Source: Anaeromyxobacter soli | Lineage (GTDB): Bacteria > Myxococcota > Myxococcia > Myxococcales > Anaeromyxobacteraceae | Assembly: GCF_022808855.1 (NCBI RefSeq) | Contig: NZ_JAKZLF010000014.1 | Coordinates: forward strand, 1 to 64,000 | Reading direction: 5' to 3' | DNA length: 64,000 bases | In this document: piece by piece, positions 1 through 64,000 of the stretch | How the letters are laid out: every line of letters starts with the position of its first letter | How positions within the stretch are numbered: the stretch's first letter is position 1 | Notes under the pieces: model-generated | Seen by the model: the letters and a program-made list of their open reading frames with translations, nothing else | Databases searched by the model: none | What the model was told of the DNA's origin: nothing | Program-made: the position numbers and the translations under genes

Positions 1-117
1 CCCCTGCTCGCCGGGTCCCGTGCGCCGCCGCGAGCGGCTTCGCCGCTTCCGCGGCGTCGCCCCGGCGGGCTCGCTTCGCTCGCCTGTTCGCGAATCATGA
101 TCGGCGGCTCAGGCACG

Positions 118-160
118 CGGCCCTCGCGCGGCGGCCGCTCTGCCGCAGCGCGAGGGGCCG
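118..160 (-). terminator. GC-rich hairpin downstream of the porin-like gene
   Basis: A 12-bp stem (118-129 with 148-160, one bulged G) lies just past the stop of the leftward porin-like gene. It has no run of Ts, so it may be an intrinsic terminator of the GC-only kind or an mRNA-stabilising 3' hairpin. Confidence 0.4.
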
Positions 161-166
161 CTCCGG

Positions 167-1408
167 CTACAGCGCCAGCAAGGTCGAGAGCTCGAGCTGG
201 TTCGCCGTGTACGTGTCCGCGCCGGTCACCGTGGCGGTGTCCGTCACGTAGCGCGTCGCCTCGAGGCCGAGGCGCCAGCGCGAGGTGAGGTTCACGAGCG
301 CGCCGGCGGAGAGCTGGCTGTTCCGCCGGATCGGGCTCGAGGTCGCGCTCGCGGCCGGGAGGGTCGCGTCGCGCGGGTCCTCCCGCCCGGCGCCGAGGAG
401 GAGGGTGTACCCGGGCACGGGCGTCACGGCCGCCTGCGCCCACAGCCCGCGCGTCTCGACGTTCGACACGCGCGCCAGCGCGACGTCCGCGACGACGCCC
501 TTCGCGTTCACGGCGTAGAGGATGTCGAGGTTCTCGCCCGCGAACGCGCCGCCCACGAGCTGCACGTAGGGGAGGTCGAGCTTCAGGTCGAGCGCGAGGG
601 CGCGGCTCTCGGCGGTGACGTCCTTCGCGGCCCGGTCGGCGGTGGCCGCGAAGGAGTACTTCTCGCGCCCGGCGTGGCCGGACACCCCCAGCTCCGCCGT
701 CGCCTTGCCGCCGGGCCGGTACACGCCCGCGACGCGCGCCTCCACGTTCGGCGTCCCCGAGCGTTCCCCCGCCGGCCCCGGCGCGCCGTTCGCCGCGTCG
801 GCGGTGACGCCGGCGCGGTCGAGCGGCGCGAGCGCGCCCAGCTGGTAGACGACGCCGAACGTCCGCCCCAGATCCCCGGAGACGCGCACCTGCGGCGCGC
901 GGCGGTAGAGGAAGCCCGCGCCCGCGAAGCGCGGCGTGGCGAGGTGCGAGAGGCTCTGCGCGAAGTACGGCCCGCCCACGATCCCCCAGGTCTGGCCGGC
1001 GAGCACGGTGAGGTTCGCGAGCTCGGGCCAGGCGGCGGAGACCCACGCGTGCCTGAGCCGCACGAGCGGCAGCGACGGATCGTCGGACCCGACGGTGTTT
1101 CCTCCCATGAAGTCGAGCTCCACGAGCGCCTTCAGCTTCGCGTTCGCGAGGAGGCCGTCGGAGGGGATGCCGACGTTGAGGCGCAGCCGGCTCTGGCGCA
1201 CGCCCATGCCGAGCGCCGCCTCGCCGTCCGGACCGCCCCGCGCGAAGCGAGGCAGGTCGTTCGCGTTCAGCGCGCCGGAGCTCGCGTAGGTGTTGAGGAG
1301 GAGCCAGCCCGAGGTGTCGAGGGTGAGCTTCTGCGGCTCGTCGGGGAGGGCGGCGAGCGGTGAGGCGAGGAGCAGGGCGGCGGCGAGCAGCGGGGCGGGG
1401 CGCGTCAT
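167..1408 (-). CDS. Outer-membrane beta-barrel (porin-like) protein
   Basis: Predicted 413-residue exported protein. The first 20 or so residues form a signal peptide (MTRPAPLLAAALLLASPLAA). The rest is rich in alternating hydrophobic/polar segments with repeated Gly/Ala/Arg and aromatic girdle residues, and it ends in a short hydrophobic strand (LSTLLAL), as expected of an outer-membrane barrel. Length fits the DcaP/OprP-like porin size class, but I see no diagnostic motif, so the substrate is unknown. The ATG has GGAGAAGG about 5 bases upstream. It is transcribed divergently from fadL at 1708 across a region with inverted repeats. Confidence 0.7.
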   Translation of the reverse strand: MTRPAPLLAAALLLASPLAALPDEPQKLTLDTSGWLLLNTYASSGALNANDLPRFARGGPDGEAALGMGVRQSRLRLNVGIPSDGLLANAKLKALVELDFMGGNTVGSDDPSLPLVRLRHAWVSAAWPELANLTVLAGQTWGIVGGPYFAQSLSHLATPRFAGAGFLYRRAPQVRVSGDLGRTFGVVYQLGALAPLDRAGVTADAANGAPGPAGERSGTPNVEARVAGVYRPGGKATAELGVSGHAGREKYSFAATADRAAKDVTAESRALALDLKLDLPYVQLVGGAFAGENLDILYAVNAKGVVADVALARVSNVETRGLWAQAAVTPVPGYTLLLGAGREDPRDATLPAASATSSPIRRNSQLSAGALVNLTSRWRLGLEATRYVTDTATVTGADTYTANQLELSTLLAL

Positions 1409-1449
1409 GGGTCCTTCTCCGCGGGGCAGGGGAAAGGATCGATGCTAGC

Positions 1450-1493
1450 GAGTCCCGAGTGGGACTCACAACCCTCCCGGGCTCGACCCGGGA
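1450..1493. promoter_or_regulatory. Two adjacent perfect inverted repeats between divergent genes
   Basis: GAGTCCC-gagt-GGGACTC at 1450-1467 and TCCCGGG-ctcga-CCCGGGA at 1475-1493 are both perfect 7-bp inverted repeats. They lie 40-85 bases upstream of the leftward porin-like gene and in its shared promoter region with fadL. The spacing suits dimeric repressor operators; the regulator is unknown. Confidence 0.4.
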
Positions 1494-1652
1494 ATCACGC
1501 AGCGCGTCGAGTGGAGAGTGAAGCTCGGGCTGCGGTCCTTCGGGGTGATCCACGCGTGGTCTCGGTACCCACGTCACCGGACCGCTAGAGTGACGCGCGG
1601 TGTCAGCTCGCGTCGAGCCGGCGTGCTCGACGCGAAAAGACTCGGTCTCGCT

Positions 1653-1685
1653 CCCGTCATCGTGCGCGACGCGCCCGATGACGGG
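1653..1685 (+). promoter_or_regulatory. 10-bp perfect stem-loop just before the fadL ribosome-binding site
   Basis: CCCGTCATCG at 1653-1662 pairs perfectly with CGATGACGGG at 1676-1685 around a 13-base loop. The stem ends 8 bases before the AAGGAGG Shine-Dalgarno sequence (1694-1700). It would sit in the 5' leader of fadL and could affect translation or mRNA stability, or act as an operator at the DNA level. Confidence 0.45.
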
Positions 1686-1707
1686 TGTCGAACAAGGAGG
1701 GGATCCC

Positions 1708-3090
1708 GTGACGAAGACCCACCTGCGACGCACCTCCCTCATCGCCGCGGTCGCGCTCGCGCTCTGGGCCCCGCCGAGCGGCGCCCGCGCCTCCGGCTTC
1801 CAGCTGGTGGAGCAGAACGGGAGCGGGCTCGGGAACGCCTACGCCGGCCAGGCCGCCGCGGCGGAGGACGCGAGCACCATCTTCTTCAACCCCGCCGGCC
1901 TGACCCGGGTGCCGGGCCTGCAGCTCGTGGCGGCGCTGGACTTCATCCGGCCTTCTCCCGACTTCACGGACAGCGGGAGCACGCGGGCCACGCCGCTGCA
2001 GCCTTCGCTGGGCGGCAACGGCGGCGACGGCGGCTCCCTGTCGCTCGTCCCGAGCGGCTACGTCTCGTTCGAGACCGTCCCCGGACTCATCTGGACGGGC
2101 CTCGGCGTGAGCGTCCCGTTCGGCCTCGAGACGAACTGGGACTCGGGGTGGGTGGGCCGCTTCCACGCCCTCAAGTCCTCGGTCGAGACCATCAACCTCA
2201 ACCCCACGGTGGCGTGGAAGATCGCGCCGTGGCTGTCGGTCGGCGCCGGCGCGAACTACCAGCGGCTCGACGCCGAGCTGACGAACGCCGTGAACTACAG
2301 CGCCGCCGCCTTCGCGGCCGGCGGCGCCGCGGCGCTCGCCGCCGTCGCGGCCTCCGGCTGCGGCACCGCCGCGGGCGGCTGCGAGGGCGTCGCCAAGGTC
2401 TCGGGCGACACCTGGACCTGGGGCTGGAACGCCGGCGCGATGCTGGAGCTGCCGACGCAGACGCGCGTCGGGGTCTCGTACCGCTCGACGATGAAGCACC
2501 ACGTGAAGGGAGACGTCTCCTTCAGCAACCGGCCGGCGCTGCTCGCCACCGGGCTGCCGAACGGCCCCGTCAAGACGACCATCGAGATGCCGGACACGGT
2601 CTCGGTGGCGGTCGCGCAGAAGGTCCTTCCCGCGCTCGAGCTGCTCGCAGACTTCACCTGGACGGGCTGGTCCTCTATCACGGACCTCTCCATCTACAGA
2701 AAGAGCGGCGCGCCGCTCTCGAGCACGCCCCTCGAGTTCGACGACAGCTGGCGCGTCGGGCTCGGCGCGAACTACCAGGCGACCCAGATGCTGAAGGTCC
2801 GGCTCGGCACCGCCTTCGACAAGACGCCGGTCCAGGACGAGTTCCGCACGCCGCGCCTGCCCGACGAGGATCGCTGGTGGGCGGCGGCCGGCCTCCAGTG
2901 GGCGTTCTCGAGGCAGGCGGCCATCGACGTCGGCGGCGCGTACCTGTTCATCAAGGAGGCGAGCAGCAACCTCCCGAACGTCGATCCGCGCCCGCCGACG
3001 GGCTTCCAGCCCTCGCCGCGCGGCGCGCTCGTCGGCTCGTACGACGCCAGCGTCTGGATTGCGAGCGCGCAGGCGCGTTACTCGTTCTGA
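1708..3090 (+). CDS. FadL/OmpP1-family outer-membrane long-chain fatty acid transporter
   Basis: 460-residue outer-membrane barrel of the FadL family, which passes long-chain fatty acids and other hydrophobic compounds across the outer membrane. After the signal peptide (ending near PSGARA) the mature N-terminus reads SGFQLVEQNGSGLGNAYAGQ, followed by EDASTIFFNPAGL, the typical FadL hatch-region signature. The protein ends in an aromatic strand (ARYSF). The GTG at 1708 is chosen because AAGGAGG lies 7 bases upstream and the signal peptide starts directly after it. It is followed by a lipase-like lipoprotein gene and a second FadL gene, which suggests lipid uptake. Confidence 0.9.
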   Translation: MTKTHLRRTSLIAAVALALWAPPSGARASGFQLVEQNGSGLGNAYAGQAAAAEDASTIFFNPAGLTRVPGLQLVAALDFIRPSPDFTDSGSTRATPLQPSLGGNGGDGGSLSLVPSGYVSFETVPGLIWTGLGVSVPFGLETNWDSGWVGRFHALKSSVETINLNPTVAWKIAPWLSVGAGANYQRLDAELTNAVNYSAAAFAAGGAAALAAVAASGCGTAAGGCEGVAKVSGDTWTWGWNAGAMLELPTQTRVGVSYRSTMKHHVKGDVSFSNRPALLATGLPNGPVKTTIEMPDTVSVAVAQKVLPALELLADFTWTGWSSITDLSIYRKSGAPLSSTPLEFDDSWRVGLGANYQATQMLKVRLGTAFDKTPVQDEFRTPRLPDEDRWWAAAGLQWAFSRQAAIDVGGAYLFIKEASSNLPNVDPRPPTGFQPSPRGALVGSYDASVWIASAQARYSF

Positions 3091-3104
3091 CCGCTCCTCT
3101 TGGG

Positions 3105-3135
3105 TGGCGCGCGTCCTGTCGAAGGGCGCGCGCCA
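3105..3135 (+). terminator. Hairpin after fadL
   Basis: TGGCGCGCG (3105-3113) pairs perfectly with CGCGCGCCA (3127-3135), 9 bp with a 13-base loop, 14 bases past the fadL stop. No T-run follows, so termination efficiency is uncertain. Confidence 0.45.
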
Positions 3136-3262
3136 CGCGATCACGTGAGCGTCGGAGCCGCTCGCGCTCAGGTCTTTCCTCGCGACCGAGAGCCGAGAGC
3201 TCCCGTGCGCGCGCCGCCTCGCGTTCGCGCCGAGGATGACGCGGCGCGCCGGGCGCTCTTTC

Positions 3263-3291
3263 TTGACTTCACGTAGGCTGACGCGCAAATC
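3263..3291 (+). promoter_or_regulatory. Possible sigma70-type promoter of the lipase-like gene
   Basis: TTGACT at 3263, a 17-base spacer, then CAAATC at 3286 resemble -35/-10 elements in one of the less GC-rich stretches of the window, about 57 bases before the ATG at 3349. The -10 match is poor, so this is tentative. Confidence 0.25.
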
Positions 3292-3348
3292 GGTCCATTT
3301 GTCCCCGTAGCTTTCTCTACTCCCCGTCCGCGTCACGAGGAGACATCG

Positions 3349-6300
3349 ATGTTCCATCGCCGCGCCACGATTCTGGCCGCCGCGGTTCTGGCGGCCGCCT
3401 GCACGCAGTCGGTCGAGCAGAACGGACCGCCCGACGTGCTGGTCTTCGCGTCCTTCTCTCCCCCCGCCATCCCGCTCCCCAACGACCTCGCCCTCCAGAG
3501 CGCCCCCACGCTGCCGGCAGGGCTCCAGAAGGAGCTGCTCCAGTCGTTCGTGGTGAAGGGCGGCTTCCCGAGCGACCAGGAGGTCGCGATCACCGTCCCG
3601 TTCCACACCTCCACCCGGAACGTCGACGACGGGACCTACTCGCGCTCGGCGACCCCCCCGAGCCTGGACCTCAAGACGGTGAACGAGAGCACCGTCGCGG
3701 TGCTGAAGATCACCGCCGGCGCCGCCGAGCGGATCCCCGTCGAGGTGGGCGGGTACGCGAACGGCGTGCTCGCCCTCCGCAAGGTCGCGGACGCCGCCGG
3801 CAGCCGCCGCTGGGCGCCGGGGCGCTACGTCGCCGCGCTGCGCGGCGGTGAGCACGGCGTGAAGACGACCGACGGCCGCGCCGTGGCGGCCGAAAGGCCC
3901 ATCGCCCTCGTCGCGCAGGGCGTCGATCTCACGAGCCACGAGAACCAGCCGCCCGGGATCACGCCGGCGCAGGTGCAGCAGCTCAGCTCGCTCCAGGCGC
4001 TCTACGCGGGCTCCGTGGGGTGGAAGCCCGTCGAGACGCAGACGCCCTCCGGCCTCACCGTCCTCTGGCAGGCCTCGACCGTGCCGGGCCAGCTCTCCGC
4101 GTTCGCCGCGGTGGACACGGTCTTCCCCCACCAGGAGATCGCGAGCGTCCAGACCTTCGGGACGCAGCCCTCGACGGCGAGCCCGCTGACCGACAGCGGC
4201 TCGGGCCAGATCCCCTTCCCGTCCGACTTCCTCCTCGACCCCGCCTCCGGCAAGGTGCGCAACAACCCCGCCTTCGGGCCGGCGGCGGCCGGCCTCGCCA
4301 CCCTCGACGGCTTCTCGACGACGGGCATGATGCTCGTCCCGCTGACGGCGCCGGTGAAGGCCGCGACCGTGAACGCGAACAGCGTCCTCGTCTTCGAGCT
4401 GCCCGCCGGCGGGACCCCCCGCCGCATGCGCGACGTCGCCGCCGCGCTCGGCGCCGGGGCGCCCGGCTCGGCGGAGTACCTCACGCAGCCGCCCGCGCTG
4501 AACCGCGACGTGCAGGGGACGAGCGTCACGACCGCGCTCGGGCTCCAGCCCGGAATTCCGGTCCCCACGCCGACGCCCGCCGGGATCGTCTACGTCCCGC
4601 CGCTCAAGCAGAAGACCCGCTATGCCGTCATCGTCACCGATCGCGTCAAGGACACGCAGGACGCGGCCCTCGTGCGCAGCACGCTCGCCGAGATCGTGTT
4701 CGGGTTCCAGAACCCCCTCGTCGTGGACGGCAAGTCGCAGATCCCCGGCGTGAGCGACGCTGACGCGGGCGGCCTGCAGGCGCTCCGGACCGGGCTCGCG
4801 CCGCTGCTCGACAACCTCGGCGCGCTCTCCGGCGACGCCTCGCTCACCCGCGACCACGTCGTCCTCGCCTACACGGTCACCACCCAGACCGTGACCGACG
4901 TGAGCGTCAAGCTCTCCGCGGCGCCGTACGATCCGAACGGCGACGGCAACATGGCGGACAACGCCGCGTTCACCACGGTGGCGGCGGCGCCCCTCGACCT
5001 CGCGAGCTTCGGCATCACGGCCGCGCAGCAGGCGGCGCTGTTCCCGAGCGTGGCCGCGTTCCTCGACGCCCGCTTCGTGAGCCTCGACGCCATCAACCCG
5101 GCGAACGGCGCGCTCAACCCCGACCCGAGCGCGTGGACGCCCGTCCAGCTCTCGGCGACGGTGGCCGTGCCGAAGTGCGGCGCGCCGCCCTGCGTCGCGC
5201 CCCTCGTCGTGTGGCACCACGGGCTGAACGGCGGGCGGCTGCAGATGCTGGGCGTCGCCGAGTCCCTCGCCGCGAAGGGCTTCGTGGTCATCGCCACGGA
5301 CGCGCCCTACCACGGCGATCGCGCCTTCTGCTCGCAGAACTCCGACTGCACCACCGACGGCACCGCCGACGGCGTGTGCACGCCCGACGCCGCGCGCGCC
5401 GGCCAGGGTGACGCGGTCGCGCCGGGCACCTGCACGACGGGGCACCTGCGTCTCGGCAACGACTTCACCACCGAGGCCTCCGGGAACTACTTCATCTCGG
5501 GCAACTTCTTCCGCATCCGGGACGGCATCCGGCAGGACCTCTTCGACCACGCCGCCCTCATCCTCGCCGCCGCCCGGCCGCCGCCAGGAAGCGGCTTCCC
5601 GCAGCCGCAGGTGAACGCGCTCGCGGCCGCGCTCGCGGGCCACGGCGTCGGGATCGACCCGACGCGCGTCTACCTCGAGGGGCTCTCGCTCGGCGGGATC
5701 AACGGCACGGAGATCGCCGCCACGAACCCGCGCGTCTCGCGCGCGGTGCTCTCCTCGCCGGGCGGCACGCTCACCGACATCTTCACGAACGCCCCGGCGT
5801 TCAAGGCGGCGGTCGATCAGCTCTTCCTCTCGCTCGGCATCGACCGCTCGAAGATCGCGACCGATCCGGCGGTGGCGGCCCGCTACGTCCAGACGCTCAT
5901 CCTGGCGAAGTGGATCCTCGACCCGGCCGACCCGATCAACTACGCCCAGCACGTCCAGACGAAGCTCCCGAGCCCGCTCGCCGCGCTCGGGCCGCTCGCC
6001 TCCTCGACCACGGCCACCTTCGGTCAGCTCTCGAAGTGCGACCCGGTGGTGCCGAACCGGACCACGGTCGTCGGCGGCGTCCCGCTCGCCTACGGAGACC
6101 TGCTCCTCGACCTCGGGGCCATCGACGCGACCCTCTACGACAGCCGCTCCGCCGCGGGCGGCTGCGTCGACCACGGGGTCATCCTCGACACCTTCGCGCC
6201 GCTCTTCGGCGGCACGTCCATCGGCGGTCCGGTGCGCGAGGACGCGGCCCGGTTCCTGCTCGACCGCACCCTTCCCGCTCCCGCCGTGACGCTCGACTGA
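3349..6300 (+). CDS. Large lipoprotein with alpha/beta-hydrolase (lipase-like) domain
   Basis: 983-residue predicted lipoprotein. The lipobox LAAAC places the lipidated Cys at residue 18. The N-terminal two thirds is a repetitive Ala/Pro/Thr-rich beta region like the N-terminal domain of bacterial lipases of the VolA/'virulence factor lipase' type. The C-terminal third is an alpha/beta hydrolase: HHG oxyanion region near 623-625, nucleophile elbow GLSLGG with Ser780, and a late CVDHG His near 942. A Cys-rich insert (about 659-690, Cys spaced like small disulfide loops) interrupts the hydrolase. It lies between two FadL genes; by analogy with surface lipases it would release fatty acids for them. 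The substrate is inferred, not shown. Confidence 0.75.
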   Translation: MFHRRATILAAAVLAAACTQSVEQNGPPDVLVFASFSPPAIPLPNDLALQSAPTLPAGLQKELLQSFVVKGGFPSDQEVAITVPFHTSTRNVDDGTYSRSATPPSLDLKTVNESTVAVLKITAGAAERIPVEVGGYANGVLALRKVADAAGSRRWAPGRYVAALRGGEHGVKTTDGRAVAAERPIALVAQGVDLTSHENQPPGITPAQVQQLSSLQALYAGSVGWKPVETQTPSGLTVLWQASTVPGQLSAFAAVDTVFPHQEIASVQTFGTQPSTASPLTDSGSGQIPFPSDFLLDPASGKVRNNPAFGPAAAGLATLDGFSTTGMMLVPLTAPVKAATVNANSVLVFELPAGGTPRRMRDVAAALGAGAPGSAEYLTQPPALNRDVQGTSVTTALGLQPGIPVPTPTPAGIVYVPPLKQKTRYAVIVTDRVKDTQDAALVRSTLAEIVFGFQNPLVVDGKSQIPGVSDADAGGLQALRTGLAPLLDNLGALSGDASLTRDHVVLAYTVTTQTVTDVSVKLSAAPYDPNGDGNMADNAAFTTVAAAPLDLASFGITAAQQAALFPSVAAFLDARFVSLDAINPANGALNPDPSAWTPVQLSATVAVPKCGAPPCVAPLVVWHHGLNGGRLQMLGVAESLAAKGFVVIATDAPYHGDRAFCSQNSDCTTDGTADGVCTPDAARAGQGDAVAPGTCTTGHLRLGNDFTTEASGNYFISGNFFRIRDGIRQDLFDHAALILAAARPPPGSGFPQPQVNALAAALAGHGVGIDPTRVYLEGLSLGGINGTEIAATNPRVSRAVLSSPGGTLTDIFTNAPAFKAAVDQLFLSLGIDRSKIATDPAVAARYVQTLILAKWILDPADPINYAQHVQTKLPSPLAALGPLASSTTATFGQLSKCDPVVPNRTTVVGGVPLAYGDLLLDLGAIDATLYDSRSAAGGCVDHGVILDTFAPLFGGTSIGGPVREDAARFLLDRTLPAPAVTLD

Positions 6301-6316
6301 CGAGGAGACGCCACCC

Positions 6317-7573
6317 ATGCGCAAGACGATCCTGACGGCCCTCCTCCTCGTCCCGTCGCTCGTGCTCGCGAGCGGCTACGAGGTCATCAACGTCAACCCG
6401 CGCGACCTCGCGCTCTCCTCGTCGGCCGTCGGCGCCCAGGTCGACGCCGGCGCCGCGTTCATCAACCCCGCCGCGCTCTCCAAGCTCGACGGGCCCGCCG
6501 TCTCGGTGGCGGGCTCGTTCCTCGACATCTGGACCGACTGGACCGCGCCGGCGGGGAGCACGAGCCTCACCGGCAGCTCCACGACGCGCTTCGAGCCGGT
6601 CACGCCCGTCAACGTCTACGCGGGCTTCGGCACGAAGCTCGCCGGGCGCGGCCTCGGCGTCGGCGTGGGCTTCGGGAGCCCGTTCGGCGGCAACCAGTTC
6701 TGGAAGGACGACTGGCAGGGGCGCGCGCGCATCATCGAGGTGCAGCGGCGCTTCTTCGGCACCTACCTCACCGCCGGCTACGAGGTCATCCCGCAGGTGC
6801 GGGTCGGCGGCGGGCTCGTCTGGTACTACGGGTTCGAGTACCTGAAGCAGGGCATCCAGCCCTTCCCGGACGCCTACGGCGAGCTCGACACCAAGGGCGG
6901 CGCGCTCACCTACGACGTCTCCGCCGAGATCCAGCCTCTGCTGTCCGTCCCGCTCACCATCGGCGTGGACTACAAGCACAAGGCGCACGCGACGCTGAAG
7001 GGCGACGGCAACTTCGAGGTGCCGCCGGCCCTCGAGGGCCCGGAGACGCAGGACCAGGGCGTCACGCACGACGTCACGATCCCGAACCTCCTCAACCTCG
7101 GCGTGGGCTACCGCGTGGCGAAGCCGCTCCTCGTCACGCTGCAGTGGTCCTGGTCGCGCTGGGTCGTGTACCGCGACGACACGTTCGTGGGCGACAAGGG
7201 GCTCACGCTCTCCGTGCCTCGCGACTACCGCAACGGCAACGTCATCCGCGGCGGCGTGGAGTGGGAGGTGAGCCCGACGCTCGCCCTCCGGCTCGGGCTC
7301 ATGCGCGATCAGTCGGGCCTCCGCAAGACCACCTACTCGCCGACGCTCCCCGACTCGAACACGACGGGCGCCTCGACCGGCCTCACCTGGGCGTTCGGCA
7401 ACCGCGGGCTGGCGGCGAACGCGGCGTTCTTCTACGGCCGGCGAGACAAGGTCACGCCGGAGGGGACGACCGCCTTCCCGGGCACGTTCCAGACCGACGT
7501 GGTCATCGTGTCCGCGGGCCTGTCGTGGAACACCAACCTGCACCTCGCGGGGCAGACGGCGCCGATGCCCTAG
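6317..7573 (+). CDS. FadL/OmpP1-family outer-membrane transporter (second copy)
   Basis: 418-residue outer-membrane barrel with a short signal peptide ending near LVLAS. The mature N-terminus SGYEVINVNPRDLALSSSAV and the AAFINPAALSKL segment are FadL-like. It starts 16 bases after the lipase-like gene with GAGGAG upstream, so the two are almost certainly cotranscribed. It is clearly diverged from the first FadL (1708), which points to different substrates rather than a recent duplication. A strong terminator follows. Confidence 0.85.
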   Translation: MRKTILTALLLVPSLVLASGYEVINVNPRDLALSSSAVGAQVDAGAAFINPAALSKLDGPAVSVAGSFLDIWTDWTAPAGSTSLTGSSTTRFEPVTPVNVYAGFGTKLAGRGLGVGVGFGSPFGGNQFWKDDWQGRARIIEVQRRFFGTYLTAGYEVIPQVRVGGGLVWYYGFEYLKQGIQPFPDAYGELDTKGGALTYDVSAEIQPLLSVPLTIGVDYKHKAHATLKGDGNFEVPPALEGPETQDQGVTHDVTIPNLLNLGVGYRVAKPLLVTLQWSWSRWVVYRDDTFVGDKGLTLSVPRDYRNGNVIRGGVEWEVSPTLALRLGLMRDQSGLRKTTYSPTLPDSNTTGASTGLTWAFGNRGLAANAAFFYGRRDKVTPEGTTAFPGTFQTDVVIVSAGLSWNTNLHLAGQTAPMP

Positions 7574-7598
7574 GGCGCCTTCAACGCTCAGCCGAAGA

Positions 7599-7637
7599 CG
7601 AAGGGCGGCGGTGGAGACACCGTCGCCCTTCGCTTTT
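7599..7637 (+). terminator. Strong intrinsic terminator after the lipase-FadL operon
   Basis: A 15-bp stem (7599-7613 with 7618-7632, one G-T pair) closed by a GAGA tetraloop is followed by CTTTTGC. It lies between convergent genes and could also serve the leftward dehydrogenase, although the T-run favours the rightward direction. Confidence 0.85.
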
Positions 7638-7652
7638 GCATGCGAGTCGCGG

Positions 7653-8681
7653 CTAGGCCTGCTCCGGCTCCTCGTTGTAGCGGCGCGCGGCGCGATCGCC
7701 GAGCGCGGTCAGGATCGAGCGCGCGAGGCCGCGGCGGAAGAGCTCACCCGGCAGCGCGATCGCCTCGCGGGCGCCCGGCTCGGCCGGCGGGAGGAGCCGG
7801 TTCACGACCCCCAGCGTGCGGACCACGGTGCCGGGGAAGAGCGCGTGGGCGATCCGGAGCGCCTTCGCGGGCACGCCCACCACCACGAAGCGCTCGTCGT
7901 TCTCGATCGCCCGCACGATCCGGCGCGCGGCGCGATCGGCGCTCGAGGTGACGAGCGGGAGCGACGCGGCGAGCGCGAACAGGCTCGCCTCCGCGTAGCG
8001 CTTCCCCTTCACGAGCGCGTGGCCGAAGGAGCCGGTGCGCATGAGCCCGGGGACGACCGTCACGACCCGCACCCCGTGGCGGATCGACTCCGCCGCGAGC
8101 GCCTCCGACCAGCCGCGCAGCGCGAACTTGGCCGCGTCGTAGGGCGCGAGGTGGGGGAGCCCCACCGCGGCGCCGATGGAGGTGACGTTCACGATCGTGC
8201 CGCGGCGCCGCTCCCGCATCCCGGGCAGCACCGCCTCGGCGGCGTGGAGCGCGCCCCAGAACATCACGTCCATCGCGCGGCGGTAGTCCTCGGTCTTCAT
8301 CGTCTCGACGGGGCCGACCTGGATGATGCCGGCGTTGTTCACGAGCACGTCGATGGGGCCGAGGTTCTGCTCCACGTCGGCCACGAGCCCCTGGATCCCG
8401 TCCTCGTCGGTGACGTCGCAGGGGAGCGCGGTGACGTCGATCCCCTCGGCCGCCAGGCCGCCCCGGGCGCGCTCGAGCTCCTCCTCGTCCCGGGCGCAGA
8501 TGACGACGCGCATGCCGCGCCGCCCCAGCTCGCGCGCGACGAGGAAGCCGAGCCCTCGCGAGCCGCCGGTGACGAACGCGATCTTCCCGGGCAGCCGGAC
8601 GCGCCCGATGCGCCGCGAGAGGGCGAGCGCCGTGGCGCCACCCAGGATGGCCAGCGCGGTCCAGGTCTCGAGTCGCCGCAC
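7653..8681 (-). CDS. Short-chain dehydrogenase/reductase, membrane-anchored
   Basis: 342-residue SDR. An N-terminal hydrophobic segment (TWTALAILGGATALAL) likely anchors it in the membrane. The Rossmann motif TGGSRGLG, the NNAG motif (VLVNNAGI) and the catalytic set Ser in NVTSIG with Tyr and Lys in APYDAAKFAL are all present. The C-terminal ~80 residues extend beyond the classical 250-residue SDR, as in dehydrogenase/reductase 7-like enzymes. The GTG start at 8681 is preceded by GAGGAG and opens directly into the membrane segment. Substrate unknown. It diverges from the carboxylesterase at 8853. Confidence 0.85.
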   Translation of the reverse strand: MRRLETWTALAILGGATALALSRRIGRVRLPGKIAFVTGGSRGLGFLVARELGRRGMRVVICARDEEELERARGGLAAEGIDVTALPCDVTDEDGIQGLVADVEQNLGPIDVLVNNAGIIQVGPVETMKTEDYRRAMDVMFWGALHAAEAVLPGMRERRRGTIVNVTSIGAAVGLPHLAPYDAAKFALRGWSEALAAESIRHGVRVVTVVPGLMRTGSFGHALVKGKRYAEASLFALAASLPLVTSSADRAARRIVRAIENDERFVVVGVPAKALRIAHALFPGTVVRTLGVVNRLLPPAEPGAREAIALPGELFRRGLARSILTALGDRAARRYNEEPEQA

Positions 8682-8852
8682 GTGGAATCTCCTCGGTCCG
8701 GCGGAAGCATGCGCACGGCGGGGCGGGGCGGCCGTCATCCCGCCGCCGGAATTGCCGGCCCGCGCGCACGTCGGGCAGGCGGCCACCGGGGCCCCCGGTC
8801 GAGCGGCGCCGTCCGGCGGGCGGCGATGGCGGAAGCGGGATAGCGTCTGTGG

Positions 8853-9503
8853 GTGACGCTCGAGCACCTCGTCCGCGCGCCGGCGCCCGCCCGCTCCCAC
8901 CCGCCGCTCCTGCTCCTCCTGCACGGGCTCGGCTCGGACGAGCGGGACCTCTTCGCGCTCGCGCCGTGGCTCGACCGCCGCTTCCTCGTCGTGTCGGCGC
9001 GGGCGCCCTATGCCATGACGCCCTCCGGCTTCGCCTGGTACGTGCTCGACCGGAGCGCGACGCCCACCACGCTCGATCCGGCCGAGGTCGAGGCGAGCCG
9101 CGAGGCGCTCGCGGAGGCCGTCCCCGAGCTGTGCGGGGCGTACGGCGCGGATCCGGCGCGGGTGTTCTTGTTCGGGTTCTCGCAGGGCGCGGTGATGAGC
9201 TACGCGCTCGCCCTCGCGCGCCCCGAGCTCGTGCGCGGCCTCGTGGCCCACTCCGGCCGCGTGCTGCCGCAGAGCCTCTCCCGCGCCGCGCCCGCGCCCG
9301 CGCTCGCCCGGCTCGAGGCGCTCGTGCTGCACGGCAGGGACGACGCAGTCATCCCCGTGGAGCGCGGCCGCGAGGCGAGGGCGCTCCTCGCGCCGCTCCT
9401 CGGGACGCGCGTCGAGTACCGGGAGTATCCGATCGGCCACACGATCTCCGAGGAGAGCCTCGCAGACGCGAACGCCTGGCTCGCCGCCCGCGCGGGCGAG
9501 TGA
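8853..9503 (+). CDS. Phospholipase/carboxylesterase-type alpha/beta hydrolase
   Basis: 216-residue cytosolic serine esterase of the carboxylesterase/acyl-protein thioesterase-like family. LLLLLHGLGSDERDL gives the oxyanion-hole region, GFSQGAV the nucleophilic Ser, and the late GRDDAVIP and GHTI segments the Asp and His. The GTG at 8853 is the only start that keeps the first strand intact. Natural substrate unknown. Confidence 0.85.
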   Translation: MTLEHLVRAPAPARSHPPLLLLLHGLGSDERDLFALAPWLDRRFLVVSARAPYAMTPSGFAWYVLDRSATPTTLDPAEVEASREALAEAVPELCGAYGADPARVFLFGFSQGAVMSYALALARPELVRGLVAHSGRVLPQSLSRAAPAPALARLEALVLHGRDDAVIPVERGREARALLAPLLGTRVEYREYPIGHTISEESLADANAWLAARAGE

Positions 9504-9571
9504 CGGCGCGGGCCGCCGGAGGGAGGGGCCGCCGGATCGACAGGCAGGCCCGCCCGTGCTCTCCTCCGCGC

Positions 9572-10777
9572 GTGCCTGCGCTCCCGGCGGCCCTCCGCTC
9601 CCGCGACTTCAGGAACCTCCTCTTCGGCCAGGTCGTCTCGACCACGGGCACGCAGATGCAGCACGTCGCCATCGTCTGGCAGCTCTACGTGCTCACCCGC
9701 TCGCCGCTCGCGCTCGGGCTCCTCGGCTTCTTCCGCGTCGCTCCGGTCATCGCCTTCGCGCTCGGCGGCGGGGTCGTGGCGGACGCGGTCGACCGCCGCC
9801 GGCTCATGCTCGTCACCCAGACGCTGCTCGCCTCGGTGTCCGTCACGCTCGCGGTGACGAGCCACCTCGGCCTCGCGACGCCCGGCCTCCTCTACGGCCT
9901 CGTGGCGGTCGGCGCGGCGGCCATCGCCTTCGACAACCCGGCGCGGCAGGCGCTCGTGCCGCTCCTCGTGCCGCCCGAGCACCTCTCCGGCGCGCTCTCG
10001 CTCGCGTTCACGGGCTGGCAGGTGGCGAACGTCGTGGGCCCCGCGCTCGGGGGCGTGCTCCTCGCCTGGGGCGGCGTGGTCACGCTGTACGCGCTCGACG
10101 CGGCCTCGTTCCTCGCCGTGATCGGCGCGCTCCTCGTCATGCGCCACCGCGCGCCGCCGCGCGCGACTCCGCTCGGGCTCGGCGCCGTGAAGGAGGGCCT
10201 CGCCTTCCTGCGCCGCGCCCCGGTCATCCGCACGACGATGCTGCTCGACTTCTTCGCGACGTTCTTCGGCGGCTCGATGCTGCTCATGCCCATCTTCGCG
10301 GACCAGCTCCTCCGCGTCGGCCCTCGCGGCCTCGGGGTCCTCTACGCCGCGCAGCCCGCCGGCGCGGCCCTCGCGGGCGCGTTCCTCGCCACCCGCTCGC
10401 TCCCGCGGCGCGAGGGGCGCGCGGTGCTGTGGGCGGTCGGCGCCTACGGCGGCGCCATCGCGGTGTTCGGCGCCTCGCGCTCCTTCCCGCTCTCGCTCGC
10501 TGCGCTGGCGGCGGCGGGCGCCGCCGACACGGTGAGCACCGTCATCCGCCAGACGCTTCGCCAGCTCCTCACCCCGGACGCGCTCCGCGGGCGGATGGGC
10601 TCCATCAACATGATCTTCTTCATGGGCGGGCCGCAGCTCGGCGAGGTGGAGGCGGGCGCGGTCGCGCGCGCGTTCGGGCCGCGCCTCTCGGTCGCCTCGG
10701 GCGGCCTCCTCTGCATCGCCGCCGCGCTCGTCACCGCGCTCGTGGCACCGGCACTGCGCCGCTACGAGCGCGGCTGA
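9572..10777 (+). CDS. MFS transporter, EntS-like (12 TM)
   Basis: 401-residue major facilitator protein of the MFS_3/enterobactin-exporter-like group: start RSRDFRNLLFGQ, the typical opening of this subfamily, the loop motif VADAVDRRRLML between TM2 and TM3, and about 12 hydrophobic segments. Probably a small-molecule exporter; the cargo cannot be told. The GTG at 9572 is chosen because it directly precedes the conserved N-terminus. A second exporter follows 150 bases later. Confidence 0.85.
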   Translation: MPALPAALRSRDFRNLLFGQVVSTTGTQMQHVAIVWQLYVLTRSPLALGLLGFFRVAPVIAFALGGGVVADAVDRRRLMLVTQTLLASVSVTLAVTSHLGLATPGLLYGLVAVGAAAIAFDNPARQALVPLLVPPEHLSGALSLAFTGWQVANVVGPALGGVLLAWGGVVTLYALDAASFLAVIGALLVMRHRAPPRATPLGLGAVKEGLAFLRRAPVIRTTMLLDFFATFFGGSMLLMPIFADQLLRVGPRGLGVLYAAQPAGAALAGAFLATRSLPRREGRAVLWAVGAYGGAIAVFGASRSFPLSLAALAAAGAADTVSTVIRQTLRQLLTPDALRGRMGSINMIFFMGGPQLGEVEAGAVARAFGPRLSVASGGLLCIAAALVTALVAPALRRYERG

Positions 10778-10927
10778 AGTGGCGCGGGCGCTCGGGCCAA
10801 GGGGCTGCGGCCCATGGAGCGCCCCACGTCGCGCGTCCGCTGCGCGCTCCCGCGCTTGAGGCCACTCGACGCGGCGCGGCCCGCCGAAGCCCGGCCCCCG
10901 GCGCTGCGCCGCCTTAAGGTTCGCGGG

Positions 10928-12373
10928 GTGCGGGAGACGGTGCGCTACGGCAGCCGGGCGGGGAGGGGCGTGCTCCTCGTGGCGATCCTCGGCTCGGGGC
11001 TCGCGTTCCTCGACTCGACCGTGGTGAACGTGATCCTCCCGGTCCTCGGCCGGGAGCTCGGCGCGGGCCTCTCGGCGCTGCAGTGGACGCTCGACGGCTA
11101 CCTGCTCACCCTCTCCGCGCTCCTCCTCCCCGGCGGCGCCCTCGGCGATCGCTACGGGCGCCGCCGCGTGTTCACCATCGGGCTCGCCTGGTTCGCGGTC
11201 GCCTCGCTCCTCTGCGGCGTCGCCCCGAACGCCGGCGCGCTCGTCTTGTTCCGGGCGGTGCAGGGGGTGGGCGCGGCGCTGCTCGTGCCCGGGAGCCTCG
11301 CCCTGCTGCGGAGCTGCTTCGCGCCGGAGGAGCAGGGGCGCGCCATCGGGGCCTGGGCGGGCCTCTCCGGCGTGACGACCGCGTTCGGGCCGCTCCTCGG
11401 CGGCTGGCTCGCCGAGGCCGTGTCCTGGCGCGCCGTCTTCCTCGTGAACCTCCCGATCGCCGCGCTCGGCATCTGGGCGGCGGTGCGCTTCGTCCCGGAG
11501 TCCCGCGCGCCCGTGGCGCGCCGGCTCGACGTCGCGGGCGCGGTCCTCGCCGCCCTCGGGCTCGGCGCGGTCACCTACGCGCTCATCGAGGCGACCGGCG
11601 AGGGCGGCGGCGGACGGGTGACGGTGGCTGCGCTCGCGGGATCCCTCGCGCTCGTCGCGTTCGTCCTCGTGGAGCGCCGTCCGTCGGCCATGCTCCCCCT
11701 GTCGCTCTTCCGCTCCCTCCAGTTCACCGGGGCGAACGCGGCCACGCTCGCGCTCTACTTCGGGCTCGGCGGCGCGACCTTCCTCCTCATGCTCCAGCTC
11801 CAGCGGAGCCTGGGCTGGTCGCCGCTCGCCTCCGGCGCGGCGCTCCTCCCGCTCACCGCCTGCCTCCTCGTGCTCTCGCCGTGGTCGGGCCGGCTCGCGG
11901 GGCGCGTCGGGAACCGCCCGCTCATGGCGTCGGGCGCGCTCGTCGCGGGGCTCGGTCTCGCGCTCCTCGCCCGGGCCGTGCCGGGCGTGAGCTACCTCGG
12001 GGGCGTCCTCCCGGGCGTGGCGACGCTCGGCGTGGGGCTCGGCCTCGCGGTCGCCCCGCTCACCGCGGCGGCGCTCTCCGCCGTCGAGGCGGAGCGGGCT
12101 GGCGTCGCCTCGGGCGTGAACAACGCCGTCGCGCGCGCGGCCGGTCTCCTCGCCGTGGCGGTGCTGCCCCTCGCCGCCGGCATCGCCCCGGCGGACGTCG
12201 CCTCCGGCCAGCTCACAGAGGGTTTCCAGCGCGCCATGGCGATCTCCGCGGCCCTCTGCGGCGTGGGCGGCGCGCTCGCCTGGGCCACCGTCGAGCGCGG
12301 CCGGGGAGGAGCGCGCCCCCGCGCGCGGCGGGCCGCCGTGGTCCCGCGCGTCGCGGCCGGACGGCCGAGGTGA
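10928..12373 (+). CDS. MFS drug exporter, DHA2/EmrB-like (14 TM)
   Basis: 481-residue transporter of the DHA2 family. TM1 carries AFLDSTVVNVILP and the signature GDRYGRRRVF follows TM2. A motif-C-like Gly-rich segment (GLSGVTTAFGPLLGGWL) marks it as an antiporter-type exporter, and about 14 hydrophobic helices can be counted. The GTG at 10928 is preceded by TTAAGG at a suitable distance; an ATG at 10814 in frame would add a Pro/Arg-rich leader unlike the family. No EmrA-type membrane-fusion gene lies beside it. Confidence 0.85.
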   Translation: MRETVRYGSRAGRGVLLVAILGSGLAFLDSTVVNVILPVLGRELGAGLSALQWTLDGYLLTLSALLLPGGALGDRYGRRRVFTIGLAWFAVASLLCGVAPNAGALVLFRAVQGVGAALLVPGSLALLRSCFAPEEQGRAIGAWAGLSGVTTAFGPLLGGWLAEAVSWRAVFLVNLPIAALGIWAAVRFVPESRAPVARRLDVAGAVLAALGLGAVTYALIEATGEGGGGRVTVAALAGSLALVAFVLVERRPSAMLPLSLFRSLQFTGANAATLALYFGLGGATFLLMLQLQRSLGWSPLASGAALLPLTACLLVLSPWSGRLAGRVGNRPLMASGALVAGLGLALLARAVPGVSYLGGVLPGVATLGVGLGLAVAPLTAAALSAVEAERAGVASGVNNAVARAAGLLAVAVLPLAAGIAPADVASGQLTEGFQRAMAISAALCGVGGALAWATVERGRGGARPRARRAAVVPRVAAGRPR

Positions 12374-12578
12374 GCGCCGAGGAGGGCGCGCAGTATCCCG
12401 CCCGGCTCGCGCCGGCGCCCGCCCCCCTGTCCGGCGAGGGCCAGCGCCGCCGCACGAGGAGCCGGGCCGCACCCACGGGTCGGTCGATGACGTTCGGTGA
12501 AGCCTCCACGGAGGGTGTCGTGTTGTCCTCCGCGCGCGTTATCTCCACCCTTGGCGAGGCTCGAACGCTGGAGGGTTC

Positions 12579-14882
12579 ATGCGCAGGCAGCTCCTCGTGT
12601 CGCGCGGCTGGCTGCAGGCCGCGCTGCTCGTCATGCTCGTCGGCTTCGGCATCCTCGGGGTGCTCGCCTACCGGACCTACACGGCGACGCCGCCCATCCC
12701 GGAGCGGGTCGTCGGCCCGGCGGGGCGGGTGGTCTTCACGCGGGACGACGTCCTCTCGGGGCAGGAGCTCTTCCTGGGACGGGGCCTCATGTCGTACGGC
12801 TCGGTCTTCGGCCACGGCGGCTACCTCGGGCCGGACTTCACCGCCGACTACCTCCGGCGCACCGCCCGCTTCATGGCGCGCCGCAACGGCGAGCCGGAGC
12901 GGGCGGGCGGCCCGAAGACCTGGGCCGAGCTGCAGACGAACCGCTACGACCCGGCGAGCGACACGCTCCGCTTCACCGAGGGTCAGGCGCTCGCCTTCGA
13001 GCACTACCGCGAAGAGCTCGCGGCGTTCTTCGCCCAGCCGAGCGCGCGGACCGGGCTCGCGCGAGACGTCGTCTCGGGGCCGGAGGACGTCCGGCTGCTC
13101 ACCGCGTTCTTCGCCTGGAGCGCCTGGGCGGCCGCCGCCCGGCGCCCCGGCCAGGACTATTCGTACACCAACAACTGGCCGCCCGAGCCCCTCGTCCAGA
13201 ACGTCCCGACTGGCCCGATGGTGGTGTGGAGCGTGCTCTCGCTCATCGCCCTCCTCGCGGGGACCGGGCTCCTCTTCGCCGCCTTCGGCCGCTGGCGGTT
13301 CCTCGGCTGGCAGGGGCGCGAGTCGCAGACCCTCACCTTCCGCCGCCCCGAGGAGGTGCCGCTCACGCCCTCGCAGCGCGCGACCGGCTGGTTCTTCCTC
13401 GTCATGGCGCTGCTCTTCCTCCTGCAGACGCTGGTGGGCGGGGCGACGCAGCACTACCGCGCCGAGCTCTCGAACTTCTTCGGCGTGGACCTCGCCGCGC
13501 TGCTCCCCTTCAACGTCGTGCGGAGCTGGCACCTGCAGCTCGCGATCTTCTGGGTGGCGACGAGCTACCTCGCCGCCGGCATCTTCCTCGCGCCCATGAT
13601 CGCCGGGCGCGAGCCGCCCGGGCAGCGCGCGCTCGCCTTCGCGCTGCTCGGCGCGCTGGCGGTGGTGGTGGTGGGGAGCATGATCGGCGAGCTCGCCGGG
13701 ATCCACGGCTGGACGCGGAGCATCTGGTTCGGGAACCAGGGCTTCGAGTACCTGGAGCTCGGCCGCTTCTGGCAGGTGCTGCTCATCCTCGGGCTCTTCG
13801 CCTGGGTGGCGATCCTGTTCCGGGCGCTGCGCCCCCGCCTCGCGCGCGAGCACCTCGGCAACATGCCCTGGCTGTTCTTCTTCGCCGCGCTCGCGATCCC
13901 CGCGTTCTATGCGGTCGGGCTGCTCGCCCACCCGCGCGGCCACTTCACGGTCACCGACTACTGGCGCTTCTGGGTGGTGCACCTGTGGGTCGAGGACTTC
14001 CTCGAGCTCTTCACCACGGTCGTCGTCGCCTACCTGTTCGTGCTGCTCGGGGTGGTCGCCGAGCGGATCGCGCTCCGGCTCATCTACCTCGAGATCATCC
14101 TCTACTCGGTGGGGGGCGTGGTCGGGACCATGCACCACGTCTACTTCTCGGGCGAGCCCGCGGAGCACATGGCGCTCGGCGCCTTCTTCTCCGCGGCGGA
14201 GGTCATCCCGCTCACCCTCCTCACCTTCGAGGCGTGGAGCTTCCTCTCCCTGGGCCGCGAGCAGCAGGCGGGCGCCGTGCGGTTCCCGCATCGCTGGGCC
14301 GTCGCGTTCCTCGCCTCGGTGGGGTTCTGGAACTTCGTCGGCGCCGGGATCTTCGGCTTCCTCATCAACCTGCCCATCGTGAGCTACTACCAGATCGGCA
14401 CGGCCCTCACCGCGAACCACGGCCACGCGGCGATGATGGGCGTCTACGGCATGCTCGCGGTGGGGCTCGCGCTGTTCGGGCTCCGCTACCTCGTCCCGCC
14501 GGAGCGCTGGTCGGACCGGCTCGCGGCGGTGAGCTTCTGGTCGCTCAACGTCGGCCTGGGCTGGATGGTGTTCGCGACGCTCTTCCCCATCGGCGTCCTG
14601 CAGCTTCACCGCTCGGTCACGGTGGGCTACTGGGAGGCGCGCGCGCTGGAGTTCCTCACCGCGCGGCCGCTGACGTGGTTCGAGTGGGCGCGCCTCCCCG
14701 GCGATGCGCTCTTCATCGTGGGCGGCGTGCTCCCGGTCGTCATCCTCGCCTGGCGCGGCGTGCGCGCCCGGACGCGGCCGCTCCCCGCCGCGCTCCCCGA
14801 GAGCCCCCTCTTCACCGACGTCGCGGGGGGCCCGCCCGGCGGCGCGCCCGCGCCGGGGCACCCCGCGCCGGAGCGGCTCTAG
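12579..14882 (+). CDS. norZ: Quinol-dependent nitric oxide reductase (qNOR)
   Basis: 767-residue single-subunit NO reductase of the inner membrane, reducing 2 NO to N2O with quinol. The N-terminal extension with one TM and a periplasmic domain, then a heme-copper-oxidase-like NorB core, is the qNOR arrangement, and the length is typical. Metal-ligand regions are visible: RSWHLQLAIFW, VVHLWVEDFLELF, GTMHHVYFSGEP with its His pair, and GHAAMMGVYGM; the Glu of SAAEVIPL also fits the NorB pattern. GGAGGG precedes the ATG. A histidine kinase follows, and no norR- or nsrR-like gene is adjacent, so control of expression is not evident. Confidence 0.93.
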   Translation: MRRQLLVSRGWLQAALLVMLVGFGILGVLAYRTYTATPPIPERVVGPAGRVVFTRDDVLSGQELFLGRGLMSYGSVFGHGGYLGPDFTADYLRRTARFMARRNGEPERAGGPKTWAELQTNRYDPASDTLRFTEGQALAFEHYREELAAFFAQPSARTGLARDVVSGPEDVRLLTAFFAWSAWAAAARRPGQDYSYTNNWPPEPLVQNVPTGPMVVWSVLSLIALLAGTGLLFAAFGRWRFLGWQGRESQTLTFRRPEEVPLTPSQRATGWFFLVMALLFLLQTLVGGATQHYRAELSNFFGVDLAALLPFNVVRSWHLQLAIFWVATSYLAAGIFLAPMIAGREPPGQRALAFALLGALAVVVVGSMIGELAGIHGWTRSIWFGNQGFEYLELGRFWQVLLILGLFAWVAILFRALRPRLAREHLGNMPWLFFFAALAIPAFYAVGLLAHPRGHFTVTDYWRFWVVHLWVEDFLELFTTVVVAYLFVLLGVVAERIALRLIYLEIILYSVGGVVGTMHHVYFSGEPAEHMALGAFFSAAEVIPLTLLTFEAWSFLSLGREQQAGAVRFPHRWAVAFLASVGFWNFVGAGIFGFLINLPIVSYYQIGTALTANHGHAAMMGVYGMLAVGLALFGLRYLVPPERWSDRLAAVSFWSLNVGLGWMVFATLFPIGVLQLHRSVTVGYWEARALEFLTARPLTWFEWARLPGDALFIVGGVLPVVILAWRGVRARTRPLPAALPESPLFTDVAGGPPGGAPAPGHPAPERL

Positions 14883-14900
14883 CGAGCGACCCGCCTGGGA

Positions 14901-14938
14901 GGAGGCGACGTGGGGCGAAGACGCACCCCGTCGCCTCC
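14901..14938 (+). terminator. Long hairpin after norZ
   Basis: GGAGGCGACG (14901-14910) pairs with CGTCGCCTCC (14929-14938) and the stem continues inward by three G-C pairs past a bulged T. There is no T-run, but the 13-bp stem 19 bases after the norZ stop suggests at least partial separation from the downstream kinase gene. Confidence 0.6.
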
Positions 14939-14985
14939 CCGTATGAGAGGGAAGAGCCCGCCCGCTCGCCGGGTTGCCTAGCTGC

Positions 14986-16338
14986 GTGCCCGCTCGTCCG
15001 GTGACCGGCTTCGTCGCCGCCATCCTCGCCATCGTCGTGGCGGTGGGGGTGTACCTGGCGGTCGCGAAGTCGCGTCAGGAGAACGCCGCGCGCGCCGCCG
15101 AGTCGACCGACGCGGTGCTCGCCCTCGAGCGGCTGGACGCCGCCGTCCGCGAGGCCGAGAGCAGCCACCGCGGCTATCTGCTCGTGCGCGGCCCCGCCGA
15201 GCTCGCCCGGCACGAGCGGGCGGTGGCCGCGATCCGCGTCGAGCTCGCGTCGCTCACCCAGCGGGCGTCACGGGAGCCGCAGCGGCGCGCGCCCACCGAC
15301 GCGCTCGTCGGGCGGGTCGATGCCGCGCTCGCGGCCATGGCCGAGGAGCGGCGCGCCCACGACGCCGCGCTCCTCACCGGCGCCTCCTGGCACCCCACCA
15401 CCGACCCTCACCTCCTCGACGACATGGAGCACGCCCGCGGCGAGCTCGTGGCGCTCGAGGTCGGCGCGCTCGAGCAGCGCGAGCGCGCCTGGTCGGGCAA
15501 GACCGCCCTCGGCGACGCGGTGTTCCTCGTCGCGAACCTCGCGCTCGCCGCGGTGCTCCTGCTCGCCGCGCGGAGCGTCCGCCAGGCCCTGCGCGCGCAC
15601 GAGGAGCGCGAGCGCGAGCGGCGCGTCGCCCTCGAGGTGCAGGCGCGGATCCTCGGCATCGTCGGCCACGACCTGCGCACGCCGCTGTCCGCCATCGAGG
15701 CCGGCGCGACGCTGCTCTCGCGACGGACGCTGCCGCCGGCGGAGGCGCGCACGCTCGCCCGCATCCTGTCGAGCTCGCGCCGCATGGCCCGGATGATCGG
15801 CGACCTGCTCGACTTCACGCGCGTGCGCGACGCCGGCGGCATCCCGCTCGCCCCGCGCGCGATGGACCTGCGCGAGGTCTGCCGCCCGGTGGTGGACGAG
15901 GCGGCGCTCCGGCACGGACCCGACGCGGTCGCGCTCTCCCTCGACGGGAACCTCTCCGGCGCGTGGGACCCCGACCGGCTCCAGCAGGCGATCGCGAACC
16001 TCGTCTCGAACGCGCTCCAGTACCAGCCGGCGGGCACGCCGGTGCGCCTGCGCGCCGCCGGCGAGGCCGACGCGGTGCGCGTGGAGGTCGAGAACGACGG
16101 CCCGCCCATCCCGCCCGAGGCGACGCGCGCCATCTTCGAGCCGTTCCGGCGCGGCGACGTCCGCCAGGCCGGCGCCGACGGGCTCGGCCTGGGGCTCTTC
16201 ATCGTCCGGACCATCGTCGAGGCGCACGGCGGCCGGGTGGACGTCGCGTCGGGCCCGGGCCGCCCGACCCGCTTCACCGTCCGGCTGCCGCGCACCGGCG
16301 GGCTTCGCCCGGCGGTGTACAGCGCCGGCGCCCGGTGA
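14986..16338 (+). CDS. Membrane sensor histidine kinase with CHASE3-like sensor
   Basis: About 450-residue orphan kinase. TM1 (VTGFVAAILAIVVAVGVYLA) and TM2 (FLVANLALAAVLLLAA) bracket a helical extracytoplasmic domain with ESSHRGYLLVRG, the CHASE3-type signature. Then come the H-box (GHDLRTPLSAIEA), N-box (NLVSNALQYQP) and G-boxes (GLGLGLFIV). No HAMP domain is obvious and there is no receiver domain. Start is uncertain: TTG 14974, GTG 14986 and GTG 15001 are all in frame without a clear Shine-Dalgarno. It follows norZ by 100 bases; a link to NO stress is only suggested by position. Confidence 0.85.
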   Translation: MPARPVTGFVAAILAIVVAVGVYLAVAKSRQENAARAAESTDAVLALERLDAAVREAESSHRGYLLVRGPAELARHERAVAAIRVELASLTQRASREPQRRAPTDALVGRVDAALAAMAEERRAHDAALLTGASWHPTTDPHLLDDMEHARGELVALEVGALEQRERAWSGKTALGDAVFLVANLALAAVLLLAARSVRQALRAHEERERERRVALEVQARILGIVGHDLRTPLSAIEAGATLLSRRTLPPAEARTLARILSSSRRMARMIGDLLDFTRVRDAGGIPLAPRAMDLREVCRPVVDEAALRHGPDAVALSLDGNLSGAWDPDRLQQAIANLVSNALQYQPAGTPVRLRAAGEADAVRVEVENDGPPIPPEATRAIFEPFRRGDVRQAGADGLGLGLFIVRTIVEAHGGRVDVASGPGRPTRFTVRLPRTGGLRPAVYSAGAR

Positions 16339-16435
16339 AGCGGTCCCGCAGAGACGCCCGGACGCCTTTCGCCACGCAGCGCCGGGGCGACCTCGGAGAC
16401 GGCGCTCGCGAGGCCACCGCGGCGGGCGCGAGGGC

Positions 16436-18904
16436 TCACCCCGCTCGCCGGCGCGTCGGAGCGTGGAGGGACGGTCCGGCCCGCAGCGGACCCGCCCGCG
16501 AGTCGGACGCGCGCGGCTCGATTTCGAGCACCTCGGCGAGGGGACGGCGGAGCGCCCGCGCGGCGGGGGGTGGCGCGACGGCGAGGCGGAACAGCATCGG
16601 CTCTCCCCGGCCCGAGGCCTCCGGGAAGACCGAGGCGAGGCGACCCCGCAGCGCGCGCAGCGTGGCGACCTCCGGCGGCGCGAGGCCCTCGCCGTCGCCG
16701 AGCTCGAGCCGCGCGAAGAGGTACGTGAGCGGCGTCATGGGCTGGAACGCGAGCCCGAGGGCAGTCGCCTGGAGCCACACGCGCTGCATGGCGCGGCCGC
16801 CCGCGAAGTAGGCCTCGCGCGTGCGGCCCGCCACGGACACGAGCCCCGCGGCGCTCGCCGCCGCCATGGCCTTCGCCGCCGGCTTCTCGAGCGCGCGCCC
16901 CCCGCCGAGCCGGCCGACGAGCTCCATGGCGGGCCAGGAGGACATCACGCGGAGACCGGCCAGGTCCGCGCCGGAGAGCTCGAGCGTGGCGACGTCCAGC
17001 CCGTCGCCCCTGCGCACCTCGTCGGCGCTCCAGCGCAGCTCGCCCATCATCTCGCGGTGCATGGTGCGGGAGAGGAAGCGGAGCCGGTCCCCGCGCCCCA
17101 GCACCTCGCCGAGCTCGCTGAGCCGCTCCGAGTCCTCGACGAGGTGCAGCGCCGCGCCGGAGACGTCCGCCGCGGCGCGGAGGAGCAGGTCGCGCGCCTC
17201 CCGGGCGAGCGGCGCGCGCGGGCCGAGCTTCCGGTTCGTGGCGCGGTCCGGGATCGCCGCCGCGAGGGAGAGGACGCTCGCCGGGGCCGGCGCGCGCGAG
17301 GCCGCGAAGCGGAGGTCGCACACGAGCGCGGGCTCGCGCGGATCCGGGGCGAGGTCGACCGCCATGTCGAGCCCCATCGCCGCCGAGGCGAGCGCGATGT
17401 TCTCCACGGCGGCGCCGAAGGCGAGCCAGCTCGCGAGGTCGCGGTAATCGAGGAAGGACCGGGAGCGGGCGGCGTCGTGGAGGAGGCGGAGGCGCTTGCC
17501 GTCCCACGAGAACCGCCACGGCTGGCAGTTCCCGCCCGAGGGCGCGAGCGTGGCGAGCTCCACGAGCGCCCGGATTCGCTGCGTGTCGAGCGCCGCGCCC
17601 GCCCGGACCGCCGCCGGGGCGACGGCCGCGGCCGGGGGCGCCGCACGCGCCTCCTCGAGCGTCGCGGCCGGAGCGGGCACAGGCTCCGCCAGGAGGGGCT
17701 GCACCGCCCCCGCCCCGTCGCGCACGAGCTCGCCGAGGTCCACGTAGAACCGCCCCGACGACCTGAGCTCGCCGAGCGCGATCCGGCGGGCGGTGTCGGT
17801 GACGACCGCCGCGCCGAGCGACACGGCCGAGGCGAGCTGCGGCCAGGTCTTGAGCGTCGCCTTCACCTCGACGAGCGAGGCCGCGAGGCGCGGCGAGATG
17901 GACCGCTCGCCGAGGATGCGGAGCACGATCGGCACCTTCTCGGAGGTGTCGAGCCCGCGGAGCTCCTCGGCGTCGAGCGCGCCGACGAGGCCGTGGAGGA
18001 TGGGACGCTCGGGCTCGAGGTCGAAGCGCTCGACGTCGAGGAGGCCGCGGTCGCTCGTCTCCATGAGCACGGGGATGCGCAGCGCCCGCGCCGCCTCCCG
18101 GACCCGCACCTTCACGTAGAGGTCGTCGCACTCCTCCACGAGGAGGTCGAGCGGACGCCCGTCGGGCCGGAGGAACCGGTCCATGTTCGCATCGGTGATC
18201 CCGTCCAGGAACGGCCACACGCGCAGGTACGGGTCGAGCTCGGCGATGGCGCGCGCGGTGAGGACCGCCTTCGGGACCCCGAGCTCGTGGACGCCCGCGC
18301 GCAGCCGGTTCAAGTTCGAGAGGCTGAGCCGGTCGTGGTCCGCGAGGTAGAGCTCCCCGCCGACCTGCTCCATGGCGAGGGCGATGGCGCTCGCGCTCCC
18401 CACCGACAGGCCGACGACCCCGAGCCGGACCGCGCGGAGCCGCTCCTGCTCCTCGGAGGAGATCTTGTTCCGGTTCCGGCTCGAGCGTAGCTCCCGGAAC
18501 TCGGGCTCCGGGAGCACACGCACCACCCGCCTGGACCACGGGTAGAGGAACCAGGTGCCGTGGTACGCGAGCGGCAGCCCCTGGAGATGGGCGCCCATCC
18601 GCTCGGAGAGCGCCTCCGGCCCGAGCTCGAGCGCCGGCTCGCGCGTCTCGAGGAGCTCGACGAGCTGCTCGCGGAGGGTGTCGTGGACCGTGAGGCCTTC
18701 CTCCACCACGCGCGCGGCGAGCCGCAGGCGCGCCGCCGGATCGCCGGCGGGGAACGCCTCCGGCCGCCAGGAGTCCGCCTCGGCGCCCGGGCGCAGGACC
18801 TCGTCCGGCTCGGGCGGCGGGCCTCCGGCGGCGGGCGCGGGGGGCGGGCGTCCTCGCAGTGAATGCACGCGGTCCAGAAGCTCGAACTGATGGTGGCTGG
18901 GCAT
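16436..18904 (-). CDS. ThiF/E1-like adenylation domain fused to nitroreductase (Rv1355c-like)
   Basis: 822-residue bifunctional protein. Residues about 155-390 form a ThiF/MoeB/E1-type nucleotide-binding domain: LGVVGLSVGS, LADHDRLSLSNLNR, VEECDDLYVKV. Residues about 455-800 form an FMN nitroreductase-like domain with ATLAPSGGNCQPW and a final ALGLAFQPMTP segment. The architecture matches what I know as the Rv1355c family of mycobacteria and actinomycetes. I see no CXXC zinc site or obvious catalytic Cys of classical E1s. GGGAGG lies 8 bases before the ATG at 18904. It faces the regulator at 19000 divergently. Function is unknown; activation and redox modification of a carboxylate substrate is a guess. 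Confidence 0.8.
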   Translation of the reverse strand: MPSHHQFELLDRVHSLRGRPPPAPAAGGPPPEPDEVLRPGAEADSWRPEAFPAGDPAARLRLAARVVEEGLTVHDTLREQLVELLETREPALELGPEALSERMGAHLQGLPLAYHGTWFLYPWSRRVVRVLPEPEFRELRSSRNRNKISSEEQERLRAVRLGVVGLSVGSASAIALAMEQVGGELYLADHDRLSLSNLNRLRAGVHELGVPKAVLTARAIAELDPYLRVWPFLDGITDANMDRFLRPDGRPLDLLVEECDDLYVKVRVREAARALRIPVLMETSDRGLLDVERFDLEPERPILHGLVGALDAEELRGLDTSEKVPIVLRILGERSISPRLAASLVEVKATLKTWPQLASAVSLGAAVVTDTARRIALGELRSSGRFYVDLGELVRDGAGAVQPLLAEPVPAPAATLEEARAAPPAAAVAPAAVRAGAALDTQRIRALVELATLAPSGGNCQPWRFSWDGKRLRLLHDAARSRSFLDYRDLASWLAFGAAVENIALASAAMGLDMAVDLAPDPREPALVCDLRFAASRAPAPASVLSLAAAIPDRATNRKLGPRAPLAREARDLLLRAAADVSGAALHLVEDSERLSELGEVLGRGDRLRFLSRTMHREMMGELRWSADEVRRGDGLDVATLELSGADLAGLRVMSSWPAMELVGRLGGGRALEKPAAKAMAAASAAGLVSVAGRTREAYFAGGRAMQRVWLQATALGLAFQPMTPLTYLFARLELGDGEGLAPPEVATLRALRGRLASVFPEASGRGEPMLFRLAVAPPPAARALRRPLAEVLEIEPRASDSRAGPLRAGPSLHAPTRRRAG

Positions 18905-18999
18905 GCGCTGTGCCTCCCGTTGGGTGTGCGAGCCAGTGTACGGCCGCGGCAGACGATTGGACGCCGTCACCGGGGACGGGACGTGGTAGACGAGGCGCG

Positions 19000-19725
19000 A
19001 TGTGCGCGATCCGCAGGGATCTTCCCGACGCGTTCGACGACGTGCTCCTGCTCGTAGCCCCCGACGATGCGCACCGCCGCATGATCCGCGAGCGGCTCGC
19101 AGAGGTCAGGGGGAGCCCGCGACCGGGCCAGCCCGGCGCTCACCCGCGGTTCAAGCTCCTCACGGCCTCGAGCGGCGCCGAGTCGCTGAAGCGCGCTGCC
19201 GGGGCCACCATCGCCATGGTGAACCTCGAGCTGCCCAAGGGACCGGGGCTCGAGACGATCCGCGAGCTGCGCGAATCCCACGAGCGCCTCGCGATCCTGG
19301 CGTACGCGACGGCGGCGGGGGCCTCGGATGCCATGGCCGCCGTGATGGCGGGCGCGGACTTCTTCTTCGACTGCCACGACGAGTCGAGCGCCGCGCTCGG
19401 CCACGCCGTGGATCTCGCGGTCGAGCGCCGGCGGCTCACGCACACGATCGAGCAGAACGAGGCGGACGTGGAGGAGGCGCGTGGCAGGCTGGCGCAGCTC
19501 GCGGGGGAGCTCGTCGGCACGATGCCCGGGCTGTGGCCGCTCCGCTCGCGCGAGGACGTCCTGCCGTTCCGCGAGGCCGCGCGCCGCTATCTGCTCGCCG
19601 CGACCCGCTTCTTCGCCCGCGACCCCCGCGGCCTCGCGAAGGCGCTCGGGGTCTCCTACTTCTCGCTGCGCCGCCTCCTCGCGCGGTACGACGTCCCGTT
19701 CCCCGCCGCGCGGTCCCGCAAGTAA
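19000..19725 (+). CDS. Atypical response regulator: degenerate receiver plus Fis-like HTH
   Basis: 241-residue predicted DNA-binding regulator. Residues about 10-130 have the receiver-fold pattern (DDVLLLVAPDD, then MVNLELPKGPGLETI, then AAVMAGADFFF), but the phospho-acceptor Asp position is Asn75 and the conserved Lys near the end of the domain is missing. A short coiled coil (about 145-170) leads to a C-terminal helix-turn-helix (LAKALGVSYFSLRRLLARYDV). It is divergent from the ThiF-nitroreductase gene with 95 bases between starts, so it may control that gene. Because it lacks the Asp it probably does not take phosphate from the nearby orphan kinase. Confidence 0.75.
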   Translation: MCAIRRDLPDAFDDVLLLVAPDDAHRRMIRERLAEVRGSPRPGQPGAHPRFKLLTASSGAESLKRAAGATIAMVNLELPKGPGLETIRELRESHERLAILAYATAAGASDAMAAVMAGADFFFDCHDESSAALGHAVDLAVERRRLTHTIEQNEADVEEARGRLAQLAGELVGTMPGLWPLRSREDVLPFREAARRYLLAATRFFARDPRGLAKALGVSYFSLRRLLARYDVPFPAARSRK

Positions 19726-19785
19726 CGTACACGCACGGTCTGGTGAAGCCGCACGCTGAGTGGTAGTGTGGGATCGTGCCGTTCT

Positions 19786-19812
19786 CGCAACCCATGTTGC
19801 GGTTTCCGCAAC
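19786..19812. promoter_or_regulatory. Overlapping GTTGC/GCAAC inverted repeats upstream of the XRE gene
   Basis: CGCAAC-ccat-GTTGCG (19786-19801) overlaps GTTGCGG-ttt-CCGCAAC (19796-19812). Both are perfect inverted repeats and share the central GTTGCG half-site, giving three half-sites in 27 bases. They end 20 bases before the ATG at 19832, a position expected for autoregulation by the small XRE protein. Confidence 0.6.
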
Positions 19813-19831
19813 TTCAACTCAGGAGCTCCTC

Positions 19832-20038
19832 ATGCCGCGTCTCGCCGACAAGTTCGCCCTGAACCTCAAGAGCGAACGTCTCCGCCGCAAGCTCTCGCAG
19901 GAGGCCCTGGCCGGGAAGGCGCGGCTCTCGGTGTCCTACATCTCGATGCTCGAGCGCGGGCAGCGGACGCCGCCGCTCGAGACGCTCGAGAGCCTCGCCA
20001 AGGCCCTGGCCGTCTCGCCGACGTCGCTGCTCGAGTAG
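19832..20038 (+). CDS. Small XRE-family helix-turn-helix regulator
   Basis: 68-residue protein that is essentially one Cro/C1-type HTH domain: LKSERLRRKLSQEALAGKA, then VSYISMLERGQRTPPLETL, then LAKALAVSPTSLLE. AGGAG stands 7 bases before the ATG at 19832. The overlapping inverted repeats just upstream suggest that it represses its own gene. It converges with the STAS gene of the partner-switch cassette, with only 32 bases between the stops. Targets beyond itself are unknown. Confidence 0.88.
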   Translation: MPRLADKFALNLKSERLRRKLSQEALAGKARLSVSYISMLERGQRTPPLETLESLAKALAVSPTSLLE

Positions 20039-20062
20039 TCGACCGCTCGCGCGCGGGCGGCG

Positions 20063-20080
20063 CGACCGCTTCAGCGGTCG
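20063..20080. terminator. Short hairpin between convergent genes
   Basis: CGACCGC (20063-20069) and GCGGTCG (20074-20080) flank a TTCA loop. The hairpin overlaps the stop codon of the leftward STAS gene and lies 25 bases past the XRE stop. No T-run. Confidence 0.35.
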
Positions 20081-20412
20081 ACGCGCATCACGAACTCGGG
20101 GAAGAGGGCCGTGAGCGAGCTCGCGAGCTTCTTCTGCCACGGGACCGCGGCGCTCCCGAAGAGCGTGACCTGACAGCGCTTCTCGCGCGCGAGCAGCAGC
20201 ACGTCTGCGAGCGCGCGGATGCCGGAGCTGTTCAGGAACACCACCTGCGAGAGATCGAGGGAGATCGCGGGGAGCTTCGTGAGCGAGGCGACGATGGGCT
20301 CGAACGCCCGCGCGTAGGCCTCGGGCGACTCGAGGCGCATCACCCCGCGCAAGAGCCAGGTCCCGGGCGACTGCCCCGCGTCCACCGAGTAGTCCGGGCG
20401 TGGCGCCTTCAT
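20071..20412 (-). CDS. STAS-domain anti-sigma-factor-antagonist-like protein
   Basis: 113-residue STAS protein, last gene of the four-gene cassette. The strand SLDLSQVVFLNSSGIRALAD carries the Ser62-Ser63 pair at the place where SpoIIAA-type antagonists are phosphorylated. The ATG overlaps the stop of the HATPase gene (ATGA). In partner-switching systems such a protein is phosphorylated by the HATPase kinase and dephosphorylated by the SpoIIE-type phosphatase; both partners are encoded upstream in the same operon. Its output target is not in the window: no sigma factor or diguanylate cyclase gene is adjacent. Confidence 0.85.
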   Translation of the reverse strand: MKAPRPDYSVDAGQSPGTWLLRGVMRLESPEAYARAFEPIVASLTKLPAISLDLSQVVFLNSSGIRALADVLLLAREKRCQVTLFGSAAVPWQKKLASSLTALFPEFVMRVDR

Positions 20413-20948
20413 CGCTGCTCCACCTCCGCCGCGCTCATGGCCACCCGCAGGCAGACCGTGGCTTTCCCTCCGGCGTCGGCGGGCTCCACGGTGGCCCCGA
20501 CGGTCGCCCGGTAGTCTCGCGCGAGCAGCGCGAGGCCGAGGCCCCGCCGGTCCTGCAGCCGCTGCCGGAACACGGCGGTCGCGTCGTCGTGCGCGAGCAC
20601 CGGGAGCAGCTCCTTCAGGCTCGCGACGTGCTTGTCGCTCGCCTCGTTCCGGATCTCGAGCAGCACGACCTCGCCGTGATTGCGGATCGAGGCGCGCGCC
20701 GGCGTCCGCGCGTCGGCGCTGAACTTGGCGGCGTTCTCGACGAGCTCGTTCATGACGGTCGAGAGGACGCTGCGTGCCGTCTCGCGCCGCTCGAACCCGT
20801 ACACCATGTAGTCGGCCATGAAGTCGGCGATCATGCCGCATCGTCTCCACTCGGTCACCAGGTCTATCGGCACCACCTCCATCTCGATGGCGCTGAGCGG
20901 CTGGGCGGGGGCCTCGTGGAACGCGCCGAGGACGGTGAGGTTGCTCAT
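20409..20948 (-). CDS. HATPase-domain switch kinase (anti-sigma/SiaB-like)
   Basis: 179-residue GHKL ATPase without a sensor domain. The N-box is STVMNELVENAAKFS (Glu68, Asn72) and the G-box is DRRGLGLALLA. The first ~45 residues are a small extra domain. ATG 20948 has GGAGAC upstream, and the start and stop overlap both neighbours by four bases. By analogy with SpoIIAB/RsbW or with SiaB of the SiaABC pathway it would phosphorylate the STAS protein encoded immediately downstream. Which subfamily it belongs to cannot be fixed by eye. Confidence 0.8.
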   Translation of the reverse strand: MSNLTVLGAFHEAPAQPLSAIEMEVVPIDLVTEWRRCGMIADFMADYMVYGFERRETARSVLSTVMNELVENAAKFSADARTPARASIRNHGEVVLLEIRNEASDKHVASLKELLPVLAHDDATAVFRQRLQDRRGLGLALLARDYRATVGATVEPADAGGKATVCLRVAMSAAEVEQR

Positions 20949-21601
20949 CGCTCGTCTCCCAGCCACGGGCCGAGCGCGTGCTCGCCCGGAATGCGCAGGT
21001 CGCGGAAGGCGGCCGGTACGTCGAGGTGCGGGATGACGAGGTAGCTGTCCATCGGGTTCCGCTCCGACCGGTAGTGTTCGTGGACCTTGTAGTGGGGAAA
21101 CGGCTTCAGGTGTCGCGTGCGGATCCCGTGCCGCTCGACCAGGCGCTTCATCGATCGCACGACGCAGAAGGTGACGAGCGGCGGTCGCGGGGCGTCGAGC
21201 TCTACGAACGCCCGCGCGTGGGCGAACGCGATGAACAGCGGGCCGAGCCCCGAGTTGAGCAGCCGCGGGGCGATGACGAGCTTCGTCAGCTCGCGCCGCT
21301 CGGCGGGCTCGTACTCTCCGTCCACGCCCGCCTCGCGCAGCCGGGCGCGGACCTCGTCGTCGTCCACCAGCCCGAAGCGCTCGACGTAGGTGTTCCGCAC
21401 GTACAGCCCGGACACGGCCGCGAGCTCGTCGCGGACGAACCCCATCAGGAAGCGGTGCGGCCAGGGCTCGATCTTCCGGTCGAGGTCGTAGGTGTCGCTC
21501 GAGAACACCACGCCGTAGCGGCGGTGGTACACCTCGCCCACGAGCTGCCTGCAGCGCAGCACGTCGGCGGAGCGCGCGGCGATCTCGAGCCTCAGCTTCA
21601 C
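20945..21601 (-). CDS. GNAT-fold N-acyl amino acid / autoinducer synthase-like protein
   Basis: 218-residue protein with an acyltransferase-like layout: LRCRQLVGEVYHRRYGVVF near the N-terminus, a strand GFVRDELAAVSGLYVR, and ELTKLVIAPRLLNSG in the acyl-CoA/ACP-binding region, followed by FVVRSM-like and HLKPFPHYKVHEHY segments. This resembles FeeM/LuxI-type synthases and the exosortase-associated acyltransferases, which make N-acyl signals or lipids. The GTG start overlaps the stop of the SpoIIE gene (GTGA) and its own stop overlaps the kinase start. Placement inside a partner-switch operon is unusual. The enzymatic role is inferred. Confidence 0.6.
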   Translation of the reverse strand: MKLRLEIAARSADVLRCRQLVGEVYHRRYGVVFSSDTYDLDRKIEPWPHRFLMGFVRDELAAVSGLYVRNTYVERFGLVDDDEVRARLREAGVDGEYEPAERRELTKLVIAPRLLNSGLGPLFIAFAHARAFVELDAPRPPLVTFCVVRSMKRLVERHGIRTRHLKPFPHYKVHEHYRSERNPMDSYLVIPHLDVPAAFRDLRIPGEHALGPWLGDER

Positions 21602-22992
21602 GCCAGCGCTCCCTCGGGGCGCGCGCGCAGCATGAAGAACGCCACGTCGTCGGCGTAGCGCCGGCCCGTGAAGTCGTCGAGCTGCTCCACCAGCCGCCGG
21701 CGAATCTCGGACAGCGGCTCGGCGCCGCACGCGGACAAGAGCTCGCCCACGCGCTCGGCGCCGAACAGCCCGAGCTCGTGCCGGCCGAGGCGCGGCGCCT
21801 CGAACACCCCGTCGGTGGCGACGAACACCAGGTCTCCCGGCCTGAGCTCGAGGGTGGCGTCGCCGATGGTCTCGAGGGCCAGGTCCGGCGTGAAGCCGAC
21901 GCCCAGCGGGAAGTGCTCGAGGGCGAGCGTCTGCACCTCGCGCGAGCGGGCGCGGTAAACGAGCAGGTCCGCGTGACACCCGCTCACCACGAGCCGCCCG
22001 TCCCGGTCGTCGCGCCGCATCGCCACGATCGTCATGTAGCGGCGGTCCTCGAGCTGGGCGAGGTTCCGCCACAGCACCCGGTTCACGAGCTGGTTCAGCT
22101 CGCGGGGGGTGATCTCGGGGCGGGCCTCGATGATCGACGAGAGCGCGCTGTGGGCCATGAGCGCGAGCAGCCCCGCGTGGAAGCCGTGGCCGACGACGTC
22201 CGCCGCGAAGAACCACTCGCTGCTCCCCGTCTTGAAGTGCTGCAGGTAGTCCCCGCCGACCGAGTCGGCCTGCCGCATGTGGCAGGCGAACTCCAGGCGA
22301 TCGAGCCGGGCGTCCGTGGGCGCGAGCCGCGCCTGGAGGGTGCGCGCGATCTCGAGCTGGGCGGCGAGGCGCGCCTGGCGCTTCGTGACCATCTCGAGCA
22401 GCGCCGCGGGCGCGCTGATCGAGATCGCGAAGATCACCAGGAACGCCAGGGTGAACCCGACCGGCGCGAGCGCCTCCCGCTCGCGCAGGAAGACGAAGTC
22501 GAGGTTGTGGACCGAGAAGAGGATGCAGGAGAGCGCGAGCGCGCGCCCCTGCGCGTGGAGCGTGGACCAGCGGTCGCGGAAGACCTTGAAGCCGACCGCC
22601 ACGGTGGGCGCGGCGACCGCGAGCGCTGTGGGCGCCGAGACGAGGACGAACGATCCTCCCGCCGCCGCGACGAGGGCCGAGGCGGCGAGTCCCGCCGCCA
22701 GCAGCAGGACGAGCCTGCGCCACGGCACCGTCACCTCGGCCACCGCGGCGAGGAGCTGGGCGAACGCCGCGTTGTTGATGAAGACCGAGGCGAAGCCGAT
22801 GGTGACGATGAGGTGGTTGTGGGTGAGCGCGCTCTGGAGCAGCGCCGACAGGATGACCGTCGCCCACGCGACGAAGAGCATCCGGAACAGCGCGTCGCGC
22901 GTGCTCCGCCACAGCGCCGCCGCGAACACGGCGTTGAGGAGGGCCGCTCCCGCCAGGAGGACGAGGAGGTTCTGCACGACTTCGGAGCGCAT
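21598..22992 (-). CDS. Membrane SpoIIE-type PP2C phosphatase
   Basis: 464-residue first gene of the cassette. Residues 1-210 contain about seven hydrophobic helices (a 7TM/MASE-like sensor). A short linker coiled coil (KRQARLAAQLEIARTLQARL) joins a PP2C/SpoIIE domain with metal-binding motifs SVGGDYLQ, ADVVGHGFHAGLLALM, VATDGVFEA and YADDVAFFML. It would dephosphorylate the STAS protein in response to a membrane signal. No receiver or HAMP domain is present. Confidence 0.88.
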   Translation of the reverse strand: MRSEVVQNLLVLLAGAALLNAVFAAALWRSTRDALFRMLFVAWATVILSALLQSALTHNHLIVTIGFASVFINNAAFAQLLAAVAEVTVPWRRLVLLLAAGLAASALVAAAGGSFVLVSAPTALAVAAPTVAVGFKVFRDRWSTLHAQGRALALSCILFSVHNLDFVFLREREALAPVGFTLAFLVIFAISISAPAALLEMVTKRQARLAAQLEIARTLQARLAPTDARLDRLEFACHMRQADSVGGDYLQHFKTGSSEWFFAADVVGHGFHAGLLALMAHSALSSIIEARPEITPRELNQLVNRVLWRNLAQLEDRRYMTIVAMRRDDRDGRLVVSGCHADLLVYRARSREVQTLALEHFPLGVGFTPDLALETIGDATLELRPGDLVFVATDGVFEAPRLGRHELGLFGAERVGELLSACGAEPLSEIRRRLVEQLDDFTGRRYADDVAFFMLRARPEGALA

Positions 22993-23498
22993 TCCGGACT
23001 CGCGCAGTATGCCTCACCGACGGCGAACGCGGCAGGGGCTCACACCGGCTCTCGCCGGGCCCGGCGGCGAGGCAGGCGGGCCGACCGCCGCGCGGCGGTC
23101 GCCACGCAGGCTCGGCAGGTTCCGGTCGCACGCGGCAGGGAGGCGTCGACTCGTGGTCCGCGTGCGCAGCGCGCTCGCGGCAGCTCGCGCGATCCGCCGC
23201 GAGGGACGCCGCACCAACGGTCAAGGCCGGGAGGAGCCCACGCGTGCGACTCGCGCCGGGCAGAGCACGGCCTCACGCTCGTGCGTCTTCCACCAGGCTG
23301 CGCGCCGATCGCAGTCGCCCGAAAAGACTCACACTCGTCGTCAACGCCTGATCGCCTGTCTCGTGCGGTGAAGTTTCGCGCCCTGACGAACGAACCCTCG
23401 CGGGCTGATCCCGAATTCGGGTGAGGCGCTCTCCGGCAGAGTGGTCTGTCATCCGACCCCACTACAGCCATCCGAGCAGGCGCATGGAGGGGTACACG
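22993..23498. other. 506-bp intergenic region with three palindromes
   Basis: No convincing gene. Three perfect palindromes are present: CGCCGGGCCCGGCG (23053-23066), GACCGCCGCGCGGCGGTC (23083-23100) and CCCGAATTCGGG (23410-23421). The first two lie 60-110 bases upstream of the SpoIIE-type gene; the last lies 78 bases before the protease start. The region must hold the divergent promoters of both transcription units. Confidence 0.5.
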
Positions 23499-26400
23499 AT
23501 GAGGCTACGCGTCGCGCTGTGTCTTTCGCTGCTGGCGGTCGTCTCCTGCGGTCGGCGAGCCGAGCCCGAGCGCTCCCACGAGGTCACCCGTCCTGTGGAG
23601 GGGGCCGTCCAGGTGAACGGCTACGCGCTCGACGTGAAGGGGAAGCCGCCCGCGCTCCCGGCCGAGCTCACGGCCGAGGAGGAGCGGGACCTCCCCGCCG
23701 TGGCCGGGATGACGCTCGACCCCGCCGCCGAGGTCGTAGAGGTCTCCGCTCCGGCCGCGTCGCCGGCCTCGCGCGGCGATCGCCACGCGGCCGCCGCCGC
23801 GAAGCGGAGGAAGTGGATCGTCCAGCTGGACGGCCCCATCCACGAGGCCGACAAGGCGCGGCTCGCCGCGGCCGGGGCGCGGATCGGCGACTACCTCCCC
23901 GGATTCGCCTTCGTCGTCTCGATGGACGACGACACGCGCGCGGGCGTCGCGAAGCTCTCGAAGGTCCGCGGAGTCGCGCGCTTCCAGCCGGCGTACAAGC
24001 TCTCCCGCGCGCTCAAGGACGAGCATGGCGCGGTCCGCAAGGACCTCGCGAAGTCCCTGCGGCTCCGCGTGCGCGTCGACGCCGCCGACGGTCTGCCGGC
24101 CCTCCTGTCCGAGGTCCTGCGTCAGAAGGGAACCGTGGTGCGGGTCGCCAGGGACGTCGCGCAGGTCGAGGTCCCGCCCGGCCTCATCGCCCAGCTCGCG
24201 CGGCTCGAGGAGGTCCTCTGGATCGAGGAGGCGCTGCCGGTGCAGCTCCTCAACGACACGTCGCGCTGGGTGATCCAGTCGTACGTCCCCGGCTCGACGC
24301 CGGTCTTCGGCGCCGGGCTCGACGGCGCGGGGCAGATCGTCGGCGTCGGCGACACCGGGCTCGACATGGACATGTGCTTCTTCCGCGACCCGAGCGGCGC
24401 GGCCGTCGGCCCCGCGCACCGCAAGGTCGCCGGCTACGTGGCGTCGGCGGACGCCTGGGACGGGAACTTCGGCCACGGCACGCACGTCTCCGGCACCGTG
24501 GCGGGGGACCAGCGGCCGGTCACGGGGCTCTCTACCGCAGGCGGCATGGCCCCGAACGCCCGGCTGTTCATGACGGATCTCACGCCGGGTGAAGCCAACT
24601 ACCTCCTCGTGCCCGAGGACCTCGCCGATCTGTACGTCCGTCCCTACGACGCGGGCGCCCGCATCCACACGAACAGCTGGGGCTCCGGCGCGAACTGGTA
24701 CGACGGGCTAGCGTGGAGCACCGACCGGTTCATGTGGGAGCACAAGGACCTCCTCGTCCTCTTCGCCAACGGGAACGCCGGTCCGACCGACCTCCGCGTC
24801 GGCTCCCCCGCCACCGCGAAGAACATCGTCAGCGTCGGCGCGACCGAGAACGGCGACCAGGCCGAGAACGTCGCCTACTTCTCGAGCAACGGCCCGGCCT
24901 GGGACGGCCGGCTCAAGCCGACCCTCACCGCGCCCGGCGTGAACATCGTCTCGGCCGACTCGGACGGCCTCCCCGACACCAACAACTGCGGCACCATCGC
25001 CTATAGCGGCACGTCGATGGCGACGCCCACCACGGCGGGCGCCGCCGCGCTCGTGCGCCAGTACTACGTGGACGGCTACTGGCCGTCGGGGCTGGCGAGC
25101 CCCGCCGACGCCTTCCTTCCCTCCGCGGCCCTCGTCAAGGCGACCCTCGTCAACAGCGCCCAGTCGATGAGCGGCCTCTACACGCGCGGTCCCATCCCCA
25201 CCATCGCCCAGGGCTGGGGGCGCATCAACCTGTCGAACACCCTGCGCTTCGCGGGAGACTCGAGGTTCCTCGACGTGGCCGACGTCCAGCCGGGCGTCGC
25301 GACCGGCGACACCTTCACGAAGTCGCTCTTCGCGATCGGCGGCGCCCCGCTCAAGGTGACGCTCGTCTGGACGGACTACCCCGGCGCGCAGTACGCCGAC
25401 GTCGAGCTCGTGAACGACCTCGACCTCGAGGTCGTCGCCCCGGACGGCGCGACGTACGCGGGGAACGCCTTCTCGGGCGGGGTCTCGGTCACTGGCGGCA
25501 CGGCCGATCGGCTCAACGTGGAGGAGCAGTTCTATCTGCCCGATGCGGCCAGGGGCATCTACACGGTGCGGGTGAGGGGCTTCAACGTTCCGTCCGGCCC
25601 GCAGCCGTTCGCGCTGGTCGTCAGCGGGGCCGGCGGGATCTCCTCGCGGGGCTTCATCGGCCTGGACCGGGCGCGCTATGGCGCGACCACCCGCATCGAG
25701 GTGAAGGTCGGCGATCGCGACCTGAACGTCCGCCCGGACGTGTCCGACGAGGCGTACGTGACCGTCCGCAGCGACGCCGACCCCGCCGGCGAGTTCGTGT
25801 GGCTCACCGAGACCGGGCCGGACACCTCCATCTTCATGGGCACGCTGCCGACCGGCCCTGCCCCGGGGGTCGCCCATGACGGCATCCTCGCCGTGACCGA
25901 GGGCGGAACCCTCACCGCGACGTACGACGACGAGGACGACGGGACCGGCGCCCCCGCGACCACGAGCGCGACCGCCGTCGGCGATCTCACCCCGCCCGTC
26001 ATCACGGGCGTCTCGGTGGCGGCGCTCGACCAGGGCAGCGCGAAGATCGCCTGGACGACGAGCGAGCCGGCCTCCGCGACGGTGCTCTACGGGAAGACAC
26101 AGGCCCTCGGCGGCACGGCCGCGCTCCACTGGCTCGCGACCTCTCACGGGGTGGCCCTCGGCGCCCTCGAGGAGGGGGCGACCTACTTCTTCGCGGTGCA
26201 GTCCACCGACGAGGGCGGGAACGTCGCCGTCGACGACGGGGGCGGCACGCCGCGCACGTTCACGACTCCCGTCCTGCCGCCCGTGCTCGGCGTCTACTCC
26301 TCGCGGGGCGAGGTGACGCCGGAGGTGGAGACCGTCGTCTTCGGCACGGCCGTGGATCCCTCGGGCGTGGCGTCGCTCACCGTGAACGGCGCCGCCGTTC

Positions 26401-29400
26401 CGATCCGCGCCGCCGACGGCTACTTCGAGACCCTCGTCCCGCTCGCGCTCGGTGACAACTTCATCACCGTGGTGGCGACCGACGGGCGCGGACAATCGGC
26501 CACGACCACGCTCCTCGTCACCCGAAAGCCGCTCCCGGACCTCACCGTCACGTCCGTCACGACCCCTGACGTCGCGGGCCTCGGCATGGCGTTCCCCGTC
26601 ACCTCGCAGGTCTGCAACATCGGCGGCGAGCTCACCGCCGAGTACTTCAGCGTCGTCTGGTTCGTCTCCGAGGACGACGTGCTCGGGCCGGGCGACGTCG
26701 CGCTCGGCTCCGCGAAACGCGTTTACTCTCAGCAAGGGTGCACCAACCTCGCGTACACGATCTCCGCGAACTGGGAGGGCTTCCTCGGTCGCCCTTACCA
26801 CGTGGGCGTGGTCGCGTTCGCGAGCGACAGCGAGGCCAACGACGACAACAACTACAAGCTGGCGTCGAACGTGACCACGTTCGAGCCGCCCGACCTGACC
26901 GTGACGTCGATGTCCGCCCCCGAGCGCCTGGGGACCTCCACCCCGTTCTCGCTCACGACCAACGTCGCGAACCCGGGACGCGGAAAGGCCATCAACGTCA
27001 TCGTGAACGTGTACCTGTCGACGGACGACACGATCACCACCGCCGACCGCATGCTGGGATGGCAGCAGGTCTATTTCCTCGATGGCGGCGCCTCCGCGAG
27101 CGTGACCACCTCCCTGTCGCTCCCGAGCGATCTCCCCGCGGGCTCCTACCGCCTCGGCGCGATCGTCGACGTGGTCGGCTACGTCCAGGAGTCGAACGAG
27201 GACAACAACGTGTTCGTCGGTCCACGCGTCGTCGTGGACGGCCCGGATCTCGAGGTCACGTCCGTGAGCGGCCCCGCGACGGTGCTCACCGGCGGGACCT
27301 TCACCGTGGAGGACACGGTCACCGCGCGCCCGACCGGCGGCGGCACCGGGCCGTTCAAGGTCGGCCTGTACCTCTCCGACGATCCCGTCGTCACCACCGC
27401 CGACCTGAAGATCGGCGAGCGCACCGTCCCCTCCCTCGCCTCCGGCGCCTCCTCGTCGGGGGCCACGGTGATGACCCTCCCCGTCACCTGGGCCGGCGGC
27501 GCCTACTACGTCGGGGCCATCGCGGACGTGGCGAGCGAGGTCCTGGAGCTCGACGAGGCGAACAACGCGGCCGCGGGGGGCGCGCTCACCGTGATCGGCC
27601 CCGATCTCGTGGCCACCTCCGTCTCCGCGCCCGCGTCCGGCGTCGTCGGCGAGACCCTCACCGTTTTCGACACGATCGCGGCGAGCGCCGCGGGCGGCGC
27701 GACGCCGCCGTTCGACGTGGGCTTCTACCTCTCCACCGACCCCGTGATCACGCCGTCGGACCTGCTCCTCGGCTGGCGCTCCGCCGCCGCGCTCGCGCCG
27801 GGCGCCTCGAGCTCCGCCTCGACGCCGGTCACCCTGCCGCTCGGGCTCGCGCCCGGCACGTACTACGTGGGCGTCATCGCCGATGACTTCACGTACTGCT
27901 TCGAGGACTACCTGTACAACTCCTACTGCTACGGCGGCGACGTCGCGAAGGAGCCCGACGGGACGAACAACGCTCGCGCGAGCGGGCCCATCGTCGTCGG
28001 CGGTACGGACCTCGTCCTCACCGAGGTGAGCGCGCCGGCCACCGCCGGCACGGGCCTGCCGCTCGTCGTCCACGACGCCGTCGCGGCGGTCGGCGGGGGG
28101 ACGGGGGCGTTCAAGGTCGGCTACTACCTCTCGACGGACCCGACGATCACCACGGCGGATCGGTTCCTCGGCTACCGCGCGCTCGGCGGCCTCGCGCCGG
28201 GCGCCACGAGCAGCGCCGACACGAGCGTGACGGTGCCTGCGGGGCTCGCGCCGGGGACGTACTACGTGGGCGCGATCGCCGACTACGAGGGCCGCGTCGC
28301 GGAGGCGAGCGAGACGAACAACGCCCGCGCCGGCAACACCGTCGCCGTGGCCGGACCCGACCTCACCGTCTCCGCGCTGGCGGCGCCGCAGAGCGTCGGG
28401 ACGGCGACCCCGTTCTCGGTCACGGCGACCGTCGCGAACCTCGGCTCCGGAGCGAGCCCAGCGACGATGGTGTCGATCTACCTCTCCACCGATCCCGTCA
28501 TCACGACCTCCGACCTGCGGCTCGGCTACGGCACCTTCGCGATGCCGGCGCCGGGCGAGACGAGCTCGGCGACGCTCACGGTGAGCGTCCCGAGCTCCGT
28601 CGCCCAGGCGACCTACTACCTCGGCGCCATCCTCGACCCGTACGACCAGGTCAAGGAGGAGAGCGAGACGAACAACGCCTCCGCGGGCGCCGCCCTCACC
28701 CTCGTCCGTCCCGACCTCGCGCCGATCGCGGTCTCCGGGCCACCGGCCGCTCTCACCGGCGAGACCATCACCGTCAGCTACACGCTCTCGGCGCTCCCGA
28801 CGGGCGCGGGCGCGACGAGCCCGCCGCTCGGGCTCTACCTGTCGAGTGACCTGTTCATCACGCCGCAGGACCTCTCGATCGGGACCGCGTACCCCGGCGA
28901 CCTCGCGTCAGGCGCGTCGCGCTCGGGCACGGTCACGCTGACGATCCCGGCGGGCATCGCGGGCGGCACCTATCAGCTCGGCGCGTTCGCCGATCCGTAC
29001 GGCACCACGCCCGAGAGCGACGAGGGGAACAACGGCCTCGCCGGCGGCACCATCGCGATCACCGGGCCCGACCTCGTGGCGACCGCGGTGTCCGGCCCGG
29101 CCTCCGCGGTGCGGGGGACCAGCATCCCGGTCGCGAACACGGTGGCCGCGAGCGCCGCGGGCGGCGCCGCCCCCGCGTTCCTCGTTGGCGTGTACCTCTC
29201 CTCCGATGCCAGCATCACCGCGTCGGATCTGCTGCTCGGGTACCGCAGCGTCGCTGGGCTCCAGCCGGGCGCGAGCTCGTCCGACACCACCCTCGTGGCG
29301 ATCCCGCCGACGCTGGCGCCGGGGACGTACTACCTCGGCGTCCTCGCGGACGACTTCACCGTCTGCGAGTTCAACTGGTCCACTGATCAGTACGAGTGCC

Positions 29401-29477
29401 AGGGCGACCAGGCGAAGGAGCCCGACGGGGCGAACAACGCCCTCGCGGGCGGGGCGATCGTGATCAGCGCGCCCTAG
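23499..29477 (+). CDS. Giant secreted subtilisin-like protease (lipoprotein) with eight CARDB repeats
   Basis: 1992-residue S8 peptidase. The signal peptide ends in a lipobox-like VVSC, so it may be lipidated. A propeptide-like region (to about 260) precedes the catalytic domain with Asp285 (GVGDTGLDMD), His326 (HGTHVSG) and Ser506 (GTSMATP). After it come beta-sandwich regions (about 590-760), a fibronectin-type segment near 850-940, and eight CARDB repeats from residue 1013 to the end, each opening with PDL- or TDL-. Repeats 4 and 8 carry extra Cys-containing loops. GGAGGGG precedes the ATG. Probably a predatory or degradative exoenzyme attached to the cell surface. Confidence 0.92.
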   Translation: MRLRVALCLSLLAVVSCGRRAEPERSHEVTRPVEGAVQVNGYALDVKGKPPALPAELTAEEERDLPAVAGMTLDPAAEVVEVSAPAASPASRGDRHAAAAAKRRKWIVQLDGPIHEADKARLAAAGARIGDYLPGFAFVVSMDDDTRAGVAKLSKVRGVARFQPAYKLSRALKDEHGAVRKDLAKSLRLRVRVDAADGLPALLSEVLRQKGTVVRVARDVAQVEVPPGLIAQLARLEEVLWIEEALPVQLLNDTSRWVIQSYVPGSTPVFGAGLDGAGQIVGVGDTGLDMDMCFFRDPSGAAVGPAHRKVAGYVASADAWDGNFGHGTHVSGTVAGDQRPVTGLSTAGGMAPNARLFMTDLTPGEANYLLVPEDLADLYVRPYDAGARIHTNSWGSGANWYDGLAWSTDRFMWEHKDLLVLFANGNAGPTDLRVGSPATAKNIVSVGATENGDQAENVAYFSSNGPAWDGRLKPTLTAPGVNIVSADSDGLPDTNNCGTIAYSGTSMATPTTAGAAALVRQYYVDGYWPSGLASPADAFLPSAALVKATLVNSAQSMSGLYTRGPIPTIAQGWGRINLSNTLRFAGDSRFLDVADVQPGVATGDTFTKSLFAIGGAPLKVTLVWTDYPGAQYADVELVNDLDLEVVAPDGATYAGNAFSGGVSVTGGTADRLNVEEQFYLPDAARGIYTVRVRGFNVPSGPQPFALVVSGAGGISSRGFIGLDRARYGATTRIEVKVGDRDLNVRPDVSDEAYVTVRSDADPAGEFVWLTETGPDTSIFMGTLPTGPAPGVAHDGILAVTEGGTLTATYDDEDDGTGAPATTSATAVGDLTPPVITGVSVAALDQGSAKIAWTTSEPASATVLYGKTQALGGTAALHWLATSHGVALGALEEGATYFFAVQSTDEGGNVAVDDGGGTPRTFTTPVLPPVLGVYSSRGEVTPEVETVVFGTAVDPSGVASLTVNGAAVPIRAADGYFETLVPLALGDNFITVVATDGRGQSATTTLLVTRKPLPDLTVTSVTTPDVAGLGMAFPVTSQVCNIGGELTAEYFSVVWFVSEDDVLGPGDVALGSAKRVYSQQGCTNLAYTISANWEGFLGRPYHVGVVAFASDSEANDDNNYKLASNVTTFEPPDLTVTSMSAPERLGTSTPFSLTTNVANPGRGKAINVIVNVYLSTDDTITTADRMLGWQQVYFLDGGASASVTTSLSLPSDLPAGSYRLGAIVDVVGYVQESNEDNNVFVGPRVVVDGPDLEVTSVSGPATVLTGGTFTVEDTVTARPTGGGTGPFKVGLYLSDDPVVTTADLKIGERTVPSLASGASSSGATVMTLPVTWAGGAYYVGAIADVASEVLELDEANNAAAGGALTVIGPDLVATSVSAPASGVVGETLTVFDTIAASAAGGATPPFDVGFYLSTDPVITPSDLLLGWRSAAALAPGASSSASTPVTLPLGLAPGTYYVGVIADDFTYCFEDYLYNSYCYGGDVAKEPDGTNNARASGPIVVGGTDLVLTEVSAPATAGTGLPLVVHDAVAAVGGGTGAFKVGYYLSTDPTITTADRFLGYRALGGLAPGATSSADTSVTVPAGLAPGTYYVGAIADYEGRVAEASETNNARAGNTVAVAGPDLTVSALAAPQSVGTATPFSVTATVANLGSGASPATMVSIYLSTDPVITTSDLRLGYGTFAMPAPGETSSATLTVSVPSSVAQATYYLGAILDPYDQVKEESETNNASAGAALTLVRPDLAPIAVSGPPAALTGETITVSYTLSALPTGAGATSPPLGLYLSSDLFITPQDLSIGTAYPGDLASGASRSGTVTLTIPAGIAGGTYQLGAFADPYGTTPESDEGNNGLAGGTIAITGPDLVATAVSGPASAVRGTSIPVANTVAASAAGGAAPAFLVGVYLSSDASITASDLLLGYRSVAGLQPGASSSDTTLVAIPPTLAPGTYYLGVLADDFTVCEFNWSTDQYECQGDQAKEPDGANNALAGGAIVISAP
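26535..29477 (+). repeat. Eight tandem CARDB (CARDB-like beta-sandwich) repeats within the protease
   Basis: About 360-390 bases per unit, encoding ~122-residue domains. Each begins PDL or TDL followed by VTSVSAP-like residues, contains YLSTDP.IT.AD.. L and G.YY.GAI.D, and ends E.NEANNA-like. Repeats 4 and 8 have a longer hairpin ending in KEPDGTNN or KEPDGANN. Divergence among the units shows they are old rather than a recent expansion. Confidence 0.85.
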
Positions 29478-29487
29478 CGGCCTTCGC

Positions 29488-29515
29488 GGCCCCGGCCACG
29501 CCGCTGGCCGGGGCC
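29488..29515 (+). terminator. 11-bp GC hairpin after the protease gene
   Basis: GGCCCCGGCCA (29488-29498) pairs perfectly with TGGCCGGGGCC (29505-29515), 10 bases after the stop. No T-run follows. The 5' side of the next gene's leader begins here. Confidence 0.55.
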
Positions 29516-29745
29516 GGGGCCGGGGCAACCGCGGAGCCCGCGAGGAGCGCGGGTCGAGACGGCCGAGTGTCGCCACCCGGACGGCGCCGGCGAGGCGCGC
29601 CCCGCGAATCCCTCATCGCGAGGGCTCCTGGATGGCCACGGCGTGCGCCCCCGGAAGCGTGTTGTCGTCCCGCTCTCCGCATGAAAGCCTGCGACCCATG
29701 GTGCGGGGGTTCTCTCTCCGCGCTCTGCTTCGCTGCGGGGGTCCA

Positions 29746-31779
29746 ATGCGCGCTTTCGCCGCCGGTCTTCTGTTCTTCTTCGCCGTCCCCCCGCTCGCGC
29801 AGGCGTCCGCACCGCAGCGGCCGGCGCCGGCGTCCACGGCGCCCACGGCGCCCACGGACGGCGCGCCGGCTGCGCCCGCGCCACAGCGGCTCTCGGCCGA
29901 CGGCCCGAAGACGACCGTGGGCGGCAACCCGTTCCTGGCGCCTGCCGGCTGGTCGCTCGTGGTGCGCGGTCCGGCGACCGTCCTCGAAGCGCCCGAGGGA
30001 GACTCGTGGCTGGCGCTGGTCGACGTCGCGGCGTCGGATGCCGAAGCCGCGGTCGCGGCAGCCTGGAAGGCGTACAGGCCCGGCGCGCGGTGGCCGCTCA
30101 AGGTGGCGGCCGATCTTCCCGACAAGGACGGCTGGTCGAGGCGCCGCGACTTCGCCTACCAGACGTCGCCGAACGAGCGCCGGGTCGTGTTCGCGAGCGC
30201 CCGCTTCTCTGCGGGCGGCTGGACGGTGGTGATCGGCGACCTCTCGCAGCCGGTCGCCGAGAAGCGGCGCGGGCAGATCGTCCTGGTGCTCGGGCGGCTC
30301 CTACCGAAGGGCTATGCCCGCGAGAGCTTCGCGGGGAAGAAGGCCGAACCCATCGACGCCCCACGCCTGGCCGAGCTCCGCCGCTTCGTGGAGCGCGCCA
30401 TGCAGGCGATGAAGGTGCCGGGGGTGGGGCTCGGCATCGTGCAGGGCGGCAAGGTCGTCTTCGCCGGCGGCCTCGGCGTCCGAAAGCTGGGCGACACGGC
30501 GCCGGTCGACGGCGACACCCTCTTCATGATCGCCTCGAACACCAAGGCGCTCACCACGCTGCTCCTCGCGAAGGAGGTGGACGAGAAGCGGCTCACCTGG
30601 ACGACACCGGTCACGTCGGTGCTCCCCGGCTTCGCGCTGGGCGACGCTGACACGACACATCGGGTGCTGATCAGGCACCTCGTCTGCGCCTGCACCGGGA
30701 TGCCCCGGCAGGACATGGAGTGGCTCCTCGAGTTCGGCGACCTCACACCCCGTAAGGCCCTCGCGGAGCTCGCCACCATGCAGCCCACCAGCCGCTTCGG
30801 CGAGCTGTTCCAGTATTCGAACCCCCTGGCGGCTGCGGCCGGGTTCACGGCGGGACACGTCCTTTTCCCGGGCATGGAGCTCGGTGCGGCCTACGACCGG
30901 GCCATGCAGGAGCAGGTCTTCGGGCCGCTCGGGATGACCGCCACGACGTTCGATTTCCGGCGCGCGCTGGCCGCGGCCCACGCCGACGCGCACGCGCCGG
31001 ACGTGGACGGGAAGCCCGCGCTGGCGGTCATGGACGTCAACCGGTCGATCATCCCGCTTCGCCCGGCCGGCGCTGCCTGGAGCAGCGTGCGCGACCTCCT
31101 GCGCTACGTGCAGATGGAGCTCGACGAGGGGACGCTGCCGGGCGGCGCGCCCTACGTCGGGAAGGGTCCGCTCCTCGACCGGCGGACGCCGCAGGTGACG
31201 ATCGGGAAGGACGTGACCTACGGGATGGGGCTCGCGGTGGACACCACCTACGGCGTCCCGGTGGTGCACCACGGGGGCGACATGATTGGCTACCACAGCG
31301 ACATGATCTGGCTGCCCGGGCAGGCGGTGGGCGCGGTGATCCTGACCAACGGCGATCCCGGTTGGGCGCTCCGGGACGTGTTCCGCCGCAAGCTCCTGGA
31401 AGTGCTCTTCGACGGCAGACCCGAGGCCGACGCTCAGGCGACGGCCGCGGCGAAGACGTTCTTCGACGAGCTCGCCGCCGAGCGGAAGCTCCTCACCGTC
31501 CCCGCCGACGCGGCGGAGAGTGCCCGGCTCGCCCCGCGCTACGCGAGCACGGCGCTCGGGAGCATCGCGGTGAGCCGCAGCGGCGCCGCCACCGTCTTCG
31601 ACTTCGGCGAGTGGCGGAGCGAGGTGGCCTCGCGCCGGAATCCGGACGGCACCATCTCGTTCCTGACGATCGCCCCCGGAGTGCAGGGGCTCGAGTTCGT
31701 GGTCGGACGGGGCGCCGGCGGGAAACGAGCGCTCACGGTGCGTGACGCGCAGCACGAGTACCCGTTCATGGAGGACTAG
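29746..31779 (+). CDS. Secreted serine hydrolase of the beta-lactamase/penicillin-binding class C family
   Basis: 677-residue exported protein. The signal peptide MRAFAAGLLFFFAVPPLAQA is followed by a Pro/Ala linker and a ~170-residue N-terminal domain. The class C serine hydrolase domain spans about 215-500: SxxK as SNTK, the YSN motif (FQYSNPLAAA) and HHGG in place of the KTG element. A C-terminal beta domain of ~130 residues (SIAVSRSGAATVFDF) follows. ATG 29698, 16 codons upstream in frame, is an alternative start. These enzymes act as esterases or D-aminopeptidases; true beta-lactamase activity is not implied. Confidence 0.85.
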   Translation: MRAFAAGLLFFFAVPPLAQASAPQRPAPASTAPTAPTDGAPAAPAPQRLSADGPKTTVGGNPFLAPAGWSLVVRGPATVLEAPEGDSWLALVDVAASDAEAAVAAAWKAYRPGARWPLKVAADLPDKDGWSRRRDFAYQTSPNERRVVFASARFSAGGWTVVIGDLSQPVAEKRRGQIVLVLGRLLPKGYARESFAGKKAEPIDAPRLAELRRFVERAMQAMKVPGVGLGIVQGGKVVFAGGLGVRKLGDTAPVDGDTLFMIASNTKALTTLLLAKEVDEKRLTWTTPVTSVLPGFALGDADTTHRVLIRHLVCACTGMPRQDMEWLLEFGDLTPRKALAELATMQPTSRFGELFQYSNPLAAAAGFTAGHVLFPGMELGAAYDRAMQEQVFGPLGMTATTFDFRRALAAAHADAHAPDVDGKPALAVMDVNRSIIPLRPAGAAWSSVRDLLRYVQMELDEGTLPGGAPYVGKGPLLDRRTPQVTIGKDVTYGMGLAVDTTYGVPVVHHGGDMIGYHSDMIWLPGQAVGAVILTNGDPGWALRDVFRRKLLEVLFDGRPEADAQATAAAKTFFDELAAERKLLTVPADAAESARLAPRYASTALGSIAVSRSGAATVFDFGEWRSEVASRRNPDGTISFLTIAPGVQGLEFVVGRGAGGKRALTVRDAQHEYPFMED

Positions 31780-31836
31780 CGGTCGCGTGAGGGCTCGGAG
31801 GTCCCGCGGGCCAGCCAGTGGACCGCGCGCCGCCCC

Positions 31837-31878
31837 CGAAAACCAGAAGGCCCACCAGACCTCGCGGTCTGATGGGCC
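31837..31878 (-). terminator. Intrinsic terminator of tRNA-Phe
   Basis: On the minus strand GGCCCATCAGAC and GTCTGGTGGGCC form a 12-bp stem (31849-31878, one mismatch-like T-G pair) followed by TTCTGGTTTTCG. It lies 24 bases past the tRNA 3' end and also separates it from the convergent serine hydrolase gene. Confidence 0.8.
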
Positions 31879-31901
31879 AGATGTTCGAGCGAAGATGAGT
31901 G

Positions 31902-31974
31902 TGCCTGGGGGCGGAATCGAACCACCGACACGGGGATTTTCAGTCCCCTGCTCTACCGACTGAGCTACCCAGGC
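31902..31974 (-). tRNA. tRNA-Phe (GAA)
   Basis: 73-base cloverleaf on the minus strand: acceptor GCCTGGG/CCCAGGC, D arm GCTC...GAGC, anticodon stem GGGGA/TCCCC with loop CTGAAAA giving anticodon GAA, T arm GGTGG-TTCGATT-CCGCC, discriminator A. The 3' CCA is not encoded (CAC follows). Confidence 0.97.
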
Positions 31975-32091
31975 GAACGGTCCGCGACGGGCCGGGGGGC
32001 CCACCGCGGGGAGCGTTCTACGATCGACCGGGGCCGGAAGGCAAATCGAAAACGCGGCCGCCGCCGGAGGGCCTGAGACGGCGGCGCGCGC

Positions 32092-32469
32092 CTACTCGGA
32101 GCGATCGGCTCGGGCGGCGGGCGACGGCTCGTCCAGCGGCCCGCCGCGCGCGGCGACCCGCGAGTTGTGCAGCGACGAGCGCGCCTGGCGCAGCGCGGGC
32201 GGCGGCGGCGCCATCCGCCGGGCGATGTCCTCGGCGTGCTGCTCGAGCGAGGCGCAGGCGATGGCCGTCACGCCCTCGTGCCGCTCGCGCATCTCCCGCC
32301 AGAAGCGGACCCGCGCCTGGTTCACCACGAGCCGGTCCTCGAGGTGATCGAAGGTCGCTTCGAGCTCCCGGCGCTCGGCGGCGAGCCGCGCGCGGTGGAC
32401 CTCGAGCTCCCTCGACGGCCCGCAGGCGCCCGCGAGGGCGACGGCGGCGAGAAGCGCGAGCGTTCTCAA
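32092..32469 (-). CDS. Small coiled-coil lipoprotein
   Basis: 125-residue predicted lipoprotein with the lipobox LAGAC at about residue 17. The rest is strongly charged and helical (LEVHRARLAAERRELEATF), probably a coiled coil, with a Pro-rich tail. The TTG at 32469 is chosen because GGAGGGAGG lies 7-8 bases upstream and the signal peptide begins there. Function unknown. Confidence 0.65.
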   Translation of the reverse strand: MRTLALLAAVALAGACGPSRELEVHRARLAAERRELEATFDHLEDRLVVNQARVRFWREMRERHEGVTAIACASLEQHAEDIARRMAPPPPALRQARSSLHNSRVAARGGPLDEPSPAARADRSE

Positions 32470-32762
32470 GCGGACCTCCCTCCAAGGGCCACCGGGCGTC
32501 GCGCCTCGGTCCGCAGGAACGTCTCCATGTCGGCGCCGGACCACATCCTCCGCGCGAGACGGCCCCGGGTGTGAGCCACGGGCGGAAGCCCGCTTCGCCG
32601 CGGCGGAAAAACCGCACGGGCCGTGCCGGGCGGGTCCCTCCCGGTTGGAGCGCGCCCCGGAATCGACGAGGCCCGCGCCGGGCGCGCACGGGCGCGACCG
32701 GGGAAACCATTCGTTTGGCGTGAAACGAACGAAGCGGCTGGGGACGCGGCCCGCCGCGCGGC

Positions 32763-33527
32763 CTAGACCTTCGGGATCGCCTTCAACACGGCGCGCCCGT
32801 CCTTCACCTCGACCTTGAAGTCGACGGACCTCGCCTTGAAGCGCGTCATGAGCTCCGGCACCTGCTTCGCGACGCTCCTCGCGACCGCCTCGTAGGTGAG
32901 GCGCGAGACATCCTCGTTGCACTGCTTCTTCGCGGCGACGTAGGCCTCGTAGAGCGCCCGGAGCTGGGCCTCGCCGACGCCGCCGGGCGCCGGGGTCCGC
33001 GACGCCGCCGGCTGCGGCGGGCGGGCGGGCACCGCGGGCGGGCTCGCGGCCGCGGCGGGCTCGACGGGCGCCGGGCCCGCGCCCTCGGCGGCCGCCTTCC
33101 CGCCCGCCTCCTGCGCGCGCTCGGCCTTGGCGCGAGCGTGCAGCCGCGCCTTGAAGAGATCGCGCTTGTAGGTCCCCTCCTCGCGCTCGCGCGCGCTGCG
33201 CATCCAGAGGCGCTCGTACGAGAGGTAGCGCGCGTGGAGCGCCTGGATGCGGAAGCGCAGCCCGGCGTTCCGCGTGAACGCGCCCTTCACCCGCGCCACG
33301 TTGCGCTTCAGCTCCTCGCGCCAGCGCACCGGCTCGCGCCGCTCGATGCCGAGGAAGTACTGCTCGTAGCGGGCCTTGAGGGTCTCGAGCTCCTCCTCGA
33401 GGCCCTGCACCGCCTCGGCGAGCTCGTCCTTGCCGCGGCGCGACCTCGAGAGCGGATCCTCGGCGCCCAGCGCGCCCTTCGCGAGCGGGGCTCCGGGACG
33501 TGCGGGCGGCTTCGGCGGGACGGGCAC
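32763..33527 (-). CDS. MXAN_5187-like conserved myxobacterial protein
   Basis: 254-residue cytosolic protein. The N-terminal half is a long charged coiled coil (LEEELETLKARYEQYFLGIE), the middle is an Ala/Pro linker (about 140-175), and the C-terminal ~75 residues form a compact domain (LRALYEAYVAAKKQCNED ... VDFKVEVKDGRAVLKAI). That end resembles the C-terminal domain I know from the M. xanthus MXAN_5187 family; no function has been assigned to it that I am aware of. The GTG start precedes a Pro-rich leader. Confidence 0.7.
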   Translation of the reverse strand: MPVPPKPPARPGAPLAKGALGAEDPLSRSRRGKDELAEAVQGLEEELETLKARYEQYFLGIERREPVRWREELKRNVARVKGAFTRNAGLRFRIQALHARYLSYERLWMRSAREREEGTYKRDLFKARLHARAKAERAQEAGGKAAAEGAGPAPVEPAAAASPPAVPARPPQPAASRTPAPGGVGEAQLRALYEAYVAAKKQCNEDVSRLTYEAVARSVAKQVPELMTRFKARSVDFKVEVKDGRAVLKAIPKV

Positions 33528-33571
33528 GCGCGGAGTCTATCGGCCGCGCGCGGAGGCGATCAACGTTCCCG

Positions 33572-34654
33572 CTACTGCGCGCCCGCCGCGGCGATCGCGG
33601 GGCGCTCCTTGCGCGCACCCACCCACACCGCGACGCCCACCGCGAGGATCAGGAACGACGTCCACTGGCCGGCGCCGAGTCCCAGGTAGACGCCGCGCTC
33701 CACGTCGCCGCGGAAGAGCTCGACGACCGTGCGCAGCACCGCGTAGGCGAGGAGCCAGCTCGCGAGCACCTGGCCGTGAAAGCGCTTGCGGGGCCGGATG
33801 ACGAGGGCGAGGAGGAGGAACAGGGCGAGCTCGCCGAACGCCTCGTAGAGCTGGGTGGGGTGGAGCGGGAGCGTCGTCGCCCAGCCGGCGGCGAGGTAGT
33901 GCGCCGGCTCCGGGCGCTCGAGGAACGTCTTGTAGGCGAGCGACTCCGGCGGGAAGCGCACCGCCCAGGGCAGCGACGGATCCGCGAGCCCGCCCCAGCA
34001 GCACCCCGCGCAGAAGCAGCCGAGCCGGCCGAGGAAGTGGCCGAAGGCGACCGAGGTGATGAGCGTGTCGGCGTGGGCGAGGAACGGCATCCGGTGCCGG
34101 CGCATGTAGAGCGCGGCCGCGAGCGCCGCGCCGATGAAGCCGCCGTAGAAGACGAGGCCGCCCTCCCAGATCGCGAGGACGCGCGGGATCCGCCCGAGGG
34201 GCGTCGCGACGAAGGCGCTGCCTGAGCCGAAGTACGTGCCGGCGTTCACGAGGATGAAGTAGACGCGGCTCCCGGCGAGCGCGGCGACGAGCACCCAGAA
34301 GGCGAGGTCGGCGAGCCGCTCGGCGTCCTGGCCGACCCGGCGCGCCTCGCGCTGCGCGAGCCAGATGCCGATGACGAACGCCGCGGCGATGAGGAGGCCG
34401 TAGGCGTGGACGGGCAGCCGGAGCCCCCGGTCGAGGAGCCCCGCGCGCCAGAGGGCGAGCACCGCGGCGGCGAGCGCGAGGCTCGAGAGCCCGTCCGCGC
34501 GGAAGGCCTGGCCGACCGAGAGCGGCTCGTCCGCGCGCCGCGCCGCGCGGAGCCGCGACGCCGCGCGTCCGACGACGGAGATGACCAGCACCGCCAGCGC
34601 CACGAGCTTGCCGAGGCCCGCGGGGACGACGAGGTGGAGGAGGATGGGGTGCAT
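33572..34654 (-). CDS. lgt: Phosphatidylglycerol-prolipoprotein diacylglyceryl transferase
   Basis: 360-residue inner-membrane enzyme that attaches diacylglycerol to the lipobox Cys of prolipoproteins. Family motifs are clear: WEGGLVFYGGFIG, HFLGRLGCFCAGCCWG with the conserved Arg, HPTQLYEA and R.VVELFRGD. At 360 residues it is about 80 longer than the usual Lgt; the extra part is an N-terminal hydrophobic segment ahead of the LPVHAYGLL opening. It lies 55 bases downstream of lspA, giving an ileS-lspA-lgt lipoprotein-maturation cluster. Confidence 0.95.
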   Translation of the reverse strand: MHPILLHLVVPAGLGKLVALAVLVISVVGRAASRLRAARRADEPLSVGQAFRADGLSSLALAAAVLALWRAGLLDRGLRLPVHAYGLLIAAAFVIGIWLAQREARRVGQDAERLADLAFWVLVAALAGSRVYFILVNAGTYFGSGSAFVATPLGRIPRVLAIWEGGLVFYGGFIGAALAAALYMRRHRMPFLAHADTLITSVAFGHFLGRLGCFCAGCCWGGLADPSLPWAVRFPPESLAYKTFLERPEPAHYLAAGWATTLPLHPTQLYEAFGELALFLLLALVIRPRKRFHGQVLASWLLAYAVLRTVVELFRGDVERGVYLGLGAGQWTSFLILAVGVAVWVGARKERPAIAAAGAQ

Positions 34655-34709
34655 TCGGATCCCTTCGGCGCGGGCCCGCGCCGGTGGCCCGCGCGCGGAC
34701 GCACCGGCG

Positions 34710-35345
34710 CTAGGCGCCCGTGGACGCGCGCCGGTCGCCCTCGGCGGCGGCGCCGCTCGCCTGGGCCGCCTTGCCGGAGCCGGGGTGGAGGACCAGCATC
34801 GCCACGCCCACCACGATGAGCGAGTCGGCGACGTTGAAGGTCGGCCAGCGGATGTCCGGCCGGTTCCACCAGTACCACTCGACGAAGTCGATCACGTAGC
34901 CGCGGGCGAGCCGGTCGAGGAAGTTCCCCACCGCGCCGGAGAGCACGAGCGCGAGCGCGACCTGGAGGTAGCGCTGCTCGGGACGCAGCCTGCGGAAGTA
35001 GTAGAGGATGAAGGCCACTGCGCCGAGCGAGACGAGCGTGAAGAAGCCGTTGCGGAAGCGCTCCGAGTGCCCGCGGAAGAGCCCCCAGGCGGCGCCCGGG
35101 TTCTCCACGTAGTTCATGCGCCAGACCGGCCGCCACACGTAGTACGGCTCGGTCGAGATCTCCTCGAGGTGCTCGTGCTCGAGGAACCCCGCCACCCGCT
35201 CCCCGAGCGACTGCGCGCCGGTCCGGTCGAACAGGGTGGTGAGCCGCTCGACGGCCAGGTACTTCGTCCACTGGTCCACCGCGACGAGCGAGACGAAGAG
35301 GAGGGCGAGGAGCGCCCACTTGGAGAACGGCCGGCTCGCGCTCAT
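34710..35345 (-). CDS. lspA: Lipoprotein signal peptidase II
   Basis: 211-residue inner-membrane aspartic peptidase that removes signal peptides from diacylated prolipoproteins. Motifs VDQWTKYLA, NYVENPGAAWG, SGAVGNFLDRLARGYVIDF and FNVADS contain the two catalytic Asp residues. It is ~45 residues longer than typical because of an insert near residues 38-80 ahead of the NYVENPG motif, plus an Ala-rich tail. Its ATG overlaps the ileS stop (ATGA), so the two are translationally coupled. Confidence 0.95.
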   Translation of the reverse strand: MSASRPFSKWALLALLFVSLVAVDQWTKYLAVERLTTLFDRTGAQSLGERVAGFLEHEHLEEISTEPYYVWRPVWRMNYVENPGAAWGLFRGHSERFRNGFFTLVSLGAVAFILYYFRRLRPEQRYLQVALALVLSGAVGNFLDRLARGYVIDFVEWYWWNRPDIRWPTFNVADSLIVVGVAMLVLHPGSGKAAQASGAAAEGDRRASTGA

Positions 35346-38185
35346 CGCAGGGCGCCCGCGCACTTGCCGCAGAGGGTGGGGTGGGCCGGGTCGATGCCGC
35401 GATCGTCGGCGTAGATCCAGCACCGCTCGCACTTCTCGCCCGGCGCGCGCTCGACCTCGACGGCCGCGGGGCCGTCGGCGAGGGTCACCCGCGAGACGAT
35501 GAGCAGCGTCGGCAGCTCGGCCTTCGCCTCCTCGAGGAGGGCGCGCGTCTCGCCCTCGGCGCGGATCGTCACGGCGGCCTCCAGGCTCTTCCCGATGAGC
35601 CCCGCCCGCCGCGCCTCCTCGAGCTTCTTCTGCACGGAGGCGCGGACCTCGAAGAGCTTCCCGTAGCGGGCCTCCAGCGCCTCCGCGTCCGCGGGGCGCG
35701 CGCGGGTGGGGAGCCCGGCGAGGAACACGCTCTCGGCGGGCTTGCCCGGCAGGTGCCCCCACGCCTCGCTCGCGGTGAACGACAGCACCGGCGCGAGGAG
35801 CCGCAGCACGTCCTGGCAGACGAGCCAGAGCGCGGTCTGCGCCGAGCGCCGGGGCTTGCCGTCCTTCTTCCAGGTGTAGAGCCGGTCCTTGATGATGTCG
35901 AAGTAGAGGGCGGACAGGTCCACCGCGCAGAGCTGCATCGTCGCGTGGTAGGCGAGGTGGAACTCGTACTCCTCGTACGCCGCCTTCACCTTCTCGTCCC
36001 AGGCGGCGAGCTTCGCGAGCGCCCAGCGGTCGAGCGGCTCGAGCTCCTCGAGCGGCACCGCGTCGCGGGCCGGGTCGAAGCCGTCGAGCGCGCCGAGCAT
36101 GTAGCGCACCGTGTTGCGGATCTTGGTGTAGCCCTCGGCGAGGCCGGCCACGATCTCGGCGGAGATGCGCACGTCGTCGCGGTAGTCGGCGGCCGACACC
36201 CACAGGCGCAGGATGTCCGCGCCGTACCTCTTGATGATCTCCTCGGGCGCGACGGTGTTCCCGAGGCTCTTCGACATGGCCTTGCCCTGGCCGTCGAGCA
36301 CGAAGCCGTGGGTGAGCACCCCGCGGTAGGGGGCCTGGCCGCGGATGGCGACCGAGGTGAGGAGCGAGGAGTGGAACCAGCCGCGGTGCTGGTCGGAGCC
36401 CTCGAGGTAGAGGTCCACCGGCACGCCGAAGCCGCGCTTCGCGGCCACCGCCGCCCAGGAGACGCCCGAGTCCCACCACACGTCGAGGATGTCCTGCTCT
36501 CGGCGGAACTCGGCCTTGCCGCACTTCGGGCAGGCCTCGCCCTGCGTGAAGTCGGCCGGGGCGTGGCGGTACCAGGCCTCGATGCCCTCCGCCTCGAACG
36601 CCTGCGCGACCCGCTCCATCACCGGCGGCGAGACGAGCGGCTCGGCGCAGCCCTCGCAGTAGAAGACCGGGATCGGCACGCCCCAGGTGCGCTGCCGGGA
36701 CAGGCACCAGTCCGGGCGGTTCTCGATCATCCCGTAGATGCGCTCGCGCCCCCAGCGCGGGATCCACTGCACCCGGTCGATGGCGTCGAGCGCCTTCTTG
36801 CGCAGCCCGTCGTGCTCGAGGGAGAGGAACCACTGGTCGGTGGCGCGGAAGACCACCGGGTTGTGGCAGCGCCAGCAGTGCGGGTAGCTGTGGCGGAGGG
36901 TGGCCTTGGGGTCGGAGAGGAGGTGCCCCGAGGCCTGCAGGTCCGCCACGATCTCCGCGTTCGCCTCGAAGATCTTCTTGCCCGCGTACTTCCCCGCCTC
37001 CGCGGTGAAGCGGCCGGCGCCGTCCACCGGGTTCAGGACCTCGAGCCCGTAGGCGAGGCCGACCTGGTAGTCCTCGGCGCCGTGGCCGGGCGCGGTGTGC
37101 ACGAGCCCGGTGCCGGCCTCGAGGGTCACGTGCTCGCCGAGGATCACCGGCGACTCGCGGTCCATGAACGGGTGGCGGTAGGTGAGCCCCTCGAGCGCCT
37201 TGCCGTCGAGGTAGGCGAGGATCCGCTCGGGGTGGACGAGGTGCGCGCTCGGCACGAGCCCGCCCCCGCCGGTCGCCGCGGCGTGCGCGTCGGGGGAGTG
37301 CGCGACGGGCACGTCCTTCACCGCGAGCTCTTCCGGCGCGCAGTCGGCGAGGAAGCGGGTGAGGAGGTCCTTCGCGACGACGAGCACGTGCCCGCGCAGC
37401 TCGTAGGCGACGTAGGTGAACTCGGGGTGCGCCGCGACCGCCAGGTTGGCGGGGAGCGTCCAGGGGGTGGTGGTCCAGATGACGAGGCGCGCCTTCTTCC
37501 CGGCGAGCTTCGCGTCGGGGAGCGGGGAGACGAGGTCGAAGGCCACGTAGATCGAGGGCGAGGTGTGGTCCTCGTACTCGACCTCCGCCTCGGCGAGCGC
37601 GGTGCGATCGGTGACGCACCAGTAGACCGGCTTCTTGCCGCGGAAGAGGAACCCCTTCTCCGCGGCGCGCGCCAGCGTCCGGACGATCTCCGCCTCGTAC
37701 CCCTTCGACATGGTGGTGTACGGATCGTCCCAGCGGCCGAAGACGCCGAGCCGCTTGAACGACTCGCGCTGCCGCTCGATCCACTTCTGGGCGTAGGCGC
37801 GGCACGCCTCGATGATCTGGGCGCGGTCCATGTCGCGCTTCTTCGGCCCGAGCTCCTTGTCCACCTTGAGCTCGATGGGGAGCCCGTGGCAGTCCCAGCC
37901 CGGCACGTAGTCCGCCACCTCGCCCTTGAGGTTGCGGTACTTCACCACCACGTCCTTCAGGATCTTGTTGAGCGCGTGGCCGATGTGGATGTCGCCGTTC
38001 GCGTAGGGCGGCCCGTCGTGGAGCACGAAGCGCTTCGCGCCCGGCCGCTCCGCGTTCGAGGCGACGAGGCGCTGGAAGATCGTCTGCTCCTCCCAGCCGC
38101 GCAGGATCTCGGGCTCCCGCTGCGGCAGGTTCGCCTTCATCGGGAACGCGGTCTTCGGGAGGTTGACGGTGTCCTTGTAGTCCAC
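35342..38185 (-). CDS. ileS: Isoleucyl-tRNA synthetase
   Basis: 947-residue class I aminoacyl-tRNA synthetase. The HIGH-type motif is NGDIHIGHALNKILKD, the KMSKS motif is GKAMSKSLGN, the CP1 editing domain lies between them, and a C-terminal zinc finger has paired Cys (CERCW and CGKC). Size and zinc finger match bacterial type 1 IleRS. The GTG start at 38185 follows AGAGGAAA by 6 bases. First gene of ileS-lspA-lgt. Confidence 0.97.
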   Translation of the reverse strand: MDYKDTVNLPKTAFPMKANLPQREPEILRGWEEQTIFQRLVASNAERPGAKRFVLHDGPPYANGDIHIGHALNKILKDVVVKYRNLKGEVADYVPGWDCHGLPIELKVDKELGPKKRDMDRAQIIEACRAYAQKWIERQRESFKRLGVFGRWDDPYTTMSKGYEAEIVRTLARAAEKGFLFRGKKPVYWCVTDRTALAEAEVEYEDHTSPSIYVAFDLVSPLPDAKLAGKKARLVIWTTTPWTLPANLAVAAHPEFTYVAYELRGHVLVVAKDLLTRFLADCAPEELAVKDVPVAHSPDAHAAATGGGGLVPSAHLVHPERILAYLDGKALEGLTYRHPFMDRESPVILGEHVTLEAGTGLVHTAPGHGAEDYQVGLAYGLEVLNPVDGAGRFTAEAGKYAGKKIFEANAEIVADLQASGHLLSDPKATLRHSYPHCWRCHNPVVFRATDQWFLSLEHDGLRKKALDAIDRVQWIPRWGRERIYGMIENRPDWCLSRQRTWGVPIPVFYCEGCAEPLVSPPVMERVAQAFEAEGIEAWYRHAPADFTQGEACPKCGKAEFRREQDILDVWWDSGVSWAAVAAKRGFGVPVDLYLEGSDQHRGWFHSSLLTSVAIRGQAPYRGVLTHGFVLDGQGKAMSKSLGNTVAPEEIIKRYGADILRLWVSAADYRDDVRISAEIVAGLAEGYTKIRNTVRYMLGALDGFDPARDAVPLEELEPLDRWALAKLAAWDEKVKAAYEEYEFHLAYHATMQLCAVDLSALYFDIIKDRLYTWKKDGKPRRSAQTALWLVCQDVLRLLAPVLSFTASEAWGHLPGKPAESVFLAGLPTRARPADAEALEARYGKLFEVRASVQKKLEEARRAGLIGKSLEAAVTIRAEGETRALLEEAKAELPTLLIVSRVTLADGPAAVEVERAPGEKCERCWIYADDRGIDPAHPTLCGKCAGALR

Positions 38186-38303
38186 GGCATTTTCCTCTGG
38201 GAAACCAGGGGTTCTAGCAGCGCGGCGGGAGTTTCTCAACGAACCGCTGCGCGCGGGCGCTCCATTGCGGGCCGGACGACGCGCCGCTAACCTTCCCCGC
38301 CTC

Positions 38304-39293
38304 ATGCCGCCCCCCCGCAGGAACGGAGCGCGACCCCGCGCGCGCCGCCGTCGCGCGACCGCTCCAGGCGAGGGGCTCGGCGTCGCGATCCTCTCGCGCA
38401 ACGCGAAGCTCTACTCGACGCGGAGGCTCGTGGAGGCCGCGACCGCGCTCGGCCACGCGCCGCGCGTGCTCGACACCCTCCGCTGCAACATGGTGCTCGG
38501 CCGCGACCGTCCGCGGATCTTCTACGGCGGCGAGGAGGTCCTCGCGACCGACCTCCACGTGGTCATCCCGCGCATCGGTGCCTCCATCACCGGCTACGGC
38601 CTCTCGGTGGTGAACCAGTTCGACATGATGGGCGTGCCGGTCCTCAACAACGCCATCCCCATCGCCCGCTCGCGCGACAAGCTCCGCGCGCTGCAGCTCC
38701 TCTCGCGCTTCGGCATCGACATCCCGCGCACGGTGATGTGCCGCTACCGCGACGAGGTCCCCCAGGCGGTGGAGATGGTGGGCGGCCTGCCCTGCATCAT
38801 CAAGCTCATCCAGGGGACGCAGGGCGTGGGCGTCATGATCGCCCACACCTCCGCCGAGGTGGAGGGCATGCTCGACACGCTCTGGACGCTCGGCCAGGAG
38901 ATCCTCCTGCAGGAGCTCGTGGCCGAGTCGCGCGGCAAGGACGTGCGGGCGCTCGTCGTGGGCGATCACGTGGTGGCCGCCATGCGGCGCACCGCGCGCG
39001 CGGGCGAGTTCCGCTCCAACATCCACCGCGGCGGCGTGGCCGAAGCGGTCGCGCTCGAGCGCGAGTTCGCCGAGGTGGCGGTGAAGGCCGCGCGCGTGAT
39101 GGGGCTCGAGGTCGCCGGCGTCGACATGCTGGAGGCGCGCACCGGCCCGAAGATCATGGAGGTCAACTCCTCGCCCGGCTTCGAGGGGCTGGAGGCCGCC
39201 ACCGGCGTGGACATCGCCACGGCCTACGTGTCGCACGCCGTCGAGTACGGCCACGCCCGCCACTCCGGCTACGTGGGCGGCCACCTCGTGTGA
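38304..39293 (+). CDS. RimK-family ATP-grasp ligase
   Basis: 329-residue ATP-grasp protein like RimK, which adds glutamates to ribosomal protein S6. It has VAILSRNAKLYSTRRL at the N-terminus, IPRIGASITGYG, CIIKLIQGTQGVGV for the nucleotide loop, QELVAESRGKDVRALV, and the metal-binding end IMEVNSSPGFEGLE. The first ~25 residues after ATG 38304 are Arg/Pro-rich and may not be translated in vivo. The natural acceptor cannot be told: RimK, MptN/CofF and lysine-biosynthesis paralogues share these motifs. Confidence 0.88.
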   Translation: MPPPRRNGARPRARRRRATAPGEGLGVAILSRNAKLYSTRRLVEAATALGHAPRVLDTLRCNMVLGRDRPRIFYGGEEVLATDLHVVIPRIGASITGYGLSVVNQFDMMGVPVLNNAIPIARSRDKLRALQLLSRFGIDIPRTVMCRYRDEVPQAVEMVGGLPCIIKLIQGTQGVGVMIAHTSAEVEGMLDTLWTLGQEILLQELVAESRGKDVRALVVGDHVVAAMRRTARAGEFRSNIHRGGVAEAVALEREFAEVAVKAARVMGLEVAGVDMLEARTGPKIMEVNSSPGFEGLEAATGVDIATAYVSHAVEYGHARHSGYVGGHLV

Positions 39294-39380
39294 GTGGAGG
39301 TGGGGAGCGGCCAGGCGAGCAGGCCAGCCCGCGGACGCCCCTTCAACAAACGGATCGCGGCATCTAGAATCCGCGCAACC

Positions 39381-40049
39381 GTGCCACCTCGAACCCCGCC
39401 CGTCGAGCCCATCCCGCTCGTCCTGTACGAGGATCCGCTCTCTCCCTGGTGCCTCGTCGCCGAGAAGCGCATCGCCGCCGCGCTCGCCGACCTCGAGCGC
39501 ACCTACGAGCCGCTCCGCCACGAGCCGTTCCCGCTGCGCCTCGAGCCGCGCGCGATGTCGCGGACCGAGCGTGAACGGCTCGCCCGCGCCGCGCGGCGCG
39601 CCGCGAAGGAGCCCGAGGCGCAGGGCATCACGCCCGACCTGTGGCTCTCGCAGGATCCGCCGCTCTCGTCCATCCCGCCCCTCGCCGCGCTCGCCGCCGC
39701 GCGGCTCCAGGGCGCCGGGAGCGAGGAGGCGCTCCGCACCGCGCTCCGCCAGGCGGCCCTCTTCCGCGGGGTGAACGTGTCGCGCCGGGACGTCCTCTAC
39801 GAGCTCGCCGGGTGCGCCGGCCTCGACGTCTCGCGCTTCGCCTGCGCGCTCGCGACCCCCTCGACCGAGCGGCGCGTGCGCGCTCGCTACGAGGAGGCGG
39901 TGGACCGCGGCGTCGAGGTCGCGCCCGCCCTCGTCGTGGGCGAGGAGTGGCTCGTCGCCGGCCCGCGCTCCGCCGACGAGTACCGCGAGATCCTGGAGCG
40001 GTACGCGCGGGTGCGCCACGGCCTCCCGCTGGCGCGCGTCATTCACTGA
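39381..40049 (+). CDS. DsbA/FrnE-like thioredoxin-fold protein with a single active-site Cys
   Basis: 222-residue cytosolic DsbA-family protein. The active-site stretch LYEDPLSPWCLVAEKR aligns with the CPWC of FrnE-type DsbA proteins, but the first Cys is Ser, leaving SPWC. The helical insertion and the cis-Pro region (VEVAPALVVGEEWLVAG) are intact. The GTG at 39381 is the first start giving the conserved beginning. It follows the ATP-grasp gene by 87 bases. The lost Cys argues against disulfide oxidation; glutathione-type or isomerase-like chemistry is possible. Confidence 0.7.
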   Translation: MPPRTPPVEPIPLVLYEDPLSPWCLVAEKRIAAALADLERTYEPLRHEPFPLRLEPRAMSRTERERLARAARRAAKEPEAQGITPDLWLSQDPPLSSIPPLAALAAARLQGAGSEEALRTALRQAALFRGVNVSRRDVLYELAGCAGLDVSRFACALATPSTERRVRARYEEAVDRGVEVAPALVVGEEWLVAGPRSADEYREILERYARVRHGLPLARVIH

Positions 40050-40063
40050 GCGTTCCGCCGAGT

Positions 40064-40090
40064 GTGCCCGCGCCCGTGCGCGGCGGGCAC
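40064..40090 (+). terminator. Hairpin after the DsbA-like gene
   Basis: GTGCCCG (40064-40070) pairs with CGGGCAC (40084-40090) 15 bases past the stop; no T-run follows. Confidence 0.4.
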
Positions 40091-40262
40091 GCCCACATCC
40101 CCCGCAGCCGCGGCGCGCCGCGCTCCCGCACGCTTTTCCGGTCGCGGGCTCGCCCGGCACGCGCGTTGCGACTACGCTCGCCGCGGGGTGCGCGAGGCGC
40201 CCCGGTGAATGCCGACGCCCGCCACGCGTCGATCGAGCGAGCCCTCGCGAAGGAGTTCCCCG

Positions 40263-41498
40263 ATGAAGCGCCTCCTCCTCGCCGCCACCTTCGCCGCCCT
40301 CGCCACCGGGTGCGTCGTCGACACCGCGGCGAGCCGGCCGGTCTACTCACCTCCGCCGCCTCCTGCGCCCATGCCCGCGCCCGCGCCGCCCCGCGTCGCG
40401 GTGGTCTGGTACGAGGGCCAGCACTTCGTGCCCGACGCGTTCGGCGGCGGCTGGTGCTACGAGGAGGGACCGCACCGGCACGACTACGCCCCCGATCGCC
40501 TCGACGAGTACGACGTCTACGACGGCGCCTACTCCTACCGCGGCCCGTACGTGTTCTCGTACTACGGCGGGCACCCGGTGCCCGGTCGCGGCTGGTGCTA
40601 CGTGCGCGGGCCGCACAACCACGAGTACTACCCGCCGAGCGGACCGGACTTCGCGTGGAACCGCGGTCGCGGCTTCGTGTTCCGCGGCGCGTGGCGCCCG
40701 AACCGCCCGCCGCCGCCGAGCTACTGGCCGGTGGTCGCGCCCGCCCGGCGTCCGGCGCCGCGTCCGGCCTACGACGATCGCCGGCCGGCCTACCCCGGCT
40801 ACGACGACCGGCGCCCCGCTCCCGCGCCGCAGCCCGGCTACCCGGCGCCGCGTCCCGCCCCCTATCCCGCGCCTTCGTACCCGGCCCCGCGCCCCGCGCC
40901 GCTGCCCGCGCCGGCTCCCGCCCCGGCGCCGAGCTATCCGCCGTACCCGCAGCCGGACCGCCCCGGCCACTCCGAGGACGCCCCCGGTCACGGCAACCTC
41001 CCGCCCGGCCACGGCGGGACGCCGCCCGGGCATGCCTCCCCGGCGCCGGCTCCCTACCCGCAGCCGCCGGCTCCCGCGCCCTATCCGACGCAGGACCGCC
41101 CCGGCCGCTCCGACGACGCCCCCGGCCACGGCAACCTCCCGCCCGGCCACGGCGGGACGCCGCCCGGCCACGCCGCGCCGGCCTACCCGCAGGCGCCGGC
41201 TCCGGCTCCGACCCCGCCGGCGGGCCGGCCGGGCCGCGGCGACGACGATCGCGACCACGGCTCGACGCCCGGCCGCGCCGCCTCTCCCGCGCAGGCGCCG
41301 TCCTCGCCCGGCAACAGCGGCGCCGCCCCGGGCCACGGCGGCACTCCGCCCGGCCAGGCCGCGCCCGCCCCCGCCCCGAGCGGCCGTCCGGACCGCGCCG
41401 GCCCCCGCGGCAATGGCAACGGCAACGGCCGCGGGCAGGGCGGAGACAAGAAGGGCGACGACGACGAGAAGGACGGCCGGGGCAACGGCCGGCGCTGA
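40263..41498 (+). CDS. Proline/glycine/histidine-rich lipoprotein
   Basis: 411-residue predicted lipoprotein. The lipobox LATGC sets Cys17. Residues about 45-165 form a compact Tyr/Trp/His-rich domain built of two similar halves (GGGWCYEEGPHRHDYAP and GRGWCYVRGPHNHEYYP). The C-terminal ~240 residues are low-complexity Pro/Ala/Tyr with two near-identical DAPGHGNLPPGHGGTPPGHA blocks, ending in Gly/Asn and Asp/Lys tracts. AAGGAG precedes the ATG. The His/Gly/Pro blocks could bind metals or cell-wall material, but no function is known. Confidence 0.75.
   Translation: MKRLLLAATFAALATGCVVDTAASRPVYSPPPPPAPMPAPAPPRVAVVWYEGQHFVPDAFGGGWCYEEGPHRHDYAPDRLDEYDVYDGAYSYRGPYVFSYYGGHPVPGRGWCYVRGPHNHEYYPPSGPDFAWNRGRGFVFRGAWRPNRPPPPSYWPVVAPARRPAPRPAYDDRRPAYPGYDDRRPAPAPQPGYPAPRPAPYPAPSYPAPRPAPLPAPAPAPAPSYPPYPQPDRPGHSEDAPGHGNLPPGHGGTPPGHASPAPAPYPQPPAPAPYPTQDRPGRSDDAPGHGNLPPGHGGTPPGHAAPAYPQAPAPAPTPPAGRPGRGDDDRDHGSTPGRAASPAQAPSSPGNSGAAPGHGGTPPGQAAPAPAPSGRPDRAGPRGNGNGNGRGQGGDKKGDDDEKDGRGNGRR
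40955..41174 (+). repeat. Two direct copies of an ~80-base Gly/His/Pro-coding repeat
   Basis: A block beginning GGACCGCCCCGGCC at 40955 recurs at 41093, an exact 46-codon offset. Each encodes GH/RS-E/D-DAPGHGNLPPGHGG and then TPPGHA. The nucleotide match is nearly complete, so the duplication is recent or maintained by gene conversion. Confidence 0.75.
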
Positions 41499-41537
41499 AA
41501 GCCGGCATAGCACCGGGTGAAGGTCGAGACGCCTGGA

Positions 41538-41570
41538 GGCCGCCCGTCCGCGGGCGGCCCCTTCGCTTCC
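41538..41570 (+). terminator. Intrinsic terminator after the Pro-rich lipoprotein gene
   Basis: GGCCGCCCG (41538-41546), loop TCCG, CGGGCGGCC (41551-41559), then CCTTCGCTTCCC. Perfect 9-bp stem 40 bases past the stop. Confidence 0.7.
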
Positions 41571-41649
41571 CGACATGGCATTTTCGCCCCCCCGCCGTGA
41601 CCGCTGCGGCGACTTGCCGGGCCCGAGCGGGGTGATAGCGTGCCGCGTC

Positions 41650-43686
41650 ATGAGCCCCTTCCTCACGGCCGCGATGCTCGTCTTCGCGCTCGCGTTCTTC
41701 GCGTTCACGATGCTCCAGAGGATCGCGCCGCTCCTCGCGCTCCGGCGCGACGACCGGCTCTCGCGGACCGGCGAGCGGCTCGCGACGCTCCTCCGCTTCG
41801 GCCTCGGCCAGAAGCGGCTCGTCGATCCGGAGGAGCGCGGCCCGGGCCTCCTCCACGTCGTCATCTTCGCGGCGTTCCTCGTGCTCGCGCTGCGCACGAT
41901 CACGATGTTCGGGATGGGCTTCTCCGAGGGGTTCCACCTGCCGCTCCTCGCGCCGGAGGCCCCGTTCGGCCGCGTGTACGGCCTCGTGAAGGACCTCGTC
42001 CTGCTCGCGGCGCTGGTGGGCGTGGCCGGGTTCCTCTGGCGGCGGCTCGTCACGAAGCCGGACCGGGTGACGCTCTCGACCGAGGGCGTCGTGATCCTGC
42101 TCTTCATCGCCGGCCTCATGGTGACGGACCTCGTGTTCGAGGGGTCGGAGCTCCTCTCGCGCGGCGCGCCCGGCTCCGCGTGGGGACCGGCCGGCGCGCT
42201 CGGCCGCGCGCTCCTCGCGCCGCTCCCGGCGGGCCAGGCGCACGCGCTCGGCGTCCTCGCCTTCTGGCTGCACCTCGCCCTCATCCTCGTGTTCCTGAAC
42301 GTCCTCCCGTTCGGGAAGCACTTCCACATCATCACCGGCCTCCCGAACGTCTTCTTCGCGCGGCTCCCCCCCGCCGTCGCGCTCCGCAAGCTCGACCTCG
42401 AGGCGGAGGACGCGAGCTTCGGGACCGCGACCGTGAAGGACCTGTCGTGGAAGGAGGCCTGGGACGTCTACAGCTGCACCGAGTGCGGGCGCTGCCAGAC
42501 GCACTGCCCGACCTACGTCACCGGCAAGCCCCTCTCGCACAAGGAGGTGAACCGGTCGATCCGGCACCACCTCGCGGAGGTGGCCCCCGCGCTCACCGCC
42601 GCGGCCCGGGCAAAGGACCCTGCCGCGCGCGACGCCGCGCTCGCCGGGCTCCCGCCCATCACCTCGGTCATCCCGCCGGAGACGTTCTGGGCCTGCACCA
42701 CCTGCGGCTGGTGCGAGACGGCCTGCCCGGTCCTCATCGAGAACATCCCGCGCCTCGTGGACATGCGCCGCCAGCAGGTGCTCGTCGAGTCGGCCTTCCC
42801 GGACGAGGCGGCCCGGGTGTTCAAGGGCATCGAGACGCAGGGGAACCCCTGGGGCATCGGCTCGAACAAGCGCACCGAGTGGTGCGAGGACCTCGACGTG
42901 CCGCGCGCCGCGGCCGGCGAGCCGTTCGAGTACCTGTTCTTCGTGGGCTGCGCCGGCGCGTTCGACGACCGCCAGAAGAAGGTCTCGCGCGCCATCGTGC
43001 GGATCCTCCGCGAGGCGAAGGTCTCGTTCGCCATCCTCGGCGAGGAGGAGACCTGCAACGGCGAGGCGGCCCGCCGCCTCGGCAACGAGTACCTGTTCCA
43101 GCTGCAGGCGCAGGCGAACGTGGACACGCTGAACGGCTACGGCGTGAAGAAGATCCTCGTCCAGTGCCCGCACTGCCTCAACACGATCAAGAACGAGCTG
43201 CCGCAGTTCGGCGGGCGCTACGAGGTCGTGCACCACGCCGAGCTCATCGCGAAGCTCGTGGCCGACGGGAGGCTCACGCCCGGCGCGGCCGAGGGGCTCG
43301 GGCCCGTCACCTTCCACGACCCGTGCTACCTCGCGCGCTGGAACGGCGTCACCGAGGCGCCGCGCGAGGCGCTCGGCGCCGTCGCGGGCGTGAAGCTCGT
43401 CGAGATGGAGCGCAACCGCCGGCAGGGCTTCTGCTGCGGCGCCGGCGGCGGCCGCTTCTGGCTCGAGGAGAAGCTCGGCACGCGGGTGAACCAGGACCGG
43501 GTGGAGGAGGCGGCCCGGACGCTCGGCGAGACCGGCGGCGTCATCGCCACCGGCTGCCCGTTCTGCCTCACCATGATGAAGGACGGCGTGAACGAGACCG
43601 GCCGCGAGGAGAAGCTGAAGGTCCTGGACGTCGCCGAGATCGTCGCGCTCGGGCTCCCGGCCGCGCGCGCGCCGCGCGAAGGGTAG
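41650..43686 (+). CDS. Membrane Fe-S oxidoreductase with CCG domains (EMO-like, ETF:menaquinone oxidoreductase)
   Basis: 678-residue inner-membrane protein. Residues 1-250 carry about six TM helices of a NarI/cytochrome-b-like domain with His residues. Two 4Fe-4S motifs follow: CTECGRCQTHCP from Cys276 and CTTCGWCETACP from Cys349. Two CCG domains then end with CPHCLN, FHDPCYLAR, GFCCGAGGGRFW and GCPFCLTMM. This order matches the HdrD-like ETF:(methyl)menaquinone oxidoreductases described for Geobacter-type bacteria, which move electrons from acyl-CoA dehydrogenation to menaquinone. No etfAB genes are in the window. A hydrolase gene starts 7 bases downstream. Confidence 0.88.
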   Translation: MSPFLTAAMLVFALAFFAFTMLQRIAPLLALRRDDRLSRTGERLATLLRFGLGQKRLVDPEERGPGLLHVVIFAAFLVLALRTITMFGMGFSEGFHLPLLAPEAPFGRVYGLVKDLVLLAALVGVAGFLWRRLVTKPDRVTLSTEGVVILLFIAGLMVTDLVFEGSELLSRGAPGSAWGPAGALGRALLAPLPAGQAHALGVLAFWLHLALILVFLNVLPFGKHFHIITGLPNVFFARLPPAVALRKLDLEAEDASFGTATVKDLSWKEAWDVYSCTECGRCQTHCPTYVTGKPLSHKEVNRSIRHHLAEVAPALTAAARAKDPAARDAALAGLPPITSVIPPETFWACTTCGWCETACPVLIENIPRLVDMRRQQVLVESAFPDEAARVFKGIETQGNPWGIGSNKRTEWCEDLDVPRAAAGEPFEYLFFVGCAGAFDDRQKKVSRAIVRILREAKVSFAILGEEETCNGEAARRLGNEYLFQLQAQANVDTLNGYGVKKILVQCPHCLNTIKNELPQFGGRYEVVHHAELIAKLVADGRLTPGAAEGLGPVTFHDPCYLARWNGVTEAPREALGAVAGVKLVEMERNRRQGFCCGAGGGRFWLEEKLGTRVNQDRVEEAARTLGETGGVIATGCPFCLTMMKDGVNETGREEKLKVLDVAEIVALGLPAARAPREG

Positions 43687-43693
43687 GGGATTC

Positions 43694-44608
43694 GTGGAGC
43701 GGCTCCCCGCCCCGCCGCTCCCGCCGTTCCTCGCCCGGGCGCTCCCGTTCGAGCGCTCGGTGGTCGTCGCCGGCGGCCTCGCCCTGCACGTCATGGAGGC
43801 GGGTCCCGCCGGCGCGCCGGCGGTCGTGCTGCTCCACGGGAACCCGACCTGGAGCTTCCTCTGGCGCGAGGTGGCCCACGGGCTCCGCGACGCGCCGCTC
43901 CGCCTCGTCATGCCGGATCTCCCCGGCCTCGGCCTCTCCGAGAAGCCGCGCGACCCGCGCTTCCACACGCTCGAGAACCACGCCCGCGTGATGGGCGCCT
44001 TCCTCGACGCGGTCGTCCCCGGCCGCTTCGTCCTCGCCGTGCACGACTGGGGCGGCCCCATCGGCCTCGCCGCCCTCGCCGATCGGCCGGGCCGGCTCGC
44101 CGGGCTCGTCGTCACGAACACCGGCGTCGGACCCCCGCGCCCGGGCTCCCGCAAGACCGCCTTCCACCGCCTCGCGAACCTACCCGTCCTCCCCGCGCTC
44201 CTCTTCCGGCTCCTCGGCTTCCCGCAGAACGCGCTCCACCTCGCGCAGGCCGATCGCCGCTCGATCCGCGGAGACGTCGCGCGCGCCTACCGCTGGCCGC
44301 TGCGGCGGCTCCGCGATCGCACGGCGCCCCTCGCCCTCGCGCGGATGGTCCCGCTCCGCCCCGATCACCCCTCCGTCGCCGGCCTCGAGCGCGCGCTCGC
44401 CGTCGCGACCGCCTTCGACGGCCCGGCCGCGGTGGTGTGGGGCGAGCGCGATCCGGTGCTCGGCCGCGCCCTCCGCGGCGTCGCCTCGGCGCTGCCCCGG
44501 GCGCGCGTGACGCGCCTCTCCGCCGGCCACTACCCGCAGGAGGAGGCGCCGGGCCCCATCGCCGACGCCATCCGGGACGTGGCGCGGCGCGCGGGCTTCC
44601 TGCGCTGA
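43694..44608 (+). CDS. Alpha/beta hydrolase, haloalkane-dehalogenase-like
   Basis: 304-residue hydrolase of the haloalkane dehalogenase/epoxide hydrolase group. The oxyanion segment is HGNPTWSFLWR, the nucleophile elbow is VHDWGGPIG with Asp instead of Ser, and GERDPVLG and GHYPQEEAP supply the acid and His. OleB beta-lactone decarboxylases share these motifs, so dehalogenation is not certain. The GTG is 7 bases after the EMO-like gene, so the two are probably cotranscribed, which hints at a lipid or acyl-CoA role. Confidence 0.85.
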   Translation: MERLPAPPLPPFLARALPFERSVVVAGGLALHVMEAGPAGAPAVVLLHGNPTWSFLWREVAHGLRDAPLRLVMPDLPGLGLSEKPRDPRFHTLENHARVMGAFLDAVVPGRFVLAVHDWGGPIGLAALADRPGRLAGLVVTNTGVGPPRPGSRKTAFHRLANLPVLPALLFRLLGFPQNALHLAQADRRSIRGDVARAYRWPLRRLRDRTAPLALARMVPLRPDHPSVAGLERALAVATAFDGPAAVVWGERDPVLGRALRGVASALPRARVTRLSAGHYPQEEAPGPIADAIRDVARRAGFLR

Positions 44609-44678
44609 GCGCGGACTCGTGGGCGGCCGTGCAGCCGGGCCTCGCGTCGCGGGAGCGTCGCGCGGAGCTCGCCGCCGG

Positions 44679-45479
44679 CTAGCGACCGCCCGCGCGCGGG
44701 AACGCCGCCGCCGCAGCGTCGAGCCGGCGCGTCACCTCGCGCTCGAACAGCTCGAGGTCGTTCCCGGAGCGCGGGTCCGCGCCCACGCAGGTGAGGATCT
44801 CGTCATAGGGCGACGGCGCGGCGCCCAGGGCCTCGTAGTCGATGCGGCGCGGCACCGGCTCCCCGTCCCTGCCCGGCCGGAACGCACCGAAGAGCCCCTC
44901 CGAGCCGGGGGCGAGCTCCTCCTTGAGGGCGAAGAGCCGCCGCAGCGCGGAGCGGAAGGGCGCGTGCTCGAGGTGGCGGAGCTCCACCCTCGCCCCGGTG
45001 CGCGCCGACACGCCCGCGAGCGCCGCGCGCAGGAACGGCACGTCCGTCACGACGAGCCCGTAGAGGTGGAAGTCGTCCGCGAGGGCGCGGTCGAGGAGCG
45101 CCGCCTCCTCCTCCGTGAGCCAGGCGTGGCTCGGGCAGAGGAACGCGTCGCAGGTGGTGACGTCGTAGACGCCGCAGTCGCGCAGGTCGGCGCCGCCGGT
45201 CGCGAGCGGGTGGGCGAGGCAGCCGACGCGCGTCTCCGCCGCGTCGAGGAAGCCGAGCAGCGGGCAGATCCGCACCGACGGGAACAGCGGCGCGGGCGAG
45301 TCGGCGGCGATGGCCGCCGCGGCGGCGCGGAACGCCGCGGGCGTCCGCGGCACGCGGGCGAGTGCGCGGCTGCGCCGGGAGAGCTCCGCGCGCAGGCCCT
45401 CGCGGGAGAGGTCGCGGCCGTTGTAGAGCCCGCAGCACGCGCCGCAGCTCGACCGCTCCGTCTGGCAGAGCCGCCGCAC
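44679..45479 (-). CDS. Cysteine-rich YkgJ-like putative metal-binding protein
   Basis: 266-residue protein. Its N-terminus (RLCQTERSSCGACCGLYN) has the clustered Cys pattern of YkgJ-type Fe/Zn-binding proteins, and further Cys at ICPLLGF, VGCLAHPL, DCGVYDVTTCDAFLC complete a possible metal site. The C-terminal ~130 residues are helical with no motif I recognise. The GTG at 45479 follows the archaemetzincin-like stop by 7 bases, so the two genes form an operon. Function unknown. Confidence 0.7.
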   Translation of the reverse strand: MRRLCQTERSSCGACCGLYNGRDLSREGLRAELSRRSRALARVPRTPAAFRAAAAAIAADSPAPLFPSVRICPLLGFLDAAETRVGCLAHPLATGGADLRDCGVYDVTTCDAFLCPSHAWLTEEEAALLDRALADDFHLYGLVVTDVPFLRAALAGVSARTGARVELRHLEHAPFRSALRRLFALKEELAPGSEGLFGAFRPGRDGEPVPRRIDYEALGAAPSPYDEILTCVGADPRSGNDLELFEREVTRRLDAAAAAFPRAGGR

Positions 45480-45486
45480 CGCGGCG

Positions 45487-45996
45487 TCACCCCTCCGAGC
45501 CGAGCGCGGCGCGGCAGCTCGAGCACAGGCCGGGGCCCTTGCGGTCCGAGTCGGCGGCGTCGCGGGAGACGAACATGGCGCAGCGGTAGTCCGCGCAGTG
45601 CGAGAGGCCGAGGAGGTGGCCGGTCGCGTGGACGGTCTCGACCTGCGCGCGCCGCCGGACCTCCGCGGGCGCCCCGTGCGAGAGCCGCGCGAGCGAGAAG
45701 ATCGCCGCCCCCGCGTCGCGGTCGGCGTCGCCGATGACGTAGGGCGCGTCGGGGAGGAACAGATCGACGTCGGTGATCCCCACCACCGGGACCGGCCCGC
45801 TCCCGCCCGTGCGCAGCGAGGCGAGGCGGCGGAGGATCGAGGTGGCGTGGTACTGGCCGCGCGCCTCGTTGAACGCGTAGCGCGGTCGATCGAGCGAGGG
45901 GCCGTTCTTCGCGGCGACCCCGAGCACCTCGCGCAGCGCCTGGGCCGCCTCGGCGACGACCTTCGGGCTCACCTCGCCGAGCGGCACGAGGAGCAC
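45487..45996 (-). CDS. Archaemetzincin-like protein lacking the catalytic Glu
   Basis: 169-residue cytosolic protein of the archaemetzincin family. It begins VLLVPLGEVSP and has the second zinc site intact (Cys134-x4-Cys139-A-Met141 ... Cys158-x2-Cys161). The catalytic motif HExxHxxGxxHC reads HATGHLLGLSHC: His123, His127 and His133 are kept but the general-base Glu is Ala124 (codon GCG). The three zinc ligands should still bind metal, yet proteolysis is unlikely. GTG 45996 is chosen because it fits the family N-terminus; there is no clear Shine-Dalgarno. It lies 65 bases downstream of tRNA-Gln. Confidence 0.85.
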   Translation of the reverse strand: MLLVPLGEVSPKVVAEAAQALREVLGVAAKNGPSLDRPRYAFNEARGQYHATSILRRLASLRTGGSGPVPVVGITDVDLFLPDAPYVIGDADRDAGAAIFSLARLSHGAPAEVRRRAQVETVHATGHLLGLSHCADYRCAMFVSRDAADSDRKGPGLCSSCRAALGSEG

Positions 45997-46061
45997 GTGG
46001 CTCGGGCGCGCCAGCGCCTTCAGCTCCGCGCGCGCGCTGCCCGGCCTCGGGCCGGAGTTGG

Positions 46062-46132
46062 CTGAGGCGGAAGGATTCGAACCTTCATACGCGGATCCAA
46101 AGTCCGCAGTCCTGCCGTTGGACGACGCCTCA
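46062..46132 (-). tRNA. tRNA-Gln (TTG)
   Basis: 71-base cloverleaf on the minus strand: acceptor TGAGGCG/CGCCTCA, anticodon stem GCGGA/TCCGC with loop CTTTGGA giving anticodon TTG, T arm GAAGG-TTCGAAT-CCTTC, discriminator G. No CCA encoded. Confidence 0.96.
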
Positions 46133-46232
46133 TCGTTGCGACGCACGGGCGGCCTGCTTTTCCTCGCTGCGCTTCCCCGGCGCGGGTTTCCTCTCGACGG
46201 CGCGGGCGGGAATCCTCCCGCGCGGCAGCGAC

Positions 46233-47228
46233 CTACCAGCGTACCAGGGCACTCCCCCAGGTGAAACCCGCCCCGAACGCACAGAGCCCGACGAGGTCCC
46301 CGCGCGAGACCCCGCGCTCCTCGACGGCCTCGGCGAGCGCGATGGGGATGGAGCCGGCGGTGGTGTTCCCGTACTTCTGGATGTTGTTGAAGACCTGGGC
46401 GTCCTCGAGCTCGAGGCTGCGCTGCACCATCTGCGCGATGCGCAGGTTCGCCTGGTGCGGCACGAGCACCTTCAGGTCCTTCGGGGTCAGGCCGTGCTGG
46501 TCGAGGGCGCGCCGCACCACCTCCGGCATCTTGGAGATGGCGTGCTTGAAGACCTTCTGCCCCTCCATGTGCGGGTAGATCGCGCCCGACTCCATCTGCG
46601 CGACCTGCACGCGCGGGTGGTACTTGGAGCCCGGCGCGTCGGTCCAGAGGTCCTTCGCGAAGCGGCCGTCGGCGTGGAGGTGCACCGAGAGCACGCCGCG
46701 GCCCGGGTCGTCGGTCGCCTCGAGGAGGGCCGCGCCGGCGCCGTCGCCGAAGATCACCGCCACGTCCCGGCCGCGGGTCGACACGTCGAGGCCGGTGGAG
46801 TGGATCTCCGAGCCGACGAGCAGGATGCGGCGGTACACGCCGGCGCGGATCCAGGCGTCGGCGACGGAGAGCCCGTACAGGAAGCCCGAGCACTGGTTGC
46901 GGATGTCGAGCGCGGGCACGCCGGGGATGCCCAGCTTCGCGTTGAGGAAGCAGCCGTCGCCCGGGAACATGTGGTCGGGCGAGAGGGAGGCGTAGATGAT
47001 CGCCTCGATGTCGCCCGCCTTCCAGCCGGCCTTGTCGAGCGCGCGCTTCGTGGCCTCGAAGGCGAGGTCGGAGTTCTCGGTCCCCTCGCGCACCCAGCGC
47101 CGCTCCCGGATCCCCGTCCGCTCCTGGATCCACGCGTCGGTGGTCTCCATGTGGCGGGTGAGCTCCTCGTTCGTGACGACGCGGTCGGGGACGAAGGTGC
47201 CGAGGGCGGCGAAGGCGGCGCGAGGCAT
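46233..47228 (-). CDS. 3-oxoacyl-ACP synthase III family (FabH-like)
   Basis: 331-residue ketosynthase of the FabH group, which starts fatty acid synthesis by condensing acyl-CoA with malonyl-ACP. The Cys-His-Asn triad is visible: RNQCSGFLYGL, VPHQANLRI and YGNTTAGSIP. FabH landmarks TTDAWIQERTGIRERRW and FGDGAGAALLEA are present. It starts 68 bases after gyrB. A paralogue making a special lipid cannot be excluded, since no fab cluster is adjacent. Confidence 0.9.
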   Translation of the reverse strand: MPRAAFAALGTFVPDRVVTNEELTRHMETTDAWIQERTGIRERRWVREGTENSDLAFEATKRALDKAGWKAGDIEAIIYASLSPDHMFPGDGCFLNAKLGIPGVPALDIRNQCSGFLYGLSVADAWIRAGVYRRILLVGSEIHSTGLDVSTRGRDVAVIFGDGAGAALLEATDDPGRGVLSVHLHADGRFAKDLWTDAPGSKYHPRVQVAQMESGAIYPHMEGQKVFKHAISKMPEVVRRALDQHGLTPKDLKVLVPHQANLRIAQMVQRSLELEDAQVFNNIQKYGNTTAGSIPIALAEAVEERGVSRGDLVGLCAFGAGFTWGSALVRW

Positions 47229-47296
47229 CGCTTGGGTCCTTGCGGTGAGCGCCCCGCGCGAAAGGGGAGGAGCCCTTCGCGCGCGGGCGGCTGCTG

Positions 47297-49792
<2,496 letters not shown>

Positions 49793-49871
49793 TTAGGCGA
49801 GACAGTGGGGTATAGCAGGCAAGGCGGCTGCTGGCAACGTTCCCTTCGTCAACTCAACTTCTCGAATCCAC

Positions 49872-50981
49872 TCAGGAAACGAGCGGCGTGACCACCCCGC
49901 GCTCTACCCTATAGAAGGTCGTATCCGGGCCGGCCGCGGGCTCGAGCAGCCGCCGGTCGGTGGTGGTGAGGAACGCCTGCGCCGGCAGGGCAGCCAGGTA
50001 GGCGAGCAGGTAGCGGTTCTTGGCGGGATCGAGCTCGGACGACACGTCGTCGAGCAGGAGCAAGGGCGGCCGGCCGAGCGCCGACCGAAGATTCTCGATC
50101 TCGGCGATCTTGAGGGCGAGCACGAGGGCGCGCTGCTGTCCCTGGCTCGCGTAGGCGCGGGCGCCGCGGCCGTCGAGCGCGAGGACGAGCTCGTCCATGT
50201 GCGGGCCGGCGGAGGTGAAGCCGCGATCGCGATCGCGCTCGAGCCGCGCCCCGAGGGCCGCGTCGAGCGCTGCGGTGAGCTCCGCCTCGCTGCCCTCGCC
50301 GGAGAGGCCGGCCGAGGGCCGGTACGCGAAGCGCGCGTCCGGCGCGCCGGGGCCGGAGATCTCCCGGAAGGCGGCGCCCACCCGCGGCGCCAGCTCGTCG
50401 ACGAGGGCCTGCCGGCGGCGCACGAGGCGCGCCCCGGCCCGCGCGAGCGGGGCGCGGAAGCTCGCCTCGACCTCGGCGACCCCGCCGCGCAGGGCGGCGT
50501 TCCGGGCGCGCAGGGCCCGCACGTAGTCGCGCGCCTCGCCGAGCACCGCCGGCCAGCGGTTGAAGGCGGCCCGGTCGAGGAAGCGGCGACGACCCTCCGG
50601 TCCGCCCTTCACGAGCAAGAGGTCGTCGGGCGCGAAGCAGACGGCGGCGAGCCCCTCGAAGTAGTCGTCGAGCCGCTCCTGCGGCTTTCCGTCGAGGAGC
50701 GCCACCCGTCCCCCGGCGGCGACCTGCACCGCCACCCGCCGCACGCCGCCCGGGCCGTCGAAGTCGCCCGCGACCTCACCCCGCTCGGCGCCGTGGCGGA
50801 CGAGCTCCACGAGGCGCGCCGCCCGCAGCGGCTTCAGCGTGGTGAGGAAGTAGATGGCCTCGAGGAGGTTCGTCTTCCCCTGGCCGTTCTCGCCGAGGAG
50901 CACGGTCGCGCGCGGCGAGGGCGCGAGCACGACCTCGGCGAGGTTGCGGAAGTCCTTTACGGCGAGGGAGAGGAGCTTCAC
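49872..50981 (-). CDS. recF: DNA replication and repair protein RecF
   Basis: 369-residue SMC-like ATPase that loads RecA at gapped DNA. Walker A is LLGENGQGKTNLLEAIYF, the signature region is YASQGQQRALVLALK, and Walker B is LLLLDDVSSELD. GTG start 8 bases after the dnaN stop, so dnaN-recF are cotranscribed. Confidence 0.97.
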   Translation of the reverse strand: MKLLSLAVKDFRNLAEVVLAPSPRATVLLGENGQGKTNLLEAIYFLTTLKPLRAARLVELVRHGAERGEVAGDFDGPGGVRRVAVQVAAGGRVALLDGKPQERLDDYFEGLAAVCFAPDDLLLVKGGPEGRRRFLDRAAFNRWPAVLGEARDYVRALRARNAALRGGVAEVEASFRAPLARAGARLVRRRQALVDELAPRVGAAFREISGPGAPDARFAYRPSAGLSGEGSEAELTAALDAALGARLERDRDRGFTSAGPHMDELVLALDGRGARAYASQGQQRALVLALKIAEIENLRSALGRPPLLLLDDVSSELDPAKNRYLLAYLAALPAQAFLTTTDRRLLEPAAGPDTTFYRVERGVVTPLVS

Positions 50982-50989
50982 CCGGGACG

Positions 50990-52120
50990 TCAGATCCGCA
51001 TCGGCATCACCACCGCGGTGAAGCCCTGATCCTTCTCGTCGCCGCCGTGGAGCACACCCGGGGAGAGGTCGTCCGCGAGCTCGAGCTGCACGTCGGCGCT
51101 CTTCACCACCGCGAGCACGTCCATGAGGTAGCGCGCGTTGAAGCCGATCTTGAGCGGCTCGCCCTCGTACTCGACCGGCACCTCCTCCTTGGCCTCGCCG
51201 AGGTCCGGGTTCTGCGAGAGCACCCGGAGCGTGCCCTTCCCGAGCTCGAGCTTCACCGCGTGGGCCTTGTCGGTGGAGAGGAGCGAGATGCGCCGCAGCG
51301 TCTCGAGGAGGCGGTCCCGCCCGACCCGGACCACCTTCTCGCCCTGCTTCGGGATGACCTGCCGGTAGTCCGGGAAGAGCCCCTCGATGAGCCGCATCGA
51401 GAGGATCACGCCCGGGCGGCGGAAGATGGCGCTGTTCTCGACGAAGCCGAGCTTCGTCTCGCCGGCCTCCGTGCCCCCCTCGACGGCCTCGGCGAGGAGC
51501 TTGCGCAGCTCCTGGAGCCCCTTCTTCGGCAGGATCACGCCGCGCTTCAGGCCGAACGTGCTGCTCGAGGGGCGCTCGGAGAGCGACAGGCGGTGCCCGT
51601 CCGTCGCGACCAGGCGGAGCACCTCGGGGCTCGGCTCGAAGTAGACGCCGTTCAGGTTGTAGCGGGTCTCGTCGTTCGAGACGGCGAAGAAGGTCCGCTC
51701 GATCATCTCGAGCAGCTCGTCCGGCTTCACGTCCGTGAAGGTGACCTTCTCGAAGCGGGGGAGGGCCGGGAAGTCCTCGGCGGGGAGGCCGACGATGCGG
51801 AACTCGGAGGGGCCGCTCCGCACCTCGAGGTAGTTGTTGTTCGCGCGCTTGAGGGTGACCTGCTGCTCGGGCAGGGCGCGCACGATCTCGTACAGGTGGC
51901 GGGCCGAGACGGCCAGGGCGCCTTCCTTCAGCACCTCGCAGCTCTCGCCGTGCTCGGACGAGACGGCGAGGTCGAGGTCGGTCGCCGAGACGACGAGCTG
52001 ACCCTTCTTCGCCTCGAGGAGGACGTGGGAGAGGATCGGCATCGTGCTCTTCTTTTCCACGATGCCCTGGGAGCGCCCGAGCGCCTTCGAGAGCTCAGCG
52101 ACTCCGATCTTCAGTTCCAT
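50990..52120 (-). CDS. dnaN: DNA polymerase III beta clamp
   Basis: 376-residue sliding clamp, full length, three clamp domains. Signature VLRLVATDGHRLSLSE near residue 170 and the terminal TAVVMPMRI are typical. ATG 52120 is preceded by AGGATCTTCC-type purines. A fragment of a second clamp gene is found at 58773. Confidence 0.98.
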   Translation of the reverse strand: MELKIGVAELSKALGRSQGIVEKKSTMPILSHVLLEAKKGQLVVSATDLDLAVSSEHGESCEVLKEGALAVSARHLYEIVRALPEQQVTLKRANNNYLEVRSGPSEFRIVGLPAEDFPALPRFEKVTFTDVKPDELLEMIERTFFAVSNDETRYNLNGVYFEPSPEVLRLVATDGHRLSLSERPSSSTFGLKRGVILPKKGLQELRKLLAEAVEGGTEAGETKLGFVENSAIFRRPGVILSMRLIEGLFPDYRQVIPKQGEKVVRVGRDRLLETLRRISLLSTDKAHAVKLELGKGTLRVLSQNPDLGEAKEEVPVEYEGEPLKIGFNARYLMDVLAVVKSADVQLELADDLSPGVLHGGDEKDQGFTAVVMPMRI

Positions 52121-52464
52121 GGGAAGATCCTCTTCTTGTGATCCTAGAAGTAACAGCAGGGGCCGAGTGGATGTGGATAAGGGCTCGGAACCCGCGAAAC
52201 TCCTGGAGCTTTCGGCCTGGAAAACTCTCCGGATCCCTTTGGGTCGAGTTTGTGTAGCGCGGGCCGAGAAACGGTGTCAACAGCGGTCCACACCCCGTCC
52301 CCACGAGGATCGGTGCCGGATCCACAGATGATCCACAGCCTCGCGCCGAGCCCGGGAGGCGAGCCGAGCCGTCGCGGGCGCCCGGCGAGCGGACGCAAGG
52401 ACGCGCGAGGCCGCCTGTAGCGGCCCGCGCGCGAACGGGAGCGGGGTCGAGGGCGTCGCGCGGC
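52121..52464. other. dnaA-dnaN intergenic region with DnaA-box-like sites
   Basis: 344 bases without a gene. A perfect DnaA box TTATCCACA lies on the minus strand at 52172-52180. Plus-strand near matches are TGATCCACA (52329-52337), GGATCCACA (52318-52326) and the weaker CGGTCCACA (52284-52292). The sites could regulate dnaN or be part of oriC. No AT-rich unwinding element stands out. Confidence 0.6.
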
Positions 52465-53847
<1,383 letters not shown>

Positions 53848-54140
53848 GCTGCTGTCCCCCGAGGTGCGCGCAACGGAACGAGGATCCCCCCTCCGACGCC
53901 CGGGCTTCCGGACGACGGCTCACTCGGCGCTCGTAGGGCGAGAGTGCAGGCGGCCTCGTGTTGCGTGGGGGCGGAAGTTAGCCAAGGTTCACCGAGAGGA
54001 TCAAGGGCGTCGTGCGTGGTCGCGAAACGACGAGCTTTTCGCGTGACGGGGCGGTGACGGATCGCGCGAGGGTCCGGCGGAACGGGCCAAGTCTCTGGAA
54101 ACCTTGACATCTCGCGACTGATCGGGGAGGTTGCCGCGCC
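53848..54140. other. dnaA-rpmH divergent intergenic region
   Basis: 293 bases between the leftward and rightward gene blocks. I find no TTATCCACA-type boxes. CGCGAAA (54021-54027) and TTTCGCG (54037-54043) form an inverted repeat. TTGACA at 54104-54109 could be an rpmH -35, but no good -10 follows. Confidence 0.5.
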
Positions 54141-54290
54141 ATGAAGCGGACATATCAGCCGAAGAAGCAGCGCCGTAATCGCACGCACGGTTTCAGGAAG
54201 CGCATGAGCTCTCCGGGCGGGCAGAACGTGATCAAGAGCCGCCGCGCGAAGGGTCGCAAGCGCCTCACGCCGAGCACGCCGAAGAAGTAG
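54141..54290 (+). CDS. rpmH: 50S ribosomal protein L34
   Basis: 49-residue highly basic protein beginning [20 protein letters not shown], the standard L34 sequence, and ending in Lys. GGGGAGG lies 10 bases before the ATG. It opens the rightward rpmH-rnpA-yidD-yidC-khpB block. Confidence 0.98.
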
Positions 54291-54298
54291 CACTGCAG

Positions 54299-54643
54299 GT
54301 GAAGCTACCCAAGGCGGCGCGCCTGCGCCGCCGCCGCGAATTCCTCCTCGTCCAGCAGCGCGGTACGCGGCTCTACGCCGGAGACGTGCTCGTCCTGTCG
54401 CTCGACTCCGGCGGAGCCCGGCCGCGCATCGGGATCACGGTGTCGTCCAAGATCGCGAACGCGGTCGAGCGCAACCGGGTGAAGCGCTGGGTGCGGGAGG
54501 AGTTCCGCGCGATGCAGGGTGATCTGCCCGCGGTGGATTTCGTCGTGATCGCTCGCGCGGGCGCGCTCGCCGCGGGTAGGGACGGGATCCGCCTCGCGCT
54601 CGCGGCCGCGCGGACGCGGCTCGCCCCGAGGGGGAGCGCGTGA
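54299..54643 (+). CDS. rnpA: Ribonuclease P protein component
   Basis: 114-residue basic protein that binds RNase P RNA for tRNA 5' maturation. The RNR motif is [15 protein letters not shown], and the N-terminal [18 protein letters not shown] fits the family. GTG start 8 bases after rpmH; its stop overlaps the yidD start. Confidence 0.96.
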
Positions 54644-54864
54644 TCCGGGGCGCCCTCGTGCTCCTCGTGCGCCTCTACCAGCGGCTCGTGTCGCCGCTGC
54701 TTCCGCCCGCCTGCCGCTTCTATCCGAGCTGCTCCGCCTACGCGGTGACGGCCCTCGAGCGCCACGGCGCGCTCAAGGGGTCGGCGCTCGCGGCGCGGCG
54801 GCTTCTCAAGTGCCATCCCTTCCATCCCGGCGGCATCGATCCGGTGCCGGAGTCCGAGAGGTAA
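54640..54864 (+). CDS. yidD: Membrane protein insertion efficiency factor YidD
   Basis: 74-residue protein with the conserved [19 protein letters not shown] and [13 protein letters not shown]. Its GTG overlaps the rnpA stop by four bases. It assists YidC, encoded next. Confidence 0.96.
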
Positions 54865-54866
54865 CC

Positions 54867-56510
54867 TTGGGTCCCGAGAACCGTCGTGTCCTCATCGCCA
54901 CCGTCCTCTCCGTGGCGGTCCTCATCGTCTGGCAGTTCGTCTTCCCCTCCCCGAAGCCGAAGCCCGGCGCGCAGAAGCGTCCCGAGGCGGCCCAGACCGC
55001 GCCGGCGGCGCCCGCCCCGGCTGCCCCTGCCCCGGTGGCGCCTGCGGCGCCTGCCGTCCCGGAGAACACCCCCGAGGAGCTCGTGAAGCTCGCGGGCGAC
55101 GGCTTCGAGGCGGTGCTCACGAGCCACGGCGGCGCGCTCAAGGAGGTCGTGCTCGAGGGCGAGAAGTACCGCCGCGACCACGAGGGGAAGCCGGTGCAGA
55201 TCGACCTCGTGCGGGTGGCGAAGGATCAGCCCTACCCGCTCGCGGTCGTGGCCTCGCCGGAGCTGGGCGGCGCGCAGGACGCCGCGAGCGATCCGTCGGC
55301 GCGCGCGCCGATGCGGGTGGTCGCGAAGGACGCGCGCTCGGTGACCTTCGAGGGCCGCGCCGGCAACGCCACCGTCCGGAAGACCTTCCGCCTCACCGGC
55401 AAGTTCCACGAGCTCGCCCTCGATCTCGAGGTCCAGGGCGCCGCCGCGCCGGGCGCGGGGATCGTCGTCCTCTACCCCGGCTACATGCCGCCCAAGACGA
55501 AGTCCGGCGGCTTCTTCTCCGGGCCGCCGGTCGAGTTCATCCGCCCGGTGTGCCGCGCGGCGGACACGACCGAGCGCTTCAAGGTCGACGGCGACCAGGC
55601 CATCGAGAAGGTGGAGGGCACGGCGGCCTGGGTCGGGCTCGACCAGGGCTACTTCGTCTCGGCGATCTTCCCCGCCGAGCCGGCCGGGAGCTGCGTCTTC
55701 GCGAAGGGCACGGAGAAGGGCAGCGCGCTCGCCGCGCTCCGCCTGCCGTACGAGGGCGGCTCCCGCAAGTACGCGCTCACCGTGTACTCCGGCCCGAAGG
55801 ACCTCGATCACCTGCGCGCCTACGGCCGCAACTTCGAGAGCGCCATCGACTACGGCACGATGGCCCGCCCGTTCGCGTTCTTCGCCCGCCTGCTCCTCTA
55901 TGTGATGCGCTGGTTCGAGCGGCTGGTGGGGAACTGGGGCGTCGCGATCATCCTCCTCACGCTGCTCGTGAAGCTCCTGCTCTACCCGCTCACCGCGAAG
56001 TCGATGCAGTCGATGAACGAGATGCGGAAGCTGCAGCCGGAGATCGAGAAGCTCAAGGCCAAGCACGGCAACGACCGCGAGAAGCTGAACCTCGCGACGA
56101 TGCAGCTCTACCAGCAGCACAAGGTGAACCCGCTCGGCGGCTGCCTGCCGATGCTCATCCAGCTGCCGATCTGGTTCGCCCTCTACGCGACGCTGCAGAC
56201 CTCGGTCGAGCTCTACCGCGAGCCGTTCCTCTGGATCCACGACCTCACGATCAAGGACCCGTTCTTCGTCCTGCCGATCGCGATGGGCCTCTCGCAGTTC
56301 ATCATGCAGCGCCTGTCGCCCCAGCCCGCCGACAACGCGCAGGCGAAGATGATGCTCTACTTCATGCCCGGCTTCTTCACGTTCCTCATGCTGAGCGTGC
56401 CGGCGGGCCTCACCCTCTACATCTTCGTGAACAACCTCCTGTCCATCGCGCAGCAGCAGTGGATGATGCGGCGCATGCCGGCCGTGCCGGCGCCCGCGAA
56501 GGCCAAGTAG
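54867..56510 (+). CDS. yidC: Membrane protein insertase YidC
   Basis: 547-residue insertase. TM1 is near residues 7-24 (VLIATVLSVAVLIVWQFVF), followed by a Pro/Ala linker, the large periplasmic beta domain, and five C-terminal TMs including GNWGVAIILLTLLVKLLLYP and a hydrophilic coiled loop. The TTG at 54867 has GAGAGG upstream and follows the yidD stop by two bases. Confidence 0.96.
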   Translation: MGPENRRVLIATVLSVAVLIVWQFVFPSPKPKPGAQKRPEAAQTAPAAPAPAAPAPVAPAAPAVPENTPEELVKLAGDGFEAVLTSHGGALKEVVLEGEKYRRDHEGKPVQIDLVRVAKDQPYPLAVVASPELGGAQDAASDPSARAPMRVVAKDARSVTFEGRAGNATVRKTFRLTGKFHELALDLEVQGAAAPGAGIVVLYPGYMPPKTKSGGFFSGPPVEFIRPVCRAADTTERFKVDGDQAIEKVEGTAAWVGLDQGYFVSAIFPAEPAGSCVFAKGTEKGSALAALRLPYEGGSRKYALTVYSGPKDLDHLRAYGRNFESAIDYGTMARPFAFFARLLLYVMRWFERLVGNWGVAIILLTLLVKLLLYPLTAKSMQSMNEMRKLQPEIEKLKAKHGNDREKLNLATMQLYQQHKVNPLGGCLPMLIQLPIWFALYATLQTSVELYREPFLWIHDLTIKDPFFVLPIAMGLSQFIMQRLSPQPADNAQAKMMLYFMPGFFTFLMLSVPAGLTLYIFVNNLLSIAQQQWMMRRMPAVPAPAKAK

Positions 56511-56523
56511 TCCGGGGGGAGCC

Positions 56524-57027
56524 ATGGACGAGACCAAGGGAACCCCGAGCCCGCCGCCGGCCGAGGCGCCGGAGAAGGTCGCCCGGGCGCGGGAGTTCTG
56601 CACAGGGCTCCTCGAGCGGCTCGGCGCGGCGGTGGACGTCGAGGTGAAGGAGACGGCCGAGCAGATCGGCGTCGCCCTGAACCCGCGCGCCGGGAACGCC
56701 GTCGAGCTCTCCTCGGCGCTCGTCGAGGCGGTCCAGTACCTCGTGAACCGCGTGGTGAACCCGCGCTCCGAGGGGCGCAAGTGGGTGAACCTCGAGGTGG
56801 GCGGGTTCGCCCAGGAGGGCGATCCCGCGGTGAAGGCCATGGCGGAGCGGCTCGCCGCGGCCGCGATCCGCACCGGCAAGGTGCTCGCCGTGGCGCCCAT
56901 CAGCGCCCGCGAGCGCCGCCAGATCCACCTCGCCCTCGTCGAGCACGAGGGCGTCACCACCCGCAGCGAAGGCGAGGGCATCTTCCGCCAGCTGCTCGTG
57001 ATCCCGGGCGGGCGGGGCGAGCGGTAG
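56524..57027 (+). CDS. khpB: KhpB/Jag-like RNA-binding protein (KH-R3H)
   Basis: 167-residue protein with a KH region (about 25-95) and an R3H domain (about 105-165, with ISARERRQIHLALVEHEGV). The N-terminal Jag domain of longer homologues is missing. The KH GXXG loop is not recognisable: the segment reads NPRAGNAVELSSALVEAVQYL where most homologues have a GKRG-like loop. Position after yidC fits KhpB. The small gene at 57027 overlaps its stop. Confidence 0.85.
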   Translation: MDETKGTPSPPPAEAPEKVARAREFCTGLLERLGAAVDVEVKETAEQIGVALNPRAGNAVELSSALVEAVQYLVNRVVNPRSEGRKWVNLEVGGFAQEGDPAVKAMAERLAAAAIRTGKVLAVAPISARERRQIHLALVEHEGVTTRSEGEGIFRQLLVIPGGRGER

Positions 57028-57248
57028 TGGCGCGTCCCCGCACGAAGGCGGAGCGGCTCTTCTCGGCCGCGGTGGTGCGGCGCTCGTTCGAGCTCCAGGA
57101 CCGCGAGTACGCCGCCGGGTTCCGCTTCGTGTACGAGGGCGTGCTGCGCGACCTCGAGCTCGACGACGCCGAGGTCGACGCCTACCTCGCGGAGCACCGG
57201 GGCGAGGTCGAGGCGGCCATCGGCCGGCGCGGCGCGAAGAAGAAGTAG
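57027..57248 (+). CDS. Small hypothetical protein between khpB and rsmG
   Basis: 73-residue charged protein ([20 protein letters not shown] ...) ending in a Lys tail. The GTG overlaps the khpB stop by one base and rsmG starts 7 bases after it, so it is translated within the operon. High predicted helicity with no motif I recognise. In most bacteria mnmE and mnmG lie here. Confidence 0.65.
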
Positions 57249-57255
57249 CGACGCC

Positions 57256-57903
57256 ATGGACGCCGCCTTCCACGAGGCGCTGCGGCGCGGCATCGAGGCC
57301 TTCGGGCTGCCGGTCTCCGCCGAGGCGCTCCCCCGCCTCGAGCGCTTCGCCGACCGGCTCCTCGCCTGGAACCGGAAGGTGAACCTCACCACCATCACCG
57401 ATCCCGCCGAGGTCGCCGAGAAGCACCTCGTCGACAGCCTGCTCCTGCTCCCCCTCCTCGGCGGCGCGCGCACGCTCCTCGACGTGGGCGCCGGCGCGGG
57501 GCTGCCGGGCGTGCCGCTCGCCTGCGCGCGGCCGGAGCTCGAGGTCACCTGCTGCGACTCGGTGGCGAAGAAGGTCGCGTTCGTGAAGGCGGTCTCCGCG
57601 GAGCTCGACCTCGCGGTCCGCGCCTTCGCGGTCCGCGCCGACGGCGACCCCGAGCGGGAGAAGCTCCCGCGCGCCGAGGCGGTGGTCTCGCGCGCGCTCG
57701 CCGATCCCGAGCGCTGGGTGCCGCTCGGCGTCCGCTACCTCGCGCCGGGCGGGACGCTGTTCGCCATGCTCGGGCGCGACGCGGACGCGGCGGGGCTCGC
57801 CACCGTCGGCGAGGCGGCCGGCCTCACGCTCGTCGACGTCTCGCGCTTCGAGCTGCCGCTCTCGCGCTCCGCGCGCGCCATCGCGCGCTGGCGCGCGCAG
57901 TAG
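57256..57903 (+). CDS. rsmG: 16S rRNA (guanine527-N7) methyltransferase
   Basis: 215-residue SAM-dependent methyltransferase. [24 protein letters not shown] and the SAM-binding [16 protein letters not shown] are the family signatures; a late [12 protein letters not shown] fits too. ATG 57256. Confidence 0.96.
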
Positions 57904-58109
57904 CGGCGCCGGCAAACACCCCGCGGGTCTCCTCCTCTTCGGCGGCGGCGCGGCGTGCCGCTCGGCCACCGCGCGCCGCTTCAGCCGCGGCGTCTCCTCC
58001 ACGGCGGAGATCCCGGTGGTCGCAGGTGGCGCGCGCGGCGGGTCGCGCGCCGGGCCTGCGCGCAGGCGCGTGCGCCGCATCCGGCGGCGGGGTGCGCTCC
58101 CGCGTCGTC

Positions 58110-58406
58110 TCAGGGAAGCGAGCGGATGACCTTCCCGTACTCTTCCTCGGTGAAGAGGCGATGGGTCTCGGTGCGCACGTAGCCGCGCGAGCCGATGGCG
58201 AGGACCATGCGCGCGACCGCCGCGTCGTCCGGGGCCTCGAGGATGAACAGCGTGTCGTGGGCGCTGCCGAGGATCGCGTAGAACTCCCGCACCTCACCGC
58301 CCATGGCGCGGACCGTCTGTTTCGCCGCCTCGACGCGCGCCGGGCTGTCCTTGATCTGCTGGATGCCCTGCGCGGTGAAGCTGAACTGCATCAGATACGA
58401 GGCCAT
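58110..58406 (-). CDS. GYD-domain protein
   Basis: 98-residue protein of the GYD family (small ferredoxin-like fold of unknown role): SYLMQFSFTAQGIQQIKDSP, GGEVREFYAILGSAHDTLFI, APDDAAVARMVLAIGSRG. Complete single domain. GGAGGG precedes the ATG. It is leftward, against the surrounding rightward genes. Confidence 0.85.
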   Translation of the reverse strand: MASYLMQFSFTAQGIQQIKDSPARVEAAKQTVRAMGGEVREFYAILGSAHDTLFILEAPDDAAVARMVLAIGSRGYVRTETHRLFTEEEYGKVIRSLP

Positions 58407-58719
58407 CGCACCCTCCGCTCTTCGCGGGCCCGAGCCCGCGAGCCGAAGCGTCCCGCGCGCGCGAGGTTCCGGCGCGTCGTCCGATGGGTCCCCTACGACG
58501 GGCGCTGCCTCCTCCGCGTCCGTGCGGACCCGCGATCAGCACGGCCGCAGGCGAGCAGCGCCGCGACGAGACACGCTCCGGCACGGAGCGGCGGGGTGAG
58601 GAGGAGCGCATGAGCGATCGCGCCGCCCCTCGCTCCAGGCGGTGGCGAGCGGGAGAAGGGGCGCGTCGCCGCCTGGCCGGTGGGAGGGGACCGGACGAGA
58701 GTCGCGGTCTTGCGATAGA
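58407..58719. other. 313-bp region without an intact gene
   Basis: No supported gene. The minus strand has a short lipoprotein-like hydrophobic stretch (AGACLVAALLACG) without a start or continuation, which may be a decayed gene. The right end begins an AT-richer patch (about 58710-58750), rare in this window. Confidence 0.4.
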
Positions 58720-58772
58720 TTACGGATGGTAAAACATCACGATGAGTGATACGTCGCGACCCGCCGTCCGGG

Positions 58773-58835
58773 CTCCGCCTGGTCGCGACGGACGGGCACC
58801 GCTTCCCGCTCGCCGAGCGCGTCCCGACCAGGCTG
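58773..58835 (+). pseudogene. Fragment of a second dnaN (beta clamp)
   Basis: The plus strand encodes LRLVATDGHRFPLAERVPT. This matches the most conserved segment of DnaN; the intact clamp in this window has LRLVATDGHRLSLSERPSS. The similarity stops abruptly on both sides and the whole fragment is about 20 codons. It abuts a truncated protease-like gene at 58855. Confidence 0.7.
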
Positions 58836-58854
58836 GACCGCGAGCGTCCGCGCC

Positions 58855-59247
58855 CACGGCGAAGAAGATGGCGGGGTTCGTGGCGAGCTCGAACACGAAG
58901 CTGTTCGGCTTCACCACGAGGTAGACGGTCGCGCGCAGCCGGGCGCCGGTGGGGAGATTCCGGCGCGCTCGCTCTGCGGCCGCCTGGAGATCCGCCTGCT
59001 GCCATGCTGCGAAGCACCGCTGGAGCGCGGCCCGCCGGTCGAGCAGCGCATCGGACGTGACGAACGCGCGGAACTCGGCGTCGGTGAACGCTCGCTTCAT
59101 CTCCGTCTCGCGCCGCTCGAGGCGGACGTAGGCGTCCGTCGCGTAGAGCCGCGCAAGGTCGGCGTCGGTCGGTGGCCGGCCCTCGGCGCGCCGGGCCAGG
59201 AGGTCGAGCACCGCGGACGCCTCGGTCGAGTCGACGCGGACGTCCAC
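58855..59247 (-). pseudogene. 5' part of a broken DUF5700-like putative Zn-protease gene
   Basis: About 131 codons from GTG 59247: LLARRAEGRPPTDADLARLY, RAFTDAEFRAFV, NSFVFELATNPAIFFAV. This resembles the N-terminal half of DUF5700-type putative Zn-proteases, whose HExxH motif would follow. Here the match ends at 58855 where the dnaN-like fragment begins; the open frame runs on to 58720 with unrelated, low-complexity sequence. The family assignment is from memory and tentative. Confidence 0.55.
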
Positions 59248-59357
59248 TCCGCTCGGGAGGAAGCGAGAGCGACGGCGTGAACAGTCGCGAGCATGGCTCT
59301 CCAGGAGTTCCGTTCACGAGTTGAACGCCGTCGGGCGTGAGTCACCACGGACCGCGA

Positions 59358-59373
59358 TGTTCCACGTGGAACG
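59358..59373. other. parS site 1
   Basis: TGTTCCACGTGGAACG: 16-base parS-like palindrome, close to the consensus TGTTTCACGTGAAACA bound by ParB. Confidence 0.9.
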
Positions 59374-59527
59374 CCGCCTCGCGGCGCCGCAGGCTCGCGC
59401 TCTCCTGACGGCTGGGTCCAAGCGGGTTCGCGCGCCGCCGCGCTTCGGCGGATCTCGGGCGGCGGCGCGGAAGCGCCCAGCGGCCGGCACTGACTCCTGG
59501 GCGGGCGGTCGGTAGCAACGTCCAGAA

Positions 59528-59697
59528 GACGTGAACGATGCACCAAGGGTCGTCGTCGACGCCGAGGCGCTCGGCGCGGTTCAGACGGGTGGCGGAAGCG
59601 CGAGGAGGGGCCCGACGCCCGGGGCACCTCAGGTCGGCCCCCACTCACGCGCCGCGAACGTCCTGCGTTCCACGTGGAACGCTGGTGGTGGGCGTGG
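59528..59697 (+). repeat. Imperfect duplication, copy A (contains parS site 2)
   Basis: Two conserved blocks: 59528-59563 (starts GACGTGAACGATGCACC) and 59639-59697 (starts CCCCACTCACGCGCCGCGAA and runs through the parS site into GCTGGTGG). The DNA between the blocks is 75 bases here and 36 in copy B. Confidence 0.7.
59666..59681. other. parS site 2
   Basis: CGTTCCACGTGGAACG, a perfect 16-base palindrome inside duplication copy A. Confidence 0.9.
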
Positions 59698-59912
59698 TCG
59701 TGGCGGAGGGAATGCCGTCTACGCCGCAGGTCGCTCCCCCCATCCGACGCGCCGCGCGAGCGTTTGGCCGGGGTGCTGGCGCGCGTGGGGCTTGGAATGT
59801 TCCGAGGTCACGCACCATGGCGCGGCGGTCCGTTCGGAATGTGCGCAGGAGGACCGCGGGAGCGGCTCGGAGCGCCCTGGCGCAAGCGCGGGCTCATGGG
59901 CGGTCGTTCCCG

Positions 59913-60047
59913 GACGTGGACGATGCACGATGGGCGTCGTCGACACCTGTGCGGTCGGCGCAGCTCACGGGCGCCGAACCTCGCCCCACTCACGCGCAGC
60001 GAATCGGCGTCCTGCTGTTCCACGTGGAACGCTGGTGGAAGGCGTGG
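59913..60047 (+). repeat. Imperfect duplication, copy B (contains parS site 3)
   Basis: Matches copy A in 59913-59947 (GACGTGGACGATGCACG) and 59984-60047 (CCCCACTCACGCGCAGCGAA through the parS site to GCTGGTGG and GGCGTGG). Offset from copy A is about 350-385 bases. Confidence 0.7.
60016..60031. other. parS site 3
   Basis: TGTTCCACGTGGAACG, identical to site 1, inside duplication copy B. Confidence 0.9.
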
Positions 60048-60520
60048 CGCTCGCGAGAGACGGGACTCGATCCACGCCGCGATTCGGTTCGACCGCGGCG
60101 CGCGAGGATGCCGGGAGTTCTGGCGCTGGGGGATCTGCGCTGAGGACCGGCCGCTCGACGGGCCTCGGGCCCTCGGCAGGGCACGCCCGAGCTTTCGCGT
60201 TCGCGGGTGGCATGCGCATCGTCCGCGCCCGAGGCGTCATGGAGGGCCGAGCGCGGCCTGACGGCGACGCATCACCATCCGCTCGCGGCTCGGCTGCCCG
60301 TAGCTCCTGCCTCCTCCCCCGCCGTCGCGGTGCAACCCCACCCTTCCGCCCACCTCCCCGTCCGAACCCTTCTTCGCGGGCCCGCCGAGGCCCCTCCGCG
60401 CCCGCAGACGGGGAACTCCGCCTCGCCTCGCCCGCCAGCGACGAGGACCACGGGAACGGTGCTGGACGAGGGTTACCCACTGGCCTCGCCCGCCCGCGGG
60501 AAGCGGTCTCCCGCTGGCGA

Positions 60521-60536
60521 TGTTCCACGTGAAACG
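60521..60536. other. parS site 4
   Basis: TGTTCCACGTGAAACG; the right arm carries the canonical GTGAAAC. Confidence 0.9.
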
Positions 60537-60577
60537 TCGTGCCCGGCCGAGCGGCTGCCGCTGCCCTCCCGGACCGA

Positions 60578-60593
60578 CGTTCCACGTGGAACA
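60578..60593. other. parS site 5
   Basis: CGTTCCACGTGGAACA, 57 bases after site 4 and about 190 bases before the parA start. Confidence 0.9.
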
Positions 60594-60782
60594 GCACGAG
60601 AAGCGAGGGCGACGATGGGCGGAAAGCGGAGGCGCCGGAGGCGTTCGGACGCCGCGTCGTGTCAGATCGATCGGGCAAAGTGCGCGCCGGCGCGGCCAGG
60701 GGGTCGCGCGAAACAACCGAGAGGTCCCGAGTTGGCGAACACGACGGAAGGGGCGCGCGCCCCGCAGACGGATGCTCAGGCC

Positions 60783-61562
60783 ATGGCCCGGATCCTCACC
60801 ATCGCGAACCAGAAGGGCGGCGTCGGCAAGACCACGACGGCCGTGAACCTCGCCGCCTCGCTCGCCGCCGCAGAGCGGCGCACCCTCCTCGTGGACGTCG
60901 ATCCCCAGGGGAACGCCGGCAGCGCCCTCGGCATCCGGCGTGACGAGTCGGAGTGCTCCATCTACGAGGTGCTCGTGGACGGCGTGCCGATGGCGAGTGC
61001 CGTTCGCAAGACGGAGCTCAAGTTCCTCGACCTCGTCCCGGCCTCCCGGCACCTCGTGGGCGCCGAGCTCGAGCTCGCGGAGCTGGAGTCGCGGGAGTCG
61101 CGCCTCAAGCGCGCGGTGGACGAGGTCGCGGGCTCGTACGAGTACGTGGTGATCGACTGCCCGCCGTCGCTCGGGCTCCTCACGCTCAACGGGCTCGTCG
61201 CGGCCCAGGGCGTCGTCATCCCTCTCCAGTGCGAGTACTACGCGCTCGAGGGGCTCGCCGACGTGCTGAAGACGATCGAGCTCGTCCGCTCGAGCGCGAA
61301 CCCGGCGCTCACCGTGGACGGCATCGTCCTCACCATGTTCTCGCCCAACAACCTCTCCAACCAGGTGGCGGAGGAGATCCGCCGCACGTTCTCGGACCAG
61401 GTCTTCAAGACCGTCATCCCGCGCAACGTGCGGCTCTCCGAGGCGCCCAGCCACGGCAAGCCCATCCTGCTCTACGACGTGACCTCGAAGGGCTGCCAGA
61501 GCTACCTCGAGCTCGCGCGCGAGGTGACGGGGCGCTTCAGCCAGCTCGGAGGTGTCGCGTGA
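60783..61562 (+). CDS. parA: Chromosome-partitioning ATPase ParA
   Basis: 259-residue deviant-Walker ATPase that moves ParB-parS complexes. P-loop ANQKGGVGKTTTAVNLAASL with the signature Lys, LLVDVDPQGNAGSALG, VIDCPPSLGLLTLNGL and the PRNVRLSEAPSHGKPI end are typical of Soj/ParA. ATG 60783 is chosen as it starts at the conserved MARILTIAN; TTG 60732 in frame has a better ribosome-binding site and would add 17 residues. Its stop overlaps the parB start (GTGA). Confidence 0.97.
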   Translation: MARILTIANQKGGVGKTTTAVNLAASLAAAERRTLLVDVDPQGNAGSALGIRRDESECSIYEVLVDGVPMASAVRKTELKFLDLVPASRHLVGAELELAELESRESRLKRAVDEVAGSYEYVVIDCPPSLGLLTLNGLVAAQGVVIPLQCEYYALEGLADVLKTIELVRSSANPALTVDGIVLTMFSPNNLSNQVAEEIRRTFSDQVFKTVIPRNVRLSEAPSHGKPILLYDVTSKGCQSYLELAREVTGRFSQLGGVA

Positions 61563-62461
61563 GCCTCGCCGACAAGCGCCGCCCCGCCCTCGGCCGCGGC
61601 ATGGCCGCCCTGCTCTCGAACGCGCCGCCCCCGGCGAGCGTCGCGCCCGCCGCGGCGCCGGCCGGAGCGGCGGTGGCGCCCGGGCGCGGGCTCCTCGCGC
61701 TGCCCCTCGAGGCGATCGAGCGGAACCCGGACCAGCCGCGCAAGCGCTTCGACGAGGCGAAGCTCGAGGAGCTCGCCGCCTCCATCCGCGAGCACGGCGT
61801 GGTCGAGCCGATCCTCGTGCGCAAGGAGGGCGGCAAGTACCGCATCGTCGCGGGCGAGCGGCGCTGGCGCGCCTCGCAGCGCGCAGGGATCCGCGAGATC
61901 CCCGCCATCGTCCGCGAGACGAGCGACCGCGAGGCCTTCGAGATCGCGCTCATCGAGAACCTCCAGCGCGCCGACCTGAACGCGATCGAGGAGGCCGAGG
62001 CCTACGAGGTGCTCGCGAGCGATCACGGCCTCAAGCAGGACGAGATCGCGAAGCGCGTCGGCAAGGAGCGCTCCACCGTGGCGAACGCCCTGCGCCTCCT
62101 GAAGCTCCCCGAGGAGGTGCGCGACTCGGTCCGACAGGGTCAGCTCGACATGGGCCACGCCCGCGCGCTGCTCGCCATCGACGACGCCGAGGCCATCAAG
62201 CGGGCGGCCCAAAAGGCCATCCGCGAGGGGCTCTCCGTCCGGGCGACCGAGGCGCTCGTCCGCTCGCTCGGGCGGAAGGAAAGCGACCGTCCCTCCGGCG
62301 GTTCCGAGAGCCCGGCCGTCAAGGCGCTGGGCCAGCGCCTGCAGCGCCGGCTGGGGGCCAGGTGTAGGGTCGTGCCCAAGTCTGCAGTCGCGGGGCGCCT
62401 GGAGATTGAATACTCCTCCCTCGACGAGCTGGATGGAATACTCGGGAAGATTGGAGCGTAG
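61559..62461 (+). CDS. parB: Chromosome-partitioning protein ParB
   Basis: 300-residue CTPase clamp that loads at parS. RRPALGRGMAALL at the start, the CTP-binding NPDQPRKRFDEAKLEELAAS with GERRWRASQRAG and ENLQRADLNAIEEAEAY, a central HTH (KQDEIAKRVGKERSTVANALRLL), and the C-terminal dimer domain with LEIEYSSLDELDGIL. Cognate sites lie upstream of parA. Confidence 0.97.
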   Translation: MSLADKRRPALGRGMAALLSNAPPPASVAPAAAPAGAAVAPGRGLLALPLEAIERNPDQPRKRFDEAKLEELAASIREHGVVEPILVRKEGGKYRIVAGERRWRASQRAGIREIPAIVRETSDREAFEIALIENLQRADLNAIEEAEAYEVLASDHGLKQDEIAKRVGKERSTVANALRLLKLPEEVRDSVRQGQLDMGHARALLAIDDAEAIKRAAQKAIREGLSVRATEALVRSLGRKESDRPSGGSESPAVKALGQRLQRRLGARCRVVPKSAVAGRLEIEYSSLDELDGILGKIGA

Positions 62462-62527
62462 TTCCCTGTACCGCCGCCCGAGGGGGCGGCAGCCCCGATG
62501 TTCGGGGAGCAACCACAGCGAGGACGG

Positions 62528-63061
62528 ATGTCCTTCTGGACAAAGCTGCGGGAGGAGGCGACGTCGCCGGCGGTCGGCGCGGACGCACCCGGAGCGCCCA
62601 CGCCCGCGAAGTCACTCAACGAGGAGCCGAGAAACATGGCCATGCTGAAGCGCGATGAGCTGTCGTCCGTCCCCACCCCCACCGGCGACCTCAACGCCCT
62701 GCTCGGGCGCGGGTCCGAGTTCGAGGGCAAGCTCACCTTCGAGGGCACCGTCCGCATCGACGGCAAGTTCACCGGGACGATCGTGACGAACGACGTGCTC
62801 GTCGTGGGCGAGGGCGCGAAGGTCAACGCCGAGATCACCTGCGGCACGATCATCGTGCACGGGGAGATCAACGGGAACGTTCGGGCCAAGAGCGCGATCG
62901 AGCTGCACCACCCGGCGCGCATGCGCGGCAACATCGAGTCGCCGTCCCTCATGATCGAGAAGGGCGTGATCTTCGAGGGCCAGACGAAGATGGAGGGCGT
63001 GGAGAAGGGCGGCGCGAAGCCGGCCACCGCTCCCGGCCCCGTCGCCGCCGTGAAGTCGTAG
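62528..63061 (+). CDS. Bactofilin (BacM-like)
   Basis: 177-residue polymer-forming cytoskeletal protein. The core is a series of right-handed beta-helix turns (about 70-155): GSEFEGKLTFEGTVRIDGKF, VVGEGAKVNAEI, IIVHGEINGNVRA, MRGNIESPSLMIEKG. It has an ~60-residue N-terminal tail and a Pro/Ala C-terminus. The same parA-parB-bacM order is known from Myxococcus xanthus, where bactofilins shape cells and help position ParABS. GAGGAC precedes ATG 62528. Confidence 0.93.
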   Translation: MSFWTKLREEATSPAVGADAPGAPTPAKSLNEEPRNMAMLKRDELSSVPTPTGDLNALLGRGSEFEGKLTFEGTVRIDGKFTGTIVTNDVLVVGEGAKVNAEITCGTIIVHGEINGNVRAKSAIELHHPARMRGNIESPSLMIEKGVIFEGQTKMEGVEKGGAKPATAPGPVAAVKS

Positions 63062-63086
63062 CGCTCCCGGACGCACTCCAGCCGTA

Positions 63087-63136
63087 GAGACGAAGAGAGC
63101 GGGCTCCGGGAGAACCGGGCCCGCTCTTCTCGTCTC
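63087..63136. terminator. Bidirectional terminator between bacM and hsp20
   Basis: A long stem: AGAGCGGGC (63096-63104) with GCCCGCTCT (63119-63127), extended inward by CCGG/CCGG and outward by GAGACGA/TCGTCTC. It serves convergent genes and ends in TTCTCGTCTC on the plus strand. Confidence 0.8.
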
Positions 63137-63174
63137 GGCGCGCGCGGCCGCCGAGCCTTCGCCTCGCCGCGGCG

Positions 63175-63612
63175 CTACGCGCCGACCTTCACCTGGATGG
63201 CGCGGGGCTTCGTCTCGGCACGCTTCGGCAGGTGGACGGTGAGTAAACCGTTCCTCGCCTCGGCGCGGATCTTCTCGGCGTCGACCGTGGCCGGCAGCGA
63301 GAACGAGCGCGTGAACGTCCCGTAGGCCAGCTCGATGCGGTGGTAGCTGTCGCGCCGCGCCTCGTTCTCGAGCTTCCGCTCGCCCCTGAGCGTGAGGACT
63401 CCGTTCTCGAACCGGATGTCTACGTCCTTCGGGTCAACCCCCGCGAGGTCGAAGCGGAGCGCCAACTCGTCGTCGTCCTCGAAGATGTCGCAGGGCGGAG
63501 TCCAGCCGACAGACTCGCTGGTCTTGTAGGCGCGATCGTCGAAAAGTCGGTTCATCTCGTCCTGGAGACGAGCGAGGTCACGGAAGGGCTCCCATCTCGT
63601 CGGCATCGCCAT
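63175..63612 (-). CDS. Small heat-shock protein (Hsp20 family)
   Basis: 145-residue alpha-crystallin-domain chaperone: WEPFRDLARLQDEMNRLFDD at the N-terminus, then PPCDIFEDDDELALRFDLAG, GVLTLRGERKLE, GTFTRSFSLPATVD, and ARNGLLTVHLPK near the end. AGGAGG abuts the first ATG (63621) directly, so the second ATG (63612), 9 bases from the Shine-Dalgarno, is the likely start. Confidence 0.93.
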   Translation of the reverse strand: MAMPTRWEPFRDLARLQDEMNRLFDDRAYKTSESVGWTPPCDIFEDDDELALRFDLAGVDPKDVDIRFENGVLTLRGERKLENEARRDSYHRIELAYGTFTRSFSLPATVDAEKIRAEARNGLLTVHLPKRAETKPRAIQVKVGA

Positions 63613-63760
63613 GATTTTCATCCTCCTTTTGGCAACGCGAACGTAAAGCGAGGTCGCGGGCTGTCAAACGGGAGGGCTTCGACCGAGCCTAAGTCCAAGT
63701 ACTGCCGGGAGATTCGTGCTTGACCGTCGCACCCACACCGTGCTACGGAGCGCGTCCCTT

Positions 63761-64000
63761 ATGATCATGGGTTCCATTGCCCGGCGGTACGCGCGGGCGC
63801 TCTTCAGCCTGGCTGCGGAGATGGGTCGAGTAGAGCCCTGGAGCGAGAGCCTCCAGTCCCTCAAGGAGGCTGTCGAGGGCTCTGACGATCTCCGCGACGT
63901 TCTGTCCAACCCGGTGTACTCGCGCGAGCAGCGGCGGGCCATCGTGGAGAAGCTCGCGGCCGCGTTCAGGCTCGAAGCCGAGCCCGCGAACCTGCTCCTC
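63761..64000 (+). CDS. atpH: ATP synthase F1 delta subunit (partial, runs off the window)
   Basis: The first 80 codons are visible: SIARRYARALFSLAAEMGRV, LSNPVYSREQRRAIVEKL. This is the N-terminal helical domain of the delta (OSCP) subunit of the F1 stalk. GGAG lies 10 bases before ATG 63761; the gene continues past 64000. Probably the start of the F1 part of the atp operon. Confidence 0.93.
   Translation, partial: MIMGSIARRYARALFSLAAEMGRVEPWSESLQSLKEAVEGSDDLRDVLSNPVYSREQRRAIVEKLAAAFRLEAEPANLLL

Follow-up and report, generated by a model that had tools for sequence, protein, structure and literature searches.

A partner-switching cassette genetically coupled to a predicted N-acyl amino acid and oxazolone pathway in Anaeromyxobacter

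Oxazolones are recently discovered fatty acid/amino acid compounds that occur as lipids in proteobacteria and mycobacteria, and their physiological role has been called a major unresolved question (PMC12856293). Rv1355c, which is TrzS, has demonstrated cyclase and desaturase activities that convert N-acyl-tryptophan to an oxazolone (PMC12856293). Among partner switches, a precedent for an enzyme as output is provided by SiaC, which activates SiaD directly unless SiaB phosphorylates SiaC (PMC8457831). A further switch protein, slr1658 of Synechocystis, has been associated with recovery from iron starvation, and pgr5 is overexpressed in mutants (PMC7555055).

The window analysed here is a 64,000-nucleotide stretch of DNA from the soil bacterium Anaeromyxobacter soli. 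Four ORFs at 20071-22992, all on the minus strand, encode a SpoIIE-type phosphatase, a GNAT-like protein, a HATPase and a STAS-domain protein (Table 1), joined in that order by 4-base stop/start overlaps of GTGA (SpoIIE/GNAT), ATGA (GNAT/HATPase) and ATGA (HATPase/STAS). Third-position GC was 0.94-0.97 for each of the four, typical of genuine genes in this DNA. These coordinates and overlap sequences agree with the preliminary description, which had claimed a four-gene cassette with three exact 4-base overlaps. Its designation as a partner-switch cassette also held, with PP2C/SpoIIE phosphatase, HATPase and STAS domains encoded side by side and the SpoIIE-GNAT-HATPase-STAS order conserved in four Anaeromyxobacter genomes.

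Table 1. Features of the locus, in window coordinates
Feature	Position	Strand	Basis
Conserved unit, 6.6 kb	16419..23036		nucleotide homology to G003, G007
ThiF-type adenylating cyclase fused to nitroreductase-family flavin oxidase (ThiF-FDO; TrzS/OxzB/Rv1355c type)	16436..18904	-	NF005901, PF00899, PF00881
Receiver-like regulator, divergent from ThiF-FDO	19000..19725	+	receiver-domain score below Pfam cut-off
Small HTH regulator, XRE/Cro-type	19832..20038	+	PF01381, 59 bits; between the two transcription units
STAS-domain switch protein, slr1659-like	20071..20412	-	113 aa; Pfam STAS and slr1659_superfam scores
HATPase of the slr1658 superfamily, predicted to be a Ser/Thr protein kinase	20409..20948	-	179 aa; NF047703, 118 bits
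GNAT-like protein, predicted N-acyl amino acid synthase	20945..21601	-	218 aa, GTG start; AHL-synthase/FeeM fold
SpoIIE/PP2C phosphatase, polytopic membrane N-terminus	21598..22992	-	464 aa; PF07228, 109.7 bits

Comparison of the three switch proteins with curated families indicated a switch of the slr1658/slr1659 kind rather than the Sia or Rsb kind. The HATPase cleared the cut-off of NCBIfam slr1658_superfam (NF047703; 118 bits versus 100), and slr1659_superfam (NF047705) was the best-scoring family for the STAS protein (83 bits, E 1.7e-23), below its cut-off of 100; the STAS protein passed the Pfam STAS cut-off narrowly (23.4 versus 22.6 bits). Every curated Sia or Rsb cut-off failed: the phosphatase reached 45 bits against 700 for the SiaA equivalog, the HATPase gave no SiaB match in the NCBIfam profile search, and the STAS protein scored 20.1 against 53.45 bits for ant_ant_sig, the RsbUVW-type antagonist family. 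By these cut-offs, the labels RsbU-RsbW-RsbV and SiaA-SiaB-SiaC, invoked earlier for these genes, do not apply. It is most improbable that the locus is a plain SiaABCD- or RsbUVW-type switch carrying an unrelated passenger enzyme, as might be suggested by the weak SiaA similarity of the phosphatase and by the 22-bit SiaB matches of the corresponding HATPases from rhizobia and from G163, a genome of the same phylum but outside the class. Besides the missed cut-offs, no SiaD or sigma factor gene adjoins the cassette, and switch and enzyme remain linked over phylum-level distance.

Sequence reading of the phosphatase revealed the motifs GGDY, DVVGHG and DDVAF, and a hydropathy scan placed hydrophobic segments inside residues 9-192. 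In the STAS protein, N61-S62-S63 (Asn-Ser-Ser) was invariant in an alignment of nine homologues, with S62 (codon 20227-20229) the predicted phospho-acceptor. Alignment of eight HATPases showed an invariant N-box (E68/E71/N72/K75) and a GLG box in most, whereas the DxGxG box was absent, so that kinase activity is not assured.

The second protein of the cassette was predicted to have an AHL-synthase/FeeM fold and to be an N-acyl amino acid synthase. Its AlphaFold2 model (pLDDT 78.5) found EsaI, FeeM, TofI, LasI and BjaI as best PDB matches in a fold search, with approximately 10-14% identity in structural alignment, consistent with the acyl-signal-synthase-like character first ascribed to it. 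Matches to AHL synthases and FeeM are likewise reported for TyzA (PMC10404671). At the level of sequence, Pfam and NCBIfam searches returned no family match, including to the autoinducer-synthase Pfam family and, at E 1, to the FeeM family PF21926, in contrast to the acyltransferase of G194, which scored 117 bits against PF21926. Nor did a match emerge from a PDB sequence search or a plasmid search, and profile comparison with FeeM and with a putative TrzA-like protein encoded on Rhodococcus plasmids gave no signal at the sensitivity used. A genome-wide scan with the single GNAT sequence, rather than an alignment, recovered only two Anaeromyxobacter records, apparently the G003 and G008 contigs. 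A Streptomyces GNAT encoded next to a ThiF gene was rejected as a family member, appearing by eye to be an ordinary GNAT. The motif E104-x-T106-K107-L-x-V/I was found in all five relatives, and it resembles the motif of ExSRFxV type in AHL synthases. Protein modification is common among GNATs, and the placement of this gene between phosphatase and kinase could fit an input-side enzyme that acylates or acetylates the STAS protein or the HATPase instead of making a small molecule. We regard this as very unlikely, given that AHL synthases and FeeM outrank protein acetyltransferases among the model matches and that the conserved unit contains a ThiF-FDO, N-acyl amino acids being the substrates of its characterised relatives (PMC12856293).

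This ThiF-FDO, which the preliminary description overlooked, is encoded on the same strand as the cassette, 1.2 kb downstream of it and 2 kb from the GNAT gene. In Anaeromyxobacter it forms a transcription unit of its own, set apart from the cassette by genes on the opposite strand. The protein would be 844 aa if an earlier GTG start at 18970 is used. It passed the NCBIfam 'Rv1355c family' equivalog NF005901 with 883 bits against a cut-off of 476 over residues 62-817. In an alignment to MoeB and Acg, D282 (844-aa numbering) aligned with MoeB D130, the catalytic Asp of the ThiF domain; the equivalent residue was invariant across seven ThiF proteins, its link to TrzS D217 having been mapped indirectly. 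A predicted N-acyltransferase of AHL-synthase/FeeM fold is linked here to a ThiF-FDO, and in G163 the GNAT gene overlaps a ThiF gene. Because the conserved unit includes this Rv1355c/TrzS-type enzyme, the compound made is likely to be an oxazolone or a dehydro N-acyl amino acid and not an AHL-like autoinducer. An AHL synthase proper was rejected: the fold agrees, the sequence family disagrees, and the linked ThiF-FDO points to amino acid acylation. The preliminary inference was borne out in part: its N-acyl output appears to be of the right class, but the oxazolone pathway had been missed.

Whether the product is cyclised bears on a further reading, in which the enzymes act as proposed but yield an open-chain N-acyl (dehydro) amino acid of the thalassotalic acid or stieleriacine type. 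Producers of N-acyl dehydrotyrosine carry the same GNAT, ThiF and nitroreductase set with oxazolone not detected (PMC12479983), and the G163 cassette contains ThiF alone, an oxidase-like gene lying elsewhere. However, in Anaeromyxobacter the ThiF-FDO occurs as a full-length fusion and belongs to the TrzS equivalog family, and oxazolones are easily missed because they are hydrolysed or consumed during acid or alcohol extraction (PMC12856293). We consider the open-chain product a minority possibility, and favour an oxazolone.

Comparison with other genomes revealed recurrent linkage of switch and enzymes. The gene order is not confined to this locus: it recurred in G003, G007 and G008, which share the 4-base overlaps at identities down to approximately 60%, and in G163 as SpoIIE-ThiF-GNAT-HATPase-STAS (overlaps ATGA, ATGA, TTGA and ATGA), where a ThiF-type cyclase is inserted as a fifth gene between those for the phosphatase and the GNAT. 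A third lineage, G150, encodes STAS-HATPase-STAS-SpoIIE-PilZ protein-ThiF-FDO on one strand; the PilZ protein is a candidate acyltransferase whose model (pLDDT 40) was unusable. Searches covering as many as 195 genomes from the phylum found strong matches to the GNAT in the four Anaeromyxobacter genomes and G163 only. Three of the five lineages carried full or half copies of the ThiF family no more than approximately 5 kb from the switch, a proximity for which a rough chance estimate was 8e-8. G061 contains a ThiF-FDO without a slr1658-type HATPase match in the genome, indicating that the pathway does not generally depend on the switch.

Within Anaeromyxobacter, nucleotide homology to G003 (88%) and G007 (85%) stopped abruptly at 16419 and 23036. 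The small HTH gene was kept in four of four loci (tblastn in L006, L007 and L008) and the receiver-like gene in three, being missing from G008. A flank search for an insertion site found a histidine kinase flank common to G003 and G007 at varying distance, and the block therefore need not be a mobile island. A role in anti-phage defence was discarded, PADLOC giving no matches. The genes at 12.5-25.4 kb encode NorB, a histidine kinase, the ThiF-FDO, the receiver-like protein, the HTH protein, the cassette and a subtilase; none is a sigma factor or diguanylate cyclase, SiaD included, as the preliminary description had stated.

These neighbourhoods bear on the possibility that the switch has an unlinked output (a sigma factor, a transcription factor or a diguanylate cyclase), while the enzymes are only co-transcribed with it and so controlled through co-expression, the STAS protein not acting on them directly. 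Such an arrangement is conceivable: the HATPase could serve as an anti-sigma-type binding protein, HTH and receiver-like genes lie within the conserved block, further slr1658-like pairs of the phylum have no acyl/oxazolone enzymes within 1.5 kb, and STAS-only proteins characterised so far mostly have transcriptional or unknown targets (PMC8256260). We nevertheless judge it improbable, if a serious contender, since the switch adjoins the enzymes in two separate arrangements, with G163 interleaving them through 4-base overlaps, since no sigma factor is encoded at 12.5-25.4 kb, and since a rhizobial SpoIIE-slr1658-slr1659 operon has its slr1659-like STAS domain fused to a methyltransferase.

In sum, switch and enzymes are genetically coupled, by translational overlaps, conservation and recurrent linkage in three lineages, and the explanation we find best, and hold to be probably correct, is a partner switch dedicated to N-acyl amino acid/oxazolone synthesis in which the STAS protein acts on the biosynthetic enzymes. 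Weighing against it are the likeness of the GNAT to FeeM in fold only, the separate ThiF-FDO transcription unit, the missing DxGxG box and the G061 case. In the mechanism we infer, covering phosphorylation chemistry, direct binding, switch polarity and product identity, the membrane phosphatase would receive a signal and remove phosphate from Ser62 of the STAS protein, which the HATPase would rephosphorylate. The unphosphorylated STAS protein would leave the HATPase and act on the enzymes, most likely the N-acyltransferase but possibly the ThiF cyclase. This would start production of an N-acyl amino acid, probably aromatic. The ThiF-flavin oxidase would then use ATP for cyclisation and O2 for desaturation to give an acyl-oxazolone. 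The narrower proposal, that unphosphorylated STAS binds and activates the N-acyltransferase or ThiF cyclase so that the switch directly gates an acyl-oxazolone signal or stress compound, is more tentative, with the balance slightly against it.

The joining of switch genes to predicted oxazolone genes suggests synthesis of the compound on demand, and the cassette would offer a direct handle on the role of oxazolones: alter the switch and measure the compound. It further suggests that the reach of partner switches can extend past sigma factors and diguanylate cyclases to a metabolic enzyme that produces a lipid-like small molecule. If direct gating holds, slr1658/slr1659 switches would be general controllers of small-molecule enzymes, with rhizobial methyltransferases and myxobacterial acyl/oxazolone enzymes as examples.

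Switch and pathway are each of a known kind, and we found no report of their combination. The locus resembles TrzAS/TyzACB of Mycobacterium and OxzAB of Pseudoalteromonas in that an N-acyltransferase of AHL-synthase/FeeM fold is accompanied by a ThiF cyclase and by a flavin oxidase of the nitroreductase family, but the acyltransferase here comes from another sequence group. A term search of papers on those systems found no mention of SpoIIE, HATPase or STAS genes, and the mycobacterial oxazolone genes, unlike those in the window, adjoin c-di-GMP genes (PMC12856293). The predicted GNAT fold is that of FeeM and LuxI-type AHL synthases, without their sequence-family match. The HATPase and STAS proteins resemble slr1658/slr1659, in whose Synechocystis description no acyltransferase or ThiF link is mentioned (PMC7555055). 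The output of the Pseudomonas aeruginosa SiaABCD system is a diguanylate cyclase, unlike here, where SiaD is lacking and the SiaA and SiaB cut-offs were missed; there, and in the mechanism proposed here, a small switch protein, its phosphorylation set by a SpoIIE-type phosphatase and a HATPase kinase, can act directly on an enzyme.

The block of the window that is conserved among Anaeromyxobacter genomes extended beyond the cassette to a predicted cyclase-oxidase. Unbroken nucleotide homology with G003 (88%) and G007 (85%), two other genomes of the genus, ran from 23036 to 16419 and ended sharply at both positions; besides the cassette, this stretch includes genes for a small HTH protein and a receiver-like protein, and one for a ThiF-type cyclase fused to a nitroreductase-family flavin oxidase (ThiF-FDO). 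The ORF coordinates bore out the four genes at 20071-22992 and the GTGA, ATGA and ATGA overlaps (SpoIIE to STAS) of the preliminary description, and third-position GC was 0.94-0.97 in all four; the cassette is real, but ThiF-FDO, inside the conserved block, had been overlooked. Positions 23505-29477, divergent from the cassette, encode a large protease of the subtilase family (PF00082) whose C-terminal part is repetitive.

Coordinates of the cassette genes and the ThiF-FDO gene in the window
Feature	Coordinates	Strand	Basis
SpoIIE phosphatase	22992..21598	minus	ORF reading
GNAT-like protein	21601..20945	minus	ORF reading
HATPase	20948..20409	minus	ORF reading
STAS protein	20412..20071	minus	ORF reading
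ThiF-FDO	16436..18904	minus	NCBIfam 'Rv1355c family' equivalog

ThiF-FDO scored 883 bits against its equivalog (cut-off 476), and the Asp matching MoeB D130 was present in the alignment. Rv1355c is TrzS, which together with TrzA produces N-acyl tryptazolones; TrzA acylates tryptophan, and TrzS first cyclises (ATP) and then desaturates (O2) (PMC12856293). Sequence-family searches with the GNAT-like protein, including a PDB sequence search, gave no match. The first 13 PDB matches of its AlphaFold2 model (built from five relatives; pLDDT 78.5) were all AHL synthases (EsaI, TofI, LasI, BjaI, RpaI, MesI) or the N-acyl amino acid synthase FeeM, in line with the fold suspected earlier (E 5e-6 to 2e-4, TM ~0.5). 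Likeness to these structures has been reported for M. tuberculosis TyzA (PMC10404671). An E104-x-T-K-L-x-V/I motif was kept in 5/5 relatives; a distant stand-alone relative of the GNAT (~25% identity) occurs in a different genus of the same bacterial family, beside genes for glutamate synthase (L009:7335-7919). With a putative acyltransferase and a cyclase-oxidase, the locus thus holds a complete predicted oxazolone pathway. Alternatively, the enzymes could yield an open-chain N-acyl dehydro amino acid, because producers of such compounds possess the same enzyme set (PMC12479983). Separately, the uncharacterised 989-position family NF011425 (PRK14852) looks like a FeeM-ThiF-oxidase triple fusion, because successive profile positions match a FeeM protein (24-284; L060), a ThiF protein (306-451; L037) and the window oxidase (596-796; window 16439-18970).

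Among the switch proteins, the phosphatase (SpoIIE, 109.7 bits, domain profile search) has a polytopic membrane N-terminus, the HATPase cleared the slr1658 superfamily threshold (118 versus 100 bits), and the STAS protein was slr1659-like yet under the family cut-off (83 versus 100 bits); in the curated family profile search, scores fell short of the Sia and Rsb cut-offs. The predicted Asn-Ser-Ser phospho-acceptor motif was invariant among nine STAS homologues, as were the N-box residues in eight aligned HATPases, all lacking the DxGxG box; phosphorylation would therefore fit the conserved residues.

The gene order recurred outside the class, in G163, with ThiF inserted (SpoIIE-ThiF-GNAT-HATPase-STAS) and 4-base overlaps at 4/4 junctions; this ThiF lacks the oxidase half, and an oxidase-like protein is encoded elsewhere in the genome. 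An adenylate/guanylate cyclase gene lies immediately upstream of the five-gene G163 cassette (L037:12540-13733). G150, from another family of the same class, carries STAS-HATPase-STAS-SpoIIE-PilZ protein-ThiF-FDO on a single strand, differing from the window in gene order and in its putative partner enzyme; its HATPase (45.9 bits) and STAS proteins (24.5 and 23.1; cut-off 100) are distant family members. On that strand, flavin oxidoreductase and ketosynthase-like genes precede this row, the whole cluster occupying L058:3147-13351. G061 and G194 have ThiF-FDO with no switch nearby, the G194 contig being short; thus the switch is a recurrent yet optional companion. By a rough estimate that assumes one HATPase copy per genome, switch-ThiF proximity in 3/5 lineages would arise by chance with a probability of 8e-8. 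G194 also encodes a FeeM protein (PF21926, 117 bits), and the consecutive ThiF-FDO, RND/MMPL-type exporter (recognised by eye) and FeeM-family genes (L060:119-5928) suggest product export.

The PilZ-domain protein of G150 suggests c-di-GMP input into the ThiF-FDO pathway. Mycobacterial c-di-GMP genes lie near oxazolone genes (PMC12856293), and on two Rhodococcus plasmids Rv1355c-family genes adjoin a GGDEF gene (L038:2876-7124, L041:2808-6956), where a nearby divergent hypothetical protein could be an acyltransferase.

Rhizobial megaplasmids carry SpoIIE-slr1658-slr1659 operons (L064:2850-7837, likewise L065, L068), whose upstream genes code for a HATPase-like protein that is degenerate and for a methyltransferase with an slr1659-like STAS domain (34.8 bits) fused at its N-terminus, NNT replacing NSS. 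In L064 and L068 the operon is preceded by an EAL or GGDEF gene. Such a fusion of STAS domain and enzyme, encoded together with the same switch, lends weight to the view that switches of this type may act on enzymes; SiaC, which acts directly on SiaD (PMC8457831), is the precedent for direct action. The main alternative is an unlinked switch output, the enzymes being merely transcriptionally co-expressed with the switch; this question of control is distinct from that of the product, and confidence in one alternative does not exclude the other. The most economical reading is that a signal would reach SpoIIE, which would remove the phosphate from STAS Ser62, freeing the STAS protein from the HATPase to act, presumably, on the acyltransferase or cyclase.

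In the incompletely covered literature, we found no paper linking oxazolone or N-acyl amino acid synthesis to partner switching, and keyword searches within a few papers on such synthesis (PMC12479983 and PMC10404671 included) returned no mention of switch genes. Partner switches and oxazolone pathways are each already known kinds of system; their combination appears to be new.
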